Below are positions 1 to 64,000 of a stretch of DNA of 64,000 bases, one piece after another. The notes beneath the pieces were generated by a model. It ran no database searches. It was not told the DNA's origin and was given only the letters and a program-made list of their open reading frames with translations. How positions within the stretch are numbered: position 1 is the stretch's first letter; every line of letters starts with the position of its first letter. Location: the NCBI GenBank assembly GCA_900469625.1, contig UBXV01000001.1:1-64000 (forward strand). Direction: 5' to 3'. The translations under genes and the position numbers were made by a program. This stretch comes from Hyphomicrobiales bacterium. GTDB lineage: Bacteria; Pseudomonadota; Alphaproteobacteria; Rhizobiales; Rhizobiaceae.

Positions 1-493
1 AGGCCGAAGCCCGGTTGTCCCCAACGATCGGCAGTCCCTAAGCCAGCCTAACAATCGGCTTTCCATCGCGCTCAAAGCAGACCCCGTGAGCCATCCCAGG
101 ACAACGCGCCTCCGGTTCGCTAGAAAGTGGCGCTCTGCGAACCTGCTGCCAAGCGAAACGTAACAGCGTCTGCTTCGAAATCTTCAGGTCAAACTATCAA
201 CTTCACCGTCACCAACAACGCAGTTTTTGACCGCACGCGGCCTCAAAGCGAAACTGATTTCGCTAAAAAACGCGTCTGAAGAAACACTCTGCCTCCACTA
301 TTGTTCCATTAGGGATTCGGCATATTCGGAGGCGTGTCGATGGCAAGAGCAAAGTTATGCTATAGAAATTATAGATATTGAACGTTCCTTGCTTACTTTG
401 CCGCGTGCGCCTTCGCATAATCGCCTCATGAAATGTTCGACGGCCGAGCAGCCGGCCGCCGACGCGTGGATCCTGGCGCAAGAGGTTGATACC
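1..493. other. Upstream region with no supported gene
   Basis: No convincing coding sequence is visible on either strand. All frames carry stops or lack a ribosome site and family-like sequence. Bases from about 270 to 420 are clearly richer in A and T than the surroundings, which fits a promoter region for the hydrolase gene that starts at 494. An in-frame extension of that gene upstream to 227 exists but looks non-coding. Confidence 0.5.
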
Positions 494-1102
494 ATGGCAA
501 AAACCTTGATCATCCCGGGTCTGTTCGGCTCTGGCGCTGGACACTGGCAGCGTCATTGGCTCGACGATCGACCGCAGGCGGCGCTGGTGGAGCAGGAGGA
601 TTGGGACCATCCGGTGCTCGAACAATGGCGGGGCCCTCTGGAGCAGGCCATTCTGCGCCATGGCGTCGTGGATCTTGTCGCGCATAGTCTCGGTTGTGTC
701 CTTGTGGCAAGCCTGGCGCGGCGACCGATCGCGCGCCAGGTGCGCAGCGCATTGCTGGTGGCACCCTGCGATCTCGATGCGACCGAGCGCCTTCATCCCG
801 GCGCAATTTCGTTCGGCGCGATGCCCGATCATCCGCTGCCGTTTCCGAGCCTGATTGTCGGCAGTCTCAACGACCCCTACATGCCCTTCGATCGCCTGCG
901 GTACATCTCGACCCGCTGGGGCAGCCGTCTCGTCGATCTCGGCCAGGCCGGGCATATCAATGTCGCGAGCGGTTTCGGTCGCTGGTCGCGCGGCTATGAT
1001 CTACTGACGGTTCTGAACGGTATCGCGAGACGGGAACTTGCCCAGCCGATTGTCGTCCAAAGCAGTGAAACGCGCGAAAGCAGTGTCGTCGCCGCACGGT
1101 AG
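494..1102 (+). CDS. RBBP9/YdeN-type serine alpha/beta hydrolase
   Basis: A small cytoplasmic serine hydrolase of 202 residues, the usual length of the RBBP9/YdeN family. The N-terminal IIPGLFGSG strand-loop, the nucleophile elbow AHSLG with Ser65, Asp127 in SLNDPYM and His154 in AGHIN form a full catalytic triad. ATG 494 is chosen because AGAGG lies 9 bases upstream and the fold begins at once; the open frame continues back to 227 but that part resembles nothing. No signal peptide is present. It appears monocistronic. Substrates of this family are poorly known, so only hydrolase activity can be stated. Confidence 0.85.
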   Translation: MAKTLIIPGLFGSGAGHWQRHWLDDRPQAALVEQEDWDHPVLEQWRGPLEQAILRHGVVDLVAHSLGCVLVASLARRPIARQVRSALLVAPCDLDATERLHPGAISFGAMPDHPLPFPSLIVGSLNDPYMPFDRLRYISTRWGSRLVDLGQAGHINVASGFGRWSRGYDLLTVLNGIARRELAQPIVVQSSETRESSVVAAR

Positions 1103-1445
1103 CCGGTGGTGCGCACGCGCCTCGGCCGCCGAGGTGCTGAATCGATGTCGGGCACAAAGCGCTTGATGTCCGCCCGAATTCGCGTTCTAATAGAGCATAA
1201 ACTTTATAGAGTATGCCGTCAGGGATGACCATGTGCCGAGGTGCCAGGCCAGCCAGAACAACGGATACCCATTCGCCGGCCGGTGCGGCTGGCGGCCCCA
1301 TCCCCGACACTGCAGATTTCAGCCGATGCGTCGGCCGGTCATGGTGCCGGGCGATGCCCCGAGCTCCGGTCCGTGTGCGGGACCGGAACAGCCATGCGTT
1401 TCAAACCTGGCCGGCTGAGCGCAGTCGGGCCACAAGGGAGCTCAC
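1103..1445. other. Long 5' leader / promoter region of the first flavoprotein gene
   Basis: A 343-base gap. It holds the sulfonate-locus element at 1197-1214, followed by about 230 GC-rich bases before the gene at 1446. Several GGCCGG-type repeats could pair, and a short ORF with a Cys codon near its start (ATG 1219 or ATG 1225) begins just after the element. No named riboswitch was recognised. If transcription starts near the element, the message has an unusually long leader. Confidence 0.35.
1197..1214. promoter_or_regulatory. Sulfonate-locus element, copy 1
   Basis: ATAAACTTTATAGAGTAT matches copy 2 (6422) at 16 of 18 positions and resembles copy 3 (5660). The core ACTTTATAGAGT is an imperfect palindrome. 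It lies upstream of the flavoprotein gene at 1446. An operator for a regulator encoded outside the window is a reasonable inference. Confidence 0.45.
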
Positions 1446-2852
1446 ATGACTGTCCACGGATTGTTCGCCAAGATGTCCCCCGACCGCGAAGATCACCAGG
1501 AGAAGCCGCGTATCGCCATCATCGGGCGCGGGTTTTCCGGCATCATGATGGCGATCGCACTGATGAAGTCGGTGCGTACCGCGTTTCACGTCCATCTCTT
1601 CGATCCGCAGCCGACCATCAGCGGCGGGCAGGTCATGGCCGCAGCGCAGAGCGGCGAGATCCTCAACAGCCGCGTGCGTGATCTTTCGGTTGCCGCCGGC
1701 CAACCGGAGGATTTCAACGACTGGCTCTGCGGGAACGAAGACTTTCGCTCCGCGGTCTCTGCCGCCATACCTGGCTTCCAGCAGATTTTCGTGCCGAAGA
1801 GCATCTTCAGCGATTATGTCTACCAGCGTTTCTCCGAGGCGCTGATCCGCCGGCCGGATATCACCATGCAACTCTCCTGCGAGGCGGTGCTGGGCCTGAG
1901 GAAGCTTCCCAGCGGCCGCTTCTCGATTGTGCAGGAAGACGGCGCGATCGAGTGTGACGTCGCGGTTCTCGCAACAGGCTTTGGCATTCGCTCGCTTGAA
2001 ATGGAGGTCGCCGACGACGAGCGCCCGCTCGTCAGAGCCCGGCGCCTCGCCGTTCCGCGTCATGCGGTGCTGCTCGGCAGCGGCGTGCGCGTCGTCGACC
2101 GCCTGCTGCAGATGCGCGACAATGGCTATGCGGGCGAGATTACCATCGTGTCCCGGCACGGTTTTCTGCCGCAGTCGCATACAAGGCTTTCGGCGGCACC
2201 GACATTTCCCGTCGATCCCATGCCGACCGGACTTCGCGACATCGTCCGTTTTGTCCGACAGGCCTGCGCCGACGCGGAAGCAAACGGTCTTGGCTGGCAA
2301 GCCGCGATGAACGGGCTGCGCCGCCGCGCGCGCTCGCTCTGGCAGGCATTGCCGGAGCGGGAAAAACGTCAGTTCAACCGTCATCTGCGCTCGATTTACG
2401 ACAGCCATCGCAATCGCCTGCCGGCACCGCTGCACCTGCGCCTGCAACAGGAACTGGCCGATGGCCGCACAGTGGTGCGTAAAGGCTGGGCCGGGCGTCG
2501 CAGGCCAGACGGCCTGATGGTGCGTTGGGCAGGGGCTACACAGGAAGATCTGCTCGAGGCCGATCAGGTGATCGATTGCCGCTGTTCTGCGCCCGATCTC
2601 AAGGCACAGGTCATACAGGCCCTCTTTGCCGGTGGCCTGGCGCAACCGGACGAACTCGGGCTCGGCCTTGCCGTCAGCCCCGCCGGCGAAGTGCTCATGG
2701 ATGGGCAGCCAACGAGCAATCTCTACGCGATCGGTCCTCTGGGTCTCGGCAGCCTGCCCGATATCGATCTCGTTCCCGAGATCGTCACACAAACCTATGC
2801 CGCGTCCAGATTGATCGCCACCCGCCGCCGGGTGACGCAGAAGTCGGCCTAG
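1446..2852 (+). CDS. FAD/NAD(P)-binding protein (COG4529-like), sulfonate locus
   Basis: A flavoprotein of 468 residues with an N-terminal dinucleotide-binding fold: GRGFSG at residues 27-32, an LATGFG-type second motif near residue 176, and a further GSGVRVVD glycine loop near 210. This is the layout of the poorly characterised COG4529 / Pyr_redox_9-like family. GGGAG sits six bases before ATG 1446. It runs convergent to the ABC genes that follow, and a diverged paralogue lies at 7671 behind SsuD, so the pair brackets the sulfonate genes. Its reaction is unknown; electron transfer or oxidation of a sulfur compound is a guess from context. Confidence 0.8.
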   Translation: MTVHGLFAKMSPDREDHQEKPRIAIIGRGFSGIMMAIALMKSVRTAFHVHLFDPQPTISGGQVMAAAQSGEILNSRVRDLSVAAGQPEDFNDWLCGNEDFRSAVSAAIPGFQQIFVPKSIFSDYVYQRFSEALIRRPDITMQLSCEAVLGLRKLPSGRFSIVQEDGAIECDVAVLATGFGIRSLEMEVADDERPLVRARRLAVPRHAVLLGSGVRVVDRLLQMRDNGYAGEITIVSRHGFLPQSHTRLSAAPTFPVDPMPTGLRDIVRFVRQACADAEANGLGWQAAMNGLRRRARSLWQALPEREKRQFNRHLRSIYDSHRNRLPAPLHLRLQQELADGRTVVRKGWAGRRRPDGLMVRWAGATQEDLLEADQVIDCRCSAPDLKAQVIQALFAGGLAQPDELGLGLAVSPAGEVLMDGQPTSNLYAIGPLGLGSLPDIDLVPEIVTQTYAASRLIATRRRVTQKSA

Positions 2853-2861
2853 CAATCGGCG

Positions 2862-3698
2862 TCAGCGACGGCTGGACCACGGAACCAGACGTCGTTCGAT
2901 CCACCGGGCAACGACTTCGAACAGGAAGGCAACGACGGCGATCACCACGATGCCGGCAATGACGATGTCGGTGACCAGGAACTGTGCGGCCGACTGGATC
3001 ATGAAGCCGAGGCCGCGCGTCGCCGCCACCAGTTCGGCGGCAACCAGTGTCGACCAGCCAGCGCCGAGCGCAATGCGTGTCCCCGTGAGAATGGACGGCA
3101 GCGCGCCCGGCAAGATGACGTATTGCAGCAATTGCCGTCTCGATGCGCCGAAGGCGCGCGCCGCGTTGATGTGATCGCTCGACGCCGATTTGACCCCCGA
3201 GGCCGTCGACAGAATGATCGGCGGCAGCATGGCCAGCGCGATGACAGCGATCTTAGAGGCTTCGCCGATGCCGAGCCAGATGATGACGAGGGGCAAATAG
3301 GCGAGCGGCGGCAGTGGGCGCAGAAATTCCACGATCGGGTCGAGGATGCCCTTGCCCCAGCGGCTGGTGCCGATCGCCAGGCCCGCGGGTACGCCGAGCA
3401 CGAGGGCAACGCCGAGCGCGCCGAAGATGCGCGACAGGCTGGCAGCGACATGCTGGGCGAGCGTTGCATCGACAAAGCCAGTCGTCGCAAGCCCGCTCAG
3501 AGCCCGAGATACGGCGAGCGGCGAAGGCAAGAACAGCGGCGGCACGAGCCGGTAGTATGAGACGAGGCTCCACAGGCCGATCAGCACGCCGACCGTCGCC
3601 ACCGAAATCCAAGGCAGCGACAATCGGCGTGACGGTCGGGCGCCGATCGCGCTGCCCGGTTCTTCATCAATGGATGCCGCTTCGAGAGAAAGGGTCAT
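2862..3698 (-). CDS. ssuC: Sulfonate/nitrate-type ABC transporter permease
   Basis: Inner-membrane permease of 278 residues with about six hydrophobic segments. It carries the EAA-type cytoplasmic loop (ARAFGASRRQLLQYVILPGALP) typical of the SsuC/TauC/NrtB family. The start ATG overlaps the stop of the upstream ATPase gene by four bases (ATGA), so the two are translationally coupled. With the ATPase and the binding protein at 4586 it forms an importer. The nearby SsuD and flavin reductase genes make aliphatic sulfonates the likely substrate, though taurine or related compounds cannot be excluded. Confidence 0.88.
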   Translation of the reverse strand: MTLSLEAASIDEEPGSAIGARPSRRLSLPWISVATVGVLIGLWSLVSYYRLVPPLFLPSPLAVSRALSGLATTGFVDATLAQHVAASLSRIFGALGVALVLGVPAGLAIGTSRWGKGILDPIVEFLRPLPPLAYLPLVIIWLGIGEASKIAVIALAMLPPIILSTASGVKSASSDHINAARAFGASRRQLLQYVILPGALPSILTGTRIALGAGWSTLVAAELVAATRGLGFMIQSAAQFLVTDIVIAGIVVIAVVAFLFEVVARWIERRLVPWSSRR

Positions 3699-4492
3699 GC
3701 GGCAACACCTTCGTCTTCTGAATGAATAAACCCGGTCAAGTCGTCGTGCAGCCGCCTGAATTGGGTTGAAGCGCGCAGCTCGGGTTGCGGAACGCCGGCG
3801 AGATAGTCCCGCGCGAAGCGGACCGGGATCGCCTTTGCAATCCGGCCGGGGCCGGCGCTAAGCACGACGATGCGGGTTGCCAGCATCAAGGCTTCATCGA
3901 TGCTATGGGTGATCAGCAGCGCGCCGGCGCGGCTCGCCTGCCACATATCCAGCAGGAAACCCTGCATGCGCACGCGCGTCAGGGCATCGAGCGCCCCGAG
4001 CGGCTCGTCCATCAGCAGGAACCTTGGATGAGAGGCGAGCGCCCGCGCGATACCGACCCGCTGGCGCATGCCGCCGGATAATTCCCAGACCTTGGCGGCA
4101 CCCGCTGAAGGCAGGCCGACACGCTCAAGCAGCGCCTGGGCTTCCTTCAATCGCTGCTCCCTGCCGAGCCCACGCAGGCGCAACGGAAAGGCGACATTCT
4201 CGATCGCCGTCAGCCACGGATAGAGCGCATCGTCCTGGAACACGACGGCACGGTCGGAACCGGGGCCCGACAACGATCGGCCATCCAGCGTGACATGGCC
4301 GCTGCTTGGCGGCAGAAAACCGGCTGCCAGATTGAGCAGGCTGGTCTTGCCCGAACCGGACCTGCCGATCACCACGATGAAATCGTCGTCGGCGATGTCC
4401 AGGTTGATCCGATCGAGGATCAGCGGTGCCTGCGATCCGCCATCACCGGACGGGTAGCGCAACGAGATGTTTTCAAGACGAAGCACCGACAT
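3695..4492 (-). CDS. ssuB: Sulfonate-type ABC transporter ATPase
   Basis: Cytoplasmic ABC ATPase of 265 residues. Walker A GRSGSGKT is at 43-50, the Q-loop at about 86, the signature LSGGMRQ at 138-144, Walker B LLMDEP at 159-164 and the H-loop His at 196, so all catalytic motifs are intact. It belongs to the SsuB/TauB/NrtD group. Gene order on the minus strand is binding protein, ATPase, permease, with about 90 bases between the first two and a four-base overlap between the last two. It should energise uptake of a sulfonate. Confidence 0.9.
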   Translation of the reverse strand: MSVLRLENISLRYPSGDGGSQAPLILDRINLDIADDDFIVVIGRSGSGKTSLLNLAAGFLPPSSGHVTLDGRSLSGPGSDRAVVFQDDALYPWLTAIENVAFPLRLRGLGREQRLKEAQALLERVGLPSAGAAKVWELSGGMRQRVGIARALASHPRFLLMDEPLGALDALTRVRMQGFLLDMWQASRAGALLITHSIDEALMLATRIVVLSAGPGRIAKAIPVRFARDYLAGVPQPELRASTQFRRLHDDLTGFIHSEDEGVAA

Positions 4493-4585
4493 CGTGCAGT
4501 CCTCATGGTCGCTGTTTTGCCGAAAGCGATGGGCTGGCGATACGCTTCTGCCGACCGCCAGCCCGTCAACGGAACGCCCTCAGGC

Positions 4586-5593
4586 TCAGAAGGAGAGCTT
4601 GGCGGCTTCCTGCGCCCAGCGCGCGGAGACATAAGGGGTGTAGTCCTGAAGAACGGCCGGGATCTTGCCCTGTTCAAGCAGGAAAGCCGAGGTTTGTGCG
4701 ACAGCCTTGACGGTGTCGCCGCCGAGAAGCTCGGGGCCGGCCTGCTCTTCCAACGATGGGAAGTAATAGCCTTTGAGCAGCGCCGGCACGTCTTCCGGCT
4801 TTGCGCCGGTCAGCCGTGCGATCTTTTCCGCCTGTGCCGAGGTGGCGCTCCACGCGTCGGGCTTGGCCCTGTAGTCGGCATAGGCATCCCCGGTGACCTT
4901 GACGAAGCCGGTCACGACATCCGGATGCTCTTCGGCGAATTTCTTGCTGACGATCCAGGCATCGAAGGTCGGGCCGCCCCATTTGGCGACGTCGGCCGAG
5001 GTTGCCAGAACCGTCGACGTCTTCTTGATTTCCGACAGGACCGGATCCCAGACATAGGCGCCGTCGATGTCGCCGCGCGTCCAGGCGGCTGCAATTTCCG
5101 GCGGGCGCAGATTGAGGATTTCGACCGATTTCGGATCGACATTCCAGTGCTTCAGCGCGGTCAGCAGGCTGTAGTGGGCCGTCGAGACGAATGGGGTGGC
5201 GATCTTCTTGCCGGCGAGTTCCTCCGGCTTGCTGATACCCTTGACCGCCAGCGCTTCCGCCTCGCTGATCAGGCCGACGACGAAGATGGTTTCAAACGGC
5301 AGTTCCCGGCTGGCCGCTGCCGCGAGCGGCGAGGAGCCGACATAGCCGATATCGATCGAGCCGGACGCAAGGGCGGCGATGACATCGGCGCCGCCGTCGA
5401 ATTTCTGCCAGTTGATCTTTGCCCCGGTGACCTTCTCATAGGTGCCGTCGGCCTGCGGCACGCGCGAAGGCTCGACGATCGGCTGGTAGCCGATGGTCAA
5501 CGTGGTATCGGCCGCATGGGCAGCAACCAGCCCCTGCGTTGCCAGCAGCAGCGCTGCGGTTGATGCCAAAAGGGTGCGTCTTGCGATGATCAT
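4586..5593 (-). CDS. ssuA: Aliphatic sulfonate/taurine ABC substrate-binding protein
   Basis: Periplasmic binding protein of 335 residues with a Sec signal peptide (MIIARRTLLASTAALLL then a cleavage region near AAHA). The body shows family features of SsuA/TauA: IGYQPIVEP, then GYVGSSPLAAA and WDPVLSEI. ATG 5593 is preferred over ATG 5608 because AGGAG lies seven bases upstream. It is the first gene of the importer operon and is preceded by sulfonate-locus element copy 3. It captures the organosulfur substrate for ssuB and ssuC. Exact ligand not determinable by eye. Confidence 0.88.
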   Translation of the reverse strand: MIIARRTLLASTAALLLATQGLVAAHAADTTLTIGYQPIVEPSRVPQADGTYEKVTGAKINWQKFDGGADVIAALASGSIDIGYVGSSPLAAAASRELPFETIFVVGLISEAEALAVKGISKPEELAGKKIATPFVSTAHYSLLTALKHWNVDPKSVEILNLRPPEIAAAWTRGDIDGAYVWDPVLSEIKKTSTVLATSADVAKWGGPTFDAWIVSKKFAEEHPDVVTGFVKVTGDAYADYRAKPDAWSATSAQAEKIARLTGAKPEDVPALLKGYYFPSLEEQAGPELLGGDTVKAVAQTSAFLLEQGKIPAVLQDYTPYVSARWAQEAAKLSF

Positions 5594-5659
5594 TGCCCTG
5601 CTCCTCAACGGTTTTCCGATGGCCCCGTCGTGGAGCCTGCAAAGATAATCTCAAAACCC

Positions 5660-5676
5660 ATGGATTTTATGGAGAT
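5660..5676. promoter_or_regulatory. Sulfonate-locus element, copy 3 (diverged)
   Basis: ATGGATTTTATGGAGAT lies 67 bases upstream of ssuA. It keeps the TTTAT-GAG core of copies 1 and 2; compared on the minus strand with copy 2 it matches 12 of 15 positions. It sits directly after the terminator of the flavin reductase gene, where the ssuA promoter must be. Confidence 0.35.
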
Positions 5677-5706
5677 AAAAAATACCCCGTTTGTTCGACG
5701 GGGTAT
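5677..5706 (-). terminator. Rho-independent terminator of the flavin reductase gene
   Basis: On the minus strand a 9-base-pair stem (ATACCCCGT with ACGGGGTAT, seven-base loop) is followed directly by six T residues. It lies 65 bases after the stop of the flavin reductase gene, so that gene is separated from the ssuA operon. Confidence 0.8.
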
Positions 5707-5770
5707 GAAGCCATTCCAAACTTCGGCCCTTTGGCCGTGTTCTCTACCTTAATCGAGCTGGTTGCTCGCG

Positions 5771-6319
5771 TTACGGCTGAAAGCTGCCGTAGCGGCCACC
5801 GTGGTAAAGCACCGGCTCGCCTGAACCGGAGGTGATCGCCAGGACCCGCCCGAGGATAATGGCGTGGCTGTGCCGCTCGATAATCTCCTCGACCTCGCAG
5901 TCGATCGCGGCAAGTGCGCCGGCAAGTGCCGAAGCGCCGCTCACGAGGGGCCGCCATTCGGCACCGCCATAGCGCGCGACACCTTTGAGGCCGCCGAAGC
6001 CTGCGAAGCGCTCGGCAACCTGTTGCTGCTCGCTTGAAAGGATGTTGATGCAGAAATGCCGGTAGCGTTCGATGACGGGCCAACTGGAGGACGTCCGGTT
6101 GATGTTGACGATCATCGTCGGCGGGTCAACGGAAAGAGCTGTGGCCGATGTGACCGTGGCCCCGGTGCGGTCGTCGCCGATACCGGCCGTCACGACCGAG
6201 ACGCCGCCCGACAGATTGCGCATTGCGGATTTGAGTTCGGCTGGCGTGATGGGAGCCGAATGCCCGATGGAGCGATCGGCTGCCGAGAATGCTGGCGATG
6301 CGGCGAGGGCGATGTTCAT
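5771..6319 (-). CDS. Flavin reductase-like protein (supplies FMNH2 to SsuD)
   Basis: Protein of 182 residues of the flavin_reductase/DIM6-NTAB family. It has the typical GVSVVTAG strand, the TATALSVDPP segment, the FCINILS strand and a C-terminal LYHGGRYG signature. Such enzymes use NAD(P)H to reduce free FMN. ATG 6319 is chosen because GAGGAT sits five bases upstream. It is divergent from ssuD, shares that promoter region, and ends in its own terminator. Functional analogue of SsuE, although from a different fold family. Confidence 0.87.
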   Translation of the reverse strand: MNIALAASPAFSAADRSIGHSAPITPAELKSAMRNLSGGVSVVTAGIGDDRTGATVTSATALSVDPPTMIVNINRTSSSWPVIERYRHFCINILSSEQQQVAERFAGFGGLKGVARYGGAEWRPLVSGASALAGALAAIDCEVEEIIERHSHAIILGRVLAITSGSGEPVLYHGGRYGSFQP

Positions 6320-6371
6320 GCGATATCCTCGAAAAATTTGACCTGCTTCCCGGTCGATAAAGCGCAGTCCG

Positions 6372-6385
6372 GGAAAAATTTTTCC
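6372..6385. promoter_or_regulatory. Perfect 14-base palindrome in the divergent flavin reductase / ssuD promoter
   Basis: GGAAAAATTTTTCC is a perfect palindrome 53-66 bases upstream of the flavin reductase start. An operator or a bent promoter element is possible. It is not found at the other sulfonate promoters. Confidence 0.3.
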
Positions 6386-6421
6386 TCTACCCAAAAATGA
6401 TCGCCTGATTTTTCATTGTCA

Positions 6422-6441
6422 ATAAATTTTATAGAGTTTAT
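6422..6441. promoter_or_regulatory. Sulfonate-locus element, copy 2
   Basis: ATAAATTTTATAGAGTTTAT, 64 bases upstream of ssuD, matches copy 1 at 16 of 18 aligned positions. It could serve both ssuD and the divergent flavin reductase gene. Confidence 0.45.
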
Positions 6442-6504
6442 CTTTTTTGCATTGTCGGCGGCGCTTGCCGCACGCCATCGATGGTGTTCTTGGGAGAATT
6501 CGCA

Positions 6505-7674
6505 ATGGGCAACACGCCTGACAAAATCAACGTTCTCTGGTTCCTGCCCACCCACGGCGACAGCCGCTATCTCGGCACGGCGCGTGGTGGGCGCAATGTC
6601 GATCTAAATTATCTCCGGCAAGTTGCCCAGGCGGCGGATTCGCTGGGTTATTACGGCGTCCTGATCCCGACCGGACGCAGTTGCGAGGACAGCTGGGTGG
6701 TGGCGTCGGCGCTCGCTCCCTTGACCGAGAAGCTGCGCTTCCTGATCGCGGTGCGCCCAGGCTTGCTGTCGCCGACGCTGGCCGCCCGGATGACGGCGAC
6801 GCTCGACCGGCTTTCGGACGGCAGGCTGCTGATCAACGTCGTCACCGGCGGCGATCCGACCGAGAACAAGGGCGACGGCATCCATCTTTCGCACGAGGAA
6901 CGCTACGAGGTCACCGAGGAGTTCCTCAATGTCTACAAATCCGTGCTTCGCGGCGAAGACGTCACCTTCAAGGGAAAGCATTTCGATATCGAAGGCGGCA
7001 AGCTGCTGTTCCAGTCGGTGCAGCAACCGCATCCGCCGCTCTATTTCGGCGGCTCGTCAGGCAAGGGTCAGGAAGTGGCGGCCAGAACGATCGACAAGTA
7101 TCTGACCTGGGGCGAACCGCCGGAGGACGTCGCCAGGAAGATTGCCGAAGTGCGAGCGCTGGCCGACGCGGAGGGGCGCGATGTCACTTTCGGTATCCGC
7201 CTGCACGTGATCGTGCGCGAGACGGCAAAGGAAGCGTGGCGGGCCGCCGATGAGCTGATACAATATGTCGACGATGAGACGATTGCTGCGGCGCAGAAGG
7301 TGTTCGAGCGGATGGATTCGGTCGGTCAAAGCCGCATGAGCCGGTTGCATGGCGGCCGGCGCGACAAGCTCGAGGTGGCACCGAACCTCTGGGCCGGCGT
7401 CGGCCTCGTTCGAGGCGGCGCGGGGACGGCCCTGGTCGGCGATCCGGATCAGGTGAAAGCGCGCATGGAGGAATACCGCGAGATCGGCATCGATACCTTC
7501 ATCATGTCCGGCTACCCGCATCTGGAAGAGGCCTACCGCTTCGGCGAACTGGTGCTGCCGAACCTGCCACTCAGCCATGCAGTGCCCACGCGTGAAACGT
7601 CGATCAACACCGGCCCGTTCGGCGAGACCATTGCCGGCGACCACCGGCCGAAGCTCAAGGTTTCACAATCGTGA
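6505..7674 (+). CDS. ssuD: FMNH2-dependent alkanesulfonate monooxygenase
   Basis: Luciferase-fold flavoenzyme of 389 residues (E. coli SsuD is 381). It cleaves C1-type and longer alkanesulfonates to aldehyde plus sulfite using FMNH2 and O2. Diagnostic segments are [15 protein letters not shown] at the N-terminus, TGRSCEDSW with the conserved Cys60, VVTGGDP, YFGGSSG and the C-terminal [16 protein letters not shown] 6505 is used because GGGAG lies eight bases upstream; an in-frame ATG at 6481 lacks a site. Its stop overlaps the GTG start of the next gene by four bases, so the following flavoprotein is co-translated with it. Confidence 0.95.
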
Positions 7675-9104
7675 CAAATCGATCCCACCGACCGATCGTA
7701 GCCATCATCGGCGGGGGATTTACCGGTGCGATGGTTGCCGCCAATCTCGCCAGAAACATGGTCGGGCAGGCGGTTTCGATCTTCGTCTTCGAACCGCGGG
7801 GGCATCTGGGCGCCGGCCTTGCATACGACACCGCGGACCCGGCCCATCGCGTCAATGTTCCGGCGGCGCGCATGAGCCTGATCCCCGAGGCGCCGGATGA
7901 TTTCGTCCATTGGCTTTCGCGAAAAGGCGAACCGGCAGACGACCCCGATGCGCTGGCCGCCGATGGCCATCTCTACCCCCGGCGGTCGGTGTTCGGCCGC
8001 TACGTCGGCGATTTCATCGCGCCTTATCTGGAAAGCCGCCACGTTCACCACTGTCGAGAGCGCGTCGTCACGGTCGAAAGGACCGGCAGCCAATGGCGGA
8101 TCAGAACAGATGGAGGGACGGAGGTGATCGCGGACATTGCCGTTGTCGCCACGACCCATCCTGCGCCGTGTGCACCGGGGAGCGTCGCCAGGGCACTCGC
8201 CGGCCATCCGCGGTTCATTGCTGATTCGACTGTGCCGGGCGCCCTGTCGGTGATCGGCGACAATGATCGTGTCCTCGTGATCGGCAACGGACTGACGGCC
8301 GCAGATGTCATTGCCTCGCTGCGTCGCCGCGGTCACGCAGGGGCGATCACGGCCCTGTCCCGGCGGGGGCTTCGGTCGCGGGGCCACGCGACGCCGGCGC
8401 AGGAACCATCGGGCGATTTCACCTCCGATCCATCGCGCACGGCGCTGTCGCTGCTGAAACGGGTGCGTCTGGCGATCGGGGAGGCAGGTGAGGGCGGCCT
8501 TAGCTGGCATGCGGTTTTCGACGCGTTACGCACGCAAGGCGGGTGCATCTGGCGGGCCTTGCCCATCGCAGAGCGCCGGCGCCTCGTTCGCCACCTCAGG
8601 CCCTATTGGGATGCACATCGCTTCCGCGTCGCGCCGCAGATCGATGCGGTCATCACGCAAGGGCTGGAGCGCGGCGACATCCGTGTTCTCGGCGGATCCC
8701 TGATGGCGATCGCTCAAGTCGGCCCGACCATCACCGCGCAGGTCCGGCAGCGACATACCGGCACGCGCGAAGATTTGGCGTTCGATGCCTGCATCGTCAC
8801 CACCGGGCCGGCGCACAAGGGTATTCTCGCCAGCCAGCCATGGCTTGCGGATCTCGCGATTTCGGGCCATCTGCATGCGGATGCTGTCGGGCTCGGCCTT
8901 GCCTGCGATGACCGTAGTCAGGCGATGGACCGGCGGGGCGAGGGCGACGACACGCTCTTTATCGCCGGGCCGCTGGCGCGCGGAACGTTCGGTGAGTTGA
9001 TGGGGCTACCGCAGGTCAACGACCATGCGATCTTCGTCGCCGAAGAGGTCGCGCAGAGGCTCGCCCGTCTGTCGCGGTTTCGAGCGTCGGCGAAAAGCGC
9101 CTGA
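7671..9104 (+). CDS. FAD/NAD(P)-binding protein, second paralogue, coupled to ssuD
   Basis: Flavoprotein of 477 residues starting at GTG 7671 inside a GTGA overlap with ssuD. The N-terminal [10 protein letters not shown] loop at about residues 16-25 binds FAD, GAGLAYD follows, and [13 protein letters not shown] near 204 is a second dinucleotide-binding loop. It is a distant paralogue of the protein at 1446 (same order of motifs, same overall length) and belongs to the same little-studied COG4529-like group. Tight coupling to SsuD suggests a role in organosulfur oxidation or in handling its sulfite or aldehyde products, but the reaction is unknown. Confidence 0.8.
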
Positions 9105-9143
9105 CGCGTTCGGGCGCGTGTCGACGTCTCTGCGAGACCGATC

Positions 9144-9836
9144 TCAACCTTCCGGCACGCCCTCGAGGCGCCGTGTCCAATCCTCGACCGTCCGGGTAGC
9201 AAGCCGCTTGCTGGCATAGTCGCGCCAGCCCGCCGGCAGGATCTCGAGATTTGCGATCTCTTGAAGGGCGTCCCGGTTCATTGTGTCGATGTACAGATAG
9301 TGCCAGAGCCGGCGGACGGTCCATTCCGGGCATCGGCGGTCGATCAGGGCGAGGACGTCGTCGGCGCAAACGCGGCCTTCCTCGATCACGCGATAATACC
9401 ATCCGGTCCGTCCGGATTGCTGGACGCGGCGGGCCATGTCTGTCCGCTCGAAACGCCTGTTCAGCTTCCAGCAAGGCTGTCGTCCCTGGCTGACCTCGAG
9501 GAGCGCGCCACCGAGGCGGAAGCGATCGCCAATGGCGACATCTTCTTCCGTCAGCCCCGAGGTCGACAGGTTTTCGCCGAACGCCCCCGGTCGATCGAGC
9601 AACGCCACCGGCCCGATCTCCGATCTCCAGGGCCCATAGTGGTCATAGGGGTAATGGTGCACGGCCTTCTCGATGCCGCCGTGCCGCTTGAGATCGCCCT
9701 GACGATCGCCGACGAAGCCGGTCGCCGACAGGTGGAGGGCACCCGGAGCGGGCTTCTTGTCGATACCACTCAAGGTCCCGCGTTCATCGATAGCCTGGAG
9801 TTCGCCGACGAGCAGCGCATCAAGGGGAATGGGCAT
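9144..9836 (-). CDS. MOSC domain protein (YiiM-like)
   Basis: Protein of 230 residues with a MOSC domain: GDRQGDLKRHGG, a FGENLSTSG segment near residue 90 and the conserved cysteine in GRQPCWKLN. MOSC proteins bind molybdenum cofactor and, in the YiiM group, reduce N-hydroxylated compounds or serve as Moco carriers. ATG 9836 follows GAGGAG closely and sits seven bases after the stop of the preceding gene; ATG 9854 would overlap that gene by 11 bases. It is the last gene of the six-gene operon that begins with the MarR regulator. Confidence 0.85.
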   Translation of the reverse strand: MPIPLDALLVGELQAIDERGTLSGIDKKPAPGALHLSATGFVGDRQGDLKRHGGIEKAVHHYPYDHYGPWRSEIGPVALLDRPGAFGENLSTSGLTEEDVAIGDRFRLGGALLEVSQGRQPCWKLNRRFERTDMARRVQQSGRTGWYYRVIEEGRVCADDVLALIDRRCPEWTVRRLWHYLYIDTMNRDALQEIANLEILPAGWRDYASKRLATRTVEDWTRRLEGVPEG

Positions 9837-9843
9837 TGTCTCC

Positions 9844-10554
9844 TCAGCCGGCATGCACTTGCTCCAGCCATTCCGTTACCATGGCGTCGGCGGCGATTGC
9901 CAGCGCCGGGCCAACGTCGGCCGCATCGCGTCGCAGCTTGACGATGTCGATTTTCGCAGCAGTCAATTCGCAGGCATGACCGACAAGCCAGCGCTCGAAC
10001 GCCGGCCCCGCGTCGGCCTCGGGATGAAACTGTAGACCGAGAACCGTGCTGCCGATTGAAAACGCCTGCTGGACGGTGCTGGAGGTCGATGCCAGCAACG
10101 TGGCGCCTGCGGGGAGATCGAAGGTATCGCCGTGCCAGTGCAGCATCGGCACACCGTCCAGATGACGAAGGGCAGACGCGCGACCGGCGTCGCTGAGGCT
10201 GACCGGATCGAACCCGATTTCCTTGAAGCCTGATGGAAAGACCCTTGCTCCGCTTGCGCGCGCGATCAGTTGCGCTCCAAGGCAGATGCCGAGCGTCGGT
10301 CGACCGCTCGCAAGGCGTGTCGCCAGCACATCGATCTCCCGCACGAGGAAGGGATATGCCAGCTCTTCATAAATCCCAAGCGGCCCGCCGAGCACCACGA
10401 GCAGATCGGGGACCTCAGGCGCGAAGTCCAGAAAGCCTTCCGTGCCGACGTCGCGGTACTCGATCTGGTAACCGGCGCGCCGAAGCGGGGCCGCGAAAGT
10501 GCCGAGATCCTCGAAGTGAACGTGCCTGATCACCAGGGCGGATTTAAGCGTCAT
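9844..10554 (-). CDS. Class I glutamine amidotransferase-like protein
   Basis: Stand-alone GATase1 domain of 236 residues. The nucleophile is Cys91 in GICLGAQ, and His177 with Glu179 (QFHPEA) complete the triad. It resembles GMP synthase-type amidotransferases of the YfeJ/GuaA-like group that act without a synthase domain. Its start overlaps the stop of the peroxiredoxin gene by four bases, so translation is coupled. The partner acceptor enzyme is not obvious in the operon; it may hydrolyse a gamma-glutamyl compound instead. Confidence 0.85.
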   Translation of the reverse strand: MTLKSALVIRHVHFEDLGTFAAPLRRAGYQIEYRDVGTEGFLDFAPEVPDLLVVLGGPLGIYEELAYPFLVREIDVLATRLASGRPTLGICLGAQLIARASGARVFPSGFKEIGFDPVSLSDAGRASALRHLDGVPMLHWHGDTFDLPAGATLLASTSSTVQQAFSIGSTVLGLQFHPEADAGPAFERWLVGHACELTAAKIDIVKLRRDAADVGPALAIAADAMVTEWLEQVHAG

Positions 10555-11117
10555 GGTGTTCCAGTCTCCATCGAACGTGCGGTTGTAACGGGTATCGCGC
10601 AGCCGTCGCTGGTGCAGCCTTCGAGATCCGGCGCTGTCGTTTCCGGTAGGGGCTCGGCAAGGGCACCCGCCAGCCAGGCACCGACAAGCAGATCGTCTTC
10701 GATGCCGAAGCGATGGTGACGCAAGGTCCCGTCGCGGCCGATGATGATAGTCGTCGGGGTGCCGCGCATGCCGTAGCGCTGCATCGTGCTGGGGATCGGG
10801 CTATCCTGCGATGCCGTGTCGACACCGATCGGGAAGGTCAGCCTGTATTCGTGGATGAAGGCCTGGAGCGCGTCTGGCCCCATCGCCGCATGGTGCTCGA
10901 AGACCGTATGCAGGCCGATCACCTGAAGGTCGGTGTCGCGGAACAGGCGCTGCACGCGCTGCGTCTGCGGCAGCCCGTGCGAAACGCAGGCCGGGCAAAG
11001 CATCTGGAATGCGTGGATGAAGACGACGTGTCCTCGCAGCTTTGCAAGGTCGAGCGGGACTGATGTGTTGAACCAGTGACTGACGTCGAGGTCCGGAACT
11101 TGGGTATCTGCAATCAT
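10551..11117 (-). CDS. Thioredoxin-fold peroxiredoxin/TlpA-like protein
   Basis: Thioredoxin-fold protein of 188 residues without a signal peptide. The redox motif is Cys41-Pro-Ala-Cys44 and the cis-proline is in GTPTT near 121. Unlike most relatives it ends with an extra cysteine pair, Cys168 and Cys173, in an acidic tail that could relay electrons or bind metal. It should act as a cytoplasmic thiol reductase or peroxidase. It lies between the AhpD-like gene and the amidotransferase in the MarR-headed operon and overlaps the latter by four bases. Confidence 0.8.
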   Translation of the reverse strand: MIADTQVPDLDVSHWFNTSVPLDLAKLRGHVVFIHAFQMLCPACVSHGLPQTQRVQRLFRDTDLQVIGLHTVFEHHAAMGPDALQAFIHEYRLTFPIGVDTASQDSPIPSTMQRYGMRGTPTTIIIGRDGTLRHHRFGIEDDLLVGAWLAGALAEPLPETTAPDLEGCTSDGCAIPVTTARSMETGTP

Positions 11118-11137
11118 GAGGCCGTTCCTTTTGGAGG

Positions 11138-11162
11138 GCCGGGCAGGCAGAGCCTGCCCGGC
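11138..11162 (-). terminator. Intercistronic hairpin after the AhpD-like gene
   Basis: A perfect 10-base-pair stem (GCCGGGCAGG with CCTGCCCGGC) and five-base loop begins seven bases after the AhpD-like stop on the minus strand. No T tract follows, so partial termination or mRNA stabilisation is more likely than full termination. Confidence 0.5.
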
Positions 11163-11168
11163 GGGTTC

Positions 11169-11717
11169 TCAGGCTGCTTCGCGCACGAGCTTTACGCCGG
11201 GGAAATCGACCGGAACGGCAAGCGCGACGTTGATGTAGTTGGTGAAGAGGTTGAGCGCGACATGCGCGATGACCTCGACGATGTCCTGATCGTCGTATCC
11301 GACGACGCGCAACGCCGTGATGTCGGCGTCCGCGATCTGGCCGCGTGCATCGACGAGCTTGCGCACGAACGAGAGCGCTGCTGCGGTCCTCGGATCGTCG
11401 GATTGGCCGCGTTGGGCTTCGGCCATTTCCTGCGCGCTCGCGCCGGCCTTGCGGCCGAGCGCCGTGTGGGCGGCAAGGCAGTAGTGGCAATCATTGCGGT
11501 CGGCGACGGCAACGGCGATCTGTTCGCCGAGCTTGGCGCCAAGCCGGCCCGTGCCGAGTGCGCCGAACGAGCTCCACATGCTGGCAAGCGCTGCCGGAGA
11601 ATTGGCCACCGCCTTGAACATGTTCGGCGTCGCGCCGAAGGCGGCGTGGATGTCACCCAGCAGCTCGGCGCTGGTGCCGGTTGCCGACTTGGGGTCAACT
11701 AGATTAATCCTGCTCAT
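11169..11717 (-). CDS. AhpD-like carboxymuconolactone decarboxylase-family protein
   Basis: All-alpha protein of 182 residues. It carries the AhpD-type signature E-x11-CxxC-x3-H: Glu65, Cys77, Cys80 and His84. Proteins with this motif act in thiol-dependent peroxide defence, relaying electrons to a peroxiredoxin, and a thioredoxin-fold peroxiredoxin gene follows directly. The start ATG 11717 lies after the hairpin that ends the small upstream ORF. The pairing of AhpD-like and peroxiredoxin-like genes under a MarR regulator suggests inducible redox or organic hydroperoxide defence. Confidence 0.87.
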   Translation of the reverse strand: MSRINLVDPKSATGTSAELLGDIHAAFGATPNMFKAVANSPAALASMWSSFGALGTGRLGAKLGEQIAVAVADRNDCHYCLAAHTALGRKAGASAQEMAEAQRGQSDDPRTAAALSFVRKLVDARGQIADADITALRVVGYDDQDIVEVIAHVALNLFTNYINVALAVPVDFPGVKLVREAA

Positions 11718-11752
11718 GGTTTTCTCTTTCTATTCGCGTGGAGGGAGAAAAT

Positions 11753-11784
11753 GCCGGTCCGCCGATGGCAGTCGACGGACCGGC
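11753..11784 (-). terminator. Hairpin after the small ORF downstream of marR
   Basis: Nine-base-pair stem (GCCGGTCCG with CGGACCGGC) followed on the minus strand by ATTTTCTC. It begins eight bases after the stop of the 45-residue ORF, as a partial terminator would. Confidence 0.5.
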
Positions 11785-11791
11785 GCCGACA

Positions 11792-11929
11792 TCATCGGGG
11801 CCGCCGGGTGTAATGGTGTCCTTCGGTCCCGAAGCTGAAGAGGTTCGTCATTCCGCCTTTTGCCGGCGTCGGCGTGGCAGCGCCGCGTGCATGGGTAGAA
11901 AGGGACGATGAGTTTTGCGTGTCCTTCAT
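11792..11929 (-). CDS. Possible small protein, 45 residues, in the MarR operon
   Basis: The ORF begins 17 bases after the MarR stop and ends just before a hairpin, so it occupies a clean cistron-sized slot. The product is rich in Ser, Thr, Arg and His, has no membrane segment and ends in HHYTRRPR. The ribosome site is weak: GAGG lies 14 bases upstream. It resembles nothing I recognise. Being real is supported only by position; it could also be non-coding spacer. Confidence 0.35.
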   Translation of the reverse strand: MKDTQNSSSLSTHARGAATPTPAKGGMTNLFSFGTEGHHYTRRPR

Positions 11930-11945
11930 GGTATCCGGCCCGACC

Positions 11946-13201
<1,256 letters not shown>

Positions 13202-13325
13202 GTTCGGACGACACTAAAGACGAGCGGACGGGGATCGCCGCTCAAGGGCGCCGTGCCGGGCAGGTGGCGGCGCTCTCCCTTGGGGGCCATGTGGAACCAA
13301 TGCGCAGCCTTCGCGTTGGTTGCGC

Positions 13326-13871
13326 ATGGATCAGATCGCCGCAGACATGTTTCCCTCGTCGCACATTCCCTATCAGGTCATTTTCGCGCGGATGTGCGCG
13401 GCCCTGATGTTTGGCGCCCTTATCGGCTTCGAGCGCGAGGCCAAATCCCGCCCGGCGGGCTTGAAGACCCACATGCTCGTGTCGCTGGCGGCCTGCACCT
13501 TTTCGATAATCTCGCTTGAGAGCGTCTATATGAAGGGCTTCTTCGACCAGCGGGTTCAGATTGACCCGTTGCGTGTCGTCGAAGCGGTGACCGCTGGCGT
13601 CGCCTTTCTTGCGGCCGGCACCATCATTCTGTCGCGCGGCCGCGTCCAGGGCCTGACGACCGGCAGCAGCCTCTGGCTGGCCGGCGCCATTGGCCTGGCG
13701 CTCGGCTTCGGCCACTGGATCATCGCGGTGTTTGCCGCAGGCTCGGCATTCTTCGTCCTCACCGTCGTCGGCTGGCTGTCCGCCGTGACCCGGACCGATG
13801 CAGCCGCGGATGTCGATCCGAAGGCTATCGGCCAGCAGGAAGCTGGCGACACCGGCAAGGGCTCGCGCTAG
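13326..13871 (+). CDS. MgtC/SapB-family membrane protein
   Basis: Inner-membrane protein of 181 residues. It has the MgtC-family N-terminal block (LIGFEREAKSRPAGLKTHML) and four to five hydrophobic segments, with GVAFLAAGTIIL and TTGSSLWLAGAIGLALG characteristic of the family. It ends in a short hydrophilic tail and lacks the C-terminal ACT-like domain of full MgtC. Members affect magnesium homeostasis, ATP synthase or acid stress. No good ribosome site is visible; ATG 13326 is chosen over TTG 13320. It lies 124 bases after pseudoazurin and may be read from the same promoter. Confidence 0.87.
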   Translation: MDQIAADMFPSSHIPYQVIFARMCAALMFGALIGFEREAKSRPAGLKTHMLVSLAACTFSIISLESVYMKGFFDQRVQIDPLRVVEAVTAGVAFLAAGTIILSRGRVQGLTTGSSLWLAGAIGLALGFGHWIIAVFAAGSAFFVLTVVGWLSAVTRTDAAADVDPKAIGQQEAGDTGKGSR

Positions 13872-14014
13872 TCCGTTTCTGTTCCAACGTATATGCCCGC
13901 CGCTTGGCTATTGAGCCGGAGCGCTTCCTTTCCGCACCTCTCTTCGACGCCCGCCGGGTCTTGCCGATGCCGGCTCTGGCGGCTGTTCGTTTGCTGCTTG
14001 CAAACGGCCTGCAT

Positions 14015-14045
14015 ATGTGAACATTATCTTCAGATAAGAACACAT
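14015..14045. promoter_or_regulatory. Inverted repeat in the MaoC operon promoter
   Basis: A nested inverted repeat: inner TTATCT-TC-AGATAA is perfect, and outer ATGTG and CACAT flank it with four- and three-base offsets. It lies just before a strong ribosome site, so a repressor bound here would block the operon. Confidence 0.4.
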
Positions 14046-14057
14046 GTGGAGGAAGAG

Positions 14058-14156
14058 ATGCACGAAACCGCTGAAAAAATGCGCTTTGCGCACCGGTTAG
14101 GCGAATGCCTGTCGTTGGAGCTCACGCGAATCGGCGCAGGATCTTCCCATGAATGA
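14058..14156 (+). CDS. Possible 32-residue leader ORF before the MaoC gene
   Basis: The best ribosome site of this intergenic region (GGAGGAAGAG) stands directly before ATG 14058, not before the MaoC gene. The ORF encodes 32 residues (starting MHETAEKMRFAH), and its stop at 14154-14156 overlaps the MaoC start region at 14149. It may be a translational leader that delivers ribosomes to the MaoC start. It resembles no known protein. Confidence 0.4.
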   Translation: MHETAEKMRFAHRLGECLSLELTRIGAGSSHE

Positions 14157-14700
14157 ATTCTCGCCTACTGTCGGGGTTTCGACGACGCGTCCGTCCGACA
14201 TGCCGGAGGATCATGCAGCGCTCCCGGTCTGGAACGCGGAAAACTGGTTCTACGAGGATTGGCCGGTCGGCCAGCGCATCCGCTCTCTGCGTCGGACGAT
14301 CTCGGAGAGCGACAGCCATCTGTTCAACACGCTGGTCGTCGATATCCATCCCTATGTGCAGGATCAGATGTTCGCCGAGCGCGAAGGCATATTTGGCCGC
14401 CGGCTGGTGGCGGGCGCCTTCGTCTTTTCCGCCGGCCTCGGGCTCGTGGCGACGAACTGCGTCAACGCCTTCTCCTATGGCTACGACAAGCTGCGCTTCA
14501 TCAAGCCGGTCTTTCTAGGCGACACGATCTACACCATCCGCACCAACATGGACAAAACACCGCGCTACAAGGAACTCGGGCTGATCCGGGCCAGCTATCA
14601 GGTCTTCAAAAACGAAGGCGAGCTGGTGCTCTACTGCGAGCACCTGCAGACGGTGAAATACAACAATCCGGCCGACTTCGTCGGCAAGACAGAGAAATAA
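14149..14700 (+). CDS. MaoC-like (hot-dog) hydratase/dehydratase
   Basis: Protein of 183 residues with a hot-dog fold of the MaoC family. Recognisable parts are YEDWPVGQR, the SDSHLFNTL helix in place of the usual acid-base D-x4-H region, and FSYGYDKLRFIKPVFLGDTI. These enzymes hydrate or dehydrate acyl-CoA thioesters. AGGAT lies seven bases before ATG 14149. It is followed after two bases by a CoA-transferase, which fits a pathway in which an organic acid is activated to a CoA ester. A paralogue lies at 25890. Confidence 0.85.
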   Translation: MNEFSPTVGVSTTRPSDMPEDHAALPVWNAENWFYEDWPVGQRIRSLRRTISESDSHLFNTLVVDIHPYVQDQMFAEREGIFGRRLVAGAFVFSAGLGLVATNCVNAFSYGYDKLRFIKPVFLGDTIYTIRTNMDKTPRYKELGLIRASYQVFKNEGELVLYCEHLQTVKYNNPADFVGKTEK

Positions 14701-14702
14701 GA

Positions 14703-15869
14703 ATGCCGATGCACGAGGAAAACGAACTGCCACTTGCCGGTCTTGTCGTCGTCGACATGAGCCAGTTTCTCTCCGGCCCCTATTGCTCACTGAGGCTGAT
14801 GGATCTCGGTGCCCGCGTCATCAAGATCGAGCGCCCCGATGGCGGCGACCTCTCGCGTCGGCTCTATTTGAGCGACACTGAGATCGGCGGCGATTCCACC
14901 ATCTTCCACGCGATCAATCGCGCCAAGGAGAGCCTGGCGATCGATCTTAAGAACGAGGCTGATGTCGCCGCGCTTAAGGCGCTGCTCGCAAAGGCCGACG
15001 TCCTGATCCAGAATTTCCGTCCCGGTGTCATCCAGCGGCTCGGCCTCGACTACGAAGCCGTGCGGGCGATCAACCCGCGCATCGTCTACGCCTCGATCAG
15101 CGGCTATGGCGAGGAGGGCCCTTGGGTCAAGCGCCCCGGCCAGGACCTGCTGGCGCAGGCCCGCTCCGGCGTGATGTGGCTGAACGGTGACGAGGCACAA
15201 GGCCCGGTGCCCTTTGGCCTTGCCATTGGCGATATGCTGGCGGGCGCTGCCGCCGCCCAAGGCATTCTCGCAGCGCTTGTCCGCCGCGGCATTTCCGGCA
15301 AGGGCAGTCTCATTGAAACCAGCCTGCTCGAAGTGTTGGTCGATTTCCAGTTCGAGGTGCTGACCACCCACCTCAATGACGGCCGTCGACTGCCGAAGCG
15401 TTCGGACTTTCGCAGCGCGCATGCCTATCTCTCGGCACCCTACGGCGTCTATCCGGCCAAGGACGGCTATCTCGCCATCGCCATGACGCCGATTTCCAAG
15501 CTTGCCGATCTGTTGGAGATGCCTGAGCTCGCGCCCTATTGCGACGACCCTTCATCGTGGTTTTCCGCGCGCGACGATATCAAGGCGCTGATTGCCGAGC
15601 GCGTCAGCCAAAACACCGTGGATCACTGGCTGGCCGTGCTCGAGCCTGCCGACATCTGGTGTGCGCGCGTGCTCAACTGGAATGAACTGCTGGAGAGCGA
15701 CGGCTTCCGCACCCTGGACATGCTGCAGACAGTCAACCGGGAAGACGACGTGTCGATCCTGACCACGCGTTCGCCACTCCGGGTCAACGGAAAACGTGCC
15801 CAGGTCGATCGCGCCGCACCGCGGATCGGCGAACACAGCGCGGCAATCCGCAAGGAGTTCGGCCTATGA
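14703..15869 (+). CDS. Class III (CaiB/BaiF-type) CoA-transferase
   Basis: Protein of 388 residues of the class III CoA-transferase family, cytoplasmic. Family segments include SQFLSGPYC, LGARVIKIERPDGGD, NRAKESLAIDLK and FRPGVIQRLGLDY. These enzymes move CoA between organic acids, or racemise CoA esters. At the segment where formyl-CoA transferase has its catalytic Asp and AMACR its Asp, this protein reads IETSLLE with Glu205 and Glu210 instead, which is unusual. It starts two bases after the MaoC stop and overlaps the next gene by four bases. Confidence 0.88.
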   Translation: MPMHEENELPLAGLVVVDMSQFLSGPYCSLRLMDLGARVIKIERPDGGDLSRRLYLSDTEIGGDSTIFHAINRAKESLAIDLKNEADVAALKALLAKADVLIQNFRPGVIQRLGLDYEAVRAINPRIVYASISGYGEEGPWVKRPGQDLLAQARSGVMWLNGDEAQGPVPFGLAIGDMLAGAAAAQGILAALVRRGISGKGSLIETSLLEVLVDFQFEVLTTHLNDGRRLPKRSDFRSAHAYLSAPYGVYPAKDGYLAIAMTPISKLADLLEMPELAPYCDDPSSWFSARDDIKALIAERVSQNTVDHWLAVLEPADIWCARVLNWNELLESDGFRTLDMLQTVNREDDVSILTTRSPLRVNGKRAQVDRAAPRIGEHSAAIRKEFGL

Positions 15870-17002
15870 GCATGACCCTGAAAGGCATGACCTGGAGCCA
15901 CCCACGCGGCTATGATCCGATGGTCGAATGTTCGAAGCTATGGTTGGAAAAGACCGGCGTCGCCATTCACTGGGAGAAGCGCTCGCTGCAGGATTTCGAG
16001 ACCTATCCGGTCGAGGAACTCGCCAGGGCCTACGACCTGATCGTCATCGATCACCCCCATGTCGGGCAGATCACCAGCGAAGGGTGCCTCGCGCCGCTCG
16101 ACGTGACCGGGAGGGAGGGCGAGCGTTCCGCACTGGCAGCCGCCTCCGTCGGGCAATCCTATCCGAGTTACGCCTGGAACGGGCGGCAGTGGGCCTTCCC
16201 GATCGATGCGGCCACGCAGGTCCAGGCATGGCGGCCGGATCTTGGCGATCGCGTTTCGAGCTGGTCCGATATGCTCGATCTCGCTCGCCAGGGAAAAGTC
16301 CTGCTGCCGATGCGGCCGCCGCATTCGCTGATGTGTTTCTACACGCTCTGCGGCAATCTCGGTCACCCATGCGCGGCGGATGGTCGGGCTGATCTCGTCG
16401 ATCCCGACGGGGGCGTCGCCGCCTTCGACATGCTTCGCGAACTCGTCGCCCTCATCGATCCCGCCTGCTTCGAGATGGATCCGATCGCGGTGCTCGAAGC
16501 GATGTCGGCTCCGGCGGCAACGGCGGTGTGTGCGCCGTTGATCTACGGCTACGTCAGCTACTCGGTCGCCGGTTTCCGACCGTCGCTTGTGCAGTTTGGC
16601 GATATCCCGGTCGCGGGCCGGGATGGCCCGGTTGGCTCCGCGCTCGGCGGTACCGGCATCGCCGTTTCCGCTTTCTCCGAGAATGTCGCGGCCGCAACAG
16701 ACTTTGCCTACTGGATCGCAAGTGGCGACATCCAGCGCCAGACCTATGCCCTGGGCGGCGGCCAGCCGGGACACGGGCAAGCATGGGACGACGACGCCGT
16801 GAACGCGGCGACCGCAGACTTTTACCGTGCGACCCGCGCAACGCTCGAAAGAGCCTGGGTGCGTCCGCGGCATGATGGCTATATGGCGTTCCAGCAGACG
16901 GCCTCTGATCGCATCAATGCGGGACTGCAGCGCAAGGAGACGGCGAGGGTCGTTGTCGACGACCTCAACCGGCTTTTTGTTAAAAGCTTCGCCCAAGCGT
17001 AA
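15866..17002 (+). CDS. Solute-binding-protein-like protein without signal peptide
   Basis: Protein of 378 residues that resembles family 1 extracellular solute-binding proteins: a DLIVIDHPHVGQ strand, SYPSYAWNGRQWAFPIDAA ligand loop and a C-terminal FQQTASDRIN helix. The N-terminus (MSMTLKGMTWSHPRGYDP) enters the first strand of the fold directly, so no Sec or Tat signal is present. The start overlaps the CoA-transferase stop (ATGA) and no permease or ATPase adjoins. A cytoplasmic ligand-binding role linked to the CoA-transferase is inferred; a missed upstream signal is unlikely because that DNA codes for the transferase. Confidence 0.75.
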   Translation: MSMTLKGMTWSHPRGYDPMVECSKLWLEKTGVAIHWEKRSLQDFETYPVEELARAYDLIVIDHPHVGQITSEGCLAPLDVTGREGERSALAAASVGQSYPSYAWNGRQWAFPIDAATQVQAWRPDLGDRVSSWSDMLDLARQGKVLLPMRPPHSLMCFYTLCGNLGHPCAADGRADLVDPDGGVAAFDMLRELVALIDPACFEMDPIAVLEAMSAPAATAVCAPLIYGYVSYSVAGFRPSLVQFGDIPVAGRDGPVGSALGGTGIAVSAFSENVAAATDFAYWIASGDIQRQTYALGGGQPGHGQAWDDDAVNAATADFYRATRATLERAWVRPRHDGYMAFQQTASDRINAGLQRKETARVVVDDLNRLFVKSFAQA

Positions 17003-17008
17003 ACAGAA

Positions 17009-17036
17009 ACACCGGAGATCGGCAGATCTCCGGTGT
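17009..17036. terminator. Bidirectional hairpin between convergent operons
   Basis: A perfect 12-base-pair stem (ACACCGGAGATC with GATCTCCGGTGT, loop GGCA) starts seven bases after one stop and ends 30 bases before the convergent stop. No long T tract is present. Confidence 0.7.
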
Positions 17037-17065
17037 GTCCGACAACCAAGTGGTTCGCTTCGCGT

Positions 17066-17902
17066 TTACGCGAGATTCCAGATTCGACGGGCGTTCGCCG
17101 AAAGCAGCTTTGTCCGCTCGTCGAGGCTGCAGCCGTTGAGCAACGCGTGGGTGGCGGCGACCCAGGTCGCAAGGTTTCCACCGAGCGTGCATACGGGCCA
17201 GTCGCTGCCCCAGACGATCCGGTTCCAGCCAAATGCCGCGATCGTATGCTCGACATAGGGTCTCAGCGTTTCCACCGACCAGCTTTGATCGGCATAGGCC
17301 ACGACGCCGGATATCTTGGCGATCACATTCGGGCGCCTGGCTATCTCGCTCATATGGTCGCGCCACGGATGCTCGGCGCCATTGCGAATATCCGGAACGC
17401 CGCAATGGTCGAGCACGAACTGCAGGTCTGGCACAAGATCGGCAAGCGCGATTGCGTTCGGGATCTGGTGCGGCAGAACGCAGAGATCGAACGTGAACCG
17501 GCTGCCGCCAAGCCGCCTGATGTTCTCGCGGAAGATCGCGCCTTCCGACAATTCGTCCGGCATGACGTGCAGGACGCGGCGAAAGCCCTTGACCAGCGGA
17601 TCCGCCTGCTGTCGCTCGAGATAGGCGGCAAAGCCATCCTCTTCCGGCCGACAGGCAGCGATCGCGCCCTTGAGCAGGCTGCCGGGCTTTTGCGACAGCT
17701 CCCGAACTTCCGACGTCTCCCGCTCCATCTCGCCGGGATCGACATCGACCTCCATGTGCAGCGCGGCCTCGATGCCGACACGCCGGGCATCCGCCTCGTA
17801 GGTCGCATAAAGGAAATCCCGATCCAATGCCGGAACGCTCGCCAGCCAGGGATAGGTCAGGGCGGACTTGTTGATGAGATGCAGATGGGTATCGACGATC
17901 AC
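17066..17902 (-). CDS. Amidohydrolase-superfamily lactonase (L-fuconolactonase-like)
   Basis: TIM-barrel metal hydrolase of 278 residues of the COG3618 / amidohydrolase 2 group. His6 and His8 (DTHLHL) bind the metal; further conserved parts are DHCGVP near 165 and WGSDWPV near 233-239 with the catalytic Asp. Members hydrolyse sugar lactones such as L-fucono-1,5-lactone or 4-sulfomuconolactone. The adjoining fuconate dehydratase, mutarotase and importer make L-fuconolactone the likely substrate. It is on the opposite strand to the fucose operon, with the IclR gene directly upstream. Confidence 0.82.
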   Translation of the reverse strand: MIVDTHLHLINKSALTYPWLASVPALDRDFLYATYEADARRVGIEAALHMEVDVDPGEMERETSEVRELSQKPGSLLKGAIAACRPEEDGFAAYLERQQADPLVKGFRRVLHVMPDELSEGAIFRENIRRLGGSRFTFDLCVLPHQIPNAIALADLVPDLQFVLDHCGVPDIRNGAEHPWRDHMSEIARRPNVIAKISGVVAYADQSWSVETLRPYVEHTIAAFGWNRIVWGSDWPVCTLGGNLATWVAATHALLNGCSLDERTKLLSANARRIWNLA

Positions 17903-17930
17903 GATGCGGCCTCCTCCGTCCGCCTCACAC

Positions 17931-17942
17931 TCTCACACGAGA
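17931..17942. promoter_or_regulatory. Candidate IclR-linked element before the lactonase
   Basis: TCTC-ACAC-GAGA lies 29-40 bases upstream of the lactonase start. It resembles the TTTCTCA-CAAA-TGAGAAA repeat before the importer at 18916; half-sites agree while spacing differs by two bases. Confidence 0.35.
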
Positions 17943-18018
17943 AGAGATCATTCAAATAAGAAATACTCATCGAATCGCGATCCCGGGATACGGTTGGCGG
18001 CATTTAGAAGGCAACCTT

Positions 18019-18807
18019 TCATTCCGCCGATTGCGCTACATCCGAGCCCGCAAGCACCGACAGTTGGGTCGCCGCGCTGCGCAGGAGCGAAATCGTTTCG
18101 GTGATATCTGGAGCCGACGGGGCATTGACGAGCGCGATGTAGGGAATTGTCAGGGCGGCGATGCCGCGGCCGTCAGGACCGAGAATGGGCGCCGAGAGGT
18201 TGTAGACGCCGGCGGTCTGGGCGCTTGCCATCATCTCGTAGCCACGCTCGCGGATCTGGTCGAGCCGCGCATAGAATTCCGGGCCGAGCGAAATCTCGTC
18301 CTTGCTGCGCGCATGCTCGGCGATCATCATCTCGCGCTCCTCCGGCGTGCGGAAGGCGAGCAGTATGTGGCCGGAGCCGGTGTCGAACAGGCTGATGTGG
18401 GAGCCGACACGGATCGAGATTCCCCAGTAATCCGGGGCTTCCTGCTGGGCAATGACCACTGCCGAGCCGCGATCGAACACCGCGAGCTGGTTGGCTTGCT
18501 TGGATCTTTGCGCGAGGTCGCGCATCAGCGGCGTTGCGTAGGACGCAAGGCGGCGCACCGGCGCGTGGAGTTGGGCAAGGCCGAACAGTTTCAGCGTCAG
18601 CGAATAGCGATCGCCGTCGATGCGCGTGACATAGCCGCGCCGCACGAGCCGGTCGAGCATCCGGTAGAATTCGTTCGGGCTGCGGTTGAGCCGCTTGGAA
18701 ATCTCCGCCTGCGTCAAACCGCCATCGACGCTTGCCAGCAATTCGAGAATATCAAGTCCCTTGTCCAGCGCGGGGGCGCGGTAGCGATCGGACTCTTCGG
18801 TGTCCAT
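18019..18807 (-). CDS. IclR-family transcriptional regulator
   Basis: Regulator of 262 residues: N-terminal winged helix at about 13-75 (ALDKGLDILELLASVDGGLTQ, then NRSPNEFYRMLDRL as recognition helix) and a C-terminal GAF-like effector domain (SAVVIAQQEAP, FDTGSGHILLAF, SAPILGPDGRGIAAL). AAGGAGG stands nine bases before ATG 18807. It lies between the lactonase and the divergent sugar importer, so it most likely controls L-fucose uptake and breakdown with a pathway intermediate as ligand. Candidate operators lie on both sides of the gene. Confidence 0.9.
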   Translation of the reverse strand: MDTEESDRYRAPALDKGLDILELLASVDGGLTQAEISKRLNRSPNEFYRMLDRLVRRGYVTRIDGDRYSLTLKLFGLAQLHAPVRRLASYATPLMRDLAQRSKQANQLAVFDRGSAVVIAQQEAPDYWGISIRVGSHISLFDTGSGHILLAFRTPEEREMMIAEHARSKDEISLGPEFYARLDQIRERGYEMMASAQTAGVYNLSAPILGPDGRGIAALTIPYIALVNAPSAPDITETISLLRSAATQLSVLAGSDVAQSAE

Positions 18808-18915
18808 GAGCGTCCTCCTTAGTGAATATGAATATCCATATACGCAGAGAATGCCGCCGACAAAAGAAAGTTGACCCTTGACGGGTGATAAAATTGTTGT
18901 TTGTATATGAATTAG

Positions 18916-18933
18916 TTTCTCACAAATGAGAAA
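18916..18933. promoter_or_regulatory. Inverted repeat before the sugar importer
   Basis: TTTCTCA-CAAA-TGAGAAA, seven-base arms with a four-base gap, lies 42-59 bases upstream of the binding-protein start in the promoter region shared with the IclR gene. A likely IclR operator by position and by similarity to 17931. Confidence 0.45.
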
Positions 18934-18974
18934 TGCACGCCGGGATGAGGGCGCGCTACAGTGGAGGAGAGGTT

Positions 18975-20294
18975 ATGGACAGGCTGCTTTCCGGCGTATC
19001 GGCCGGAGTCATCATGCTTGCCTGCGCAGTGGGAGCGGCCAGTGCCGCTGAACTGCCCGGCAAGTTCGAAGGTGTTACGATCGACGCCAAGCTGATCGGC
19101 GGACAGCAATACGAAAAGCTCTATGAGCGCATCGGGGAATGGGAAAAGGCGACCGGCGCCAAGGTCAACATCCTGTCGAAGAAGAATCACTTCGAACTCG
19201 ACAAGGAGATCAAGTCGGACATCGCAACCGGTGGCATCAGCTGGTGCGTCGGTTCCAACCACTCCTCCTTCGCGCCTCAATATCCCGACATCTATACCGA
19301 CCTCTTGGCGCTGCTGCCGCCGGAAGAGATCGCGAAGTTCGTGCCGGCTGTCATCGACGCCTCGACGCTCGGCGGCAAGCTCGTCATGCTTCCGCGCGCG
19401 CAGTTCGATGTCTCGGCACTCTACTACCAGAAGAGCCTCTACCAGGACGACGCCAAGAAGGCTGCCTTCAAGGAAAAATACGGCTACGAACTGACGCCGC
19501 CCGATACCTGGGCCCAGGTCAGCGACCAGGCCGAGTTCTTCGCCGCACCGCCGAATTTCTACGGCACGCAGTTTGCCGGCAAGGAAGAGGCCATCAACGG
19601 CCGCTTCTATGAAATGCTGGTCGCCGAAGGTGGCGAGTATCTCGACAAGGATGGCCGTCCGGCCTTCAACTCCGAGGCTGGCATCAAGGCGCTCGACTGG
19701 TTCGTGAAGCTCTACAAGGACAAGGCCGTTCCTCCGGGCACGACCAACTATCTCTGGGACGATCTCGGCCAGGGCTTCGCCTCCGGCTCGATCGCCGTCA
19801 ATCTCGACTGGCCTGGCTGGGCAAGCTTCTTCAACGACCCGAAGTCGTCGAAGGTTGCCGGCAATGTCGGCGTCAAGGTTCAGCCTGCAGGTTCCTCTGG
19901 CAAGCGCACCGGCTGGTCCGGTCATCACGGCTTCTCGGTCACCGAGGACTGCGCCAACAAGGAAGCGGCAGCCTCGCTCGTCTGGTGGCTGACCAACGAG
20001 GACAGCCAGAAGCTCGAATCGGCGCCCGGTCCGTTGCCGACGCGCACCGCCGTCTGGGAATACAACATCAAGGCAGCCGAAGGCGACGCCTACAAGACCG
20101 AGGTCCTCCAGGCGTTCCAGGAAGCGGCAAAGCATGCCTTCCCGGTTCCGCAGACGGCAGAGTGGATCGAAATCTCCAACGCCGTCTATCCTGAGCTCCA
20201 GGCCGCCATCCTCGGCGACAAGACGTCCAAGGAAGCGCTCGATAGCGCCGCCGAAAAGGCGACCGGCATCCTGGAAGACGCCGGAAAGCTCTGA
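18975..20294 (+). CDS. Sugar ABC transporter substrate-binding protein (L-fucose candidate)
   Basis: Periplasmic binding protein of 439 residues, family 1 (MalE-like). The signal peptide runs through MDRLLSGVSAGVIMLAC to a cleavage region near ASAAE. The body has SRKNHFELDKEIKSD-like hinge sequence and a DWPGWAS ligand segment. GGAGGAGAGG lies just before ATG 18975. It is the first gene of a long plus-strand operon that carries the whole L-fucose route, so fucose or a related deoxysugar is the probable ligand. A strong hairpin separates it from the permease genes, as is common where the binding protein is needed in excess. Confidence 0.88.
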   Translation: MDRLLSGVSAGVIMLACAVGAASAAELPGKFEGVTIDAKLIGGQQYEKLYERIGEWEKATGAKVNILSKKNHFELDKEIKSDIATGGISWCVGSNHSSFAPQYPDIYTDLLALLPPEEIAKFVPAVIDASTLGGKLVMLPRAQFDVSALYYQKSLYQDDAKKAAFKEKYGYELTPPDTWAQVSDQAEFFAAPPNFYGTQFAGKEEAINGRFYEMLVAEGGEYLDKDGRPAFNSEAGIKALDWFVKLYKDKAVPPGTTNYLWDDLGQGFASGSIAVNLDWPGWASFFNDPKSSKVAGNVGVKVQPAGSSGKRTGWSGHHGFSVTEDCANKEAAASLVWWLTNEDSQKLESAPGPLPTRTAVWEYNIKAAEGDAYKTEVLQAFQEAAKHAFPVPQTAEWIEISNAVYPELQAAILGDKTSKEALDSAAEKATGILEDAGKL

Positions 20295-20306
20295 CCCAAG
20301 ACAAGG

Positions 20307-20342
20307 AAGGCGGCGCCGATACGAAGGTGTCGGCGCCGCCTT
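20307..20342 (+). terminator. Intercistronic hairpin between binding protein and permease genes
   Basis: A perfect 13-base-pair stem (AAGGCGGCGCCGA with its complement, ten-base loop) begins 12 bases after the stop. No T run follows. It probably protects the upstream message from 3' decay or reduces read-through into the permeases. Confidence 0.65.
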
Positions 20343-20475
20343 CATCATTGACTGCATGAGGCACCGGACCAGAAATGAGCGGGGCTGAATTATGCAGCAA
20401 GGTTATAGTGTTGCTGCGTCTTTCTCGTCTCACATCTGATGCGTGGCGCTGCGAAATCACCCTCAGGAATGCCTG

Positions 20476-21372
20476 ATGAAGCTCAAGAAACTGTCCGCGC
20501 CGGTCCTACTGCTGCTGCCGGCCTTTGTCGTGCTGGCGGCGGTCATCGTGCTGCCGCTCCTCTTTTCGTTCTATTCGAGCTTCACGCCATTCCGGCTGAC
20601 CAAGCCCGAAACGCTCTGGATCTTCGTCGGCCTTCGCAACTACATCACCGTGTTGAGCAACTGGGACTTCTGGGTCGCCTTCGGCCGTACCGTCCTTCTT
20701 CTCACCGTGGCGCTGAACACCGAGATGCTGCTGGGCCTCGGGTTGGCGCTCCTGGTCAACAAGGCGACCCATGGCCAGCGGCTGCTGCGCACCATCATGA
20801 TGTTCCCGATGATGTTTTCGCCGGTTCTCGTCGGCTTCCAGTTCAAGTTCATGTTCAACGACAATATCGGTTTCGTGAACAATGCGCTGCAGTCGCTGGG
20901 GCTGACGGACCGCGCCATCCCCTGGCTGATCGACGGCAACCTGGCGATGATCTCCATCATCATTGCCGAGGTATGGTCGTCGACGGCGGTCTTTGCGATC
21001 CTCATTCTCGCCGGCCTGCTGGCCATGCCGAAGGATCCGGTCGAGGCGGCGCATGTCGACGGCTGCACGCCGTGGCAGACCTTCCGCTACGTCACCTGGC
21101 CCTATCTCATGCCGTTTGCCTTCATCGCCATGACGATCCGCTCGCTCGACGTCGCGCGCGCCTATGACATCGTCAAGATCATGACCGATGGCGGGCCGGC
21201 AAAGCGCACCGAACTTCTGTGGACGCTGATCGGCCGCACGGCCTACGCAGATGCCCGCATGGGCATGGCAAACGCCATGGCCTATGTCGCCATCCTGCTG
21301 TCGATCGTCTTCACCGTCTATTTCTTCCGCAAGCTCGCCGCCGCGCGCCAGCAGATCGGAGCCGAGTGGTAA
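20476..21372 (+). CDS. Sugar ABC transporter permease (MalF-like)
   Basis: Inner-membrane permease of 298 residues with six hydrophobic segments. The EAA loop reads DPVEAAHVDGCTPWQTFRYVTWPYL. The N-terminus lacks the large periplasmic loop of MalF, as in most CUT1 permeases. AGGA eight bases before ATG 20476 supports this start over one at 20443. It forms the translocation pore with the next gene product. Confidence 0.9.
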   Translation: MKLKKLSAPVLLLLPAFVVLAAVIVLPLLFSFYSSFTPFRLTKPETLWIFVGLRNYITVLSNWDFWVAFGRTVLLLTVALNTEMLLGLGLALLVNKATHGQRLLRTIMMFPMMFSPVLVGFQFKFMFNDNIGFVNNALQSLGLTDRAIPWLIDGNLAMISIIIAEVWSSTAVFAILILAGLLAMPKDPVEAAHVDGCTPWQTFRYVTWPYLMPFAFIAMTIRSLDVARAYDIVKIMTDGGPAKRTELLWTLIGRTAYADARMGMANAMAYVAILLSIVFTVYFFRKLAAARQQIGAEW

Positions 21373-22238
21373 TGGATATCAATTCTTCGCATCGCCTGCG
21401 CCGGCGTCTCTTGAAGGCGGCGCATCTGATCGGGCTGTTTCTGGCAATGGCCGTGATCTGCCTGCCAGGCCTGTGGATCGTGCTCTCGTCGCTGCGACCG
21501 ACCGTCGAGATCATGGCGAAGCCCCCGGTCTGGATCCCGGAAAGCATTTCGTTCGATGCCTACCGCGCCATGTTTGCCGGCGCCGGTCAGGGCGGGGTTC
21601 CCGTCTGGGATTACTTCCGCAACTCGCTGATTATCTCGGTTACGTCGACGGTGATCGCGCTCGCAATCGGCATGGCCGGCGGCTACGCCTTTGCCCGCTA
21701 TCGCTTCAAGGCGAAGTCGGCGATCTTCCTCGGCTTCATGCTGACGCGAGCCGTTCCAGGCATCGCCCTGTCGCTGCCTCTCTTCATGATCTATGCCCGC
21801 ACTGGCATCATCGATACGCATTTCTCGCTGATCCTGACCTATGTCGCGCTCAACGTGCCTTTCACCATCTGGCTCATCGACGGCTTCTTCCGGCAGGTGC
21901 CGAAGGATCTGGCGGAAGCTGCCCAGATCGACGGCTGCACCCCCTGGCAGGCCTTCTGGCAGGTCGAGTTTCCGCTAGCTGGCCCCGGCATCGCATCCGC
22001 CGGCATCTTCGCGTTCCTGACCTCCTGGAACGAATATGCGCTGGCTTCGCAGATTACCCGTTCGGTCAATTCCAAGACCCTGCCGGTCGGCCTGCTCGAC
22101 TACACCGCCGAGTTCACGATCGACTGGCGCGGCATGTGCGCGCTCGCTGTCGTCATGATCGTCCCGGCGCTCACGCTCACTTTCATCATTCAAAAGCACC
22201 TCGTTTCGGGCCTGACCTTCGGCGCGGTGAAAGGATAA
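21372..22238 (+). CDS. Sugar ABC transporter permease (MalG-like)
   Basis: Inner-membrane permease of 288 residues with six hydrophobic segments and the EAA loop DLAEAAQIDGCTPWQAFWQVEFPL. The start ATG shares one base with the stop of the preceding permease gene (TAATG), so the two are coupled and should be made in equal amounts. A paired CUT1 permease for the L-fucose-type importer. Confidence 0.9.
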   Translation: MDINSSHRLRRRLLKAAHLIGLFLAMAVICLPGLWIVLSSLRPTVEIMAKPPVWIPESISFDAYRAMFAGAGQGGVPVWDYFRNSLIISVTSTVIALAIGMAGGYAFARYRFKAKSAIFLGFMLTRAVPGIALSLPLFMIYARTGIIDTHFSLILTYVALNVPFTIWLIDGFFRQVPKDLAEAAQIDGCTPWQAFWQVEFPLAGPGIASAGIFAFLTSWNEYALASQITRSVNSKTLPVGLLDYTAEFTIDWRGMCALAVVMIVPALTLTFIIQKHLVSGLTFGAVKG

Positions 22239-22241
22239 ATC

Positions 22242-23339
22242 ATGGCTCCTGTCACCCTCAGGAAACTGGTCAAACGCTATGGCGCGCTCGAAGTCGTTCA
22301 CGGCATCGATCTCGAGGTGAAGGACCGCGAGTTCATTGCGCTGGTCGGCCCGTCCGGCTGCGGCAAGTCGACGACGCTGCGCATGATCGCCGGGCTTGAA
22401 GATGTCAGCGGCGGCGCCATCGAGATCGGCGGCCGCGCGGTCAACGACCTGCCGCCGCGTGCCCGCAACATTTCGATGGTCTTCCAGTCCTATGCGCTCT
22501 ATCCGCATATGACGGTTGCCGAAAACATGGGCTTCTCGCTGAAGATCGCCGGCCGCTCCGCCGAAGATATCAAGGCGCGTGTCGACGAGGCCGCTGCGAT
22601 CCTCGATCTCGGCCATCTGCTCGAGCGCCGGCCGTCGCAGCTTTCCGGCGGCCAGCGTCAGCGCGTGGCCATGGGCCGCGCGATCGTGCGCCAGCCCGAC
22701 GTGTTCCTGTTCGACGAGCCGCTGTCGAACCTCGACGCCAAGCTGCGCACCCAGGTGCGCACCGAAATCAAGAAGCTGCATGCGCGCATGCAGGCGACGA
22801 TGATCTATGTGACGCATGACCAGGTCGAGGCGATGACGCTATCCGACCGCATCGTCATCATGCGTGACGGCCATATCGAGCAGGTCGGAACGCCGGAAGA
22901 GGTGTTCCAGAAGCCGTCGACCAAGTTCGTCGCCGGCTTCATCGGCTCGCCGCCGATGAACATGGACGAGGCCATCGCCGACAATGGCCAACTGGTGTTT
23001 GCAAGCGGCGTCCGGCTGCCGATCCCGCCGCGGTTTGCAGGCGCACTTCGCGCTGGCCAGAAGGTCACGTTCGGTCTTCGCCCTGACGATATCTACCCGT
23101 CGGGCCACGGGCTTCACGCCGGCGATGCTTCGGCGGTGCACGAGATCGATCTGCCGGTGACGATCACCGAGCCGCTCGGCAACGAGACGCTGGTGTTCAT
23201 TCAATTCAATGGCCGCGACTGGGTTTCGCGCATGCTCAACCCGCGCCCCTTACGCTCCGCCGAAAGCGTGCGCATGAGCTTCGATCTATCCCGCGCCCAT
23301 CTCTTCGACATCGACACAGGAAAGGCTCTGGAAGGCTGA
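22242..23339 (+). CDS. Sugar ABC transporter ATPase (UgpC/MsmK type)
   Basis: ABC ATPase of 365 residues with Walker A GPSGCGKS at 36-43, signature LSGGQRQRVAMGRA and Walker B VFLFDEPLSNLD. It carries the C-terminal TOBE-type regulatory domain of CUT1 ATPases (FGLRPDDIYP), giving the usual length. It starts three bases after the permease stop with AGGA upstream. It energises the sugar importer encoded by the three preceding genes. Confidence 0.92.
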   Translation: MAPVTLRKLVKRYGALEVVHGIDLEVKDREFIALVGPSGCGKSTTLRMIAGLEDVSGGAIEIGGRAVNDLPPRARNISMVFQSYALYPHMTVAENMGFSLKIAGRSAEDIKARVDEAAAILDLGHLLERRPSQLSGGQRQRVAMGRAIVRQPDVFLFDEPLSNLDAKLRTQVRTEIKKLHARMQATMIYVTHDQVEAMTLSDRIVIMRDGHIEQVGTPEEVFQKPSTKFVAGFIGSPPMNMDEAIADNGQLVFASGVRLPIPPRFAGALRAGQKVTFGLRPDDIYPSGHGLHAGDASAVHEIDLPVTITEPLGNETLVFIQFNGRDWVSRMLNPRPLRSAESVRMSFDLSRAHLFDIDTGKALEG

Positions 23340-23340
23340 C

Positions 23341-24453
23341 ATGGCAAGGATCGAGAAAATTGAACTGCGTATGGTCGATCTGCAGCCGAAGGTGAAGCGG
23401 ACCGACGCGATCCAGAGCTTTGTCAGCCAGGAAACGCCGATTGTCACCATCACCGATTCCGATGGCGCGACGGGCACCGGCTACAGCTACACGATCGGCA
23501 CCGGCGGATCCTCCGTCATGCGCCTGCTGTCCGATCACCTCGTCCCGATCCTGATCGGCGAGGATGCCGACTGCATCGAGGCCATCTGGCACAAGATGGA
23601 ATTTGCCACCCACGCGACCACTATCGGCCCGATCACGGCGCTGGCGCTTGCTGCCGTCGACGTAGCGCTTTGGGACCTGCGCGCCAGGAAGCAGAGCCTG
23701 CCGCTCTGGAAACTTGCCGGCGGCGCCAAGGACAATTGCCCGCTCTACACCACCGAAGGCGGCTGGCTGCATATCGAGAAGGAAGCCCTCGTCGAGGATG
23801 CGCTTCAGGCCAAGGCCAAGGGTTTTTCCGGGTCCAAGGTCAAGATCGGCAAGCCGCACGGCTCTGAGGACTATGATCGCCTGTCGGCGATGCGCAAGGC
23901 GCTCGGCGACGGTTTCGAGATCATGACCGACTGCAATCAGGGCTTCTCCGTTGACGAGGCGATCCGCCGTGCCGCGCGGCTGAAGGAGCTGGATCTCGCC
24001 TGGATCGAGGAGCCGTTGCCGGCCGACGATCTCGACGGCCATATCCGCCTGACGCGTTCGACCCCGACGCCGATCGCCGTCGGCGAATCCATGTATTCGA
24101 TCCGGCATTTCCGCGAATACATGCAGAAGGGCGCCTGCTCGATCGTCCAGGTCGACGTCGCCCGCATCGGCGGCATCACGCCCTGGCTGAAGGTCGCGCA
24201 TGCTGCTGAAGCTTTCGACATCCCGGTCTGCCCGCATTTCCTGATGGAGCTGCATGTGAGCCTCGTCTGCGCCGTGCCGAACGGTAGATATGTCGAGTAC
24301 ATTCCGCAACTCGACGAACTGACCGAGAAGGGCATGGAGATCCGCAACGGCCGCGCCATCGCACCGTCGGAGGCAGGCATCGGCATCGCCTGGGACTGGG
24401 ATGCGGTGAAGGCGCGGTCGATCGAAGAGTTCACCCGGGAATTTGCGAAGTAG
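23341..24453 (+). CDS. Mandelate racemase/muconate lactonizing enzyme-type enolase
   Basis: Enolase-superfamily enzyme of 370 residues. Active-site residues are all in place: Lys166-x-Lys168, metal ligands Asp197, Glu223 and Glu249, and His299. This K-x-K plus His arrangement marks the MR subgroup, which abstracts a proton next to a carboxylate; sugar acid dehydratases and racemases belong here. It begins one base after the ATPase stop. Since a clear L-fuconate dehydratase follows at 27974, this second enzyme may act on another aldonic acid or epimer brought in by the same importer. Confidence 0.85.
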   Translation: MARIEKIELRMVDLQPKVKRTDAIQSFVSQETPIVTITDSDGATGTGYSYTIGTGGSSVMRLLSDHLVPILIGEDADCIEAIWHKMEFATHATTIGPITALALAAVDVALWDLRARKQSLPLWKLAGGAKDNCPLYTTEGGWLHIEKEALVEDALQAKAKGFSGSKVKIGKPHGSEDYDRLSAMRKALGDGFEIMTDCNQGFSVDEAIRRAARLKELDLAWIEEPLPADDLDGHIRLTRSTPTPIAVGESMYSIRHFREYMQKGACSIVQVDVARIGGITPWLKVAHAAEAFDIPVCPHFLMELHVSLVCAVPNGRYVEYIPQLDELTEKGMEIRNGRAIAPSEAGIGIAWDWDAVKARSIEEFTREFAK

Positions 24454-24464
24454 GGGAGGTCGCC

Positions 24465-24815
24465 ATGCAACGGATGGGAATGGTGATCGGTCTTCAGCCG
24501 GAAAAGATCGCTGAGTACAAGGCGCTGCATGCCGCCGTCTGGCCGGAGATCCTGGCGCTGATCTCGGAATGCAACGTCACGAACTATTCGATCTTCCTGA
24601 AAGAGCCGGAAAACCTGCTGTTCGGCTACTGGGAATATGTCGGCGCGGATTTCGCAGCCGATATGGCCAAGATGGCCGCGCACCCGAAAAATCAGGAATG
24701 GTGGTCGGTCTGCATGCCCTGCCAGAAGCCGCTCGAAACGCGCAAGGACGGCGAGTGGTGGGCGATGATGGAAGAGGTCTTCCATCACGATGGAGGGGCG
24801 CAGCCTCGTGACTGA
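24465..24815 (+). CDS. L-rhamnose/L-fucose mutarotase-type protein (RhaM family)
   Basis: Protein of 116 residues of the RhaM-like dimeric alpha/beta-barrel family (COG3254). The N-terminus (LQPEKIAEYKALHAAVWPEIL with His22) and the EWWSVCMPCQKPLE segment with paired Trp are typical. It interconverts alpha and beta anomers of a 6-deoxysugar, supplying the form used by the dehydrogenase. GGGGAGG lies just before ATG 24465. The presence of fuconate genes favours L-fucose as substrate. Confidence 0.88.
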   Translation: MQRMGMVIGLQPEKIAEYKALHAAVWPEILALISECNVTNYSIFLKEPENLLFGYWEYVGADFAADMAKMAAHPKNQEWWSVCMPCQKPLETRKDGEWWAMMEEVFHHDGGAQPRD

Positions 24816-25887
24816 TCACTTCGACCCCACAGCTCTGCAGCAATCCTGGCCACGGCCTGAAAACCCGCGCCCGATCGTCATTTTCGGCGCCGGCAGCATC
24901 GTCGGCGACGCGCATCTGCCGGCCTATCGCCAGGCGGGCTTTCCCGTCGCCGGCATCTTCGATCCCGATAGGCAAAAGGCAGCAGCACTGGCCTCCGCCT
25001 GGGGCATCCCGGCCTTTGCCAGCCAAGCCGAGGCGCTTTCGGTTCCGGACGCGATCTTCGATCTGGCGACGCCCCCGGCAGCACACGCGGCGATCCTGTC
25101 GACGCTGCCGATCGGCGCTGGCGCGCTGATCCAGAAGCCGATGGGCGGCGATCTCGCGGCGGCAACGGCAATTCTCGACATCTGCCGCGACCGGCAATTG
25201 AAGGCGGCGGTCAACTTCCAGCTGCGCTTCGCGCCGATGATGCTGGCGCTGCGCGATGCGATTGCGCAGGGACATCTCGGCAAAGTCGTCGATTTCGACG
25301 CGTGGCTTGCGCTCGCCACCCCGTGGGGGCTCTGGCCGTTCCTGAAAGGCCTGCCGCGCATCGAGATCGCGATGCATTCCATCCACTATCTCGACTTGAT
25401 CCGCGGGCTGCTCGGCAATCCCTCAGGCGTTCATGCCAAGACGATCGGTCACCCCAATCACGATGTGGCGCAGACCCGAACGGCCGCCATTCTCGACTAC
25501 GGTGACAGCGTGCGCTGCGTGCTTTCGGTCAATCATGACCATGATTTCGGGCGCAGGTTCCAGGCCTGCGAGTTCCGTATCTCGGGCACCGAGGGTGCCG
25601 CGTATGTGAAGCTCGGCGTCAATCTCGATTATCCGCGCGGCGAGCCCGACGAACTCTGGATCCGCCCGGCCGGTGGCAGCGAATGGGTCGAAGTGCCGCT
25701 TCAGGGCGCCTGGTTCCCGGATGCCTTCGGCAACCGCATGGCCAACCTGCAGCGTTTCGTCGGCGGTGAGGATGTCGAGTTGATCGGCTCCGTCGAAGAC
25801 GCCTGGCAGACCATGGCTCTGGTCGAGGCCGCCTATCAATCGAGCGCGCGGCCCGCAACCGCGATCGCCCCACTTCCCGGACGGTGA
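24808..25887 (+). CDS. Gfo/Idh/MocA-family oxidoreductase
   Basis: NAD(P)-dependent oxidoreductase of 359 residues. The Rossmann fold opens with [18 protein letters not shown], and a QKPMGGDLA segment near 108 carries the Lys of the family's EKP motif. The start is uncertain: GTG 24808 overlaps the mutarotase stop region with GGAGG upstream, while an in-frame ATG 24790 would add six residues. No other sugar dehydrogenase is seen between mutarotase and lactonase steps, so this may be the L-fucose dehydrogenase; that is inference. Confidence 0.82.
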
Positions 25888-25889
25888 CG

Positions 25890-26336
25890 ATGTCAGAACA
25901 GACGATCCATTTCGAAGACTATGAACTCGGCCATGTCAGGTTGACCTCCGGTCGCACGATCACCGAGACGGACTTTGTCGTGCATGCCGGGCACACCGGC
26001 GATTTCTTCCCGCATCACATGGATGCGGAATTCGCGAAGACCCTGCCGGGCGGTCAGCGTATCGCCCACGGCACGATGATCTTCTCGATCGGCGTCGGCC
26101 TGACGGCGTCGCTGATCAATCCGGTCGCCTTTTCTTATGGCTACGATCGGCTACGGTTCGTGCGTCCGGTCCATATCGGCGACACCATCCGCACCCGCGT
26201 GACGATCTCTTCCAAGGAGGATGATCTGAAGCGGCCAAACGCCGGACGCGTCGTCGAACGGTGCGAAGTTATCAACCAGCGTGGCGAGGTCGTCCTTGCC
26301 GCCGACCATATTCTGGTCGTCGAACGCAAAGCATGA
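25890..26336 (+). CDS. MaoC-like hydratase/dehydratase, fucose operon
   Basis: Hot-dog protein of 148 residues, the normal single-domain MaoC length. It has an [20 protein letters not shown] acid-base region containing Asp and His, and [20 protein letters not shown], closely similar to the MaoC at 14149. The classical L-fucose pathway has no CoA-thioester step, so its job here is unclear. GTG 25884 overlapping the previous stop is an alternative start. It lies ten bases before the SDR gene. Confidence 0.84.
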
Positions 26337-26346
26337 GGGGTCAACT

Positions 26347-27081
26347 ATGACAACGGGTCTTTCGGGCAAGGTCGTCCTGATCACTGCCGCCGCCCAAGGC
26401 ATCGGCCGCGCCACGGCACTCGCCTTCGCCAAGGCCGGCGCCAAGGTGCATGCCACCGATATCAACGTCGAGGCGCTGGCGGCGCTTGCGGCCGAAGCGG
26501 CCGTCGAAACGCACCGTCTCGACGTACTCGATGCTGGCGCCGTCGAGGCGCTGGTCGCCAAGATCGGTCAGGTCGACGTGCTCTTCAATTGCGCCGGTTT
26601 CGTGCATGCCGGCTCGATCCTCGAGATGAAGGACAGCGATCTCGAATTCGCCTTCGACCTCAACGTCAAGGCGATGATCCGAACCATCCGCGCCGTGCTG
26701 CCGGGCATGCTTGCACGCAAGGACGGCTCGATCATCAACATGGCGTCCGTCGCCTCGAGCATCAAGGGCGTGCCGAACCGCTTCGCCTACGGCGTGACCA
26801 AGGCGGCTGTCATCGGACTGACCAAATCCGTCGCCGCCGACTACGTCGCCGACGGCATCCGCTGCAATGCGATTTGCCCCGGCACGGTCGAGAGCCCGTC
26901 ACTGCAGGATCGCATGCGGGCGCAGGGTGATTATGAGACGGCAAGGGCCGCCTTCATCGCGCGCCAGCCGATGGGCCGGATCGGCACGCCGGAAGAGATC
27001 GCCGATCTCGCGCTCTACCTTGCGGGCGCTACCTATACCTCCGGGCAGGCCTATGCCATCGATGGCGGCTGGACCATCTGA
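26347..27081 (+). CDS. Short-chain dehydrogenase, probable 2-keto-3-deoxy-L-fuconate dehydrogenase
   Basis: SDR of 244 residues. The cofactor loop is TAAAQGIG at 13-20, the same variant as in human BDH2 and in bacterial 2-keto-3-deoxy-L-fuconate dehydrogenases, with Ser134, Tyr148 and Lys152 as catalytic residues. GAGGGG lies just before ATG 26347. It should oxidise 2-keto-3-deoxy-L-fuconate to the 2,4-diketo acid, the substrate of the FAH-family hydrolase encoded next. Confidence 0.88.
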   Translation: MTTGLSGKVVLITAAAQGIGRATALAFAKAGAKVHATDINVEALAALAAEAAVETHRLDVLDAGAVEALVAKIGQVDVLFNCAGFVHAGSILEMKDSDLEFAFDLNVKAMIRTIRAVLPGMLARKDGSIINMASVASSIKGVPNRFAYGVTKAAVIGLTKSVAADYVADGIRCNAICPGTVESPSLQDRMRAQGDYETARAAFIARQPMGRIGTPEEIADLALYLAGATYTSGQAYAIDGGWTI

Positions 27082-27106
27082 GCACTCACATCAGGGATAA
27101 AACACC

Positions 27107-27952
27107 ATGAAACTTCTTCGTTATGGCGCACCGGGACAGGAAAAGCCCGGCATCATCGACGCAAGCGGCACGCTGCGCGATCTCTCGGCACATGTTGCCG
27201 ATTTTTCCGGCGCGGCCCTCGATCCCGCCAAATTGGCCGAACTCGCCAAGCTCGATCTCGCCAGCCTTCCTGCCGTTTCCGGCAGCCCGCGCCTTGGCCC
27301 CTGCGTCAGCGGCACCGGCAAGTTCATCTGCATCGGCCTCAACTACTCGGACCATGCCGCCGAAACCGGTGCCACGGTTCCTTCCGAGCCGATCATCTTC
27401 ATGAAGGCGACATCGGCCATTGTCGGCCCGAATGACGATCTCGTCATTCCGCGCGGCTCGGAAAAGACCGACTGGGAAGTCGAGCTCGGCATCGTCATCG
27501 GCCGCAAGGCGAAGTATGTCAGCGAAGCCGAAGCGCTCGACTATGTCGCCGGCTATTGCACGATCCACGACGTGTCGGAACGCGCGTTCCAGATCGAGCG
27601 CCAGGGACAGTGGACCAAGGGCAAGTCCTGCGACACGTTTGGCCCGACCGGCCCATGGCTGGTGACAAAGGACGAAATCCCGGATCCCCAAAACCTGCCG
27701 ATGTGGCTGAAGGTCAACGGCGAGACGATGCAGAACGGCTCGTCCAAGACCATGGTCTATGGCGTTGCCTATCTCGTTTCCTACCTGTCGCAGTTCATGT
27801 CGCTGCAGCCGGGCGACATCATCTCGACGGGGACGCCGCCTGGCGTCGGCATGGGCATGAAGCCGCCGCGCTATCTCAAAGCCGGCGACGTTGTCGAACT
27901 CGGCATCGAGGGCCTCGGCACGCAGAAGCAGTCCGTTCGCGCGGACGACTAA
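27107..27952 (+). CDS. FAH-family hydrolase, probable 2,4-diketo-3-deoxy-L-fuconate hydrolase
   Basis: Protein of 281 residues of the fumarylacetoacetate hydrolase family. The C-terminal catalytic domain holds the metal ligands Glu124, Glu126 (DWEVELG) and Asp155 (IHDVSER), and the GLNYSDHA motif. In the non-phosphorylative L-fucose pathway a member of this family splits the diketo acid to pyruvate and L-lactate. AGGGAT lies nine bases before ATG 27107. Position between the SDR and fuconate dehydratase supports that step. Confidence 0.88.
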   Translation: MKLLRYGAPGQEKPGIIDASGTLRDLSAHVADFSGAALDPAKLAELAKLDLASLPAVSGSPRLGPCVSGTGKFICIGLNYSDHAAETGATVPSEPIIFMKATSAIVGPNDDLVIPRGSEKTDWEVELGIVIGRKAKYVSEAEALDYVAGYCTIHDVSERAFQIERQGQWTKGKSCDTFGPTGPWLVTKDEIPDPQNLPMWLKVNGETMQNGSSKTMVYGVAYLVSYLSQFMSLQPGDIISTGTPPGVGMGMKPPRYLKAGDVVELGIEGLGTQKQSVRADD

Positions 27953-27973
27953 TTTATACATATTGGAGCAAAC

Positions 27974-29251
27974 ATGACCCGCATCACCGATCTGCGCGTC
28001 TTCGATCTGCGCTTTCCCACATCGCAGAGCCTTGACGGTTCCGATGCCATGAATCCGGACCCCGACTATTCGGCTGCCTATGTCATTCTCGACACGGACA
28101 GTCCCGGATTGGCGGGTCATGGCCTGACGTTCACGATCGGGCGGGGCAACGACATCTGCTGCATGGCGATCAAGGCCATGCAGCATCTCGTCGTTGGCAA
28201 GGAGACGGCAGAGATTCTCGCCAATCCCGGCCGGTTCTGGCGGCACCTGACCAGCGACAGCCAGTTGCGCTGGATCGGCCCGGAGAAGGGTGCCATCCAT
28301 CTGGCAACCGGCGCCATCGTCAACGCCATCTGGGACCTTCTGGCCAAGGAAGCCAGCAAGCCGGTCTGGCAGCTGGTGGCAGACATGTCGCCGGAAGAGA
28401 TCGCCGACATCGTCGATTATCGCTATATGACCGATGTGTTGACCCGCGACGAGGCGGTGTCGATCCTCAAGCGGGCAGAAGTCGGCAAGGCCGAGCGCAT
28501 CGCGACGCTGAAGTGCGAAGGCTACGCCTGCTATACAACGTCTGCCGGCTGGCTCGGCTACGACGACGACAAGCTGCGCCGGTTGGCGCAGGAGGCGATC
28601 GACCAGGGCTTCAACCACGTCAAGATGAAGGTCGGCCGAGATCTCGCCGACGATATCCGGCGCCTGACCATCGCGCGGGAAGTGATCGGTCCGGATCGCT
28701 ACCTGATGATCGATGCCAACCAGGTGTGGGAGGTCGGTGAGGCGATCGACTGGGTCAACCAACTGGCCTTTGCCAAGCCCTTCTTCATCGAGGAGCCGAC
28801 GAGCCCCGACGATGTCGCCGGTCACCGCAAGATCCGCCAGGCGATCGGCCCCGTGAAGGTCGCGACCGGTGAGATGTGCCAGAACCGCATCATGTTCAAG
28901 CAGTTCATCGCCGAAGGCGCGATTGACGTCGTGCAGATCGATTCTTGCCGCATGGGCGGCCTGAACGAGGTGCTCGCAGTGCTGCTGGTGGCGGCGAAAT
29001 ATGAACTTCCGGTGTGGCCGCATGCCGGCGGAGTCGGACTTTGCGAATATGTCCAGCACCTGTCGATGATCGACTACATCGCCGTGTCGGGGACGAAGGA
29101 GGGGCGGGTGATCGAATATGTCGACCATCTGCACGAACACTTCCTTGAGCCTTGCGACATCCGCAATGCCGCCTACATGCCGCCTGAGCGCCCCGGCTTC
29201 TCGATCGAGATGAAGCCGCAATCCATCGAGGACTACACGTTCCGGGGGTAG
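27974..29251 (+). CDS. L-fuconate dehydratase
   Basis: Enolase-superfamily enzyme of 425 residues. Catalytic and metal residues Lys217/Lys219 (VKMKVG), Asp247, Glu273, Glu300 and His350 fall within a few positions of those of the characterised Xanthomonas FucD. The N-terminal cap sequence SLDGSDAMNPDPDYSAAY is diagnostic of fuconate dehydratase. It removes water from L-fuconate to give 2-keto-3-deoxy-L-fuconate. GGAG precedes ATG 27974. It is the last gene of the fucose operon; a 221-base gap follows. Confidence 0.94.
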   Translation: MTRITDLRVFDLRFPTSQSLDGSDAMNPDPDYSAAYVILDTDSPGLAGHGLTFTIGRGNDICCMAIKAMQHLVVGKETAEILANPGRFWRHLTSDSQLRWIGPEKGAIHLATGAIVNAIWDLLAKEASKPVWQLVADMSPEEIADIVDYRYMTDVLTRDEAVSILKRAEVGKAERIATLKCEGYACYTTSAGWLGYDDDKLRRLAQEAIDQGFNHVKMKVGRDLADDIRRLTIAREVIGPDRYLMIDANQVWEVGEAIDWVNQLAFAKPFFIEEPTSPDDVAGHRKIRQAIGPVKVATGEMCQNRIMFKQFIAEGAIDVVQIDSCRMGGLNEVLAVLLVAAKYELPVWPHAGGVGLCEYVQHLSMIDYIAVSGTKEGRVIEYVDHLHEHFLEPCDIRNAAYMPPERPGFSIEMKPQSIEDYTFRG

Positions 29252-29400
29252 CGTTCTTCCGTATAAGTATTCAGATATAAAGTTACAATTCAACATGCTC
29301 GATCAAAGCCGTCGCGGAACCCGCGGCGGCTTCGTCAATTTCGGCCTATGCGCGCGGGGCAGGATTCCTGCAGCACGCGACATTCCGCTTGACGCTCGCG

Positions 29401-29441
29401 ACTCATTCGTAAATAACTTATTCATTCGCTTATGAATGAGT
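29401..29441. promoter_or_regulatory. CATTC repeats in the TRAP operon promoter
   Basis: ACTCATTC and GAATGAGT form an eight-base inverted repeat at the ends; a further TTCATTC at 29421 also pairs with the right arm, and CATTCG is directly repeated 20 bases apart. Likely operator sites of an unidentified regulator. Confidence 0.4.
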
Positions 29442-29472
29442 TCCGGAGGGGAGTCCGGAAGAGGAGGATCCA

Positions 29473-30450
29473 ATGAAAAAGTTCGTGCTCGCGGCTGCCA
29501 TGGTCGCTCTGTCCTATTGCGGTAGCGCCAACGCGCAGGAATACAGCCTGCGGTTCTCGACCTCGCAGGTGAACCCCAACGAGCCGATCGTGAAGGCGAT
29601 GAAGACCTTCTCCGAGCGGGTCGAGAAGCGCTCTGAAGGGCGCATTGCGATTACCGTGATGACCGGCGACCAGCTCGGCGCGCAGAAGAAGGTCAACGAG
29701 ATGGTGATGAGCGGCGCAAGCCTGCTGAGCGCCACAGACTACGGCCAGCTCGGCCAGTTCGTGCCCGACATGTCGATTCTCGCCGGTCCCTATGTCTATC
29801 CGAGCCTCGAAGCCACGGACCGTCTGTTCGGCTCGGATCTCTACAAGGAACTGTCCGGCAAGCTCGAGGCGCAGGGCATCAAGATCATCATGCCGAACGG
29901 CCTCTTCGGTTATCGCCACATCATCTCCAACAAGCCCGTGCGCAGCCCGGCCGATCTGGCCGGCGTGACCATCCGCGTGCCCTCCTCGCCGATCATGATG
30001 GCGACCTTCGGCAGCTACGGCGCGCGCCCGACGGAACTGCCCTGGGGCGATGTCTACAACGCGCTGCAGACCGGCGTCGTCGATGCCGCTGAAGGCCCGT
30101 TCGGCTCGATCGCCGGCGCGAAGCTGAACGAGACCCGCAAGGTCGTCTCGAAAACCGGCCACCAGATCATGTTTACCGCCTGGGTCGCATCGAGCCAGTT
30201 CTTCAACAGCCTGCCGGAAGACCTGCAGAAGGTCCTGCTGGAGGAAGGGCAGACGATCGCCAAGGAACTGACCGAAATGACACTCGAAACCGACGATGCC
30301 TACGCCAAGCAGCTCGCCGATTCCGGCGTCGAGATCGTCACGGATGTCGATGTTCCCGCCTTCGTCGAGGCCTCGCGCGTCGCCTACGACAAGGTCCCGA
30401 ACATCACCCCGGGGATCTATGACCGCGTGCAGAAGGCGATGGCCGAATAA
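29473..30450 (+). CDS. TRAP transporter solute-binding protein (DctP family)
   Basis: Periplasmic protein of 325 residues with a Sec signal (MKKFVLAAAMVALSYCGSANA). It has the DctP-family FGYRHIISNKPVRSPADL region and the TELPWGDVYNALQTGVVD motif, and the conserved Arg (RVPSSP) that binds a ligand carboxylate. AGGAGG precedes ATG 29473. Together with the next two genes it forms a sodium-driven importer, probably for a sugar acid or C4-type carboxylate. The neighbouring dehydratases favour an aldonic acid, by inference. Confidence 0.92.
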   Translation: MKKFVLAAAMVALSYCGSANAQEYSLRFSTSQVNPNEPIVKAMKTFSERVEKRSEGRIAITVMTGDQLGAQKKVNEMVMSGASLLSATDYGQLGQFVPDMSILAGPYVYPSLEATDRLFGSDLYKELSGKLEAQGIKIIMPNGLFGYRHIISNKPVRSPADLAGVTIRVPSSPIMMATFGSYGARPTELPWGDVYNALQTGVVDAAEGPFGSIAGAKLNETRKVVSKTGHQIMFTAWVASSQFFNSLPEDLQKVLLEEGQTIAKELTEMTLETDDAYAKQLADSGVEIVTDVDVPAFVEASRVAYDKVPNITPGIYDRVQKAMAE

Positions 30451-30478
30451 GGCTGGAACGTCCGCATTTTGCTGAAAA

Positions 30479-30508
30479 CCCGGCATCGGCTCGATGGCCG
30501 ATGCCGGG
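30479..30508 (+). terminator. Intercistronic hairpin after dctP-type gene
   Basis: A perfect 12-base-pair stem (CCCGGCATCGGC with GCCGATGCCGGG, six-base loop) between the binding-protein and small-permease genes. No T tract; it resembles the hairpin at 20307 in position and design. Confidence 0.6.
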
Positions 30509-30612
30509 TCGCCAGGATCTCTCGCTGATCATGCGAGACCGGCAGAGCCCTGCCGAAAATGGGTGGCGCGTGACGCCGCTCGCATCCCGCTCTTCAAATG
30601 TCCGAGGCCACC

Positions 30613-31125
30613 ATGGAACCCTCACACGCTCGGGAAGAGACCATTCCTCTTCTCAGTCTTCACCGTGCCGACGAGGCGATCGGCGTTGTCGCGCTCATCG
30701 TCATCGTCTTCTCGATCCTCTGGGGTGTCGTCAGTCGCTACATCTTCCCGCAACCGGCAGCCTGGACCTATGAACTGGCGATCATGGCCTTTGCCTATCT
30801 TGTCTTCTTCGGCGCGGTTGCCGGCGTCAGGCTTGGCACCCATGCGGCGATCGACGTGCTGGTCACGGCCTTGCCGGGCACCTGGCAGAAAGCGATCGCC
30901 TGGTTCAACTATCTGCTGCTCGCCGTCTTCTTCCTGGTGATGACCGTGCTGTTTGCCTGGCAGGCCTGGACCTCGCGCCAGGTTCACACCATCGCGCTCG
31001 ACCTGTCGCGCAGCTTCTCCTATGGCCCGCTCGCGCTGGCATCCGCCGGCATGTTCGTCCAGCACCTGATCGTCGAACGGCCGTGGACCGTCCGCGCGCA
31101 CCGCAATGTGGAATCGCTGATATGA
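30613..31125 (+). CDS. TRAP transporter small permease (DctQ family)
   Basis: Inner-membrane protein of 170 residues with four hydrophobic segments and the family core WTYELAIMAFAYLVFFGAVAGVR followed by HAAIDVLV. ATG 30613 has GAGG five bases upstream; ATG 30598 would add five residues with no visible site. It pairs with DctM and is coupled to it by an ATGA overlap. Confidence 0.88.
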   Translation: MEPSHAREETIPLLSLHRADEAIGVVALIVIVFSILWGVVSRYIFPQPAAWTYELAIMAFAYLVFFGAVAGVRLGTHAAIDVLVTALPGTWQKAIAWFNYLLLAVFFLVMTVLFAWQAWTSRQVHTIALDLSRSFSYGPLALASAGMFVQHLIVERPWTVRAHRNVESLI

Positions 31126-32435
31126 CCTTCTTTCATCTTGCCGGACCGTCGCTGCTCGTCGTCGTGCTCTTCCTGATGTCGACCCCGATCACCTGGGCGA
31201 TGGCGATCGGCGCACTGGCCTTCTTCGTCATCAACATGGACATGATCCCGCTTGCCAATTTCGCCCAGGAAATGGCCGAAGGCAGCCAGTCCGTATCGCT
31301 TCTGGCCCTGCCGTTGTTCGTCCTCGCCGGCTGCATCATGAACGCGTCGGGCATCACCCGCAGGCTCCTCAATCTCGCTGATGTGCTCGTCGGCCATATG
31401 ACGGGTGCGCTTGCGCAGATGTGTACGGTGCTCGGCACGCTGCTCGGAGGGCTTACGGCGTCGGCCAATGCGGATGCGGCTATGCTCGCCAAGACGCTCG
31501 GCGTCGAAATGTCGGAGAGGGGGTACAGCCGCGCCTTCGCCGCCGTCATCACCTCGTCGGCCGCCATCATCACCAGCCTGATTCCGCCGTCGATCGGCCT
31601 GATCGTCTATGGCTTCCTTGCGGAAACCTCGATCGGCCGGCTGTTTGCCGCCGGCGTCGTGCCGGGCCTCGTGCTCGCCGGTGGCCTGATGATCACCACC
31701 TACTTCATTGCCAAGAAGCGTGGATACAAGCCATTGCGCAAGGAGCGGGCGACCCGCGCCGAGGCCATGAAGGCGCTGGTCGACGGGCTTTGGGCCCTTT
31801 CAATCCCGGTTGTCATCTTTGTCGGCACCCGGTACGGGCTGTTCACCACCACGGAAGCTGGTGCTGTCGTGGTCGTCTACGTGCTGTTCGTCGCCGTCTT
31901 CGGCTATCGCGAATTCACGATCCGCCAGATCCCCGAAGTGCTCGCCGAATCGGTGCGCGATTCGGCCGTCGTCATGATCATGATCTGCGCGGCCGCCGCG
32001 TTCGGCTTCTATCTGGCCTGGGAGCAAGTGCCGCAGGCGATGTCGGGCTGGCTTGGGGCTGCGACGGACAATCCGCTGATGATGCTTTTGTTGATCAACC
32101 TGCTGTTGATCGTCATCGGCACGGCGATCGAGGGCTCGGCGGCGCTGATCATCCTGACGCCGATGCTGATCCCAATCATCGACGGCGTCGGCATCGACCG
32201 CGTGCATTTCGGCGTCGTCTTCATCACGAACCTGACGATTGCCGGGATCACGCCGCCGGTCGGCGGCCTGATGTACATCTCGTCAATGGTGTTGAAGGTG
32301 CCGATGATGGCCTATGCGCGCGAGGTGCTGCCCTATCTCGGCATGATGATGGTGCTGCTGGTGATGCTCAGTATGTTCCCGCAGCTTTCGCTCTGGCTGC
32401 CGAACCTCGTCTACGGCATGACAGCCGTTCAATAG
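31122..32435 (+). CDS. TRAP transporter large permease (DctM family)
   Basis: Inner-membrane transporter subunit of 437 residues, near the family's usual 425-440, with about a dozen hydrophobic stretches. Typical segments are LPLFVLAGCIMNASGITRRL, SANADAAMLAKTLG, IPPSIGLIVYG and ITPPVGGLMY. Its start overlaps the DctQ stop by four bases. It provides the sodium-coupled transport step for the ligand captured by the DctP-type protein. Confidence 0.92.
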   Translation: MTFFHLAGPSLLVVVLFLMSTPITWAMAIGALAFFVINMDMIPLANFAQEMAEGSQSVSLLALPLFVLAGCIMNASGITRRLLNLADVLVGHMTGALAQMCTVLGTLLGGLTASANADAAMLAKTLGVEMSERGYSRAFAAVITSSAAIITSLIPPSIGLIVYGFLAETSIGRLFAAGVVPGLVLAGGLMITTYFIAKKRGYKPLRKERATRAEAMKALVDGLWALSIPVVIFVGTRYGLFTTTEAGAVVVVYVLFVAVFGYREFTIRQIPEVLAESVRDSAVVMIMICAAAAFGFYLAWEQVPQAMSGWLGAATDNPLMMLLLINLLLIVIGTAIEGSAALIILTPMLIPIIDGVGIDRVHFGVVFITNLTIAGITPPVGGLMYISSMVLKVPMMAYAREVLPYLGMMMVLLVMLSMFPQLSLWLPNLVYGMTAVQ

Positions 32436-32442
32436 CCTTGGT

Positions 32443-32469
32443 CCGGCCGCGGTTTTCAGCCGCGGCCGG
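32443..32469. terminator. Hairpin between convergent TRAP and MFS genes
   Basis: Ten-base-pair GC-only stem (CCGGCCGCGG with CCGCGGCCGG) and a loop beginning TTTT, eight bases after the TRAP stop and 13 before the MFS stop. Confidence 0.65.
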
Positions 32470-32482
32470 CAGGTCTTGGCGC

Positions 32483-33778
32483 TCAGCCCGCCTGCGGAAC
32501 AAGGTTTGCCGGTGCGCGCTTGCCGACGGTCAGGATCAGGAGCGCGGCGAGCATGCACAACAGCCCTGCGGCAATCAGCGCCGGCGTGTAGGTCTCGAGC
32601 GAGGTGCGGCTTGCTCCCGCAAGGAAGGCGGCGCTCGCCGCTCCGAGCTGATGCCCGGTAAATACCCACCCGAAGACCAATGCTGCCCGTTCCGCACCGA
32701 AGCGCTCGGCGGAAAGCTTGACCGTCGGCGGAACGGTTGCGACCCAGTCGAGGCCATAGAAGATGGCGAAGATCGACAGCGTATAGAAGTTGAAGCCGCT
32801 GAAGGGCAGGAAAAGCAGCGATAGGCCGCGAAGGCCGTAGAACCAGAAGAGCAGCCAACGATTGTCGTAGCGGTCGGATAGCCAGCCGGACAAGACCGTG
32901 CCGACCAGATCGAACACCCCGATCAAAGCCAGAAGGCTGGCGGCACCGACAGCGGCAATGCCGACGTCGCCGCAGATCGATACCCAATGCATCTGGATCA
33001 AGCCGTTGGTGCTGAAGCCGCAGACGAAGAAGGTGGCAAACAGAACCCAGAAGGTGTTCGTCCGCGAGGCGTCGCGCAGCGCCGTAAGCGGCGAAAGCAA
33101 AAGTGCTGCGAAGCTCTGCTTTTGCGCCGGCGCCGGCACGACGGCGCGGCCACCATAGGGCGCCAGCCCCACGTCTGCGGGCCGGTCCTGCATGAAGAGC
33201 AACACCAGGACGAAAGCAAGCGAAAGCGCCGCAAGAACCACCGTCAACGCGCTTCGCCATCCGATCGTCTCGGTGAGGGAGGCGAGCAGAGGTAGGAACA
33301 CGAGTTGGCCGGTTGCGTTGCTTGCCGTCATCAGGCCGACGACAAGGCCGCGTCGCTTGTCAAACCAGCGGGTTGCGACCGTTGCGCCAAGAACCAGTGC
33401 GGTCATGCCCGTGCCGACGCCGAGGACGACACCCCAGACGGCGACCATCTGCCAGAGCTCCGTCATGAAAAACGAAGCGACGATGCCGCTGACGATGAGG
33501 ATCAGCGCTGCGGAAACGACTTTTCTGACGCCGAACTGGTTCATGAACGCCGCCGCGAACGGGCCGAGCAGGCCGAAGAGCACGAGGCGCACCGCAAGCG
33601 CAAACGAGATCTCGGCATTCGACCATCCGAACTCCGTTTCGAGCGGCTTGATCAGCACGCCGGCAGACCCCATCGCACCGGCGGTCGCCAGCATGACGAG
33701 GAAGGTGACCGCTGCGACGGCCCAACCATAATGGATGTTGCGTCTGGCGAGATAACGCGCAAGCATCGGTCCGAACAT
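32483..33778 (-). CDS. MFS transporter (OFA/monocarboxylate-like)
   Basis: Inner-membrane transporter of 431 residues with twelve predicted hydrophobic segments. It has an N-terminal HYGWAVAAVTFLVML helix, the FGVRKV loop and the FDKRRGLVVGL loop between helices, as in the oxalate/formate-antiporter and monocarboxylate branch. It lies 42 bases downstream of the MarR gene on the same strand, so substrate export or uptake is probably under that regulator. Substrate unknown. Confidence 0.85.
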   Translation of the reverse strand: MFGPMLARYLARRNIHYGWAVAAVTFLVMLATAGAMGSAGVLIKPLETEFGWSNAEISFALAVRLVLFGLLGPFAAAFMNQFGVRKVVSAALILIVSGIVASFFMTELWQMVAVWGVVLGVGTGMTALVLGATVATRWFDKRRGLVVGLMTASNATGQLVFLPLLASLTETIGWRSALTVVLAALSLAFVLVLLFMQDRPADVGLAPYGGRAVVPAPAQKQSFAALLLSPLTALRDASRTNTFWVLFATFFVCGFSTNGLIQMHWVSICGDVGIAAVGAASLLALIGVFDLVGTVLSGWLSDRYDNRWLLFWFYGLRGLSLLFLPFSGFNFYTLSIFAIFYGLDWVATVPPTVKLSAERFGAERAALVFGWVFTGHQLGAASAAFLAGASRTSLETYTPALIAAGLLCMLAALLILTVGKRAPANLVPQAG

Positions 33779-33820
33779 CGGCCATTCCTTCCATCGATCG
33801 AATATGGTGAGTTGAGCTTG

Positions 33821-34216
33821 TCAGAGGGTCTGCAGCAGGGCCTTCAGCTGGCCGGAGGCGTCATCACCGAGCTTGGCCTCGATGGCCGCCTGGACGCCGT
33901 CCCAGAGAGGGGCGCCTTCGGCAAGGATCTGTCGCCCCTTGTCGGACAGTCCGACGGCCGTTTCCCTTTGGTCCTGGCTGTTTGCCATTACAACCAGCTC
34001 CATTTTTTCCAGCACCTTGACGTTTCTGCTGACCGTCGAGCGGTCGAGCTCCGTGCGCTGACCCAGATCCGTCAGCGAGATGGGCTCGGCCCGCTGAATG
34101 TTTCTGAGCAGGCTGAACTGGGCAAGGTTGATGCCGATGGGCGCGAGCGCGTCATCATAGAGCGACGTGACGCGCCTGGAGGCTCTGCGCAGGAGGATGC
34201 AATAACAGTTGGACAT
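33821..34216 (-). CDS. MarR-family regulator of the MFS gene
   Basis: Regulator of 131 residues. The N-terminal NCYCILLRRASRRVTSLYDD helix, the winged helix around ISLTDLGQRTELDRSTVSRN and the DQRETAVGLS wing are all present. ATG 34216 begins the recognisable fold; an upstream open stretch is not MarR-like. It lacks a clear ribosome site, and a palindrome lies five bases before the start, so repression of its own message is likely. It probably controls the downstream transporter in answer to an aromatic or carboxylate ligand. Confidence 0.88.
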   Translation of the reverse strand: MSNCYCILLRRASRRVTSLYDDALAPIGINLAQFSLLRNIQRAEPISLTDLGQRTELDRSTVSRNVKVLEKMELVVMANSQDQRETAVGLSDKGRQILAEGAPLWDGVQAAIEAKLGDDASGQLKALLQTL

Positions 34217-34220
34217 GATG

Positions 34221-34234
34221 CGTGTATATACACG
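34221..34234. promoter_or_regulatory. Perfect palindrome at the marR-MFS promoter
   Basis: CGTGTATATACACG is a 14-base perfect palindrome five bases before the regulator's ATG, overlapping a TATA-rich promoter core. Very probably the MarR operator. Confidence 0.6.
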
Positions 34235-34390
34235 TATATTGCCGACGTCAAGTTTGATGCGGGCTGGACACGGTTGTCCCGCCGAGGCAATCAGGCGGTA
34301 GACTGGCAATGGTTGGCGGGACGGGCTCGACAATCCGCCTCGAACGACCGGAGCCTGGCGCAATTTGGAGCCGAAGGCTCACAAACCGGA

Positions 34391-34639
34391 ATGGAGCGCA
34401 AGGTGAGAGCCGACTTGAAAAGGACGATGCTGGAGGTCTGCGACCGCAAGATTGCAGCAAAGGGGCCGTCGGTCGGCCTGTCATTCTATGCCTTCTTTGC
34501 CAACCGGAATGATGATCCGGAACGCCTGATGGAGGCGGCAGAATGGTGGATCAGGACGCACAAGCTCGACCACTTCGAGAAGGCGACGAAGATCCGCGCG
34601 TTGGTCGCCGCACTGGGTGACGAAGTGCAGCAGCCATAA
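34391..34639 (+). CDS. Hypothetical protein, 82 residues
   Basis: A small, charged, helical protein. It begins MERKVRADLKRTMLEV and holds an aromatic middle (SFYAFFANRNDDPER) and a WWIRTHKLDHFEKATKI helix. No signal or membrane segment. Codon use fits a real gene, and a hairpin ends it at 34646-34674. The ribosome site before ATG 34391 is poor. I do not recognise the family. It is transcribed divergently from the MarR gene. Confidence 0.6.
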   Translation: MERKVRADLKRTMLEVCDRKIAAKGPSVGLSFYAFFANRNDDPERLMEAAEWWIRTHKLDHFEKATKIRALVAALGDEVQQP

Positions 34640-34645
34640 ATGCGA

Positions 34646-34674
34646 ACCGCGGGCGCTCTTTCGAGCCCCGCGGT
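34646..34674 (+). terminator. Hairpin after the 82-residue hypothetical gene
   Basis: ACCGCGGG pairs with CCCGCGGT, with inner CTC/GAG pairing, seven bases after the stop. It lies between convergent genes and can serve both. Confidence 0.55.
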
Positions 34675-34741
34675 CGGTTGATTTCGGTGGTCGGAATTGG
34701 CTGCCCTCTCGGACGGCCCATTTTCTTGACGCCGCCGCCGA

Positions 34742-35728
34742 TTACTCGGCCGGAACGGGCTCGCCGCGGGTCTTGACCAGGCTCCAGATCACGCCGGTCG
34801 CGATGATCGCGAAGGTGATGCCGAGCGAGAAAGCCGCCGGGAACTTTTCGAGGCCAAGCAGGTCGGCAACGAAGACCTTCGAGCCGATGAAGATCAGCAC
34901 CACAGCAAGCGCCGGCTTCAGGTAGCGGAAGCGGTGGATCATCGCAGCCAGAGCGAAGTAGAGCGCGCGCAGGCCGAGAATAGCGAAGATGTTCGAGGTG
35001 TAGACCAGGAACGGGTCGGTGGTGATGGCGAAGATCGCGGGTACCGAGTCGACGGCGAAGATGACGTCAGCGACTTCGATCAGCACCAGCGCCATGAACA
35101 GGGGCGTGATGAACCAGACCAGCTTGCCGGTCTTCGGGTCGGCCTGCTTGACGAAGAAGTGCTCGCCATGGTGGCCTTCCGTCACGTTGAAGCGGTTGCG
35201 CATGAAACGCACCAGCGCATTGTTGGAAATGTCCGGGTCGGCCTCCTTCATGAACAGTATCTTCAGGCCGGTCACCACAAGGAATGCAGCGAAGATATAG
35301 AGCAGCCACGAGAATTCAGCGACAAGCGTCGCGCCCACGCCGATCATGATGGCACGCAGAACGATGACGCCGAGGATGCCCCAGAAAAGCACACGGTGCT
35401 GATAGAGCCGGGGTACGGCAAAGAACGAGAAGATCAGGGCGATGACGAAGACGTTGTCGAGTGCCAGCGTCTTTTCGACGACGAAGCCGGTCATATAGGC
35501 GAGACCAGCGTCTGCACCCAGATACCACCAGACCCAGCCGCCGAAGGCGAGACCAAGCGAGATGTAGAGAGCCGAGAGCTTGATGCTCTCGCCAACTTCG
35601 ATCTCTTTGTTTTCCTTGTGCAGAACGCCAAGGTCGAAGGAGAGGATGGCAATCACCAGCGTGATGAAGCCCAGCCACATCCAGATTGGCTTGCTCAGCC
35701 ACTCGATAAACAGGAATGAAAAATCCAC
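34742..35728 (-). CDS. TerC-family membrane protein (Alx-like)
   Basis: Inner-membrane protein of 328 residues with about nine hydrophobic segments. Family hallmarks are SFDLGVLHKENKEIEVGES, EKTLALDNVFVIALIF with the acidic pair, and EVADVIFAVDSVPAIFAI. TerC/Alx proteins export manganese or other metals, or protect against tellurite and alkaline stress. The start codon is GTG 35728 with GGAG nine bases upstream; that GGAG lies in the lower stem of a leader hairpin, so translation is probably regulated by RNA structure. Confidence 0.92.
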   Translation of the reverse strand: MDFSFLFIEWLSKPIWMWLGFITLVIAILSFDLGVLHKENKEIEVGESIKLSALYISLGLAFGGWVWWYLGADAGLAYMTGFVVEKTLALDNVFVIALIFSFFAVPRLYQHRVLFWGILGVIVLRAIMIGVGATLVAEFSWLLYIFAAFLVVTGLKILFMKEADPDISNNALVRFMRNRFNVTEGHHGEHFFVKQADPKTGKLVWFITPLFMALVLIEVADVIFAVDSVPAIFAITTDPFLVYTSNIFAILGLRALYFALAAMIHRFRYLKPALAVVLIFIGSKVFVADLLGLEKFPAAFSLGITFAIIATGVIWSLVKTRGEPVPAE

Positions 35729-35736
35729 GGAATAAA

Positions 35737-35790
35737 GCTCCGCCGGCGTAGATGTCGGATAAGGTCCGACATCGTAAGAGCGCCGGGAGC
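35737..35790 (-). promoter_or_regulatory. Structured leader of the TerC gene, possible metal-responsive RNA
   Basis: On the minus strand three nested stems form directly before the start: GCTC/GAGC, CGGCG-C/G-CGCCG and a nine-pair TCCGACATC/GATGTCGGA with a five-base loop, separated by the internal loop CTCTTAC opposite TA. The lowest stem takes in part of the ribosome site. The 3' part (CTACGCCGGCGGAGC) recalls the end of yybP-ykoY manganese riboswitches, which often precede TerC genes, but the GGGGAGTA loop of that class is not seen. Confidence 0.4.
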
Positions 35791-35826
35791 TCTCACCAGA
35801 GGGGCCCGGACCAGCGGGTTGATCGG

Positions 35827-35855
35827 TAAGTATGAGAACGCCGGTCGAAGTTCAA
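35827..35855 (-). promoter_or_regulatory. Candidate sigma-70 promoter of the TerC gene
   Basis: On the minus strand TTGAAC (35855-35850) and TACTTA (35832-35827) are spaced by 17 bases. Transcription from here would give a leader of roughly 95 bases that includes the structured element. Confidence 0.4.
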
Positions 35856-35898
35856 GGGAGGGGCCAAACTTTTTTTTAGGCCGCGATCGCCTGTCGTT

Positions 35899-36789
35899 TC
35901 AGTGGCTTCGCGAGCCCTGGCGCGACCCGGCTCGGCGCGAACGGGCCCCGCAACAATCCTTGTATTTGAGCCCGGAACCGCAGGGGCAGGGATCGTTGCT
36001 GCGTCGCTGCAGCCGGCCAATCAGCGGCAGCATGAGGGCCGACGGCACCCATGCGGCGGCAAACGCTGCCAGTTTTGCCGAGAGGCCGGGGACGACGAGG
36101 CGCCGCCCGGACTTGAACCCACGCCAGGCGCGCTCGGCAACGTAGTCGGCATCGACCTTTGGCAGAACCTTGAAGAGCCGAACGCGATCTGCGCCCGAAC
36201 GCTTGAGGAACTCGGTTGCGACTGGCCCCGGCGCGACGCATGTGACGGTGACGCCGGTATGTCGCAATTCTTCGTGCAGCGCTTCCGAAAAGGAGCGCAC
36301 GAAGCTCTTGCTGGCATAGTAGAGGGCCATGTTGGGGCCGGGCATGAAGCCGGCGATGGAGCCGAGGTTGAGCACGCCGCCGCGGCCGCGCGCCACCATG
36401 CCCGGCAGGAAATGCAGCGACAGGTCGGTGAGCGCACGTATGTTGAGGTCGATGATCCCGAGCTGATCTGGGATCGGCAGCGTTGTCGCCGCGCCGCGCA
36501 GCCCGTAGCCGGCGCTGTTGACGAGGATATCGCAGCAAAGATTGTTCGCCGCCAGAAACGCCGCCAGCCGCGTCGAGGCATCTGCGGAGAAGAGATCGAG
36601 GTCGAGCGTGAACGCTTCGCCCCCGAGCTTGCGGATGTCGTTCGCCGCAGTCTCGAGATCGTCGCGTGACCTGGCGACAAGCACAACCGGGATCCGGTCA
36701 CGGGCGGCAACATTGGCGATTGCGCGGCCGATACCGCGCGAGGCGCCGACGACGACCACGGCCAGGCGGGGTTCAGGCGGAGCCATCAT
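35899..36789 (-). CDS. Short-chain dehydrogenase fused to a C-terminal SEC-C motif
   Basis: Protein of 296 residues. Residues 10-255 form an SDR domain: GASRGIG near 15-21, NSAG near 91-94, Ser144 and Tyr157-x3-Lys161. A hydrophobic stretch near 245-257 leads into a SEC-C zinc motif with Cys268-x-Cys270-x8-Cys279-Cys280 and a basic tail. SEC-C motifs normally end SecA or other protein-binding factors; joined to an SDR they are unusual. The start overlaps the E2-like gene stop by four bases. A lipid or membrane substrate is plausible from the neighbours, but unproven. Confidence 0.87.
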   Translation of the reverse strand: MMAPPEPRLAVVVVGASRGIGRAIANVAARDRIPVVLVARSRDDLETAANDIRKLGGEAFTLDLDLFSADASTRLAAFLAANNLCCDILVNSAGYGLRGAATTLPIPDQLGIIDLNIRALTDLSLHFLPGMVARGRGGVLNLGSIAGFMPGPNMALYYASKSFVRSFSEALHEELRHTGVTVTCVAPGPVATEFLKRSGADRVRLFKVLPKVDADYVAERAWRGFKSGRRLVVPGLSAKLAAFAAAWVPSALMLPLIGRLQRRSNDPCPCGSGLKYKDCCGARSRRAGSRQGSRSH

Positions 36790-37571
36790 GACGTTTTCCG
36801 TGGAAGGGCCGCCGCCTCAGCTGCGTCGCCGTGCCCATGGCCCGATAATTCCATGGCGACCTCACCGTTGAGGATCGCCTCGAATCGCTCCAGGGCACGC
36901 GCAACATTAGCGCCATCCATCACCCGGTGATCGTAGTGGATGCGCACGGTGACCGTGCCGTCTTCGGCGATATGGCCATAGTTGAGAAGCGTCGTGAGGG
37001 GGGTGAGTGGATTGAGCGATTCGGCCCCGAGGCCTGAATAGACCGAGAATTGAAAGGTGCCGAAATAATGGGCGCGGCGGGACCCGAGGTTGAGCCCGAG
37101 CCACATCAACAGCCAGCGAAGCGGCCCGGGCGCGCGGGCAATCTTCAAGGCGCGCTTGAACTCCTTGACCTCGCCTATCGGGCGGGTCCGCGCCGCTTCG
37201 ATATGCGCGGCCAGTTCCGCGATCGAGCGGTGTTCGGGGGCCTTGATCTTGCTCAGGAGGACGACGCGCTCGCCCTCGTATTCGCGTTCGTGGGCCACCG
37301 ACGCCACGCTTTCCGGATACTCGTAGAGTTGCGGCCTTGGAAACTTCACATAGGCGCGCCGGAATTCCGGCACTTCCTGACAGAGGAGCGCATAACCCTT
37401 CAGGAACAGAACAGTCCAGGACGGCCGGTTTGGCTGGGCGAGCCTTGCCCTTCGAAGCGCGTCGATGTTCATTTCCCGCTGAACGGTGACGCGCGGAATC
37501 CCGATTGAGAATCGCATGAGATCGCAGACCAGACGCCGTGGCGCCGAAAGCGTGATCGCACGTCCTCGCAT
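36786..37571 (-). CDS. Stand-alone 2-oxoacid dehydrogenase E2-type acyltransferase domain
   Basis: Protein of 261 residues that corresponds to the catalytic domain of dihydrolipoamide acyltransferases. It carries the DHRVMDG motif (Asp214-His215 to Gly220) and an FQFSVYSGLGAES strand region. Lipoyl and subunit-binding domains are absent and the length leaves no room for them. ATG 37571 follows GAGGTGG; the gene starts ten bases after the methyltransferase stop and overlaps the SDR gene by four. It may transfer an acyl group from CoA to a non-lipoyl acceptor. Confidence 0.8.
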   Translation of the reverse strand: MRGRAITLSAPRRLVCDLMRFSIGIPRVTVQREMNIDALRRARLAQPNRPSWTVLFLKGYALLCQEVPEFRRAYVKFPRPQLYEYPESVASVAHEREYEGERVVLLSKIKAPEHRSIAELAAHIEAARTRPIGEVKEFKRALKIARAPGPLRWLLMWLGLNLGSRRAHYFGTFQFSVYSGLGAESLNPLTPLTTLLNYGHIAEDGTVTVRIHYDHRVMDGANVARALERFEAILNGEVAMELSGHGHGDAAEAAALPRKTS

Positions 37572-37581
37572 CAAGCCACCT

Positions 37582-38175
37582 CTAATACAGATAGGGAACG
37601 AGCCGCTTGGTTCTGTTCATGTAATCGCTGTACTGCGGCCCGAAGATCTCCAGCATCATACGCTCCTCCTTGCCGACCCGTAGAAAGAACAGCACGGCAA
37701 AGCCGGCCAGGCCAGCCAGGCCGGCAACCCAGTTCGGCAACAGAAATGCCTGGCCGAGCCCCATCAGCATGAATGATGTGTACATCGGGTGGCGCACGAA
37801 CGCATAGGGTCCACCGCTGATCAGTTCGTGCTTGTCGCGGATCTCCAGCGTGATCGACCAGTTCCGGCCGAGCTCCTTGTGCGTGCGACGAAAAAACCAG
37901 AGGGCAAAGGCGAACGTCGCCGCGCCAAGGATGACGCCGAAGACGTTGGTCGCATGGTCCGCTTCGGACGGAAAGCCGGTCGCGACATAAATGGCGGGTA
38001 TGACGGCCAGACCGAGCAAGCCCGATCCCAGGCCGAACATGTCGACGGCCGAGCGTCGATTGCTGACGATGCGCACCCGCTTGGCGCGGCGCTCGAACGG
38101 CACGCGAATGAAGTACCAGGCGATGATGCCGATCACCCAAATGATTTTTCCGAGAGTGGCCGTCGATACGATCAC
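37582..38175 (-). CDS. ICMT/PEMT-like membrane methyltransferase
   Basis: Integral membrane protein of 197 residues with about five hydrophobic segments. The C-terminal half has the SAM-binding pattern of isoprenylcysteine carboxyl methyltransferases and phospholipid N-methyltransferases: LGRNWS, ELISGGPYAFVRHPMYTSF and a final EERMMLEIFG. It is the first gene of a three-gene operon with the E2-like acyltransferase and the SDR-SEC-C protein. Substrate unknown; a lipid is likely given the membrane active site. Confidence 0.85.
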   Translation of the reverse strand: MIVSTATLGKIIWVIGIIAWYFIRVPFERRAKRVRIVSNRRSAVDMFGLGSGLLGLAVIPAIYVATGFPSEADHATNVFGVILGAATFAFALWFFRRTHKELGRNWSITLEIRDKHELISGGPYAFVRHPMYTSFMLMGLGQAFLLPNWVAGLAGLAGFAVLFFLRVGKEERMMLEIFGPQYSDYMNRTKRLVPYLY

Positions 38176-38241
38176 GTCAAGTCACCGGAGCCTTTCTGCG
38201 ATCTGTAATCGGTCGGACGCCTAAAGCTGCACCGATCGCCA

Positions 38242-38829
38242 CTAGCCAGCATTCATCTGCCGAAGCTTGGTAACGAATTGCTGCGGCCTTAGCCAGATGC
38301 TGGGTGTCTTATATCCCATCGATCGTGCGATGTCCGCGACGAATGCATTGCAGTTGTAAACCGACGCCTGCCAGAACTTCGACCTGGCCTTGAGCTTGCG
38401 GATATAGGCGACCGTTTTGTTGTACTCCGATTCGGTCAACATGACGCGCCAGCTCGCGGACCTGTACTGCTCCTCGAGATCGCCGTCGCTGGCACCTGTT
38501 TCGGCTGGCACCGGCAGAAAATGGCCGATCACATAGGGTGTTGCGCTGGGCGTTGCCGGAGCGAGGCCTGCAACTTCGGGATTGATCATGCCTCCCGACT
38601 TGTTGGTTCGCCCGAAAACGACATAGGTGTGCCCATAGCTCAAGGCATAACGCGAGCGGAACTCGATGAAGTAGCCGCTTTCCCGCGCGACGCTTTCGCT
38701 GACAGCGCGTGCGCTGCTGCTGCTGGAAACGAATTTGGGCTGGGGCTTCTGGTCGACGGATTGGCAGCCTGCCGTGGCAAATGCGAACATGGCCACCAGC
38801 ACGAGCGTGCTTCTATGAAGGGGAATCAC
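38242..38829 (-). CDS. Lipoprotein with papain/NlpC-like Cys-His features
   Basis: Protein of 195 residues from GTG 38829, chosen because AGGAG lies ten bases upstream and a lipoprotein signal follows directly (lipobox ending TAGC, Cys22); a longer frame reaches 38940 but would cover the hairpin of the neighbouring gene. Exported as a lipoprotein. His67 in SYGHTYVVFG and Cys160 in YNCNAFVAD form a pattern seen in permuted NlpC/P60-like hydrolases (compare DUF4105-type proteins). Function probably in the envelope; activity not established. Confidence 0.7.
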   Translation of the reverse strand: MIPLHRSTLVLVAMFAFATAGCQSVDQKPQPKFVSSSSSARAVSESVARESGYFIEFRSRYALSYGHTYVVFGRTNKSGGMINPEVAGLAPATPSATPYVIGHFLPVPAETGASDGDLEEQYRSASWRVMLTESEYNKTVAYIRKLKARSKFWQASVYNCNAFVADIARSMGYKTPSIWLRPQQFVTKLRQMNAG

Positions 38830-38910
38830 TGTCCGCGGTCTCCTGAACTCCGATGAGCGCAGTCCGGCAAGCTTGGCAGCATCAGGGCCGGGCCGGGCGG
38901 TTGGAATGAT

Positions 38911-38936
38911 GTGGGAAGGACAATCGTCCTTCCCAC
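38911..38936 (-). terminator. Hairpin after the small lipoprotein gene
   Basis: A perfect 11-base-pair stem (GTGGGAAGGAC with GTCCTTCCCAC, loop AATC) begins 17 bases after the stop of the 44-residue lipoprotein on the minus strand. Confidence 0.65.
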
Positions 38937-38952
38937 CCATCAGATGCTCAAG

Positions 38953-39087
38953 TTACTTGTAGACGGGTGCGGGCTCGGCCGACTCAACTGGCGGCGGGGC
39001 CTTGCCCTTGCCTTTGCCGATAGTATCGCAGCCGCTCAGGCTGACGACGGAAAGCAAGGTAACGATTACGATTAGGTTTCTGCTCAT
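38953..39087 (-). CDS. Small lipoprotein, 44 residues
   Basis: Too short for usual gene calling but convincing: ATG 39087 follows GAGG, a signal peptide (MSRNLIVIVTLLSVVSLSGC) ends in a perfect lipobox with Cys20, and a short mature part follows with repeated Gly-Lys (GKGKGK) and then a Pro-rich tail ending PAPVYK. Small lipoproteins of this GKGK-Pro type are widespread in Rhizobiaceae; their role is unknown. A hairpin ends the gene. It lies upstream of, and on the same strand as, the larger lipoprotein gene. Confidence 0.8.
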   Translation of the reverse strand: MSRNLIVIVTLLSVVSLSGCDTIGKGKGKAPPPVESAEPAPVYK

Positions 39088-39211
39088 CAAGAAGTCCTCT
39101 CCTCAGAATGGAATAGGTTTATCGAAGGCAACGCTTATATTAATAGGGCGTTCAACGCCGACGCCTAGTGCAAAAAGAACACATTTTGCGTCACACAACA
39201 TAAAAGCACCG

Positions 39212-39802
39212 TTAGATTACCAAAACCTTTGTGCCGACAGGCGTCCGGCCATAGAGATCGACGATATCGTCGTTGGTCAGGCGAACGCATCCGCTCGAAA
39301 CCGCTTGGCCGATCGTCCATGGCTCATTCGTGCCGTGGAGGCGAAACATGGTATCCTGTCCGCCGCGATAGAGATAGAGGGCGGCCGCTCCCAGCGGATT
39401 GTGCGGGCCTCCGCTGACGCCACCGGCATACTGCCGCAGGCGCGGCTTGCGCTCCATCATACTTTCGGTCGGCGTCCACGATGGCCACTCGGCCTTGCGG
39501 CCGATCGAGGCCGGTCCCTTGAGCGTGCGTCCGTCTTCGCCGACAGCGATGCCGTAGCGCCTGGCTCGGCCGGGGCTTTCGATCAGGTAGAGGTAACGCT
39601 CCGCTGTATTGACGATGATTGTCCCGGGCGGTTCGCCGCTGTCATAGGCCACATCGCGGCGGCGATAGCGTGAGGCGGGACCTGAGCCGAAGGCTGAAAG
39701 AATGGGTTCGCCCCATCGTTGCGCCGTTGAGCTGCATCCAGATACCGTTGCAACCAGACTGCCGAGCAAAATCGCGCGGCGGGTAATGCGGCCACTGTCC
39801 AT
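39212..39802 (-). CDS. L,D-transpeptidase (YkuD family), lipoprotein
   Basis: Protein of 196 residues. The N-terminus MDSGRITRRAILLGSLVATVSGC has paired Arg and a lipobox at Cys23, suggesting a Tat or Sec lipoprotein. The YkuD catalytic site is His156 (RLHGT) and Cys172 (SSGCVRL). It makes 3-3 crosslinks in peptidoglycan or attaches envelope proteins. AGGTGG is close to ATG 39802; GTG 39808 is possible. A paralogue lies at 53806, and rhizobia usually carry many such genes. Confidence 0.9.
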   Translation of the reverse strand: MDSGRITRRAILLGSLVATVSGCSSTAQRWGEPILSAFGSGPASRYRRRDVAYDSGEPPGTIIVNTAERYLYLIESPGRARRYGIAVGEDGRTLKGPASIGRKAEWPSWTPTESMMERKPRLRQYAGGVSGGPHNPLGAAALYLYRGGQDTMFRLHGTNEPWTIGQAVSSGCVRLTNDDIVDLYGRTPVGTKVLVI

Positions 39803-40037
39803 ATCCACCTACTAGTAAATCGGTGAGCACTATTTCGTCTTTAGCACTCAAGCGTGCGTCGGCCAAGATGCTATGCTTCGTTAGATGTTGGATATCAGCT
39901 AGTATTACGCGCCAGCACCAAACGGTTGAACTTGATGCCGCATCGATGCCGGTGAGAAAACCCTTGGAAACCCATCAAACTTCTTGCAGCCCGTGCCTGA
40001 CTCTGGTCGATTGGAACGGTAAACGAGGATGAACACG

Positions 40038-40793
40038 ATGAAGCTTGGCTTCGCCAGAAAAGTCGCTCTTGTCACCGGAGCAGGTTCTGGAATTGGTGCC
40101 GCCGTCTCCCGCCAGCTCGGCGAGGAGGGGGCGACTGTTGCCGTGGCGGATATCAACGCAGATGCTGCCCATGCCGTGGCCGCCGAGATTTGCTCGTCGG
40201 GCGGCAAGGCCTATCCGTTCGTGGTCGATGTGGCGGATGCCGAGGCGGTGGAGAATCTGGTCAAGGCGGTTGCGTCGACATGCGAGGGCCTCCATCTCGC
40301 TGTCAACAATGCAGGCGTCGATGGCATCCGCAGATTGACGGCGGACTATCCGCTGGACGAGTGGAAGCGCTTGATGGACGTCAATCTGAACGGCGTCTTC
40401 TACTGTATGAAGTACCAGATCGCAGAGATGCTGCGGCACGATGGCGGCTCGATCGTAAACATGTCGTCGATTCTGGGGTCGGTCGGCCTGCCGACGGCAT
40501 CGGCCTATACCGCGGCCAAGCACGGCATCGTCGGCCTGACGAAGGTTGCGGCCATCGAGTACGGCAAGCGGGGAATTCGAATCAATGCCGTCGGCCCGGG
40601 TCTCATCGAGACGCCCTTGTTGTCAGAGCAATCCGACCTGACGAACAACCGCCGCATGGAAGCACTTCAGCCCATGGGTCGGCGCGGAACGCCTGACGAG
40701 GTCGCGGCGCTCGTCTGTTTTCTTCTGTCTGAGAAGGCGAGTTTCATCTCCGGCAGCTACCATCTGGTGGATGGCGCATTCACCGCCCATTGA
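40038..40793 (+). CDS. Short-chain dehydrogenase/reductase
   Basis: Classical SDR of 251 residues with TGAGSGIG cofactor loop, NNAGVDG, catalytic Ser in MSSILG, and YTAAKHG as the Tyr-x3-Lys pair. It is similar to glucose 1-dehydrogenase and 3-oxoacyl reductase branches. ATG 40038 has GAGG nine bases upstream; ATG 40029 sits too close to it. It stands alone between divergent and convergent neighbours, so the substrate cannot be inferred from context. Confidence 0.87.
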   Translation: MKLGFARKVALVTGAGSGIGAAVSRQLGEEGATVAVADINADAAHAVAAEICSSGGKAYPFVVDVADAEAVENLVKAVASTCEGLHLAVNNAGVDGIRRLTADYPLDEWKRLMDVNLNGVFYCMKYQIAEMLRHDGGSIVNMSSILGSVGLPTASAYTAAKHGIVGLTKVAAIEYGKRGIRINAVGPGLIETPLLSEQSDLTNNRRMEALQPMGRRGTPDEVAALVCFLLSEKASFISGSYHLVDGAFTAH

Positions 40794-40989
40794 GAGCGAC
40801 GCGGCTTCCGGTTTTGACGATGGCTGGCGTCACAAAGCCGCCGCTCAATGGTCCGCAAATTGCCCAATCGCGGCCGCACCCGGCCCTTTCCGGGGCTTCA
40901 TCCTTCGTGACGTTCCGCATGCATCCCGTTTGAAGGAGCGATCGAGCACGGCGCATCATCGCCGTTGAACACGTCACAAAGGAATGGAT

Positions 40990-41415
40990 ATGAATTCTCG
41001 TCACACACTCGTCGCAACGCTTGCCGCTGCAGTCCTTGGTCTTACGGCTCTCAGCCCGGCACACGCGTTGGAAACCGCCCAGGCGCAAACGCCGCCGCCT
41101 GCCCAGGAGCAAGCCGGAGGCAACACCGCCAAGGGCGCAATCAGTGATCAGAAGATCGAAGCCTTCGCAGTGGCCTATCTGCAGGTCGACAAGGTCAGAC
41201 AGGAATATTCTGCCAAGATAGAGGCAACCACCGATACAGCGGCCAAGGAAAAGCTGCAGACCGAGGCCAGCAAGGAAATGGTCGAGGCCGTGGAGGCCTC
41301 GTCGGCTATTTCGGTCGAGGAATATTCGGCCATCCTGAGCGCGGCCCAAAGCGATCCGGCCATTGCCAAGAAGGTTCAGGAAAAAGTTCAGGCCACGGCC
41401 CCGGCACAGCCGTAA
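40990..41415 (+). CDS. DUF4168-like periplasmic protein
   Basis: Exported protein of 141 residues. It has a signal peptide (LVATLAAAVLGLTALSPAHA), a Pro/Gln-rich linker and a helical domain (KIEAFAVAYLQVDKVRQEY, with later EMVEAVEASSAISVEEYSAI) as in DUF4168. AAAGGA stands six bases before ATG 40990. Function unknown; such proteins are abundant in the envelope under stress. A hairpin at 41429 ends it. Confidence 0.75.
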   Translation: MNSRHTLVATLAAAVLGLTALSPAHALETAQAQTPPPAQEQAGGNTAKGAISDQKIEAFAVAYLQVDKVRQEYSAKIEATTDTAAKEKLQTEASKEMVEAVEASSAISVEEYSAILSAAQSDPAIAKKVQEKVQATAPAQP

Positions 41416-41428
41416 GGGGCAGGCTTCC

Positions 41429-41459
41429 CTCAGGCGACCGACGATGTCGGCCGCCTGAG
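41429..41459. terminator. Hairpin between convergent DUF4168 and SDR genes
   Basis: CTCAGGCG pairs with CGCCTGAG and the inner CCGAC with GTCGG, 14 bases after one stop and 30 before the other. Confidence 0.6.
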
Positions 41460-41488
41460 AACCCCGGTTGCGGCCGCTTGATGTCGCC

Positions 41489-42256
41489 TCAGTCCAGCTC
41501 CTGCACCCCGCCGCCCGAGACCGTGAGGATCTGACCGCTGATCCAGCTTGCCGCCGCCGACGACAGAAACAATGCAGCGTTGGCGATGTCTTGAGGTTCT
41601 CCCAGTCGGCGGATGGGCGTGTGCATCAGCATCCTGTCCTCGATCGCATCGCTCAGCACCGATTCCAGCGCCTCCGTGCGTGTCGCGCCGGGTGCGATGC
41701 CATTGACGCGGATATTCATGGGGCCGAGATCGAAAGCGATGTTGCGAATCAGGTGATTGGCGGCAGCCTTGGATGCCCCGTAGGACGCCATGCGCCTGTT
41801 CCTGTTGTCGCCCGCCATGGAGGTGATGGCGAGCATCGTGCCGCCGCCGGCCTTGTCCATTTCCGGTGCTGCGATCTGCGCAAGCCGGAACAGCGAAAAT
41901 ACGTTGAGATCGAAGGCTCGGCGGAAATCGTGCATCGGCATATCGAAAGGCTTCGGGCCACCGCCGCCGGCATTGCTGACCAGTATCGTGAGTTTGCCAA
42001 AGTGGTCTGTCGCGCCCTGCACGAGCCTGACGAGGTCGGCCTCGATCGTGACGTCGCAGGCCATGCCGACGGCAGTGTGGCCTTGCGCTTCGATAGCCTC
42101 GACGACGGCGTCGGCCGCGTCACGGTTGAGGTCGCTGACGATCACGGCCGCACCGGCTGCCGCAAACGTTTCGGCGATAGCGCGGCCGATCCCGGCGCCA
42201 GCACCGGTAATAACGGCCACCTGACCGTCAAGCCTGAAGTCGGCTGGATCAAACAT
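41489..42256 (-). CDS. Short-chain dehydrogenase (HdhA/7-alpha-hydroxysteroid dehydrogenase-like)
   Basis: SDR of 255 residues. It has TGAGAGIG, the SNAGGGGPKPFDMP loop typical of HdhA-like enzymes, TSMAGDN with the catalytic Ser, and YGASKAA with Tyr and Lys. AAGGAG lies nine bases before ATG 42256. Members act on hydroxysteroids or other secondary alcohols; substrate here is unknown. No operon partner is evident. Confidence 0.86.
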   Translation of the reverse strand: MFDPADFRLDGQVAVITGAGAGIGRAIAETFAAAGAAVIVSDLNRDAADAVVEAIEAQGHTAVGMACDVTIEADLVRLVQGATDHFGKLTILVSNAGGGGPKPFDMPMHDFRRAFDLNVFSLFRLAQIAAPEMDKAGGGTMLAITSMAGDNRNRRMASYGASKAAANHLIRNIAFDLGPMNIRVNGIAPGATRTEALESVLSDAIEDRMLMHTPIRRLGEPQDIANAALFLSSAAASWISGQILTVSGGGVQELD

Positions 42257-42428
42257 GACCTTGGCTCCTTTCCGCCGTGTTCCCATCCGAGCATACGGCT
42301 TCGACGCACACAGGTCACGACGATCGCATGGGATCGCTGTTAACCGGTGCGTGAGCGGGTTTAAGACCGTCGATCCATCGCGACCTACCGGGCGCGTCGG
42401 GGGCATGTTCCTGACCTGGCGAACCGGA

Positions 42429-43217
42429 TCATTCAGCCCCTGCGGCAACGCCGTGGCGAACATCGCTCGTGCCACGCGCCGTCGCTGGAGCGAACCGCAA
42501 TTCGATGTCGGGAAGGCGTGATGTATTTGCCGGCAACGCCGGACCCGGATCGCCAGGTGTGGCGGCGTCGAGCAGATCATTTCTCACGAGGCACATTTCG
42601 ACAACCAGGGGATCGCCCTGGCCGTCCGTTCCGCCGAAGTTGTTCGCGTGAAGGAACACGACCGAAAAATTGGACATGCCCGCGACAAATTCATCGATCC
42701 GATCTCTGTGAAGGTCGATATCGTGAAACTCAATGACGACACTTGTAAAGCGGTCCGAATGCTGCACGACGTCGTCAAGGATCCGGTATTCGGATCCCTC
42801 GATATCGATCTTCAGGAAAATATTGCCCGTGGGGAACTCTTTCATCAGCCCCGCGACGCTCACTTCTCCGGGTTGATCGTAACCGATACGGACGGGCCGG
42901 TGCTCAACGCCCGGCCGGCTGAAGAACCAGCGGTAATCCGCATAGCGACCCAATCGCGCCCACCGAAGGCGCAGGATCTGCTCGACATAGTAACGAAGCC
43001 AGAATTTCCACGTGACCGTATGATCGAAACAAACGATGCCAACGTCTTTGAGGCGTCGGAACTCTTTCTCGAACTGCCAGTCGTCGTTGAGGCCCATGCC
43101 GATCAGGAAACTGGATGCAAGTACAGCACGTTCGGGGACAATATAACCGCCGTCACGCGCGGATCCGAGCCGGATCAGGCCGCCGGCCGCTATCGGTTTC
43201 CACGCTAAAGGCAGCAT
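42429..43217 (-). CDS. FkbM-like SAM-dependent methyltransferase
   Basis: Protein of 262 residues. The Rossmann-like core shows SFLIGMGLNDDWQFEKEF, IFLKIDIEGSEYRILDD and VVIEFHDID, the features of FkbM-type methyltransferases, while the canonical glycine loop is modified (GMGLND). The C-terminal 40 residues are Pro/Ala-rich and probably disordered. ATG 43217 has GGAG six bases upstream. FkbM proteins methylate hydroxyls in polyketides, glycans or lipids; the target is not apparent here. Confidence 0.7.
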   Translation of the reverse strand: MLPLAWKPIAAGGLIRLGSARDGGYIVPERAVLASSFLIGMGLNDDWQFEKEFRRLKDVGIVCFDHTVTWKFWLRYYVEQILRLRWARLGRYADYRWFFSRPGVEHRPVRIGYDQPGEVSVAGLMKEFPTGNIFLKIDIEGSEYRILDDVVQHSDRFTSVVIEFHDIDLHRDRIDEFVAGMSNFSVVFLHANNFGGTDGQGDPLVVEMCLVRNDLLDAATPGDPGPALPANTSRLPDIELRFAPATARGTSDVRHGVAAGAE

Positions 43218-43381
43218 GCGGCTCTCCATCTTGACTGAGGAGTTGCTAGCAGCCCTGGCTTTCCATCACGTTAATTGACTGGCTTTGGCAGTCGAGGCCC
43301 TTCGCAGCTGGAAATCGCCGAGGCCAAAGGCTGCGGCCGTGCAGCGGCACCACCTCGATGCACGGTCTCGCGTCGAGGGGG

Positions 43382-43630
43382 TCAACTCGCGACCCGAATG
43401 CGGTTGCGGACAGGCAGGTCGGTGACATCCATGGCAATTCTCTGCGCCTCATCCCTCATCTCGACCGACAAGACGGTCCCATCAAGGTAGAGGACACCGC
43501 ATTCCTGCGTCACGGAAATGCCCGACGCGATCAACTGGTCCGAGTAGGAAATGGCGGCATTAACGGCCATTATGCTCGCGATGTCATGGGGTTGCGACGC
43601 AACTGGCGTCGTGAATGTCAGGCCGAACAT
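43382..43630 (-). CDS. Small BON-like domain protein
   Basis: Protein of 82 residues whose second half fits a BON domain: ISYSDQLIASGISV, GVLYLDGTVLSVEMRDEA, then VTDLPVRNRI. No signal peptide is visible, whereas most BON proteins are exported, so it may be cytoplasmic or truncated at the N-terminus. GGAG precedes ATG 43630 by nine bases. Function unknown; BON domains bind phospholipid or link to membranes. Confidence 0.6.
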   Translation of the reverse strand: MFGLTFTTPVASQPHDIASIMAVNAAISYSDQLIASGISVTQECGVLYLDGTVLSVEMRDEAQRIAMDVTDLPVRNRIRVAS

Positions 43631-43920
43631 GGGCGTTCGCTCCAGTCTGTCGTCAAATATTCGTTCATCTCCCGTTCATGTTCGCGACCAATCGGCAGAA
43701 TGTCGACCCTTGAGGCGGACACGATTGGCTCACGAAATTTTTATCGGGGCTGCGGCGCATGCAAGATTGCTGCGTGGCGACGGACTTCGGCTTGATTGGT
43801 TTTCCTGGCGCCTTTTCCTGGGTGCGGATCGTTAATGTCTTGGCAACGATTGCGCCTGCGAATGGCGCGTCTTGTGTGCGCACCAGCTGCACCGCCTGAT
43901 CCCCTATCGAAGGAAACAAG

Positions 43921-44421
43921 ATGATATCCAGAGTTGCCGCCGCATGTGCCATCCTCATTTCGACCTGCGCCATCGCACAGGCAAAACCTCAAAAGCTAGA
44001 CACTTTCGGCGCTTGGGGCGTCTACTCCTACAAGAGCGAAGGCCGCGCCACCTGCTATATCCTCTCGATGCCGACGGCCATGGCGCCCGATCACGTCGAC
44101 CATGGCGATAACTTCTTCCTGGTCGCACCGTCGCCGCGACCGGCGACCGGACAGGTCCCGCAGGCAATCATGGGCTATGATCTTGAAGCCGGTTCAACAT
44201 TGACGGCCACGATTGGCGACAAGGCATTCACGCTGGCGCCGCAGGGTCGGGCAGCGTGGACGAGGCGTGAGGGGCGTGACGTCGAGCTTGTCGCAGCGAT
44301 GAAGGCGGGGGCGACGATGACGCTGAAGGCGCGCTCGCGCCGCGGCACCGAAACAAGTTACACATTCTCGCTGAAGGGGATGACGGCGGCGCTCAAGCGT
44401 GCTGCCGGTTGCGCACGATAG
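43921..44421 (+). CDS. Invasion-associated locus B (IalB)-like periplasmic protein
   Basis: Exported protein of 166 residues. The signal peptide (MISRVAAACAILISTCAIAQA) precedes FGAWGVYSYKSEGRATCYILS and DNFFLVAPSP, typical of the IalB-like family of alphaproteobacteria. Two cysteines, one near 45 and one at the C-terminus, may form a disulfide. AAGGAAA precedes ATG 43921. Role in rhizobia is unknown but envelope-related. Confidence 0.75.
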   Translation: MISRVAAACAILISTCAIAQAKPQKLDTFGAWGVYSYKSEGRATCYILSMPTAMAPDHVDHGDNFFLVAPSPRPATGQVPQAIMGYDLEAGSTLTATIGDKAFTLAPQGRAAWTRREGRDVELVAAMKAGATMTLKARSRRGTETSYTFSLKGMTAALKRAAGCAR

Positions 44422-44991
44422 GCAGCGCCGCGCGGCTCGGTCTTGTCTGGCGTCCGAAATCGAAAATCGACAGAAAGACGCCCGGTGGCACCCGCTGGCC
44501 GGCACCGTCCGTGGCTGCCGTCAAACAGGCTTGAATGGCCTCTGATCGCCGACAGCGACGGCAGCGCGGCGCGTCCGTCGATAACCCGCATACCCTTCCC
44601 GATACGAAAAAGCCGACAGTCTGCCACGCCTTGTCTGGCAGGCTGTTGCGCGGTTGGAAGTCCCTGTTGCTGGTCGCCCGGAATCGGCTGATTGCCAAAA
44701 AAATAGAATTTTCAATGGACATCCGGAAACCTGTGGCGTAAAAAAGGCCATCTTTTGCGCCCCGGCAATCATTTGCCATCGTAGAAATTTACATTTCTCT
44801 GCGCGCTCCAACGCAACATGTATTGCTGTCGCAATGCTCATCTGACGTTTGCCGAGGATAAACATCGTTGAATCCATAAGGTTGGATGCGGTGACTGAAA
44901 AAATCGCTTTCTTGGGCAGGATTTGCTTGAGGAAGCAGAATAATCACAAGCAAGGAGAGTGCGTCAGCTATTGAGCAGGCGGCAAAATTTT
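44422..44991. other. 570-base gap; promoter region of the betaine importer
   Basis: Short frames exist on both strands but none shows a family pattern or good start. Bases from about 44690 to 44990 are much richer in A and T than the genes and hold the promoter of the importer. AAGGAGAG at 44952 is a ribosome-site-like stretch, but it is too far from ATG 44992 for an ordinary start. Nothing else recognised. Confidence 0.4.
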
Positions 44992-46224
44992 ATGGCTTTT
45001 ACGACGGAACATGAGAACGGCACCGCCGACGGTTCGACCAAGATAAAACTCAAGGATGTCTATAAGATCTTCGGGGAGCATACCGAAGACGCTCTGGGGC
45101 TCCTCCGCGCCGGGAAGAGCAAGGCGGACATTCACCGCAAGACCGGCTGCTCTATCGGCGTCAATGGCGCCACCTTCGATATCAAGGCCGGCGAAATCTT
45201 CGTGATCATGGGTCTCTCCGGGTCTGGAAAGTCCACGCTACTGCGCCTGCTCAACCGGCTGATCGAGCCGACCGCCGGATCGATCGAGATCGACGGCCAA
45301 GACATCACGAAAATGTCGCGCAAGGCGCTGATCGAGCTGCGCCGCCGCGATATCAGCATGGTGTTCCAGTCCTTCGCGCTTCTCCCGAACCGCAATGTCC
45401 TCAACAACGCCGCCTTCGGGCTTGAAGTTGCCGGTGTCGGCGAGCTCGAGCGCAAGGAAAAGGCCATGGCTGCGTTGAAGGCGGTCGGTCTTGAAGGTTA
45501 CAGCGAGAGCCGCCCGGATGAGCTGTCGGGCGGGATGAAGCAGCGCGTTGGCCTTGCGCGCGCATTGGCAAGCGAACCGTCGATCCTGCTGATGGACGAG
45601 GCCTTTTCCGCCCTTGATCCGCTCATCCGCACGGAAATGCAGGATGAACTCGTGCGCCTGCAAGCTGAACATAGCCGCACGATCGTCTTTGTCAGCCACG
45701 ACCTCGACGAAGCGATGCGGATCGGCGATCGCATCTGCATCATGCAGAACGGCAACGTCGTTCAAGTGGGTACGCCGGATGAAATCGTCGGCAACCCCGC
45801 CAATGACTACATCAGGTCGTTCTTCCGCAATGTCGACGTATCGCAGGTTTTCAAGGCCGGCGACGTCGCGCGAAAGAACCAGATCACCATCATCGAGCGC
45901 CAGGGCGTTTCTGCTGCGGCGGCGCTGGAGCAGATGAAGAGCCGCGACAGGGAGTTCGCGATCATCGTCGGCCGCGACATGAAATACCACGGCATGGTCA
46001 GCCAGGCGTCCTTGATGGAGAAGATCCGGTCAAAGGCGGAAGATCCTTATCGCAAGGCGTTTCTCGCCGATGCGACGCCGATCGCCGCCAACGAACAGCT
46101 CTCCGGCGTGCTTGGCCAGGTGGCCGCCAGTGCCTGGCCGGTTCCCGTCGTCGACGAAGAGCACCGCTATGTCGGCGCCATCAGCAAGTCGGCGCTGCTT
46201 GAGACGCTCGACCGCGCCAACTGA
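44992..46224 (+). CDS. proV: Glycine betaine/proline ABC transporter ATPase with CBS domains
   Basis: ATPase of 410 residues. After the ProV-type N-terminus ([26 protein letters not shown]) come Walker [10 protein letters not shown] near 72-80, signature [15 protein letters not shown] and Walker [14 protein letters not shown]. The C-terminal 120 residues form two CBS motifs that sense ionic strength or nucleotides in OpuA/ProU systems. Several starts are possible; ATG 44992 is chosen although its ribosome site is weak. First gene of a three-gene importer for osmoprotectants. Confidence 0.93.
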
Positions 46225-46250
46225 AACCTCCCAGCCAATCGGACAAAACC

Positions 46251-47129
46251 ATGAGCTTCGACATCGGAGACGGCATCGATTCGGCCGTCAATTACATTCT
46301 CGACAACTTTTCGCCCGCGCTCGACCTCGTCGCCGCGTCGATCGGCTTCGTCACGGACGGGCTGCAGAACGGCTTGCTCGCCATTCCCATGCCGGTCGGT
46401 ATCGCGGTCTTTGCGCTTCTCGCCCTTTGGCGTGTCTCGTTCGGTTTTGCGGTCTTCGCCGGTCTGTCGCTTGCGCTGGTCGGACAGATGGGGCTGTGGG
46501 CCGCCATGATGGAGACGCTGTCTCTGGTCATCGCATCGACGGCCATCGCCATGATCGTCGGCCTGCCGCTCGGCGTTGCCATGGCGCGCCGCGATTCCGT
46601 CGCGGCGATCATTCGACCGGCGCTCGACCTGATGCAGACGATGCCGGCCTTCGTTTATCTCATCCCGGCCGCCATGTTCTTCGGGCTCGGTGCTGTTCCG
46701 GGCACGATCGCGACCGTCATATTTTCGATGCCGCCTGTCGTGCGCCTGACCAATCTGGGCATTCGGCAAGTGGACGTGGAGTTCGTTGAAGCCGGCAACG
46801 CCTTCGGCTGCACGCCGACCCAGCTGCTCCTCAAGGTGCAGCTGCCGAATGCCATGCCGTCGATCATGGCGGGCATCAACCAGACGATCATGCTGTCACT
46901 CTCCATGGTGGTCATCGCCTCGATGATCGGCGCCGGCGGCCTCGGCAATACCGTGCTGACGGGCATTCAACGCCTCGATGTCGGCACTGGCTTCGAAGGC
47001 GGGCTCGCCGTGGTCATCCTCGCCGTCATTCTCGATCGCCTGACCCAAAGCCTTGGCAGCAAGGGCGCACGCCTGCGTCTGCCTTTCCTGAAATTCGGAC
47101 TGCGCCAACCCGAGGCAAAGGCGGCCTGA
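46251..47129 (+). CDS. proW: Glycine betaine/proline ABC transporter permease
   Basis: Inner-membrane permease of 292 residues. It has an N-terminal amphipathic part, then about six hydrophobic segments, and the coupling loop [28 protein letters not shown] with [18 protein letters not shown], characteristic of ProW/OpuAB. It lies 26 bases after the ATPase gene. It forms the homodimeric pore for betaine or proline betaine. Confidence 0.92.
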
Positions 47130-47190
47130 TCGGCGCTATTCCACCGGCGGCCGTGTCCGCCGTCATTCGAAATGCATGGAAGGACTGAAT

Positions 47191-48057
47191 ATGTTCAAGA
47201 CACTCGCAACGATTAGCCTTGCGGCGATTTTCGTCGGCGCTCCTGCAGGCGCAAGCTTCGCCGAGGACACAAAACCGGTGAAAATTGGCTGGGCCGCGTG
47301 GTCCGATGCGGAATTCGTCACCAAGCTGGCGGCAAAGATCATCACCGATGAGCTCGGCCACAAGGTTGATCTGGTGCAAACCGACGTTGCGCCGCTCTAC
47401 CAGGGCGTCAGCCGTGGCGACCTCGACGCGATGATGATGGCGTGGCTTCCGCAGACCCACGCCGACTACTACGGCAAGGTGAAAGACAAGGTCGAGACGC
47501 TCGGCACCGTCTATGACGGCGCCAAGCTCGGATGGGTTGTTCCGGCCTATATTCCTGAAAGCGAACTCAACTCGATCGAGGATCTTCAGAAGCCGGAAAT
47601 CAAGGAGAAGCTCGGCTCGACCGTGCAGGGGATCGATCCTGGCGCCGGCCTGACGCGCCTTTCGGAAAAGGCGCTGAAGGACTACGGGCTTGACGGCTAT
47701 AAGCTGCAGATCTCCAGCGAGGCAGGCATGCTCACCACCGTCGATCGCGCGATGCGGAGCGAGAAATGGTTCGTGGCGACAGCCTGGAGCCCGCATTGGA
47801 TGTTCGGCAAGTACGAGCTTCGCTACATCGCCGACCCCAAGGACTCGCTTGGCGAGGCGGAACACGTGGATGTTCTGGCGCGCAAGGGGTTCAAAGAGGA
47901 CAATCCCGATGTCGCCGCTTTTCTTTCCCGCATGAAACTGCCGATCGCCGATCTGGAAGCGGCAATGTTCGAGGCGCAACAGACGTCCTATGACTCGGCC
48001 GTTGAAAAATACATCGCCGATCACCCCGACCAGGTGAAGGCCTGGACCGGAAAATAA
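47191..48057 (+). CDS. proX: Glycine betaine ABC transporter substrate-binding protein
   Basis: Periplasmic protein of 288 residues with signal peptide MFKTLATISLAAIFVGAPAG and an OpuAC domain. IGWAAWSDAEF, MMMAWLPQTH and ATAWSPHWMFGKYEL contribute the tryptophans of the aromatic cage that holds the quaternary ammonium group. AAGGA precedes ATG 47191 by seven bases. Completes the importer; probably induced by salt. Confidence 0.92.
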   Translation: MFKTLATISLAAIFVGAPAGASFAEDTKPVKIGWAAWSDAEFVTKLAAKIITDELGHKVDLVQTDVAPLYQGVSRGDLDAMMMAWLPQTHADYYGKVKDKVETLGTVYDGAKLGWVVPAYIPESELNSIEDLQKPEIKEKLGSTVQGIDPGAGLTRLSEKALKDYGLDGYKLQISSEAGMLTTVDRAMRSEKWFVATAWSPHWMFGKYELRYIADPKDSLGEAEHVDVLARKGFKEDNPDVAAFLSRMKLPIADLEAAMFEAQQTSYDSAVEKYIADHPDQVKAWTGK

Positions 48058-48081
48058 GCGCGCCAGACGGTCAGAGAAACA

Positions 48082-48107
48082 CCCGGCGTCGACCAACCGA
48101 CGCCGGG
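48082..48107 (+). terminator. Hairpin after the betaine importer operon
   Basis: Ten-base-pair stem (CCCGGCGTCG with CGACGCCGGG) 24 bases after the binding-protein stop. No T run; the small HTH gene begins 32 bases later, so some read-through may reach it. Confidence 0.55.
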
Positions 48108-48139
48108 CGGCCCCTCCAACGGAACGGAAAGACTTGGTC

Positions 48140-48394
48140 ATGAATTTCAACAATCAGGAACACGTGGTCTGCGCCCAGGATGACACGCTCGGCGGACGCA
48201 TGTCGCTTGCACGTGACGCGCTCGATGTCTCGGCGCAACGCGCAGCGAGGATTGTGGGTGTCGAAACGAGCACATGGTTCAACTGGGAAAATGACCGAGA
48301 TGCGCCACGTGCCAATCGCCTGGCGATGATCGCCGGCGTTTTGAGCGTTAGCCTGTCGTGGCTGTTGACTGGACGGGGGCAGGGGCCGCGCTGA
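48140..48394 (+). CDS. Small XRE-type HTH regulator
   Basis: Protein of 84 residues, mostly one helix-turn-helix: GGRMSLARDALDVSAQRAARIVGVETSTWFNWEND, then PRANRLAMIAGVLSVSLSWLLTG, the usual XRE/SinR-like layout. No effector domain. It lies behind the betaine importer on the same strand, so it may regulate that operon or respond with it. Start ATG 48140 follows a purine-rich stretch; TTG 48134 is possible. Confidence 0.8.
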   Translation: MNFNNQEHVVCAQDDTLGGRMSLARDALDVSAQRAARIVGVETSTWFNWENDRDAPRANRLAMIAGVLSVSLSWLLTGRGQGPR

Positions 48395-48590
48395 AAGCCG
48401 GTGGCCGTCTTCCCGCCCGGCTGCATGTCCTGTGCTCAGCACAACACCATGGTGCGCTAATGCCGATTTCCCGACGCGCTTGCGCTCCAGATCGTCAGGC
48501 AAACGTGGGTCGACGTCCACATGAAACCCAGGGGAGCAGGCGTGACCCTCTCACCTGCCGGATGCACGTTGCCTCGAGCGGACAGCTTGG

Positions 48591-49316
48591 TCACGGCTCG
48601 AGGTCGAGTTCCGCATACCGACGGAAGATGCCGTTTTCGTTGAAGGCCAATCGACGCGGCGATGCCAGGTAAATGGCGATCGGGGGCAGGGCCTTCACTC
48701 GGCCATGCAGGGCCGCAAGGCCGGGATAGCGGCCCGCATATCCCTTCATCGCCTTCGGAAAAGCATAGAGCAGACCTTCGATCACCTGAAACATCGACAG
48801 GTCGACGTAGGAAAGATCCTTGCCGACGAGATGGCCGTGGTCCGCCGGGTTCTGGTTGAGGACACGTTCGAAGTAGCCGAGAAACTTCGGCAGGCGGTTC
48901 TGGACGAACTCCCGTGCGCGCGCTTTCGCTTCTTCTTTCTGATCTTCATAGTATTTCGACGTCGCGATCGGGTGGTGCGTGTCGTGGACCTCCGCGACGA
49001 AATCGGTGATCGTCAGCTGCAGTCCATTGGCAAACCAGCGCAAATCCTCACGCTGTGGCGACAGGCCAAGCCTGGGTCCAAGGTAGAGGAGGATGTTGGC
49101 AACGTGCGAAACCAGCTGGTCGCCGTCCCTGAGGAAGGGTGGCGCGAACGGTAGGTGCGCCTCGGACGAGCTGTCGAGGAGCTCCATCATTTCGTCGGTG
49201 CCACGACCCGGTTCCCGGGTGACATCGACGTAGTCCGCCCCCGCATATTCGAGCGCCAGCCGCACGAATTCGCCCCGACCCTGGATGCCGTCCCAATAGT
49301 AGAGTTCGATTGCCAT
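48591..49316 (-). CDS. Glutathione S-transferase
   Basis: Cytoplasmic protein of 241 residues. The thioredoxin-like N-terminal domain opens IELYYWDGIQGRGEFVRLAL, with Tyr as in sigma/mu-type enzymes, and a SHVANILLYLGPRLGL substrate-side segment. The C-terminal helical domain has GHLVGKDLSYVDLSMF with the conserved Asp N-cap. GAGGAT precedes ATG 49316. Conjugates or reduces electrophiles with glutathione. Confidence 0.88.
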   Translation of the reverse strand: MAIELYYWDGIQGRGEFVRLALEYAGADYVDVTREPGRGTDEMMELLDSSSEAHLPFAPPFLRDGDQLVSHVANILLYLGPRLGLSPQREDLRWFANGLQLTITDFVAEVHDTHHPIATSKYYEDQKEEAKARAREFVQNRLPKFLGYFERVLNQNPADHGHLVGKDLSYVDLSMFQVIEGLLYAFPKAMKGYAGRYPGLAALHGRVKALPPIAIYLASPRRLAFNENGIFRRYAELDLEP

Positions 49317-49517
49317 GCCATCCTCGATACGATCTGGGCCCGTCGATCTGCGGCGGGCATCGCGACAGGGTGTTGGCGGACTCGGGCCCGTCAGAAGCGC
49401 CCGGGCTCCGGATGCGACCATGCTTGAAGATTGGGCAGGTGTCGGCGTTTGTCCACCCCAGTTCCGCCGGGCAAAGTGCCCGGCGTCATCGGATTCTATT
49501 AATCAAGGCTCTGCGGG

Positions 49518-50633
49518 TTACCGCCGTGCGGCCTCGATGATCTCGCGGGCCATCACTTCGGCGACAGCGTCCGTCGTGCGCCCTTCCTGGTGGGCGCGTT
49601 CGAAGATGCGGGTCAGGGTGGCCGGGATGCGGCCGACCCGGTCCATGACGCCATCGACATTGTAGCGACCGCTGCCGATTTCCGCGGCGACGTTGATCAC
49701 GCCACCGGCATTGATCACGTAGTCCGGTGCGTAGAGGATTCCGGTGTCCCGGAGCCGCTCCCCGTCCGCAGCCGTCGCGAGCTGGTTGTTGGCAGCGCCC
49801 GCCACGATCTTGGCTCTCAGCAGCGGGATCGTCTGGGCCGACAACACACCGCCCAGTGCGCAGGGTGCGAAGATATCCGCGTCTGCCGCGATGATCGCCG
49901 GCCCTTCGACGCTGGTTGCGCCAAATTCCTGAGCGGCGCGTTCGGTGCGGGCATCGTCGAGGTCGCAGACGGTGAGTACGGCACCCTCCGCATGAAGCCT
50001 CGCGCAAAGCGCCCAGCCAACCGAGCCCAGCCCTTGCACTGCGACGCGAACGCCCTTGAGATCGTCGCTGCCGGTGCGATGCTGCAGCGCCGCCTTGAGG
50101 CCGACGAACGTGCCTAGTGCGGTAAAGGGCGAGGGGTTGCCGCTGCCGCCCTTGGTCGTGCCGCTGACATTTGGCGTGCGCTCGGCCAGGAAATCGGCGT
50201 CGGCGAGCGTCATGCCGACATCCTCGGCCGTGATATACTGGCCGACCAGAGCGTTGAGCATTTCGGCATAGGCCGCCAGCATGTCCGGCGTCTTGTCTTT
50301 TCTCGGATCAGCCATGATCACGGCCTTGCCGCCGCCGAGCGCCAGTCCGGCGATCGCCGACTTGAAGCTCATGCCGCGCGAAAGGCGCAGCGCATCCGTC
50401 ACACCGGCTTCGAAGCTGGCATGCGGCCAGATCCGCGTGCCGCCCAGAGCCGGGCCGAGGGTCGTGGTGTGGATAGCCACGATTGCCTCAAGGCCGCGTT
50501 CGGCATCGCGACCGAGCCACACCTGCTCGTGCGCGTCGAACCCAGGCAGGCTTGCGACCTCGGCGGTGATATCGGAAATTTCAAGAGTGGTCGCGGCACT
50601 GACGGCCTGGCGCGACTTGAGGGCGTTCTGCAT
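49518..50633 (-). CDS. Leucine/glutamate-type dehydrogenase (ELFV family)
   Basis: NAD-dependent amino acid dehydrogenase of 371 residues. It has PALGGTRIWP near 61-70, the catalytic Lys103 in LGGGKAVI, the GLGSVGWAL cofactor loop and NAGGVINVAAE near the C-terminus. Length and motifs suit leucine dehydrogenase or the related phenylalanine dehydrogenase. GGGGAGG precedes ATG 50633. It catalyses reversible oxidative deamination of a branched or aromatic amino acid. Confidence 0.88.
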   Translation of the reverse strand: MQNALKSRQAVSAATTLEISDITAEVASLPGFDAHEQVWLGRDAERGLEAIVAIHTTTLGPALGGTRIWPHASFEAGVTDALRLSRGMSFKSAIAGLALGGGKAVIMADPRKDKTPDMLAAYAEMLNALVGQYITAEDVGMTLADADFLAERTPNVSGTTKGGSGNPSPFTALGTFVGLKAALQHRTGSDDLKGVRVAVQGLGSVGWALCARLHAEGAVLTVCDLDDARTERAAQEFGATSVEGPAIIAADADIFAPCALGGVLSAQTIPLLRAKIVAGAANNQLATAADGERLRDTGILYAPDYVINAGGVINVAAEIGSGRYNVDGVMDRVGRIPATLTRIFERAHQEGRTTDAVAEVMAREIIEAARR

Positions 50634-50839
50634 TGGTATTCCTCCCCGGTGACCTTGCACTGGGAAGGCTACGCATTTTTCGCGATTTTTGGTTTCGAAG
50701 TCAGCCCGGCGGTGGTGCGGCGCATTGCGCGGGCGGAAATGTCCGCGCAATAAACGCAAAGACTGCCAGTTTTACGCCCGGATGGTGCCCGCACGTTGCG
50801 CCGGATGGCAGCAGGTGCGGGCGAAGGCGCGGCAAGACC

Positions 50840-52279
50840 TCAACGGCTCTTGCGCGTCACGAGCCGGGTTTCCAGGTAGGCTTCGATGGCTTCGGAGCCG
50901 CCTTCGGTACCATAGCCGGAATCCTTGATGCCGCCGAAGGGGACTTCGGGAAGGGCAAGGCCGAGATGGTTGATCGAGATCATGCCGCTTTCGACCTCCG
51001 AGGCGATGCGGTCGGAGCTGCGCTGCGACCCGCTGAAGGCGTAGGCGGCCAGTCCGAACGGCAGTCGGTTGGCTTCGCTGATGGCCTCGTCCAGCGCCGA
51101 ATAGCGGTTGATGATGGCGACCGGGCCGAACGGCTCATCGTTCATGATGGCAGCGTTGAGCGGCACGTCGGCGAGAACCGTGGGCTCGAAGAAATAGCCA
51201 CGATTGCCGATGCGGTGGCCGCCGGTGGTGAGGCGTCCGCCGTGGTCGACGGCATCGACAACAAGCCTTTCGATCGCGGGAATACGGCGTTCGTTGGCGA
51301 GCGGCCCCATGTCGGTTGCAGCATCGAGGCCGTTGCCGACCTTGATCGCCTGCGAGGCGGCGGTGAAGCCGTCGATGAAGCGGTCGGCGACCCGTTCCTG
51401 AACGAGGAACCGCGTCGGCGACACGCACACCTGGCCGGCATTGCGATATTTGCTGCCGGCCATCACGGCGATTGCCTCGTCGATATCGGCATCTTCCGTG
51501 ACGATGACTGGCGCATGGCCGCCAAGTTCCATCGTCGCCCGCTTCATGTGCTGGCCGGCAAGAGCCGCCAGCGACTTGCCAACGGGCGTCGAGCCGGTGA
51601 ACGACATCTTGCGGATCACCGGATGCGAGATGAGATACTCGGAGATCTGGGCCGGAACGCCATAGACCAGATTGACGACGCCAGCCGGCACGCCGGCATC
51701 GACGAAGCAGCGGATCAATTCGGCCGGCGATGCCGGCGTTTCCTCCGGAGCCTTGACGATAATGGAGCACCCGGTCGTAAGGGCCGCCGAGAGCTTGCGC
51801 ACCACCTGGTTGATCGGGAAATTCCACGGGGTGAAGGCAGCGACCGGCCCCACCGGGACTTTGACCGTCATCTGGGTCACATCGGGCGAGCGCGGCGGAA
51901 TGATCTGGCCATAGGCGCGGCGGCCCTCTTCGGCAAACCAGTCGATGATGTCGGCGGCACTGAGGATCTCGCCCTTGGACTGGCCGAGCGGCTTGCCCTG
52001 TTCGCGGGTCATCAGCCAGGCGATATCGCCGGCGCGGGTCCGCAAGAGGTCGGCCGCCACCCGCATGATCTTTGCGCGATCAAACGCAGACGTCCTCCGC
52101 CAGATCTCAAAACCTTTTTGGGCGGCGCCGAGCGCTTCGTCCAGGTCCTGCAGTTCGGCCCAGGCGACCGTTCCGATTGCTTCCTCCGTCGCGGGGTCGA
52201 TGACCGGGATGGTCTTGCCCGATCGAGCCGGGCGCCATTGGCCGTCGATGTGAAGGAGGATATCCGGGTAAACTGACAT
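50840..52279 (-). CDS. NAD(P)-dependent aldehyde dehydrogenase (succinate-semialdehyde type)
   Basis: Enzyme of 479 residues, the standard length. Catalytic Glu251 (ELGGHAP) and Cys285 (GQVCVSPTR) are present, with FTPWNFP near 149-155 and FTGSTPVGK for cofactor binding. The sequence is closest in style to GabD-like enzymes and alpha-ketoglutarate semialdehyde dehydrogenases. It lies upstream of the amino acid dehydrogenase on the same strand, 206 bases away, so joint regulation is uncertain. Confidence 0.9.
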
Positions 52280-52495
52280 GCGAAAACCTTCTCTTTACGC
52301 AATAGGCCACCCCGACCGCATCAACAGAATGTCAGGTGGCAAGGAACTCGGTTTGGCCGGGAGACTGACCTCAACGACAGAAGAAGATCAAGAGGCATCG
52401 CGACATTCTTGTGGTCGCTCGTACAAGCGGCCCGTTCGGCGTGCGCTCACGCCTGGAAGCACTGTAGGCTCGGTTCCTTTCGAGGTGTCAGCCCA

Positions 52496-53512
52496 TCAAT
52501 ACTTCTTCTTGCGAACAATCTTGTTGCCGCGCGGTCCGCTTGTAACAGGTGTGCGGTCCCGGTTTTCAGAAACAAGATTTCGCCAGCGTTCAACGCGGTC
52601 GGCGGCCAAAGTCCCGCTCTTGACAGCTGCCTGAACCGCGCAGCCGGGTTCGTGGGCATGGGTACAATCGCGAAATCGGCAATGCGGTGCCAATTCCGTT
52701 ATGTCGGAAAAAAGCGTGTCGATCCCGTCGGTGATATCGCTGACGTAGAGTGTTCTTATTCCAGGCGTATCGATGACCCAGCCGCCACCCGGAATGGCAT
52801 GCAGCGAGCGCGCGGTCGTGGTGTGACGACCTTGCGCGTCATGCTCGCGGATAGTTCCGGTCTTCTGCTTTGCGTCGGTTTTCGTGAGTGTGTTCACCAA
52901 GGTGGACTTTCCGACGCCGGATGATCCCACCAGCGCAATCGTTTGGCCAACGCCGCACCAGGAACTCAAAAGCGAGCCTGCATCATCGGAACGCCCATTG
53001 AGAGCCACGACCGGCAGGTCGCGTTGCAAAGCCTCGGCTTTGGCCTGAAACGCGCCAACGTCGTCCGCGGTGTCAGCCTTGGTCAAGACGATGACCGGTT
53101 TGCTGCCGGCCTGGTTGGCCATGATCAGGTAACGTTCCAGCCGTTCCACATTGAAGTCGGCGTTGCACGACGTCACGATCAGCAGCGTGTCGATGTTGGC
53201 AGCAACAAGTTGTTCGGCCCGTCCGACCTCCGGACGTCGCTTGAACACGGTTTTCCGTTCAAGCCGGCGGACGAGCATGTCGGACAGGGGATCGGCAAGC
53301 ACCCAGTCTCCCACCGCGAAGTCAGCCGTGTTGGCATTGGCAGGCAGTTCCAGCCGGACCGAACCTGTGTCGCCCATCGCCTCGATGCGGGCCCTGTGAA
53401 CAGAAGCGACGCGCCTCGGTACGAGGTCTGCTTCGGCAGGCTCTACCTGATCCGCAAAAAATGCGGACCAACCAAGCAATTCCAACGCTGAGTGGAGCCG
53501 GGAGTTCGTCAA
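52496..53512 (-). CDS. rsgA: Small-ribosomal-subunit-dependent GTPase RsgA
   Basis: Circularly permuted GTPase of 338 residues: OB-fold at about 35-95, then G4 LTKAD (143-147), G1 GSSGVGKST (196-204) and G3 DTPG (248-251) in permuted order, and a zinc-binding part with Cys278, Cys283, His285 and Cys291. It acts in late 30S ribosome maturation. The C-terminus ends in a basic NKIVRKKKY tail. No partner gene is nearby. Confidence 0.93.
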   Translation of the reverse strand: MTNSRLHSALELLGWSAFFADQVEPAEADLVPRRVASVHRARIEAMGDTGSVRLELPANANTADFAVGDWVLADPLSDMLVRRLERKTVFKRRPEVGRAEQLVAANIDTLLIVTSCNADFNVERLERYLIMANQAGSKPVIVLTKADTADDVGAFQAKAEALQRDLPVVALNGRSDDAGSLLSSWCGVGQTIALVGSSGVGKSTLVNTLTKTDAKQKTGTIREHDAQGRHTTTARSLHAIPGGGWVIDTPGIRTLYVSDITDGIDTLFSDITELAPHCRFRDCTHAHEPGCAVQAAVKSGTLAADRVERWRNLVSENRDRTPVTSGPRGNKIVRKKKY

Positions 53513-53548
53513 AATTTGCTCCGCCTTTGATCCGTGCAGGCTTCTCGC

Positions 53549-53770
53549 CTAATAACGCCGATGATCCCGCTTAGGCAAAGAAATTCCGTAAGCAGCAGCC
53601 TTGCCGGAGTAAGCGAAAGGGGGCCTTGTTGCAACCAGGCTTGAAACGCCGGGATTGCCGCTGCCGCGTATCGCAAGGTCGAAGCCTCGGCGAACGATGT
53701 CGACGAGGCGGTCATCGAATTGTTGGTCAAACTTCAGTTCAGGATACTGTGAAAGCCCGCCATCAGCCAA
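53549..53770 (-). pseudogene. LysR-family regulator remnant
   Basis: A frame of about 70 residues holds SQYPELKFDQQFDDR-VDIVRRGFDLAIR and SSLVATR, which match the middle of the LysR effector domain (YPEL, DDR-VD, GFDLAIR). No helix-turn-helix and no C-terminal half are present; the piece is hemmed between rsgA and the L,D-transpeptidase gene. A decayed fragment of a former regulator gene. Confidence 0.7.
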
Positions 53771-53805
53771 AGACGTTCAGATCGTTGCTGCAGGCTCAGT
53801 GCCGT

Positions 53806-54573
53806 TCACGCCACCACAATCGGGACTTTCGTCGGCGATGCCTTGACCCGATTGTAGAGGTCGATGACGTCCTGGTTGATCATGCGCACGCAGCCGGAAG
53901 ACGCCTGCGTTCCGATGGTCCACCATTCAGGTGAGCCGTGCACGCGATAGCCCGTGTCCTGGCCGTCCTTGAAGATATAGTGGGCGCGGGCGCCAAGCGG
54001 GTTGTCGAGGCCACCCGGCTGACCGTTTGTCCATTTCACCAGCTCCGGCTTGCGCGCGATCATCTCTCTGGGCGGCGTCCAGGTCGGCCACTGCTTCGTG
54101 TACTGGATCTCCGCGCGCCCGTTCCATTCGAAGCCGGCCTTGCCGATGCCGACGCCATAACGGACCGCTTCGCCGCCTTCCTGCACCCAATAGAGATACC
54201 GCTCGTTGAGCCGTACCACGATCGTGCCCGGCGCTTCGCCGGTCGGATCGATGACGATCTGGCGACGGAATTCCGGCTTGATCTTCTGGAATGGAATTGC
54301 CGGGATGACGAAGCCATTGTCGACCATCGAGGCATACATCGTACCATTGTCGGTGATGTTGCTGTCGACACTGATCGGTGGGATCGATCCTGTCGACATC
54401 CGGTCGACGCCCGCGGGTTCCAGCGACGGGAGATCGAGCACTTGCGAGCAGCCGGAGGCGCCGAGCAGGCTCATGACGCCGAGGCCCGAAAGTACGGCGC
54501 GGCGGGAGACGACATAACCGGGGTCCTGTAGCAACACCCCAGTAGACAGCTTCTGATCTTGCGGCTTACGCAT
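53806..54573 (-). CDS. L,D-transpeptidase (ErfK/YbiS/YkuD type), lipoprotein
   Basis: Protein of 255 residues. A Tat-like SRRAVLSGLGVMSLLGASGC signal with lipobox Cys42 stands after a 23-residue N-terminal extension, so a later start may be used. The YkuD domain has His212 (RVHGS) and Cys228 (SSGCVRM) and a WPTWTPPREM segment also seen in the paralogue at 39212. It remodels peptidoglycan. Confidence 0.9.
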   Translation of the reverse strand: MRKPQDQKLSTGVLLQDPGYVVSRRAVLSGLGVMSLLGASGCSQVLDLPSLEPAGVDRMSTGSIPPISVDSNITDNGTMYASMVDNGFVIPAIPFQKIKPEFRRQIVIDPTGEAPGTIVVRLNERYLYWVQEGGEAVRYGVGIGKAGFEWNGRAEIQYTKQWPTWTPPREMIARKPELVKWTNGQPGGLDNPLGARAHYIFKDGQDTGYRVHGSPEWWTIGTQASSGCVRMINQDVIDLYNRVKASPTKVPIVVA

Positions 54574-54839
54574 GCACTTCTTACCCCAAGCGAACGGACG
54601 GCATCATGCCCACCGGATCGCCGCAGTTTCACAATTCGTGGTTAAGAAGACGTAAAACAATGACCTGACGCCGCCAGGTACCAGCGGTGTCGGCAGACGG
54701 CCCATCGCGGTGCGCAGCTTGGAGCGTTGTGCGGTTTGTCTCTTCGGACGCTGCCAGGATGCGGTCGACGTTAGTACCGGGAGTACCGGGGACACAAGCC
54801 TGCCGGATGAGGATGGCGGCTGCGTTGCAGTCCGTATCA

Positions 54840-55685
54840 TCAAGACGAGGTCAGAAACGTCGCGAATTTCATGCTGTCCGGTTGCTGCAGGCCAAGTCGC
54901 GAGAGCACTGTCGGGGCCAGTTGCAGCTGGTGCAGCAGCGTGTCGGGCGCCGGACCATCGCCGCCCCCGAACCAATAGAAAGCGACATCCTGCATGTCTT
55001 CGGCGGCACCGCCGTGATGCCCCCGGCTGGTCTGTCCGTGGTCAGCCGTAACGATGACCTCGTAGCCGTTTCTGCGCCAGCGGGGCAGTAAGGCGGCAAG
55101 GTGTGCGTCTATGGTGAAACAGGCATGATCCATCTGCGCACAATCGTGGCCGTAGCGATGCCCCATGCTGTCGAGCGTGCAGGTGTGGAGGATGCCATAG
55201 TCGATCGCATGGCGCTCGGTCAGCATGGTGAGCGTCGCGAAGAGGTCGAGGTCGCTGGGCGTCATCTGGTTCTGATGATTGTAACCCGTCATGGTATGGA
55301 AACGGCCATGATGAATGGGCCCTTCCGCCTCGTCATATTCGATGTCGCGGACCATGTCGAAAGGCGCGCGCTGAAAGAACACCGACCAGAAGGAATGGGT
55401 TACGGCGCCCGTCCTGCCGCCGGCCCTTGCCACTTCGGAAAATATGTCGGGCTGCGCGACGCGAAACAGGGTTTCATTCGAAAGCACGCCGTGGACCTGC
55501 GGCGGCACGCCGGTGTGGATCGACGCGTAGCACGAGGCTGATGTGGACGGGAGAACCGAGCGCATCTTCCACACGCGGGCCTCGCCAGCCTCCACCCAGC
55601 CTTCCAGATTGCCCATCAGTCGCCGCGCTGCGCGCCAGGGCTGGCCGTCGAGAATGATCAACAGAAGTTTGTTGGCAAGCGGCAT
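54840..55685 (-). CDS. Type I phosphodiesterase/nucleotide pyrophosphatase-family protein
   Basis: Alkaline-phosphatase-superfamily protein of 281 residues. It opens LLLIILDGQ with the first metal Asp, has a Ser/Thr-rich nucleophile region (SVLPSTSASCYASIHTG), then TLDSMGHRYGHD and TADHGQTSRGHHGG for the second metal site. No signal peptide is visible, so it may act in the cytoplasm. It follows the solute-binding gene on the same strand, separated by a hairpin. Substrate likely a phosphodiester or phosphonate, unproven. Confidence 0.82.
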   Translation of the reverse strand: MPLANKLLLIILDGQPWRAARRLMGNLEGWVEAGEARVWKMRSVLPSTSASCYASIHTGVPPQVHGVLSNETLFRVAQPDIFSEVARAGGRTGAVTHSFWSVFFQRAPFDMVRDIEYDEAEGPIHHGRFHTMTGYNHQNQMTPSDLDLFATLTMLTERHAIDYGILHTCTLDSMGHRYGHDCAQMDHACFTIDAHLAALLPRWRRNGYEVIVTADHGQTSRGHHGGAAEDMQDVAFYWFGGGDGPAPDTLLHQLQLAPTVLSRLGLQQPDSMKFATFLTSS

Positions 55686-55710
55686 TTATGGTTTCCTTGG
55701 CGTGGCTTGA

Positions 55711-55733
55711 CGCGCCGCCTGCGGGGCGGCGCG
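55711..55733 (-). terminator. Intercistronic hairpin after the family-5 binding protein
   Basis: Nine-base-pair GC stem (CGCGCCGCC with GGCGGCGCG, five-base loop) 18 bases after the binding-protein stop on the minus strand, and 25 bases before the next start. Confidence 0.5.
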
Positions 55734-55751
55734 CTTGTTGCGGGTGTGCGA

Positions 55752-57335
55752 TCAGGCGCTGAGCCAGCAGCGCAGCGGCGCGTCGCCATTCATGAGTTCG
55801 CCGGCGGGATTGTCGACCCATCCCTGGATGCTCTCGCCGACACCGTCGATGAAGTCGTTGAACATCGGCGCGATCAGACCGCCTTCGTCGCGCATCATCT
55901 CCGCCATGTCGCGATACATCGCCCGCCGCTTCGTCTCGTCCAGTTCGGCGCGCGCGGTGACGACGAGCTTGTCGAAGGCCTCGCTCTTGAACCGCGTGTC
56001 GTTCCAGTCCGCCGACGAGATGTAGCCGGTGGAGTACATCTGGTCCTGCGTCGGTCGGCCACCCCAGTAGGACGTCGCGAAGGGCTGGACATTCCAGACG
56101 TTCGACCAGTAACCGTCGCCAGGCTCGCGTTTGACCTCGATCTCGATACCGGCCTTCCTGGCGCTCTCCTGATAGAGGACCGCGGCGTCGACCGCGCCGG
56201 GAAATGCCACGTCCGAAGTGCGCAGCACGATGCCGCCGGTATGCCCGGACTGTTTGAAGTGGAAGGCGGCCTTCTCCGGGTCAAAGGTCCGCTGCTCGAT
56301 TTCCTCGTAAAGCGGATAAGCCTTGTTGATCGGTGCGTCGTTGCCGAGCGAGCCGTAGCCATGCAGGATGCGGGCAATCATCGTCTCGCGGTCCATTGCG
56401 TATTTGAGCGCAAGGCGCAGGTCCCTGTTGTTGAAGGGCGCGGTGTCGCAGAACATGTTGAAAGGATAAAAGCCACGGCCGGACACGTTGCGGATCGTCA
56501 CCCGCGGCATGTTTTTCAGCAGCGCGACGGTCTTCGGCTCGATCCGGTTGATCATGTGCACCTGGCCGCTCTGCAGGGCGGCGATGCGCGCCGTTGCATC
56601 ATTGATGACGACGACCTCCACCTGCTCGGCGAATCCGACCGTTTCGCTGGCCCAGTAGCCGTCGAAGCGGGTTGCATTGTAGCGAACCCCTGCTTCGCGG
56701 TCGGCAAGCTTGTAGGGGCCCGTGCCGACCGCCGCCTCGGGATTGTCCTTGCCGCCATTCGGCTGGATCACCAAGTGATAGTCGATCATCAGGAAGGGCA
56801 TGTCGGCGTTGGCTTCCTTCAGCGTGAAGACGACGGTGTCGCCGTCCGCCCTGACCGCCTCTATCCCCTTGAGAATGCCCAGAGCGCCCGATTTTGCACT
56901 TTCATCCGAATGCCGCTCGATCGTCGCGACGACGTCGCCGGGCGTCAGCGTCTTGCCATCGTGAAACTGCACGCCCTTGCGGATCTTGAAGGTCCAGGTT
57001 CTTGCGTCGGGTGAGGCGCTCCATTCTTCCGCAAGAACGGGAATTGGCGAACCATCCGGCGCCAGCCAGACGAGGGTCTCGCCCCACAGATGATTGATCA
57101 TGGCGGAGACCTGATTGGTGGCAAGGCCCGGGTCGAGGCTGTCGGTCGATGCGCCGCCCTGCATTCCGATCTTGATCGTTCCGCCGCGCACCGGGCCCTC
57201 GGCCCTCACGGCTGTCGTCAGCAGGGAACCTGCCGCAGCAAGGCCGACCCCGAAAGCGGCGCTACGCGCCAGAAAGTCGCGGCGAGACATCCGGCCCTTC
57301 GCAACGAGGCCGGAGAGATACTTGAGTTCATCCAT
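55752..57335 (-). CDS. ABC transporter substrate-binding protein, family 5 (peptide/opine type)
   Basis: Exported protein of 527 residues with a Tat signal (SRRDFLARSAAFGVG). The SBP_bac_5 body includes LVWLAPDGSPIPVLAEEWSASPDARTWTF-type sequence, GTGPYKL near 210 and LRLALKYAMDRETMI. ATG 57335 is chosen because GGGGGA lies seven bases upstream. Permease and ATPase genes are absent nearby, so it must work with components encoded elsewhere, or as an orphan receptor. Divergent from the MocR regulator, which probably controls it. Confidence 0.9.
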   Translation of the reverse strand: MDELKYLSGLVAKGRMSRRDFLARSAAFGVGLAAAGSLLTTAVRAEGPVRGGTIKIGMQGGASTDSLDPGLATNQVSAMINHLWGETLVWLAPDGSPIPVLAEEWSASPDARTWTFKIRKGVQFHDGKTLTPGDVVATIERHSDESAKSGALGILKGIEAVRADGDTVVFTLKEANADMPFLMIDYHLVIQPNGGKDNPEAAVGTGPYKLADREAGVRYNATRFDGYWASETVGFAEQVEVVVINDATARIAALQSGQVHMINRIEPKTVALLKNMPRVTIRNVSGRGFYPFNMFCDTAPFNNRDLRLALKYAMDRETMIARILHGYGSLGNDAPINKAYPLYEEIEQRTFDPEKAAFHFKQSGHTGGIVLRTSDVAFPGAVDAAVLYQESARKAGIEIEVKREPGDGYWSNVWNVQPFATSYWGGRPTQDQMYSTGYISSADWNDTRFKSEAFDKLVVTARAELDETKRRAMYRDMAEMMRDEGGLIAPMFNDFIDGVGESIQGWVDNPAGELMNGDAPLRCWLSA

Positions 57336-57543
57336 CGATAGTCCCCCGATACGGCCGAACTGGCCAGGCCCGCGCTTGGTCCGTCGGCGCCTCCGCATGA
57401 TCGTGATGGATTTTAGCCAGCAAGCGTGCTGTATACATGTCCAGAAATGATAAAAATGACCAGTCCACTTGTCACGGGTGGGTCACACCGCAGGGAGGCC
57501 CCAAATCGCCCGCACGATCGACGGATCCAGCCTGGATGGATTG

Positions 57544-58992
57544 ATGCTCGACGCCGACGGCGCGCGGCCTCTCTACCTCCAGCTCTATGATGGGCTCAGG
57601 GAGATGATCCTGTCGGGCGCGCTTCCCGGCGGGATGCGCATCCCGTCGTCACGTGTCCTGTCGGAAAGTCTCGGCGTCTCCCGCTTCACGGTGGTGACAG
57701 CGCTCGACCAGCTTGTCGCCGAAGGCTATCTCAATTCCGCGCGCGGTAGCGGCACCTATGTCGAGACGGTTCCCTGGCGCCAACAGGGCAAATCCAGCAC
57801 ATCCGGCAGAAGCGATGGCGCCGTGCCGGACCGGTTCGAAAAGCTGCTGTCGCGACGGGGGAAGGCGCTGATATGGCGCAACTCCCTGACCCTCAATGAC
57901 GGGTCGCAGCTCCTGCACATGGCAACGCCTGACCACCGGCTGTTTCCGGTGGATATCTGGTCGCGATTGACGAAGGAGGTCTACGCCCAGGGGGATTTCC
58001 GGATCGTCAATTACCGCGAGATCCTGCGTCCCTCCCTGCTCGAGGAGCAGATCGCCCGGCACATTGCCGTCAGCCGCGGCATACGATGCGAGCCGGAGGA
58101 GGTGGTGACCACGCTCGGGGCGCATCATGCCGTCACGCTCCTCGCCGAACTGTTGCTCGACCCCGGCGATACGGTCTCTTTCGAGGAGCCGGGGATGGCA
58201 GCAATCCGGTCGATCTTCCAGTCGGCCGGCTGCAGGATCGAGCCGATGCACGTCGATGCCTTCGGGCCGGACCCGCACACGGTTGCGAGCCGCGATGTCA
58301 AGATTGCCTTCGTTACCGCCGCCAAGCAGCAGCCGATGACGATCGCGATGCCGATGAAGCGAAAGCTGGAAATGCTGCACTGGGCGGCCGACCGCGGGAC
58401 GCTGATCATCGAAGACGATCTGGGGAGCGAGTTTCGCTATCTCGGCGGGCCAATCCCACCACTGAAAGCGCTCGATCAGGCCGGTCAGGTCATCTATATC
58501 GGCGCCTTCAGCATGACGCTGCTGCAGTCGCTCCGCGTCGGGTACATGATCATGCCGAGGGCGCTGGCGGACAGATGCCGCCGGTTGATCCAGGTTCGCT
58601 ATCGGGCGTTGCCCCAGTTCACCGAACAGATCGTCGGTCGTCTGATCGAGGACGGTCATTATGTCCGTCATCTTCACCGGATGCGCCGCATCTACGCCCG
58701 GCGCCAGAACCGGCTCATGCACATCCTGCGGTCTGATTTTGCCGATATCTTCGAGACGCCCGAGTTCGCATCGGGCTTCTACAATCTCTGCTATTTCAAG
58801 GATCAGTCGGTCGACGAGGACGCGGTGCTGATCCGGTGTCGAAACAGCAATCTTGGCGTCGAACAACTGTCCTACTACTTTGCCGATCGGACATCGCCGC
58901 GAAAGGCACTTCTCGTCGGTTTCGCCGCGTCGACGGAAGATGAGATCGAATTGGGCATGACATTGTTGAGACGCTGTGTGGCGCCGACATAA
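57544..58992 (+). CDS. MocR/GntR-type regulator with degenerate aminotransferase domain
   Basis: Protein of 482 residues from ATG 57544 (the frame extends to TTG 57469; start uncertain). An N-terminal GntR winged helix (LYLQLYDGLREMI to GSGTYVE) is followed by an aminotransferase-like domain. The PLP lysine of the family motif FSKTL is replaced by Met324 (FSMTL), and the EDDYDS Tyr is Leu293 (EDDLGS). PLP should not form the usual Schiff base. It may bind a different ligand. Divergent from the family-5 binding protein gene. Confidence 0.85.
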   Translation: MLDADGARPLYLQLYDGLREMILSGALPGGMRIPSSRVLSESLGVSRFTVVTALDQLVAEGYLNSARGSGTYVETVPWRQQGKSSTSGRSDGAVPDRFEKLLSRRGKALIWRNSLTLNDGSQLLHMATPDHRLFPVDIWSRLTKEVYAQGDFRIVNYREILRPSLLEEQIARHIAVSRGIRCEPEEVVTTLGAHHAVTLLAELLLDPGDTVSFEEPGMAAIRSIFQSAGCRIEPMHVDAFGPDPHTVASRDVKIAFVTAAKQQPMTIAMPMKRKLEMLHWAADRGTLIIEDDLGSEFRYLGGPIPPLKALDQAGQVIYIGAFSMTLLQSLRVGYMIMPRALADRCRRLIQVRYRALPQFTEQIVGRLIEDGHYVRHLHRMRRIYARRQNRLMHILRSDFADIFETPEFASGFYNLCYFKDQSVDEDAVLIRCRNSNLGVEQLSYYFADRTSPRKALLVGFAASTEDEIELGMTLLRRCVAPT

Positions 58993-59040
58993 ACCTCCTG
59001 TCGGTCGCGAGTATTGCCCCCGACGACACGGCCCGTCCTG

Positions 59041-60096
59041 CTATCGCATCGTACTTTCACGCACCTGAAGCTCAAAGCCCAGATCGACGATCGATGACGG
59101 GATCGGCCGGCCGGCGAGCCGATCCAGCACCATCTGTACCGAGCGCAGGCCGATCTCGTGGCGCGGCGTGCGCACGCTGGTCAGCGACGGATAGGCGACG
59201 CACATCATGTCGAGGTCGTTGAAGCCGCAGATGGCCATGCGCTGTGGCACTGCGATACCTGCCCGCTGGCATTCGAACAGCACACCCATGGCAAGGTCGT
59301 CATTGTTGCAGAAGACCGCGTCAAGATCGGCGACCTTCGCAAGAGCATCGGCGAGCAACTGGCCGCCGAGCGATACCCGCGACGGCGTCAGCGTGGTGGT
59401 GATCAATTTCGGGTCGAAGAGCTGGGCTGCCTCCAGTGCTGCGCGATAGCCGGCGAGGCGGCGCTGCGAGCGGGGGTCCATGCGGGCGCCGATGAAGCCG
59501 ATCCGGCGGCATCCCGCCTGGATCAGATGATTGGTCGCCACCTTGCCGCCTTCGAAATGGGAAAAGCCGACCAGCATGTCGACAGGATCGTCGCCATGTT
59601 CCATGATCTGCACGATCGGGCAATCCGCGCTCTCGAGCAGCTTGCGGGTCGCCTCGGTCTGGTCGATGCCGGAGACGATCAGCGCCGATGGCCGCTGGCT
59701 CAGAAACATGCGCACCAGGCGCTCCTCCTCGCGCGGAGAATAGTGCGTATTGCCCATCTGTATCTGCAATGGGCCGTCGCCGAGCCCGTCATAGATCCCC
59801 CGGACGATGTCGGCAAAGACGATGTTCGTCAGCGATGGGACGAGGACGCCGATCACATCGGCACGCGATGAGGCAAGCGCTCGCGCATTGGGGTCCGGCG
59901 CATAGCCGAGCTGGAGTACCGCCGTGTCGATCTCCGCGCGCAGCTCTGCCGACACGAGCGAGGGATCGCGCAGCGCGCGCGAAACGGTAATCGCGGCGAC
60001 GCCGGCCAGCTTGGCGACGTCGGCGATGGTCGGCCTGCCGCTGCCGCGCCGGCTTGCCCTGCGGCCCTGTTCTCTTGGAGCGATGTCGTCCGTCAC
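59041..60096 (-). CDS. LacI-family transcriptional repressor
   Basis: Regulator of 351 residues starting at GTG 60096, within a GTGA overlap with the tautomerase stop. The helix-turn-helix (TIADVAKLAGVAAITVSRAL) lies at about residues 24-43, after a basic extension, and the hinge ALASSRADVIGVLVPSL leads into a periplasmic-binding-like effector domain. It is the third gene of an operon divergent from the sugar importer, and two TAGCGCTA palindromes in the common promoter are its likely targets. Confidence 0.9.
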   Translation of the reverse strand: MTDDIAPREQGRRASRRGSGRPTIADVAKLAGVAAITVSRALRDPSLVSAELRAEIDTAVLQLGYAPDPNARALASSRADVIGVLVPSLTNIVFADIVRGIYDGLGDGPLQIQMGNTHYSPREEERLVRMFLSQRPSALIVSGIDQTEATRKLLESADCPIVQIMEHGDDPVDMLVGFSHFEGGKVATNHLIQAGCRRIGFIGARMDPRSQRRLAGYRAALEAAQLFDPKLITTTLTPSRVSLGGQLLADALAKVADLDAVFCNNDDLAMGVLFECQRAGIAVPQRMAICGFNDLDMMCVAYPSLTSVRTPRHEIGLRSVQMVLDRLAGRPIPSSIVDLGFELQVRESTMR

Positions 60097-60317
60097 GTCG
60101 GCCCCTGTTCGCTGCGCCGGCGCAGGCTCTCGACATTGCTGTTGCCGACATACCAATCCCTTGCGTCCACCTCATCGAAAACGATTGAGATGTCGCGCTC
60201 GGGAAGTCCGGTCGCCTCGCAGATTGCCGCCGCGATCTTGCTGCTCATGGCGGCCTTCTTGCCGGAAGGATCGTCGGCGAGGGTCTCGCGCACGATGGTG
60301 ATGCGCACAAATGGCAT
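60093..60317 (-). CDS. 4-oxalocrotonate tautomerase-family protein
   Basis: Small protein of 74 residues. After Met removal Pro1 is N-terminal (MPFVRITIVRE), the catalytic base of the family; ERDISIVFDEVDARDW in the C-terminal half is typical. GGGAGG lies before ATG 60317, while a longer frame to 60335 would bury the Pro. It is placed 14 bases after the SMP-30 lactonase and overlaps lacI, suggesting a keto-enol isomerisation in the sugar-acid route. Confidence 0.88.
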   Translation of the reverse strand: MPFVRITIVRETLADDPSGKKAAMSSKIAAAICEATGLPERDISIVFDEVDARDWYVGNSNVESLRRRSEQGPT

Positions 60318-60331
60318 TGTCGGCCTCCCGC

Positions 60332-61243
60332 TCAATAGAGCTTTGCACCGTTGATCATCAGCCGCACCGCATAGAGCGAACTGGTCGCGCAGATGTAGAG
60401 GATATTTCGTTTAGGCCCGCCGAACACGCAGTTGGCGGTATTTTCTGGCACCTTCACCTTGCCGATGAGGGTGCCGTCGGGGTGGTAGCAATGGATGCCG
60501 TCGCGCGCACTCGTCCAGATCCTTCCCTCGTCATCGAGCCGGAAGCCGTCGAATAGGCCCGCAGTGCAATCGGCAAAGACGCGCCCGCCCGATACGGCAC
60601 CCGCGTCGTCTACATCGAAGACGCGCATATGCGCAGGATGCTCCGGGCCGTGCGTCCGTCCGGTGTCGACCACGTAGAGGCGCTTTTCGTCGAGCGAGAA
60701 GGCGATGCCGTTCGGTCGCACCATGTCGGTGATCACAGCCGCAATCCCACCCGTCGCCGGATCGATGCGATAGACGTAGCAGGCGCCGATTTCGCTCTCG
60801 GCCTTGTGGCCTTCATAGTCGGACTCGATGCCATAGGCGGGATCTGTAAACCAGATCGAGCCATCCGACCGCACGACCACGTCATTGGGCGAGTTGAGCC
60901 GCTTGCCGTTAAAGCGGTCGGCGATCGTGACGATGCTTCCGTCATGCTCGGTGCGGGTCACGCGGCGACCACCGTGCTCGCAGGTCACCAGCCGGCCCTG
61001 CCGGTCGGTGGTGTTGCCGTTGGAAAAGTTGGACGGCTGGCGAAATGTGCTGACATGACCGTCGGTCTCGTCGTAGCGCAGCATCCTGTCATTGGGGATA
61101 TCAGACCAGACGAGATAGCGCCCGGCAGCGAAATAGGCTGGTCCCTCCGCCCAGCGGCAGCCCGTATAGAGCTGCTCGACCCGGGCGCTGTGGTTTACCA
61201 GCCGGGCAAAGCGCCGGTCCATGATCTCGAAATCCTCAGCCAT
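60332..61243 (-). CDS. SMP-30/gluconolactonase-family lactonase
   Basis: Six-bladed beta-propeller enzyme of 303 residues. Metal ligands are Glu33 (WAEGPAYF), Asn in NSPNDVVV and Asp in the final FDGFRLDDEG part. It hydrolyses a sugar lactone. GGGGGAGAG precedes ATG 61243; the frame upstream to 61360 crosses an operator and is not coding. First gene of the lactonase-tautomerase-lacI operon, divergent from the ribose-type importer. Confidence 0.88.
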   Translation of the reverse strand: MAEDFEIMDRRFARLVNHSARVEQLYTGCRWAEGPAYFAAGRYLVWSDIPNDRMLRYDETDGHVSTFRQPSNFSNGNTTDRQGRLVTCEHGGRRVTRTEHDGSIVTIADRFNGKRLNSPNDVVVRSDGSIWFTDPAYGIESDYEGHKAESEIGACYVYRIDPATGGIAAVITDMVRPNGIAFSLDEKRLYVVDTGRTHGPEHPAHMRVFDVDDAGAVSGGRVFADCTAGLFDGFRLDDEGRIWTSARDGIHCYHPDGTLIGKVKVPENTANCVFGGPKRNILYICATSSLYAVRLMINGAKLY

Positions 61244-61286
61244 GCTCTCCCCCAAGCGACAACGTTCCACTTCCGTCGGTTTGCAT

Positions 61287-61301
61287 ATGATAGCGCTAAC
61301 A
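61287..61301. promoter_or_regulatory. LacI-type operator, site 1
   Basis: TATGATAGCGCTAAC carries the TAGCGCTA core at 61291-61298, 44 bases upstream of the lactonase start. Matches the core of site 2 exactly. Confidence 0.55.
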
Positions 61302-61412
61302 TCAAGGAAGTGAATAGTCTTCTTGTTCCCATGGCTGGAGCCCTTCCGGAATTGCTGCATTGCTGCTGTTGCGGAATGTTCGCTCCGTAAATATTACTTT
61401 ACAATCCGCTAT

Positions 61413-61424
61413 GGTAGCGCTACC
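61413..61424. promoter_or_regulatory. LacI-type operator, site 2
   Basis: GGTAGCGCTACC is a perfect 12-base palindrome. Its centre lies about 124 base pairs (close to 12 helical turns) from site 1, which would allow looping by a tetramer or joint control of both divergent operons. Confidence 0.6.
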
Positions 61425-61587
61425 TAATTAACAGATGTCGGTGTTTTCGGGAGGAGACCAGGGCGCCGCGTCAAAGCTGAAAAGCAGGCATCCAGCGTGC
61501 CGATGCCAGGCGTTCGTGCCGTTCGAGTGGAGGCTTCTCCTCGAACCGGAGAGCAAAACAGTGGCGCGCCAACGGGAGGAAATGTCG

Positions 61588-62712
61588 ATGGTGAAGTCGC
61601 TCGCTGGCGGCATCGTTGCTGCCACTGCCTTTTTCATGCTGAACTCGGCCGCCTATGCGGAGCCGGAAGTTGTTTCCGGGCCGGCCGCAGAGCCGGAATG
61701 CTTCTCGCCATGGTCGGCGGACACGAAATTCTTCAAGTTTCCGAAAAAAGACGGCCCGTACCGCATCGCACTTGCGAACGGTTATATCGCCAACACCTGG
61801 CGTATCCAGATGGTCCAGACGGCCAAGGCCTATGCCGCCCAGCCTGATGTCGCCGCCAAGCTGAAGGAGTTCAAGGTCGTCTCGACAGGCGAGGATGTGC
61901 CCGCTCAGATCTCGGCGATCAACAACTTCATCGATTCCGGTTATGACGCCATCGTCGTCAACGCCCAGAACCCGACGGCATTCGCGCCTGTCATCAAGCG
62001 GGCGAAGGAGGCCGGCGTGGTGCTGGTCGCCTTCGACAACATCCTCGACACGGAGGACGCCATCAACGTCAACGTCGACCAGAAGGGGCTCGGCGCCCTG
62101 TGGGGCGACTGGCTCGTCAAGCATCTGCCGGATGGCGGCAAGGTGCTGGAGGTGCGCGGCGTCGCCGGCACGTCTGTTGATACCGACCGGCACGACGGCA
62201 TCCATGAGAAGCTTCAGGCGTCGGGCAAAAAATTCGAGGTCGTCGAGGTCATGGGCAAATGGGACGACGGCGTCGCCCAGAAGGTGACGGCGGATGCGAT
62301 CGCGACCAGCGGTCCTTTCGACGGCATTACCGGCCAGGGCGGCGATACAGGCATCGTCCAGGCGATGATAGACGCGAAGCACCCGTTCGTGCCCTTCGGC
62401 GGGGAAACCGAAAACGGCTTCCGCAAATTCTGTGCGGCCCATGCCGCCGACGGCCTGAAATGCTCGTCGGCCGGGACCGGACCGGCACAGGTGGCCGTCG
62501 CCATCAAGACGGCGATCGCCGCGCTTGAGGGGCAGGTGATCCCGCAGTCGGTCAAGTTGCCGTTGGCGATCGTCGAAGATCCGAATTTCAAGGAGGGCCA
62601 GGATTACTTCCAGTCCGAGTCCGACAACTTCTTCGTCGGTAATTCCTTCCCCACCTGCGGGATCAATTTCTCCGCCCAGGAGATCATGAAGCAGAGCAAG
62701 GAAAACCAGTAG
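61588..62712 (+). CDS. Ribose-type sugar ABC transporter substrate-binding protein
   Basis: Periplasmic protein of 374 residues with signal peptide MVKSLAGGIVAATAFF ending near AAYAE. It is a family 4 (RbsB/LsrB-like) protein: IALANGYIANTWRIQMV, DAIVVNAQNP, VAFDNILD and GITGQGGDTGIV. ATG 61588 has GGGAGG eight bases upstream; ATG 61582 is too close to it. A 70-residue upstream open frame is leader. It feeds the importer whose ATPase follows; a permease gene is expected beyond the window. Confidence 0.9.
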   Translation: MVKSLAGGIVAATAFFMLNSAAYAEPEVVSGPAAEPECFSPWSADTKFFKFPKKDGPYRIALANGYIANTWRIQMVQTAKAYAAQPDVAAKLKEFKVVSTGEDVPAQISAINNFIDSGYDAIVVNAQNPTAFAPVIKRAKEAGVVLVAFDNILDTEDAINVNVDQKGLGALWGDWLVKHLPDGGKVLEVRGVAGTSVDTDRHDGIHEKLQASGKKFEVVEVMGKWDDGVAQKVTADAIATSGPFDGITGQGGDTGIVQAMIDAKHPFVPFGGETENGFRKFCAAHAADGLKCSSAGTGPAQVAVAIKTAIAALEGQVIPQSVKLPLAIVEDPNFKEGQDYFQSESDNFFVGNSFPTCGINFSAQEIMKQSKENQ

Positions 62713-62779
62713 GTCGATCGGTGCGGGCATCGCGAAGCTGCGCGGTGCCCGTCGCCAGCAACGGATCCCGGAGAGCGTA

Positions 62780-64000
62780 ATGGAAAGTGGCGCACCGCTC
62801 TTTCGCATGGAAGGGATATCGAAACGCTATGGCGGTGTTCGGGCACTTGAAAACGCCGAGCTGTCGGTGAGGGCGGGCGCCATCCATGCCGTTCTCGGCG
62901 AGAACGGCGCCGGCAAGTCGACCCTCATCAAGATCATGGCAGGCGTTGTGGCTCCGGACGATGGGCGCATGACACTGGACGGGAAGCCGGTGGAGTTCGC
63001 TTCGCCGGCCGCGGCCAACGCTGCCGGCATCGTCTCGGTGTTTCAGGAGCTTTCGCTGATCCCTGAACTCAGCGTCGCCGACAACATCATCATCTCCAAT
63101 CCGCCGACGCGGTTCGGCATGATCGACCGCAGGGCCCAGCGGCGTCTCGCTGAGGAGGCATTGGCGCGCGCCGGTGCTGAAGACATCCACCCCCTGGCGC
63201 TGGTCAAGGACTTGCCGCTGTCGCGCAAGCAGATCGTCGAGATCGCCAAGGCGCTGGCCCGCAAGCCACGCATCCTCATTCTCGACGAAGCGACATCGGC
63301 GCTGACGGCGGCGGATGTATCCAAGGTCTTCGCGGTGCTGAAGCGATTGCGCGCGGAAGGGTTGGCGCTGCTTTACATTTCGCATCGCATGAACGAAATC
63401 GCCGAACTCGCGGACGATTGCACAGTGTTTCGCAACGGAAGCAAGGTTGCGAGCTATGCCGCGGGCACCAGGAGCGACACGGAGGTCATCCAGATGATGA
63501 TCGGCCGTGAGTATCATAGTGTCTATCCGCCAAAACCCGATCAGCCTCTGCAGGCAGAGTCGGTGCTCCAGGCACAAAGTCTCTCCTGGGCGGACCGCCT
63601 GCACGACATCTCCTTTTCGCTCCATGCCGGTGAAATCGTAGGCCTCGGCGGGCTGGATGGGCAAGGCCAGCGCGACCTGCTCCTGGCGCTGTTCGGGGTT
63701 CTGCGCGGGCTGCGCGGCAGGGTGCTTGTCGATGGCCGTCCGGTTCGCATCGCCAGCCCCGCGCAGGCGCGCCAGCTCGGCATCGGCATGGCGCTTATCC
63801 CCGAGGATCGCAAGACCGAAGGGCTGATGCTGCCGATGACGGTGCGTGAAAATCTTTCGCTCGCGTCTCTCGATCGCCTGACGCGCGCCGGGGTCATCGA
63901 CAGCGCGAAGGAGGACGACATCATCGACCGCGTGATGACGCTGCTTGCCATCAAGGCGGGTAACATCGACGCGCCTGTCGCGGCGCTGTCCGGGGGCAAC
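62780..64000 (+). CDS. Ribose-type sugar ABC transporter ATPase, partial (runs off the window)
   Basis: The first 407 residues of a tandem-domain ATPase of the RbsA/MglA group, normally about 500. First domain: Walker A GENGAGKST near 43-51, Q-loop VFQELSLIPELSV, and Walker B ILILDEATSALT near 173-184; its signature is PLSRKQ rather than the usual LSGGQ form, as in many RbsA proteins. The second domain is degenerate at Walker A (GLDGQGQRD) and reaches LSGGN at the window end. GGAG precedes ATG 62780. Confidence 0.93.
   Translation, partial: MESGAPLFRMEGISKRYGGVRALENAELSVRAGAIHAVLGENGAGKSTLIKIMAGVVAPDDGRMTLDGKPVEFASPAAANAAGIVSVFQELSLIPELSVADNIIISNPPTRFGMIDRRAQRRLAEEALARAGAEDIHPLALVKDLPLSRKQIVEIAKALARKPRILILDEATSALTAADVSKVFAVLKRLRAEGLALLYISHRMNEIAELADDCTVFRNGSKVASYAAGTRSDTEVIQMMIGREYHSVYPPKPDQPLQAESVLQAQSLSWADRLHDISFSLHAGEIVGLGGLDGQGQRDLLLALFGVLRGLRGRVLVDGRPVRIASPAQARQLGIGMALIPEDRKTEGLMLPMTVRENLSLASLDRLTRAGVIDSAKEDDIIDRVMTLLAIKAGNIDAPVAALSGGN

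What the first reader, a model, noticed from the sequence alone, without database searches (positions are those of the whole stretch)
35899..38175. Methyltransferase, stand-alone E2-like acyltransferase and SDR-SEC-C operon
Three genes ten bases apart or overlapping encode an ICMT/PEMT-like membrane methyltransferase, an acyltransferase with the DHRVMDG motif but no lipoyl domain, and an SDR with a zinc motif. None fits a 2-oxoacid dehydrogenase complex. Together they could reduce, acylate and methylate a lipid or terpenoid, a pathway I cannot match to any described one.
Basis: partly seen in the sequence, partly recalled or inferred. Interest (0 to 1): 0.65.

Follow-up and report, generated by a model that had tools for sequence, protein, structure and literature searches.

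The report
Conserved rhizobial envelope-lipid gene cluster
Three neighbouring genes for a membrane methyltransferase, an unusual free-standing acyltransferase and a reductase are real and kept together in many soil bacteria related to legume symbionts, next to three genes for lipid-anchored cell-envelope proteins, so they probably help to finish an unknown envelope lipid or lipoprotein.

Summary
On the minus strand, ICMT (38175-37582), E2L (37574-36786) and SDR-SEC-C (36789-35899) form a tight operon. E2L is a complete E2-type acyltransferase domain (model Z 22.5 to E2 cores), its His/Asp motif in 80 of 80 orthologues, without lipoyl domain. The trio is kept in 79 of the 80 closest named relatives.

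The first five recur in 15 of 15 unnamed Rhizobiaceae loci, the SDR in 11; four of those genomes lack it altogether. ICMT plus thiol lipoprotein recurs in 8 of 31 other loci with a serine-hydrolase-like gene instead. In another family, E2L lies beside a 49% SDR homologue in two of nine loci.

Best reading: an envelope lipid or lipoprotein tailoring module. E2L moves an acyl group from CoA, SDR reduces, ICMT methylates, the lipoproteins act in the periplasm. Substrate and product are not shown. Ten paper searches found no description. New variant of known parts; interest 0.5.

The parts
37582..38175 (-). ICMT/PEMT-family integral-membrane methyltransferase (197 aa)
   Evidence: PF04140, PF04191; NF040696 253 bits over cut-off 160; PDB 4a2n E 1.5e-31; RHP[MI]Y in 80 of 80 orthologues
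36786..37574 (-). E2L: stand-alone E2/CAT-type acyltransferase (262 aa; likely start ATG 37571), His216-Asp220 in DHRVMDG
   Evidence: PF00198 over cut-off, 36 of 36 family members match it at E<=1; model pLDDT 87.5; Z 22.5 to E2 catalytic domains, 15.9 to chloramphenicol acetyltransferase; DHRVxDG in 80 of 80
35899..36789 (-). SDR with C-terminal SEC-C zinc-type tail (296 aa); best family model mycolate reductase, below its cut-off
   Evidence: PF00106, PF02810; NF040690 171 bits, cut-off 380; Ser and Tyr-x3-Lys motifs in 79 of 79
38242..38940 (-). HYP: lipoprotein with a predicted permuted NlpC/P60 (LRAT/PLAAT-like) thiol fold; likely start near 38829; invariant His104 and Cys197 (numbering from 38940)
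   Evidence: Invariant in the 4 rows and, as H69/C162, in the 31 rows; model pLDDT 67; top structural rows TseH Z 9.0, H-REV107 6.5, 3kw0 6.1, PLAAT3/4 5.7-6.0
38953..39087 (-). smLP: 44-aa lipoprotein, lipobox then IGKGKGKAPPP, short variable linker, C-terminal Lys
   Evidence: 80 of 80 trio loci, all ending in Lys; pN/pS 0.03-0.37 against eight loci
39212..39808 (-). L,D-transpeptidase (YkuD), ErfK/LdtE-type, with an RR + SGC (Tat lipoprotein-like) N-terminus by inspection
   Evidence: PF03734; NF047955 LdtE 71 bits, below its cut-off of 480; HGT...SxGCxR motif in 79 of 80 extracted
40029..40793 (+). Divergent SDR (254 aa), often conserved next to the block; membership uncertain
   Evidence: Present in the same place in 76 of 80 named loci and 10 of 15 unnamed loci

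Best explanation
The trio is the cytoplasmic and inner-membrane half of a six-gene rhizobial module that makes or finishes an envelope lipid or lipid-linked molecule. Proposed steps, all inferred from families: (1) the SDR uses NAD(P)H to reduce a 3-oxo or keto group on an acyl chain, in the manner of mycolate reductase; (2) E2L, working like chloramphenicol acetyltransferase or a free E2 core, uses His216/Asp220 to move an acyl group from acyl-CoA to an alcohol, amine or thiol acceptor; (3) the ICMT-family enzyme methylates a carboxyl or hydroxyl of the membrane-embedded product with SAM; (4) in the periplasm the LRAT/NlpC-like thiol lipoprotein uses or remodels the product, beside a transpeptidase and a tiny lipoprotein that may sit at the outer membrane-peptidoglycan interface. 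Step (1) is missing in some genomes, so it would be an optional finish. Shown here: gene order, conservation, folds, catalytic motifs, and the recurrent partnerships ICMT + thiol lipoprotein and E2L + SDR. Not shown: substrate, order of steps, localisation.
For: Gene order conserved in 79 of 80 named loci. Among 151 Rhizobiaceae genomes all 16 with a real E2L (G107, 28%, left out) also have HYP (44 of 151) and smLP (32 of 151), Fisher p 2.7e-10 and 3.9e-13, not corrected for relatedness. Complete E2/CAT fold and motif, no lipoyl match. The ICMT subfamily pairs with HYP in a second operon type with a serine-hydrolase-like gene, 8 of 31 loci; 0 of 80 trio loci have that gene; each type's ICMTs form one group on the tree, which has very long outgroup branches. 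E2L beside a 49% SDR homologue without SEC-C in two of nine loci of another family of the order. A remote E2L (38%) lies in a stretch with a polyketide synthase, a desaturase-like and an ICMT-like gene, named by inspection.
Against: Four of 15 unnamed loci keep E2L without the SDR next to it, and these four genomes have no SDR match at E<=1e-60 anywhere, while a control genome does; one of 80 named loci lacks it too. Seven of nine loci of the other family, counting L045, have E2L with none of the other genes in the stretch read. HYP stands without any ICMT match in 22 of 31 loci and with only a 28% match in one more, some stretches being cut by contig ends. The LDT-smLP-HYP genes are separated from each other and from the trio by longer gaps than the trio's own and can occur without it (L134). 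E2L is patchy: 16 of 151 family genomes. No substrate, lipid or mutant data were available.
Confidence: 0.37

Rival explanations
1. Two or three separate systems lie side by side: an envelope pair (LDT-smLP with HYP), an ICMT that serves HYP, and an E2L-SDR pair making an unrelated metabolite. Conserved order reflects co-inheritance or shared regulation, not one pathway.
For: LDT-smLP-HYP with no ICMT, E2L or SDR-SEC-C match (L134); ICMT-HYP without E2L/SDR in 8 of 31 loci; E2L alone or with SDR only in the other family; larger gaps upstream of ICMT; SDR missing from four genomes with the rest of the block.
Against: The five genes up to E2L are unbroken in 15 of 15 and 80 of 80 loci of two partly overlapping samples, across Rhizobium, Sinorhizobium/Ensifer, Mesorhizobium, Phyllobacterium, Aminobacter and Mycoplana, and in the 151 family genomes a real E2L never occurs without HYP and smLP (16 of 16).
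Confidence: 0.34
2. E2L is an acyltransferase that receives its acyl group from a lipoyl domain of another complex in trans, as recalled for the lipoyl-free E2 domain of actinobacterial OdhA/KGD, and passes it to CoA.
For: OdhA and KGD are among the top structural rows, and the only NCBIfam hit of E2L is the KGD-type model, weakly (E 0.0068). Three lipoylated E2s exist in the genome.
Against: No E1, E3 or lipoyl gene in two annotated neighbourhoods; none of the genome's ten lipoyl/biotinyl matches on contig C32; the genetic company is a membrane methyltransferase and lipoproteins.
Confidence: 0.1
3. The trio modifies the neighbouring lipoproteins themselves (for example smLP): E2L/SDR prepare an unusual acyl group, HYP transfers it like the lipoprotein N-acyltransferase Lnb, and ICMT methylates a terminal carboxylate.
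For: Three consecutive lipoprotein genes by inspection; HYP falls in the LRAT/NlpC structural neighbourhood, and 3 of 31 members weakly match Lnb_N, best E 0.005.
Against: Lnb_N matches are weak and absent in 28 of 31; 4 of 31 match another family, Peptidase_C97, as weakly; no link between smLP and the enzymes other than position and co-occurrence.
Confidence: 0.12

Closest known systems
E2 catalytic domains of 2-oxoacid dehydrogenase complexes (PF00198), incl. lipoyl-free E2 domain of OdhA/KGD
   Same: Fold over the whole protein (Z about 19-22.5), DHRxxDG His/Asp motif
   Different: No lipoyl or subunit-binding domain found, no E1/E3 partner in the annotated neighbourhoods, 12-22% identity, encoded with a membrane methyltransferase and lipoproteins
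Chloramphenicol acetyltransferase and the wider CoA-dependent acyltransferase superfamily (recalled: PapA5, WS/DGAT)
   Same: Fold (1q23 Z 15.9) and, as recalled, stand-alone CoA-type His/Asp chemistry
   Different: Structure closer to E2; no Pfam CAT hit in 36 members; acceptor unknown
Mycolate reductase CmrA (NF040690)
   Same: Best NCBIfam model of the SDR (171 bits) and of its 49% homologue (149 bits)
   Different: Far below the cut-off of 380; SEC-C tail added; no mycolates in these bacteria (recalled)
Protein-S-isoprenylcysteine O-methyltransferase, Ma-ICMT 4a2n
   Same: Over the NF040696 cut-off, E 1.5e-31 to 4a2n
   Different: No prenylated CaaX substrate is expected in rhizobia (recalled); the family name covers methyltransferases of other lipids (recalled)
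LRAT/PLAAT and permuted NlpC/P60 thiol enzymes (H-REV107, TseH, YiiX-like 3kw0), Lnb_N
   Same: Predicted fold and His...Asn-Cys order of HYP
   Different: No Pfam match over cut-off; lipoprotein; activity untested
Braun lipoprotein and its L,D-transpeptidases
   Same: Tiny lipoprotein with C-terminal Lys in 80 of 80 trio loci beside an ErfK/LdtE-type LDT gene
   Different: Much shorter and unlike in sequence (recalled); 10 of 11 relatives outside the trio end in TKG, YKP, ADG or TNG, one ends in Lys

Membership tests
2-oxoacid dehydrogenase E2 component | E2 catalytic domain with DHRxxDG motif | tested here: met
   PF00198 over cut-off; Z 22.5; motif 80 of 80
2-oxoacid dehydrogenase E2 component | N-terminal lipoyl domain and subunit-binding domain in the protein | tested here: not met
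   No lipoyl or subunit-binding match in the window protein or in 36 members; median 27 open codons upstream of the start in 80 loci, maximum 215
2-oxoacid dehydrogenase E2 component | E1/E3 or lipoylated partner encoded nearby | tested here: not met
   The ten lipoyl/biotinyl matches of G000 lie on other contigs; no such gene in the two annotated loci read
CoA-dependent acyltransferase working like CAT | CoA-dependent acyl transfer | not testable with these tools
   Needs enzyme assay
Isoprenylcysteine carboxyl methyltransferase family | ICMT domain over curated cut-off | tested here: met
   NF040696 253 bits, cut-off 160
Isoprenylcysteine carboxyl methyltransferase family | Methylates prenylcysteine | not testable with these tools
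   Needs assay; family membership does not set the substrate
Mycolate reductase (NF040690) | Score over equivalog cut-off | tested here: not met
   171 bits, cut-off 380
Classical SDR | Nucleotide motif, Ser and YxxxK catalytic residues | tested here: met
   Patterns found in 77, 79 and 79 of 79; a strict pattern for the Asn motif in 62 of 79, that Asn being invariant in the 22 rows
LRAT/NlpC-P60 thiol fold (HYP) | Fold with His on a strand before Cys on a helix | tested here: inconclusive
   Model pLDDT 67; Foldseek no hit at E<=0.001; VIA best Z 9.0, the next eight rows 4.4-6.5, below the level of 8 that the tool calls common, though all nine belong to that fold group as I know it
Braun-type lipoprotein (smLP) | C-terminal Lys joined to peptidoglycan | tested here: inconclusive
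   Terminal Lys in 80 of 80 trio loci but absent in 10 of 11 relatives outside the trio; linkage needs mass spectrometry

The most novel reading that the evidence does not exclude
Rhizobia carry a dedicated system that makes a methylated, acyl-modified lipid or lipoprotein anchor for a miniature Braun-like lipoprotein that an adjacent L,D-transpeptidase ties to peptidoglycan; E2L is a free CoA-dependent lipid acyltransferase evolved from an E2 core, interchangeable with a serine-hydrolase module in sister operons.
Probability: 0.08. Interest if true: 0.82.

Novelty: new variant of a known kind. Interest (0 to 1): 0.5.

Why it matters
It would give a function to a gene that is annotated as '2-oxo acid dehydrogenase subunit E2' but does not look like part of a 2-oxoacid complex, and it marks a six-gene envelope module in relatives of tractable legume symbionts (S. 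meliloti 4H41, R. johnstonii, formerly leguminosarum, 3841) that can be deleted and tested. PMC11527210 (passages seen) states that A. [quoted passage not shown] if smLP is tethered, that view would need revision for rhizobia carrying this block.

Tried and rejected
General stress (EcfG-type, consensus recalled) promoter scan: 4 matches in the window against 2.0 expected, none upstream of the cluster genes (one lies inside the SDR on the other strand); dropped. Nodulation link: NodA in 5 of 16 E2L genomes against 5 of 135 others (Fisher p 0.0013, not corrected for relatedness), but the window's own genome has no NodA match, so it is not a symbiosis-only operon. The idea that E2L is the general 3-hydroxybutyryl transferase of rhizobial lipid A: considered from memory; the cluster is patchy even inside one family (16 of 151), so a general lipid A step is unlikely; literature seen as a search listing only. 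smLP as a plain Braun analogue: weakened because 10 of 11 relatives outside the trio lack the terminal Lys. PMC5011921 lists an ICMT among proteins of a rhizobial seed isolate (one table passage seen); I could not tell whether it is this gene. Foldseek alone gave no significant match for HYP. A HYP profile found 2 of 289 class genomes, one being the window's own and the other weak. The SDR missing beside E2L in four genomes was looked for elsewhere in them and not found at E<=1e-60; because of this I lowered the best explanation from 0.40 to 0.37 and raised the first rival from 0.33 to 0.34.
Full report
Observation. Pfam and NCBIfam give ICMT/PEMT over cut-off, the E2 acyltransferase domain over cut-off, and SDR plus SEC-C over cut-off. 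ICMT and E2L are 7 bases apart (10 from the likely ATG), and E2L and SDR overlap by 4 bases. In the relatives the median ICMT-E2L gap is 10 bases (range 6-139) and the 4-base overlap is kept in 73 of 79 loci. Pairwise pN/pS against eight loci is 0.13-0.35 for the three genes, so they are real and constrained.

E2L. A model from 36 rows (pLDDT 87.5) matches E2 cores over residues 1-248 (3mae Z 22.5, 208 aligned, rmsd 2.5; chloramphenicol acetyltransferase 1q23 Z 15.9). All 36 members match PF00198 at E<=1 and none matches a lipoyl domain. The motif [YF]DHRVxDG is in 80 of 80 orthologues. The genome has three ordinary E2s that also carry lipoyl domains, on contigs C29, C52 and C62; none of its ten lipoyl/biotinyl matches lies on the window's contig C32. 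So E2L is a free-standing E2-core acyltransferase. Whether it uses CoA or a lipoyl group in trans is open; the position with a membrane methyltransferase favours CoA and a lipid-like acceptor (inference).

SDR and ICMT. The SDR patterns for the nucleotide site (77 of 79), the Ser (79 of 79) and YxxxK (79 of 79) are kept; a strict Asn pattern is met by 62 of 79, that Asn being invariant in the 22 rows. The SEC-C motif C.CGSG...C is found in 74 of 79; the five others, R. johnstonii (leguminosarum) 3841 among them, end or change before it. Its best NCBIfam model is mycolate reductase, well below the cut-off, a hint at 3-oxo-acyl lipid reduction and no more. The ICMT passes the isoprenylcysteine methyltransferase model and matches Ma-ICMT. 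The own genome's other two relatives are only 25-27% identical.

Conservation. A scan of named genomes found 194 relatives of E2L, of which the best 80 were kept; they are Rhizobium, Sinorhizobium/Ensifer, Mesorhizobium, Phyllobacterium, Aminobacter, Mycoplana and unnamed Rhizobiales. 79 of 80 have ICMT-E2L-SDR in order, and all 80 have the LDT, HYP and ICMT genes upstream; 76 also have the divergent SDR; smLP was found in all 80 with a more sensitive search. These 80 are the closest relatives, so they over-state constancy. In an evenly drawn sample of 151 family genomes E2L occurs in 17 including the window's own, one of them (G107, 28%) a remote protein in a polyketide locus. In the 15 other real cases LDT-smLP-HYP-ICMT-E2L is found in all, and the SDR follows in 11. 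The four genomes without it (G035, G070, G086, G147) have no match to it at E<=1e-60 anywhere, while the control G138 does. So the SDR is the least constant member. Two frames look broken by tblastn offsets: the ICMT of one S. meliloti record (L023) and the SDR of L036. The class and phylum samples gave 4 of 385 and 13 of 398 genomes.

The larger block. Three genes upstream are lipoproteins by inspection. LDT (YkuD; RR...SGC N-terminus) matches ErfK/LdtE-type models below cut-off. smLP is 39-48 aa with a lipobox, GKGKAP box, variable linker and terminal Lys in 80 of 80 trio loci. HYP has no Pfam family over cut-off, but its model, of modest quality (pLDDT 67, core higher), aligns best with TseH (Z 9.0), H-REV107, a Bacillus YiiX-like protein, Aichivirus 2A and PLAAT3/4 (Z 5.7-6.5), the permuted NlpC/P60 or LRAT thiol fold as I know it. 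Only the first row exceeds the Z of 8 below which the tool warns of common arrangements, and Foldseek by itself was not significant. The invariant His and Asn-Cys fit that fold.

Separate partnerships. HYP occurs in 44 and smLP in 32 of 151 family genomes, and each of the 16 genomes with a real E2L has both. Of 31 non-trio HYP loci examined (of 40 found), 8 carry an ICMT of the same subfamily (45-49% identical) together with a protein of about 380-395 aa: seven as hydrolase-ICMT-HYP and one as LDT-HYP-hydrolase-ICMT. Three of these proteins were read; they have an AHSxGA elbow and no Pfam match over cut-off, the best being Lipase_3 at 17.2 of 22 bits. None of the 80 trio loci has that gene. 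On an ICMT tree the trio set (14 rows) and the hydrolase set (8 rows) each form one group, with the caveat of very long outgroup branches. So ICMT and HYP are partners in two architectures, with E2L-SDR and the hydrolase as alternatives. On the other side, in a second family of the order E2L occurs in nine of the sampled genomes; in the nine loci read none has an ICMT, LDT or HYP match, and in two, L171 and L172, E2L is next to an SDR and a 49% homologue of the SDR that ends before SEC-C. This makes E2L + SDR a second partnership, though a minority one there.

Mechanism. I take the block as an envelope lipid or lipoprotein tailoring module. Steps shown: genes, folds, motifs, constancy, partnerships. 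Steps inferred: keto reduction by the SDR (optional, since some genomes lack it), CoA-dependent acyl transfer by E2L, SAM-dependent methylation in the inner membrane, and use or remodelling of the product by the thiol lipoprotein near possible peptidoglycan-tethering proteins. My confidence in this general reading is 0.37; the exact product is unknown. The main rival is that these are neighbouring but separate pathways (0.34).

Literature. Ten searches of the held open-access library listed no paper that describes the operon; most subscription papers are not held. I saw passages of PMC11527210 and PMC12729407, one table passage of PMC5011921, and only listings otherwise.

Verdict. New variant built from known families.

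Noticed in passing
   Followed up: partly
38242-38940 (-): Lipoprotein with a predicted LRAT/NlpC-like thiol fold and no Pfam family over cut-off; 44 of 151 Rhizobiaceae genomes hold relatives, some several copies.
   Followed up: partly
L148:6330-8803, L149:4028-6446, L173, L174, L175, L177, L143, L136: A second operon type, serine-hydrolase-like protein + ICMT + thiol lipoprotein; its literature was not searched separately.
   Followed up: partly
L041:68-12545: Remote E2-like protein (28%) in a type I polyketide gene cluster with FkbH-like and KAS III-like genes (named by inspection) in a Rhizobiaceae genome with a NodA match.
   Followed up: no
L046:1-9646: E2L relative in a stretch with a polyketide synthase, phosphopantetheinyl-transferase-like, desaturase/hydroxylase-like, AlkB-like and ICMT-like genes; names by inspection.
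   Followed up: no
L023 (S. meliloti Ak57): The record is labelled pSymB but is 3.7 Mb and holds metG, tgt and coaD, so it looks like the chromosome; its ICMT frame appears broken and is not annotated.
   Followed up: no
34742-35728 (-): TerC/Alx-family gene downstream of the trio in the window; found within the fetched stretch in only 3 of 80 named loci, so not part of the block.
   Followed up: yes
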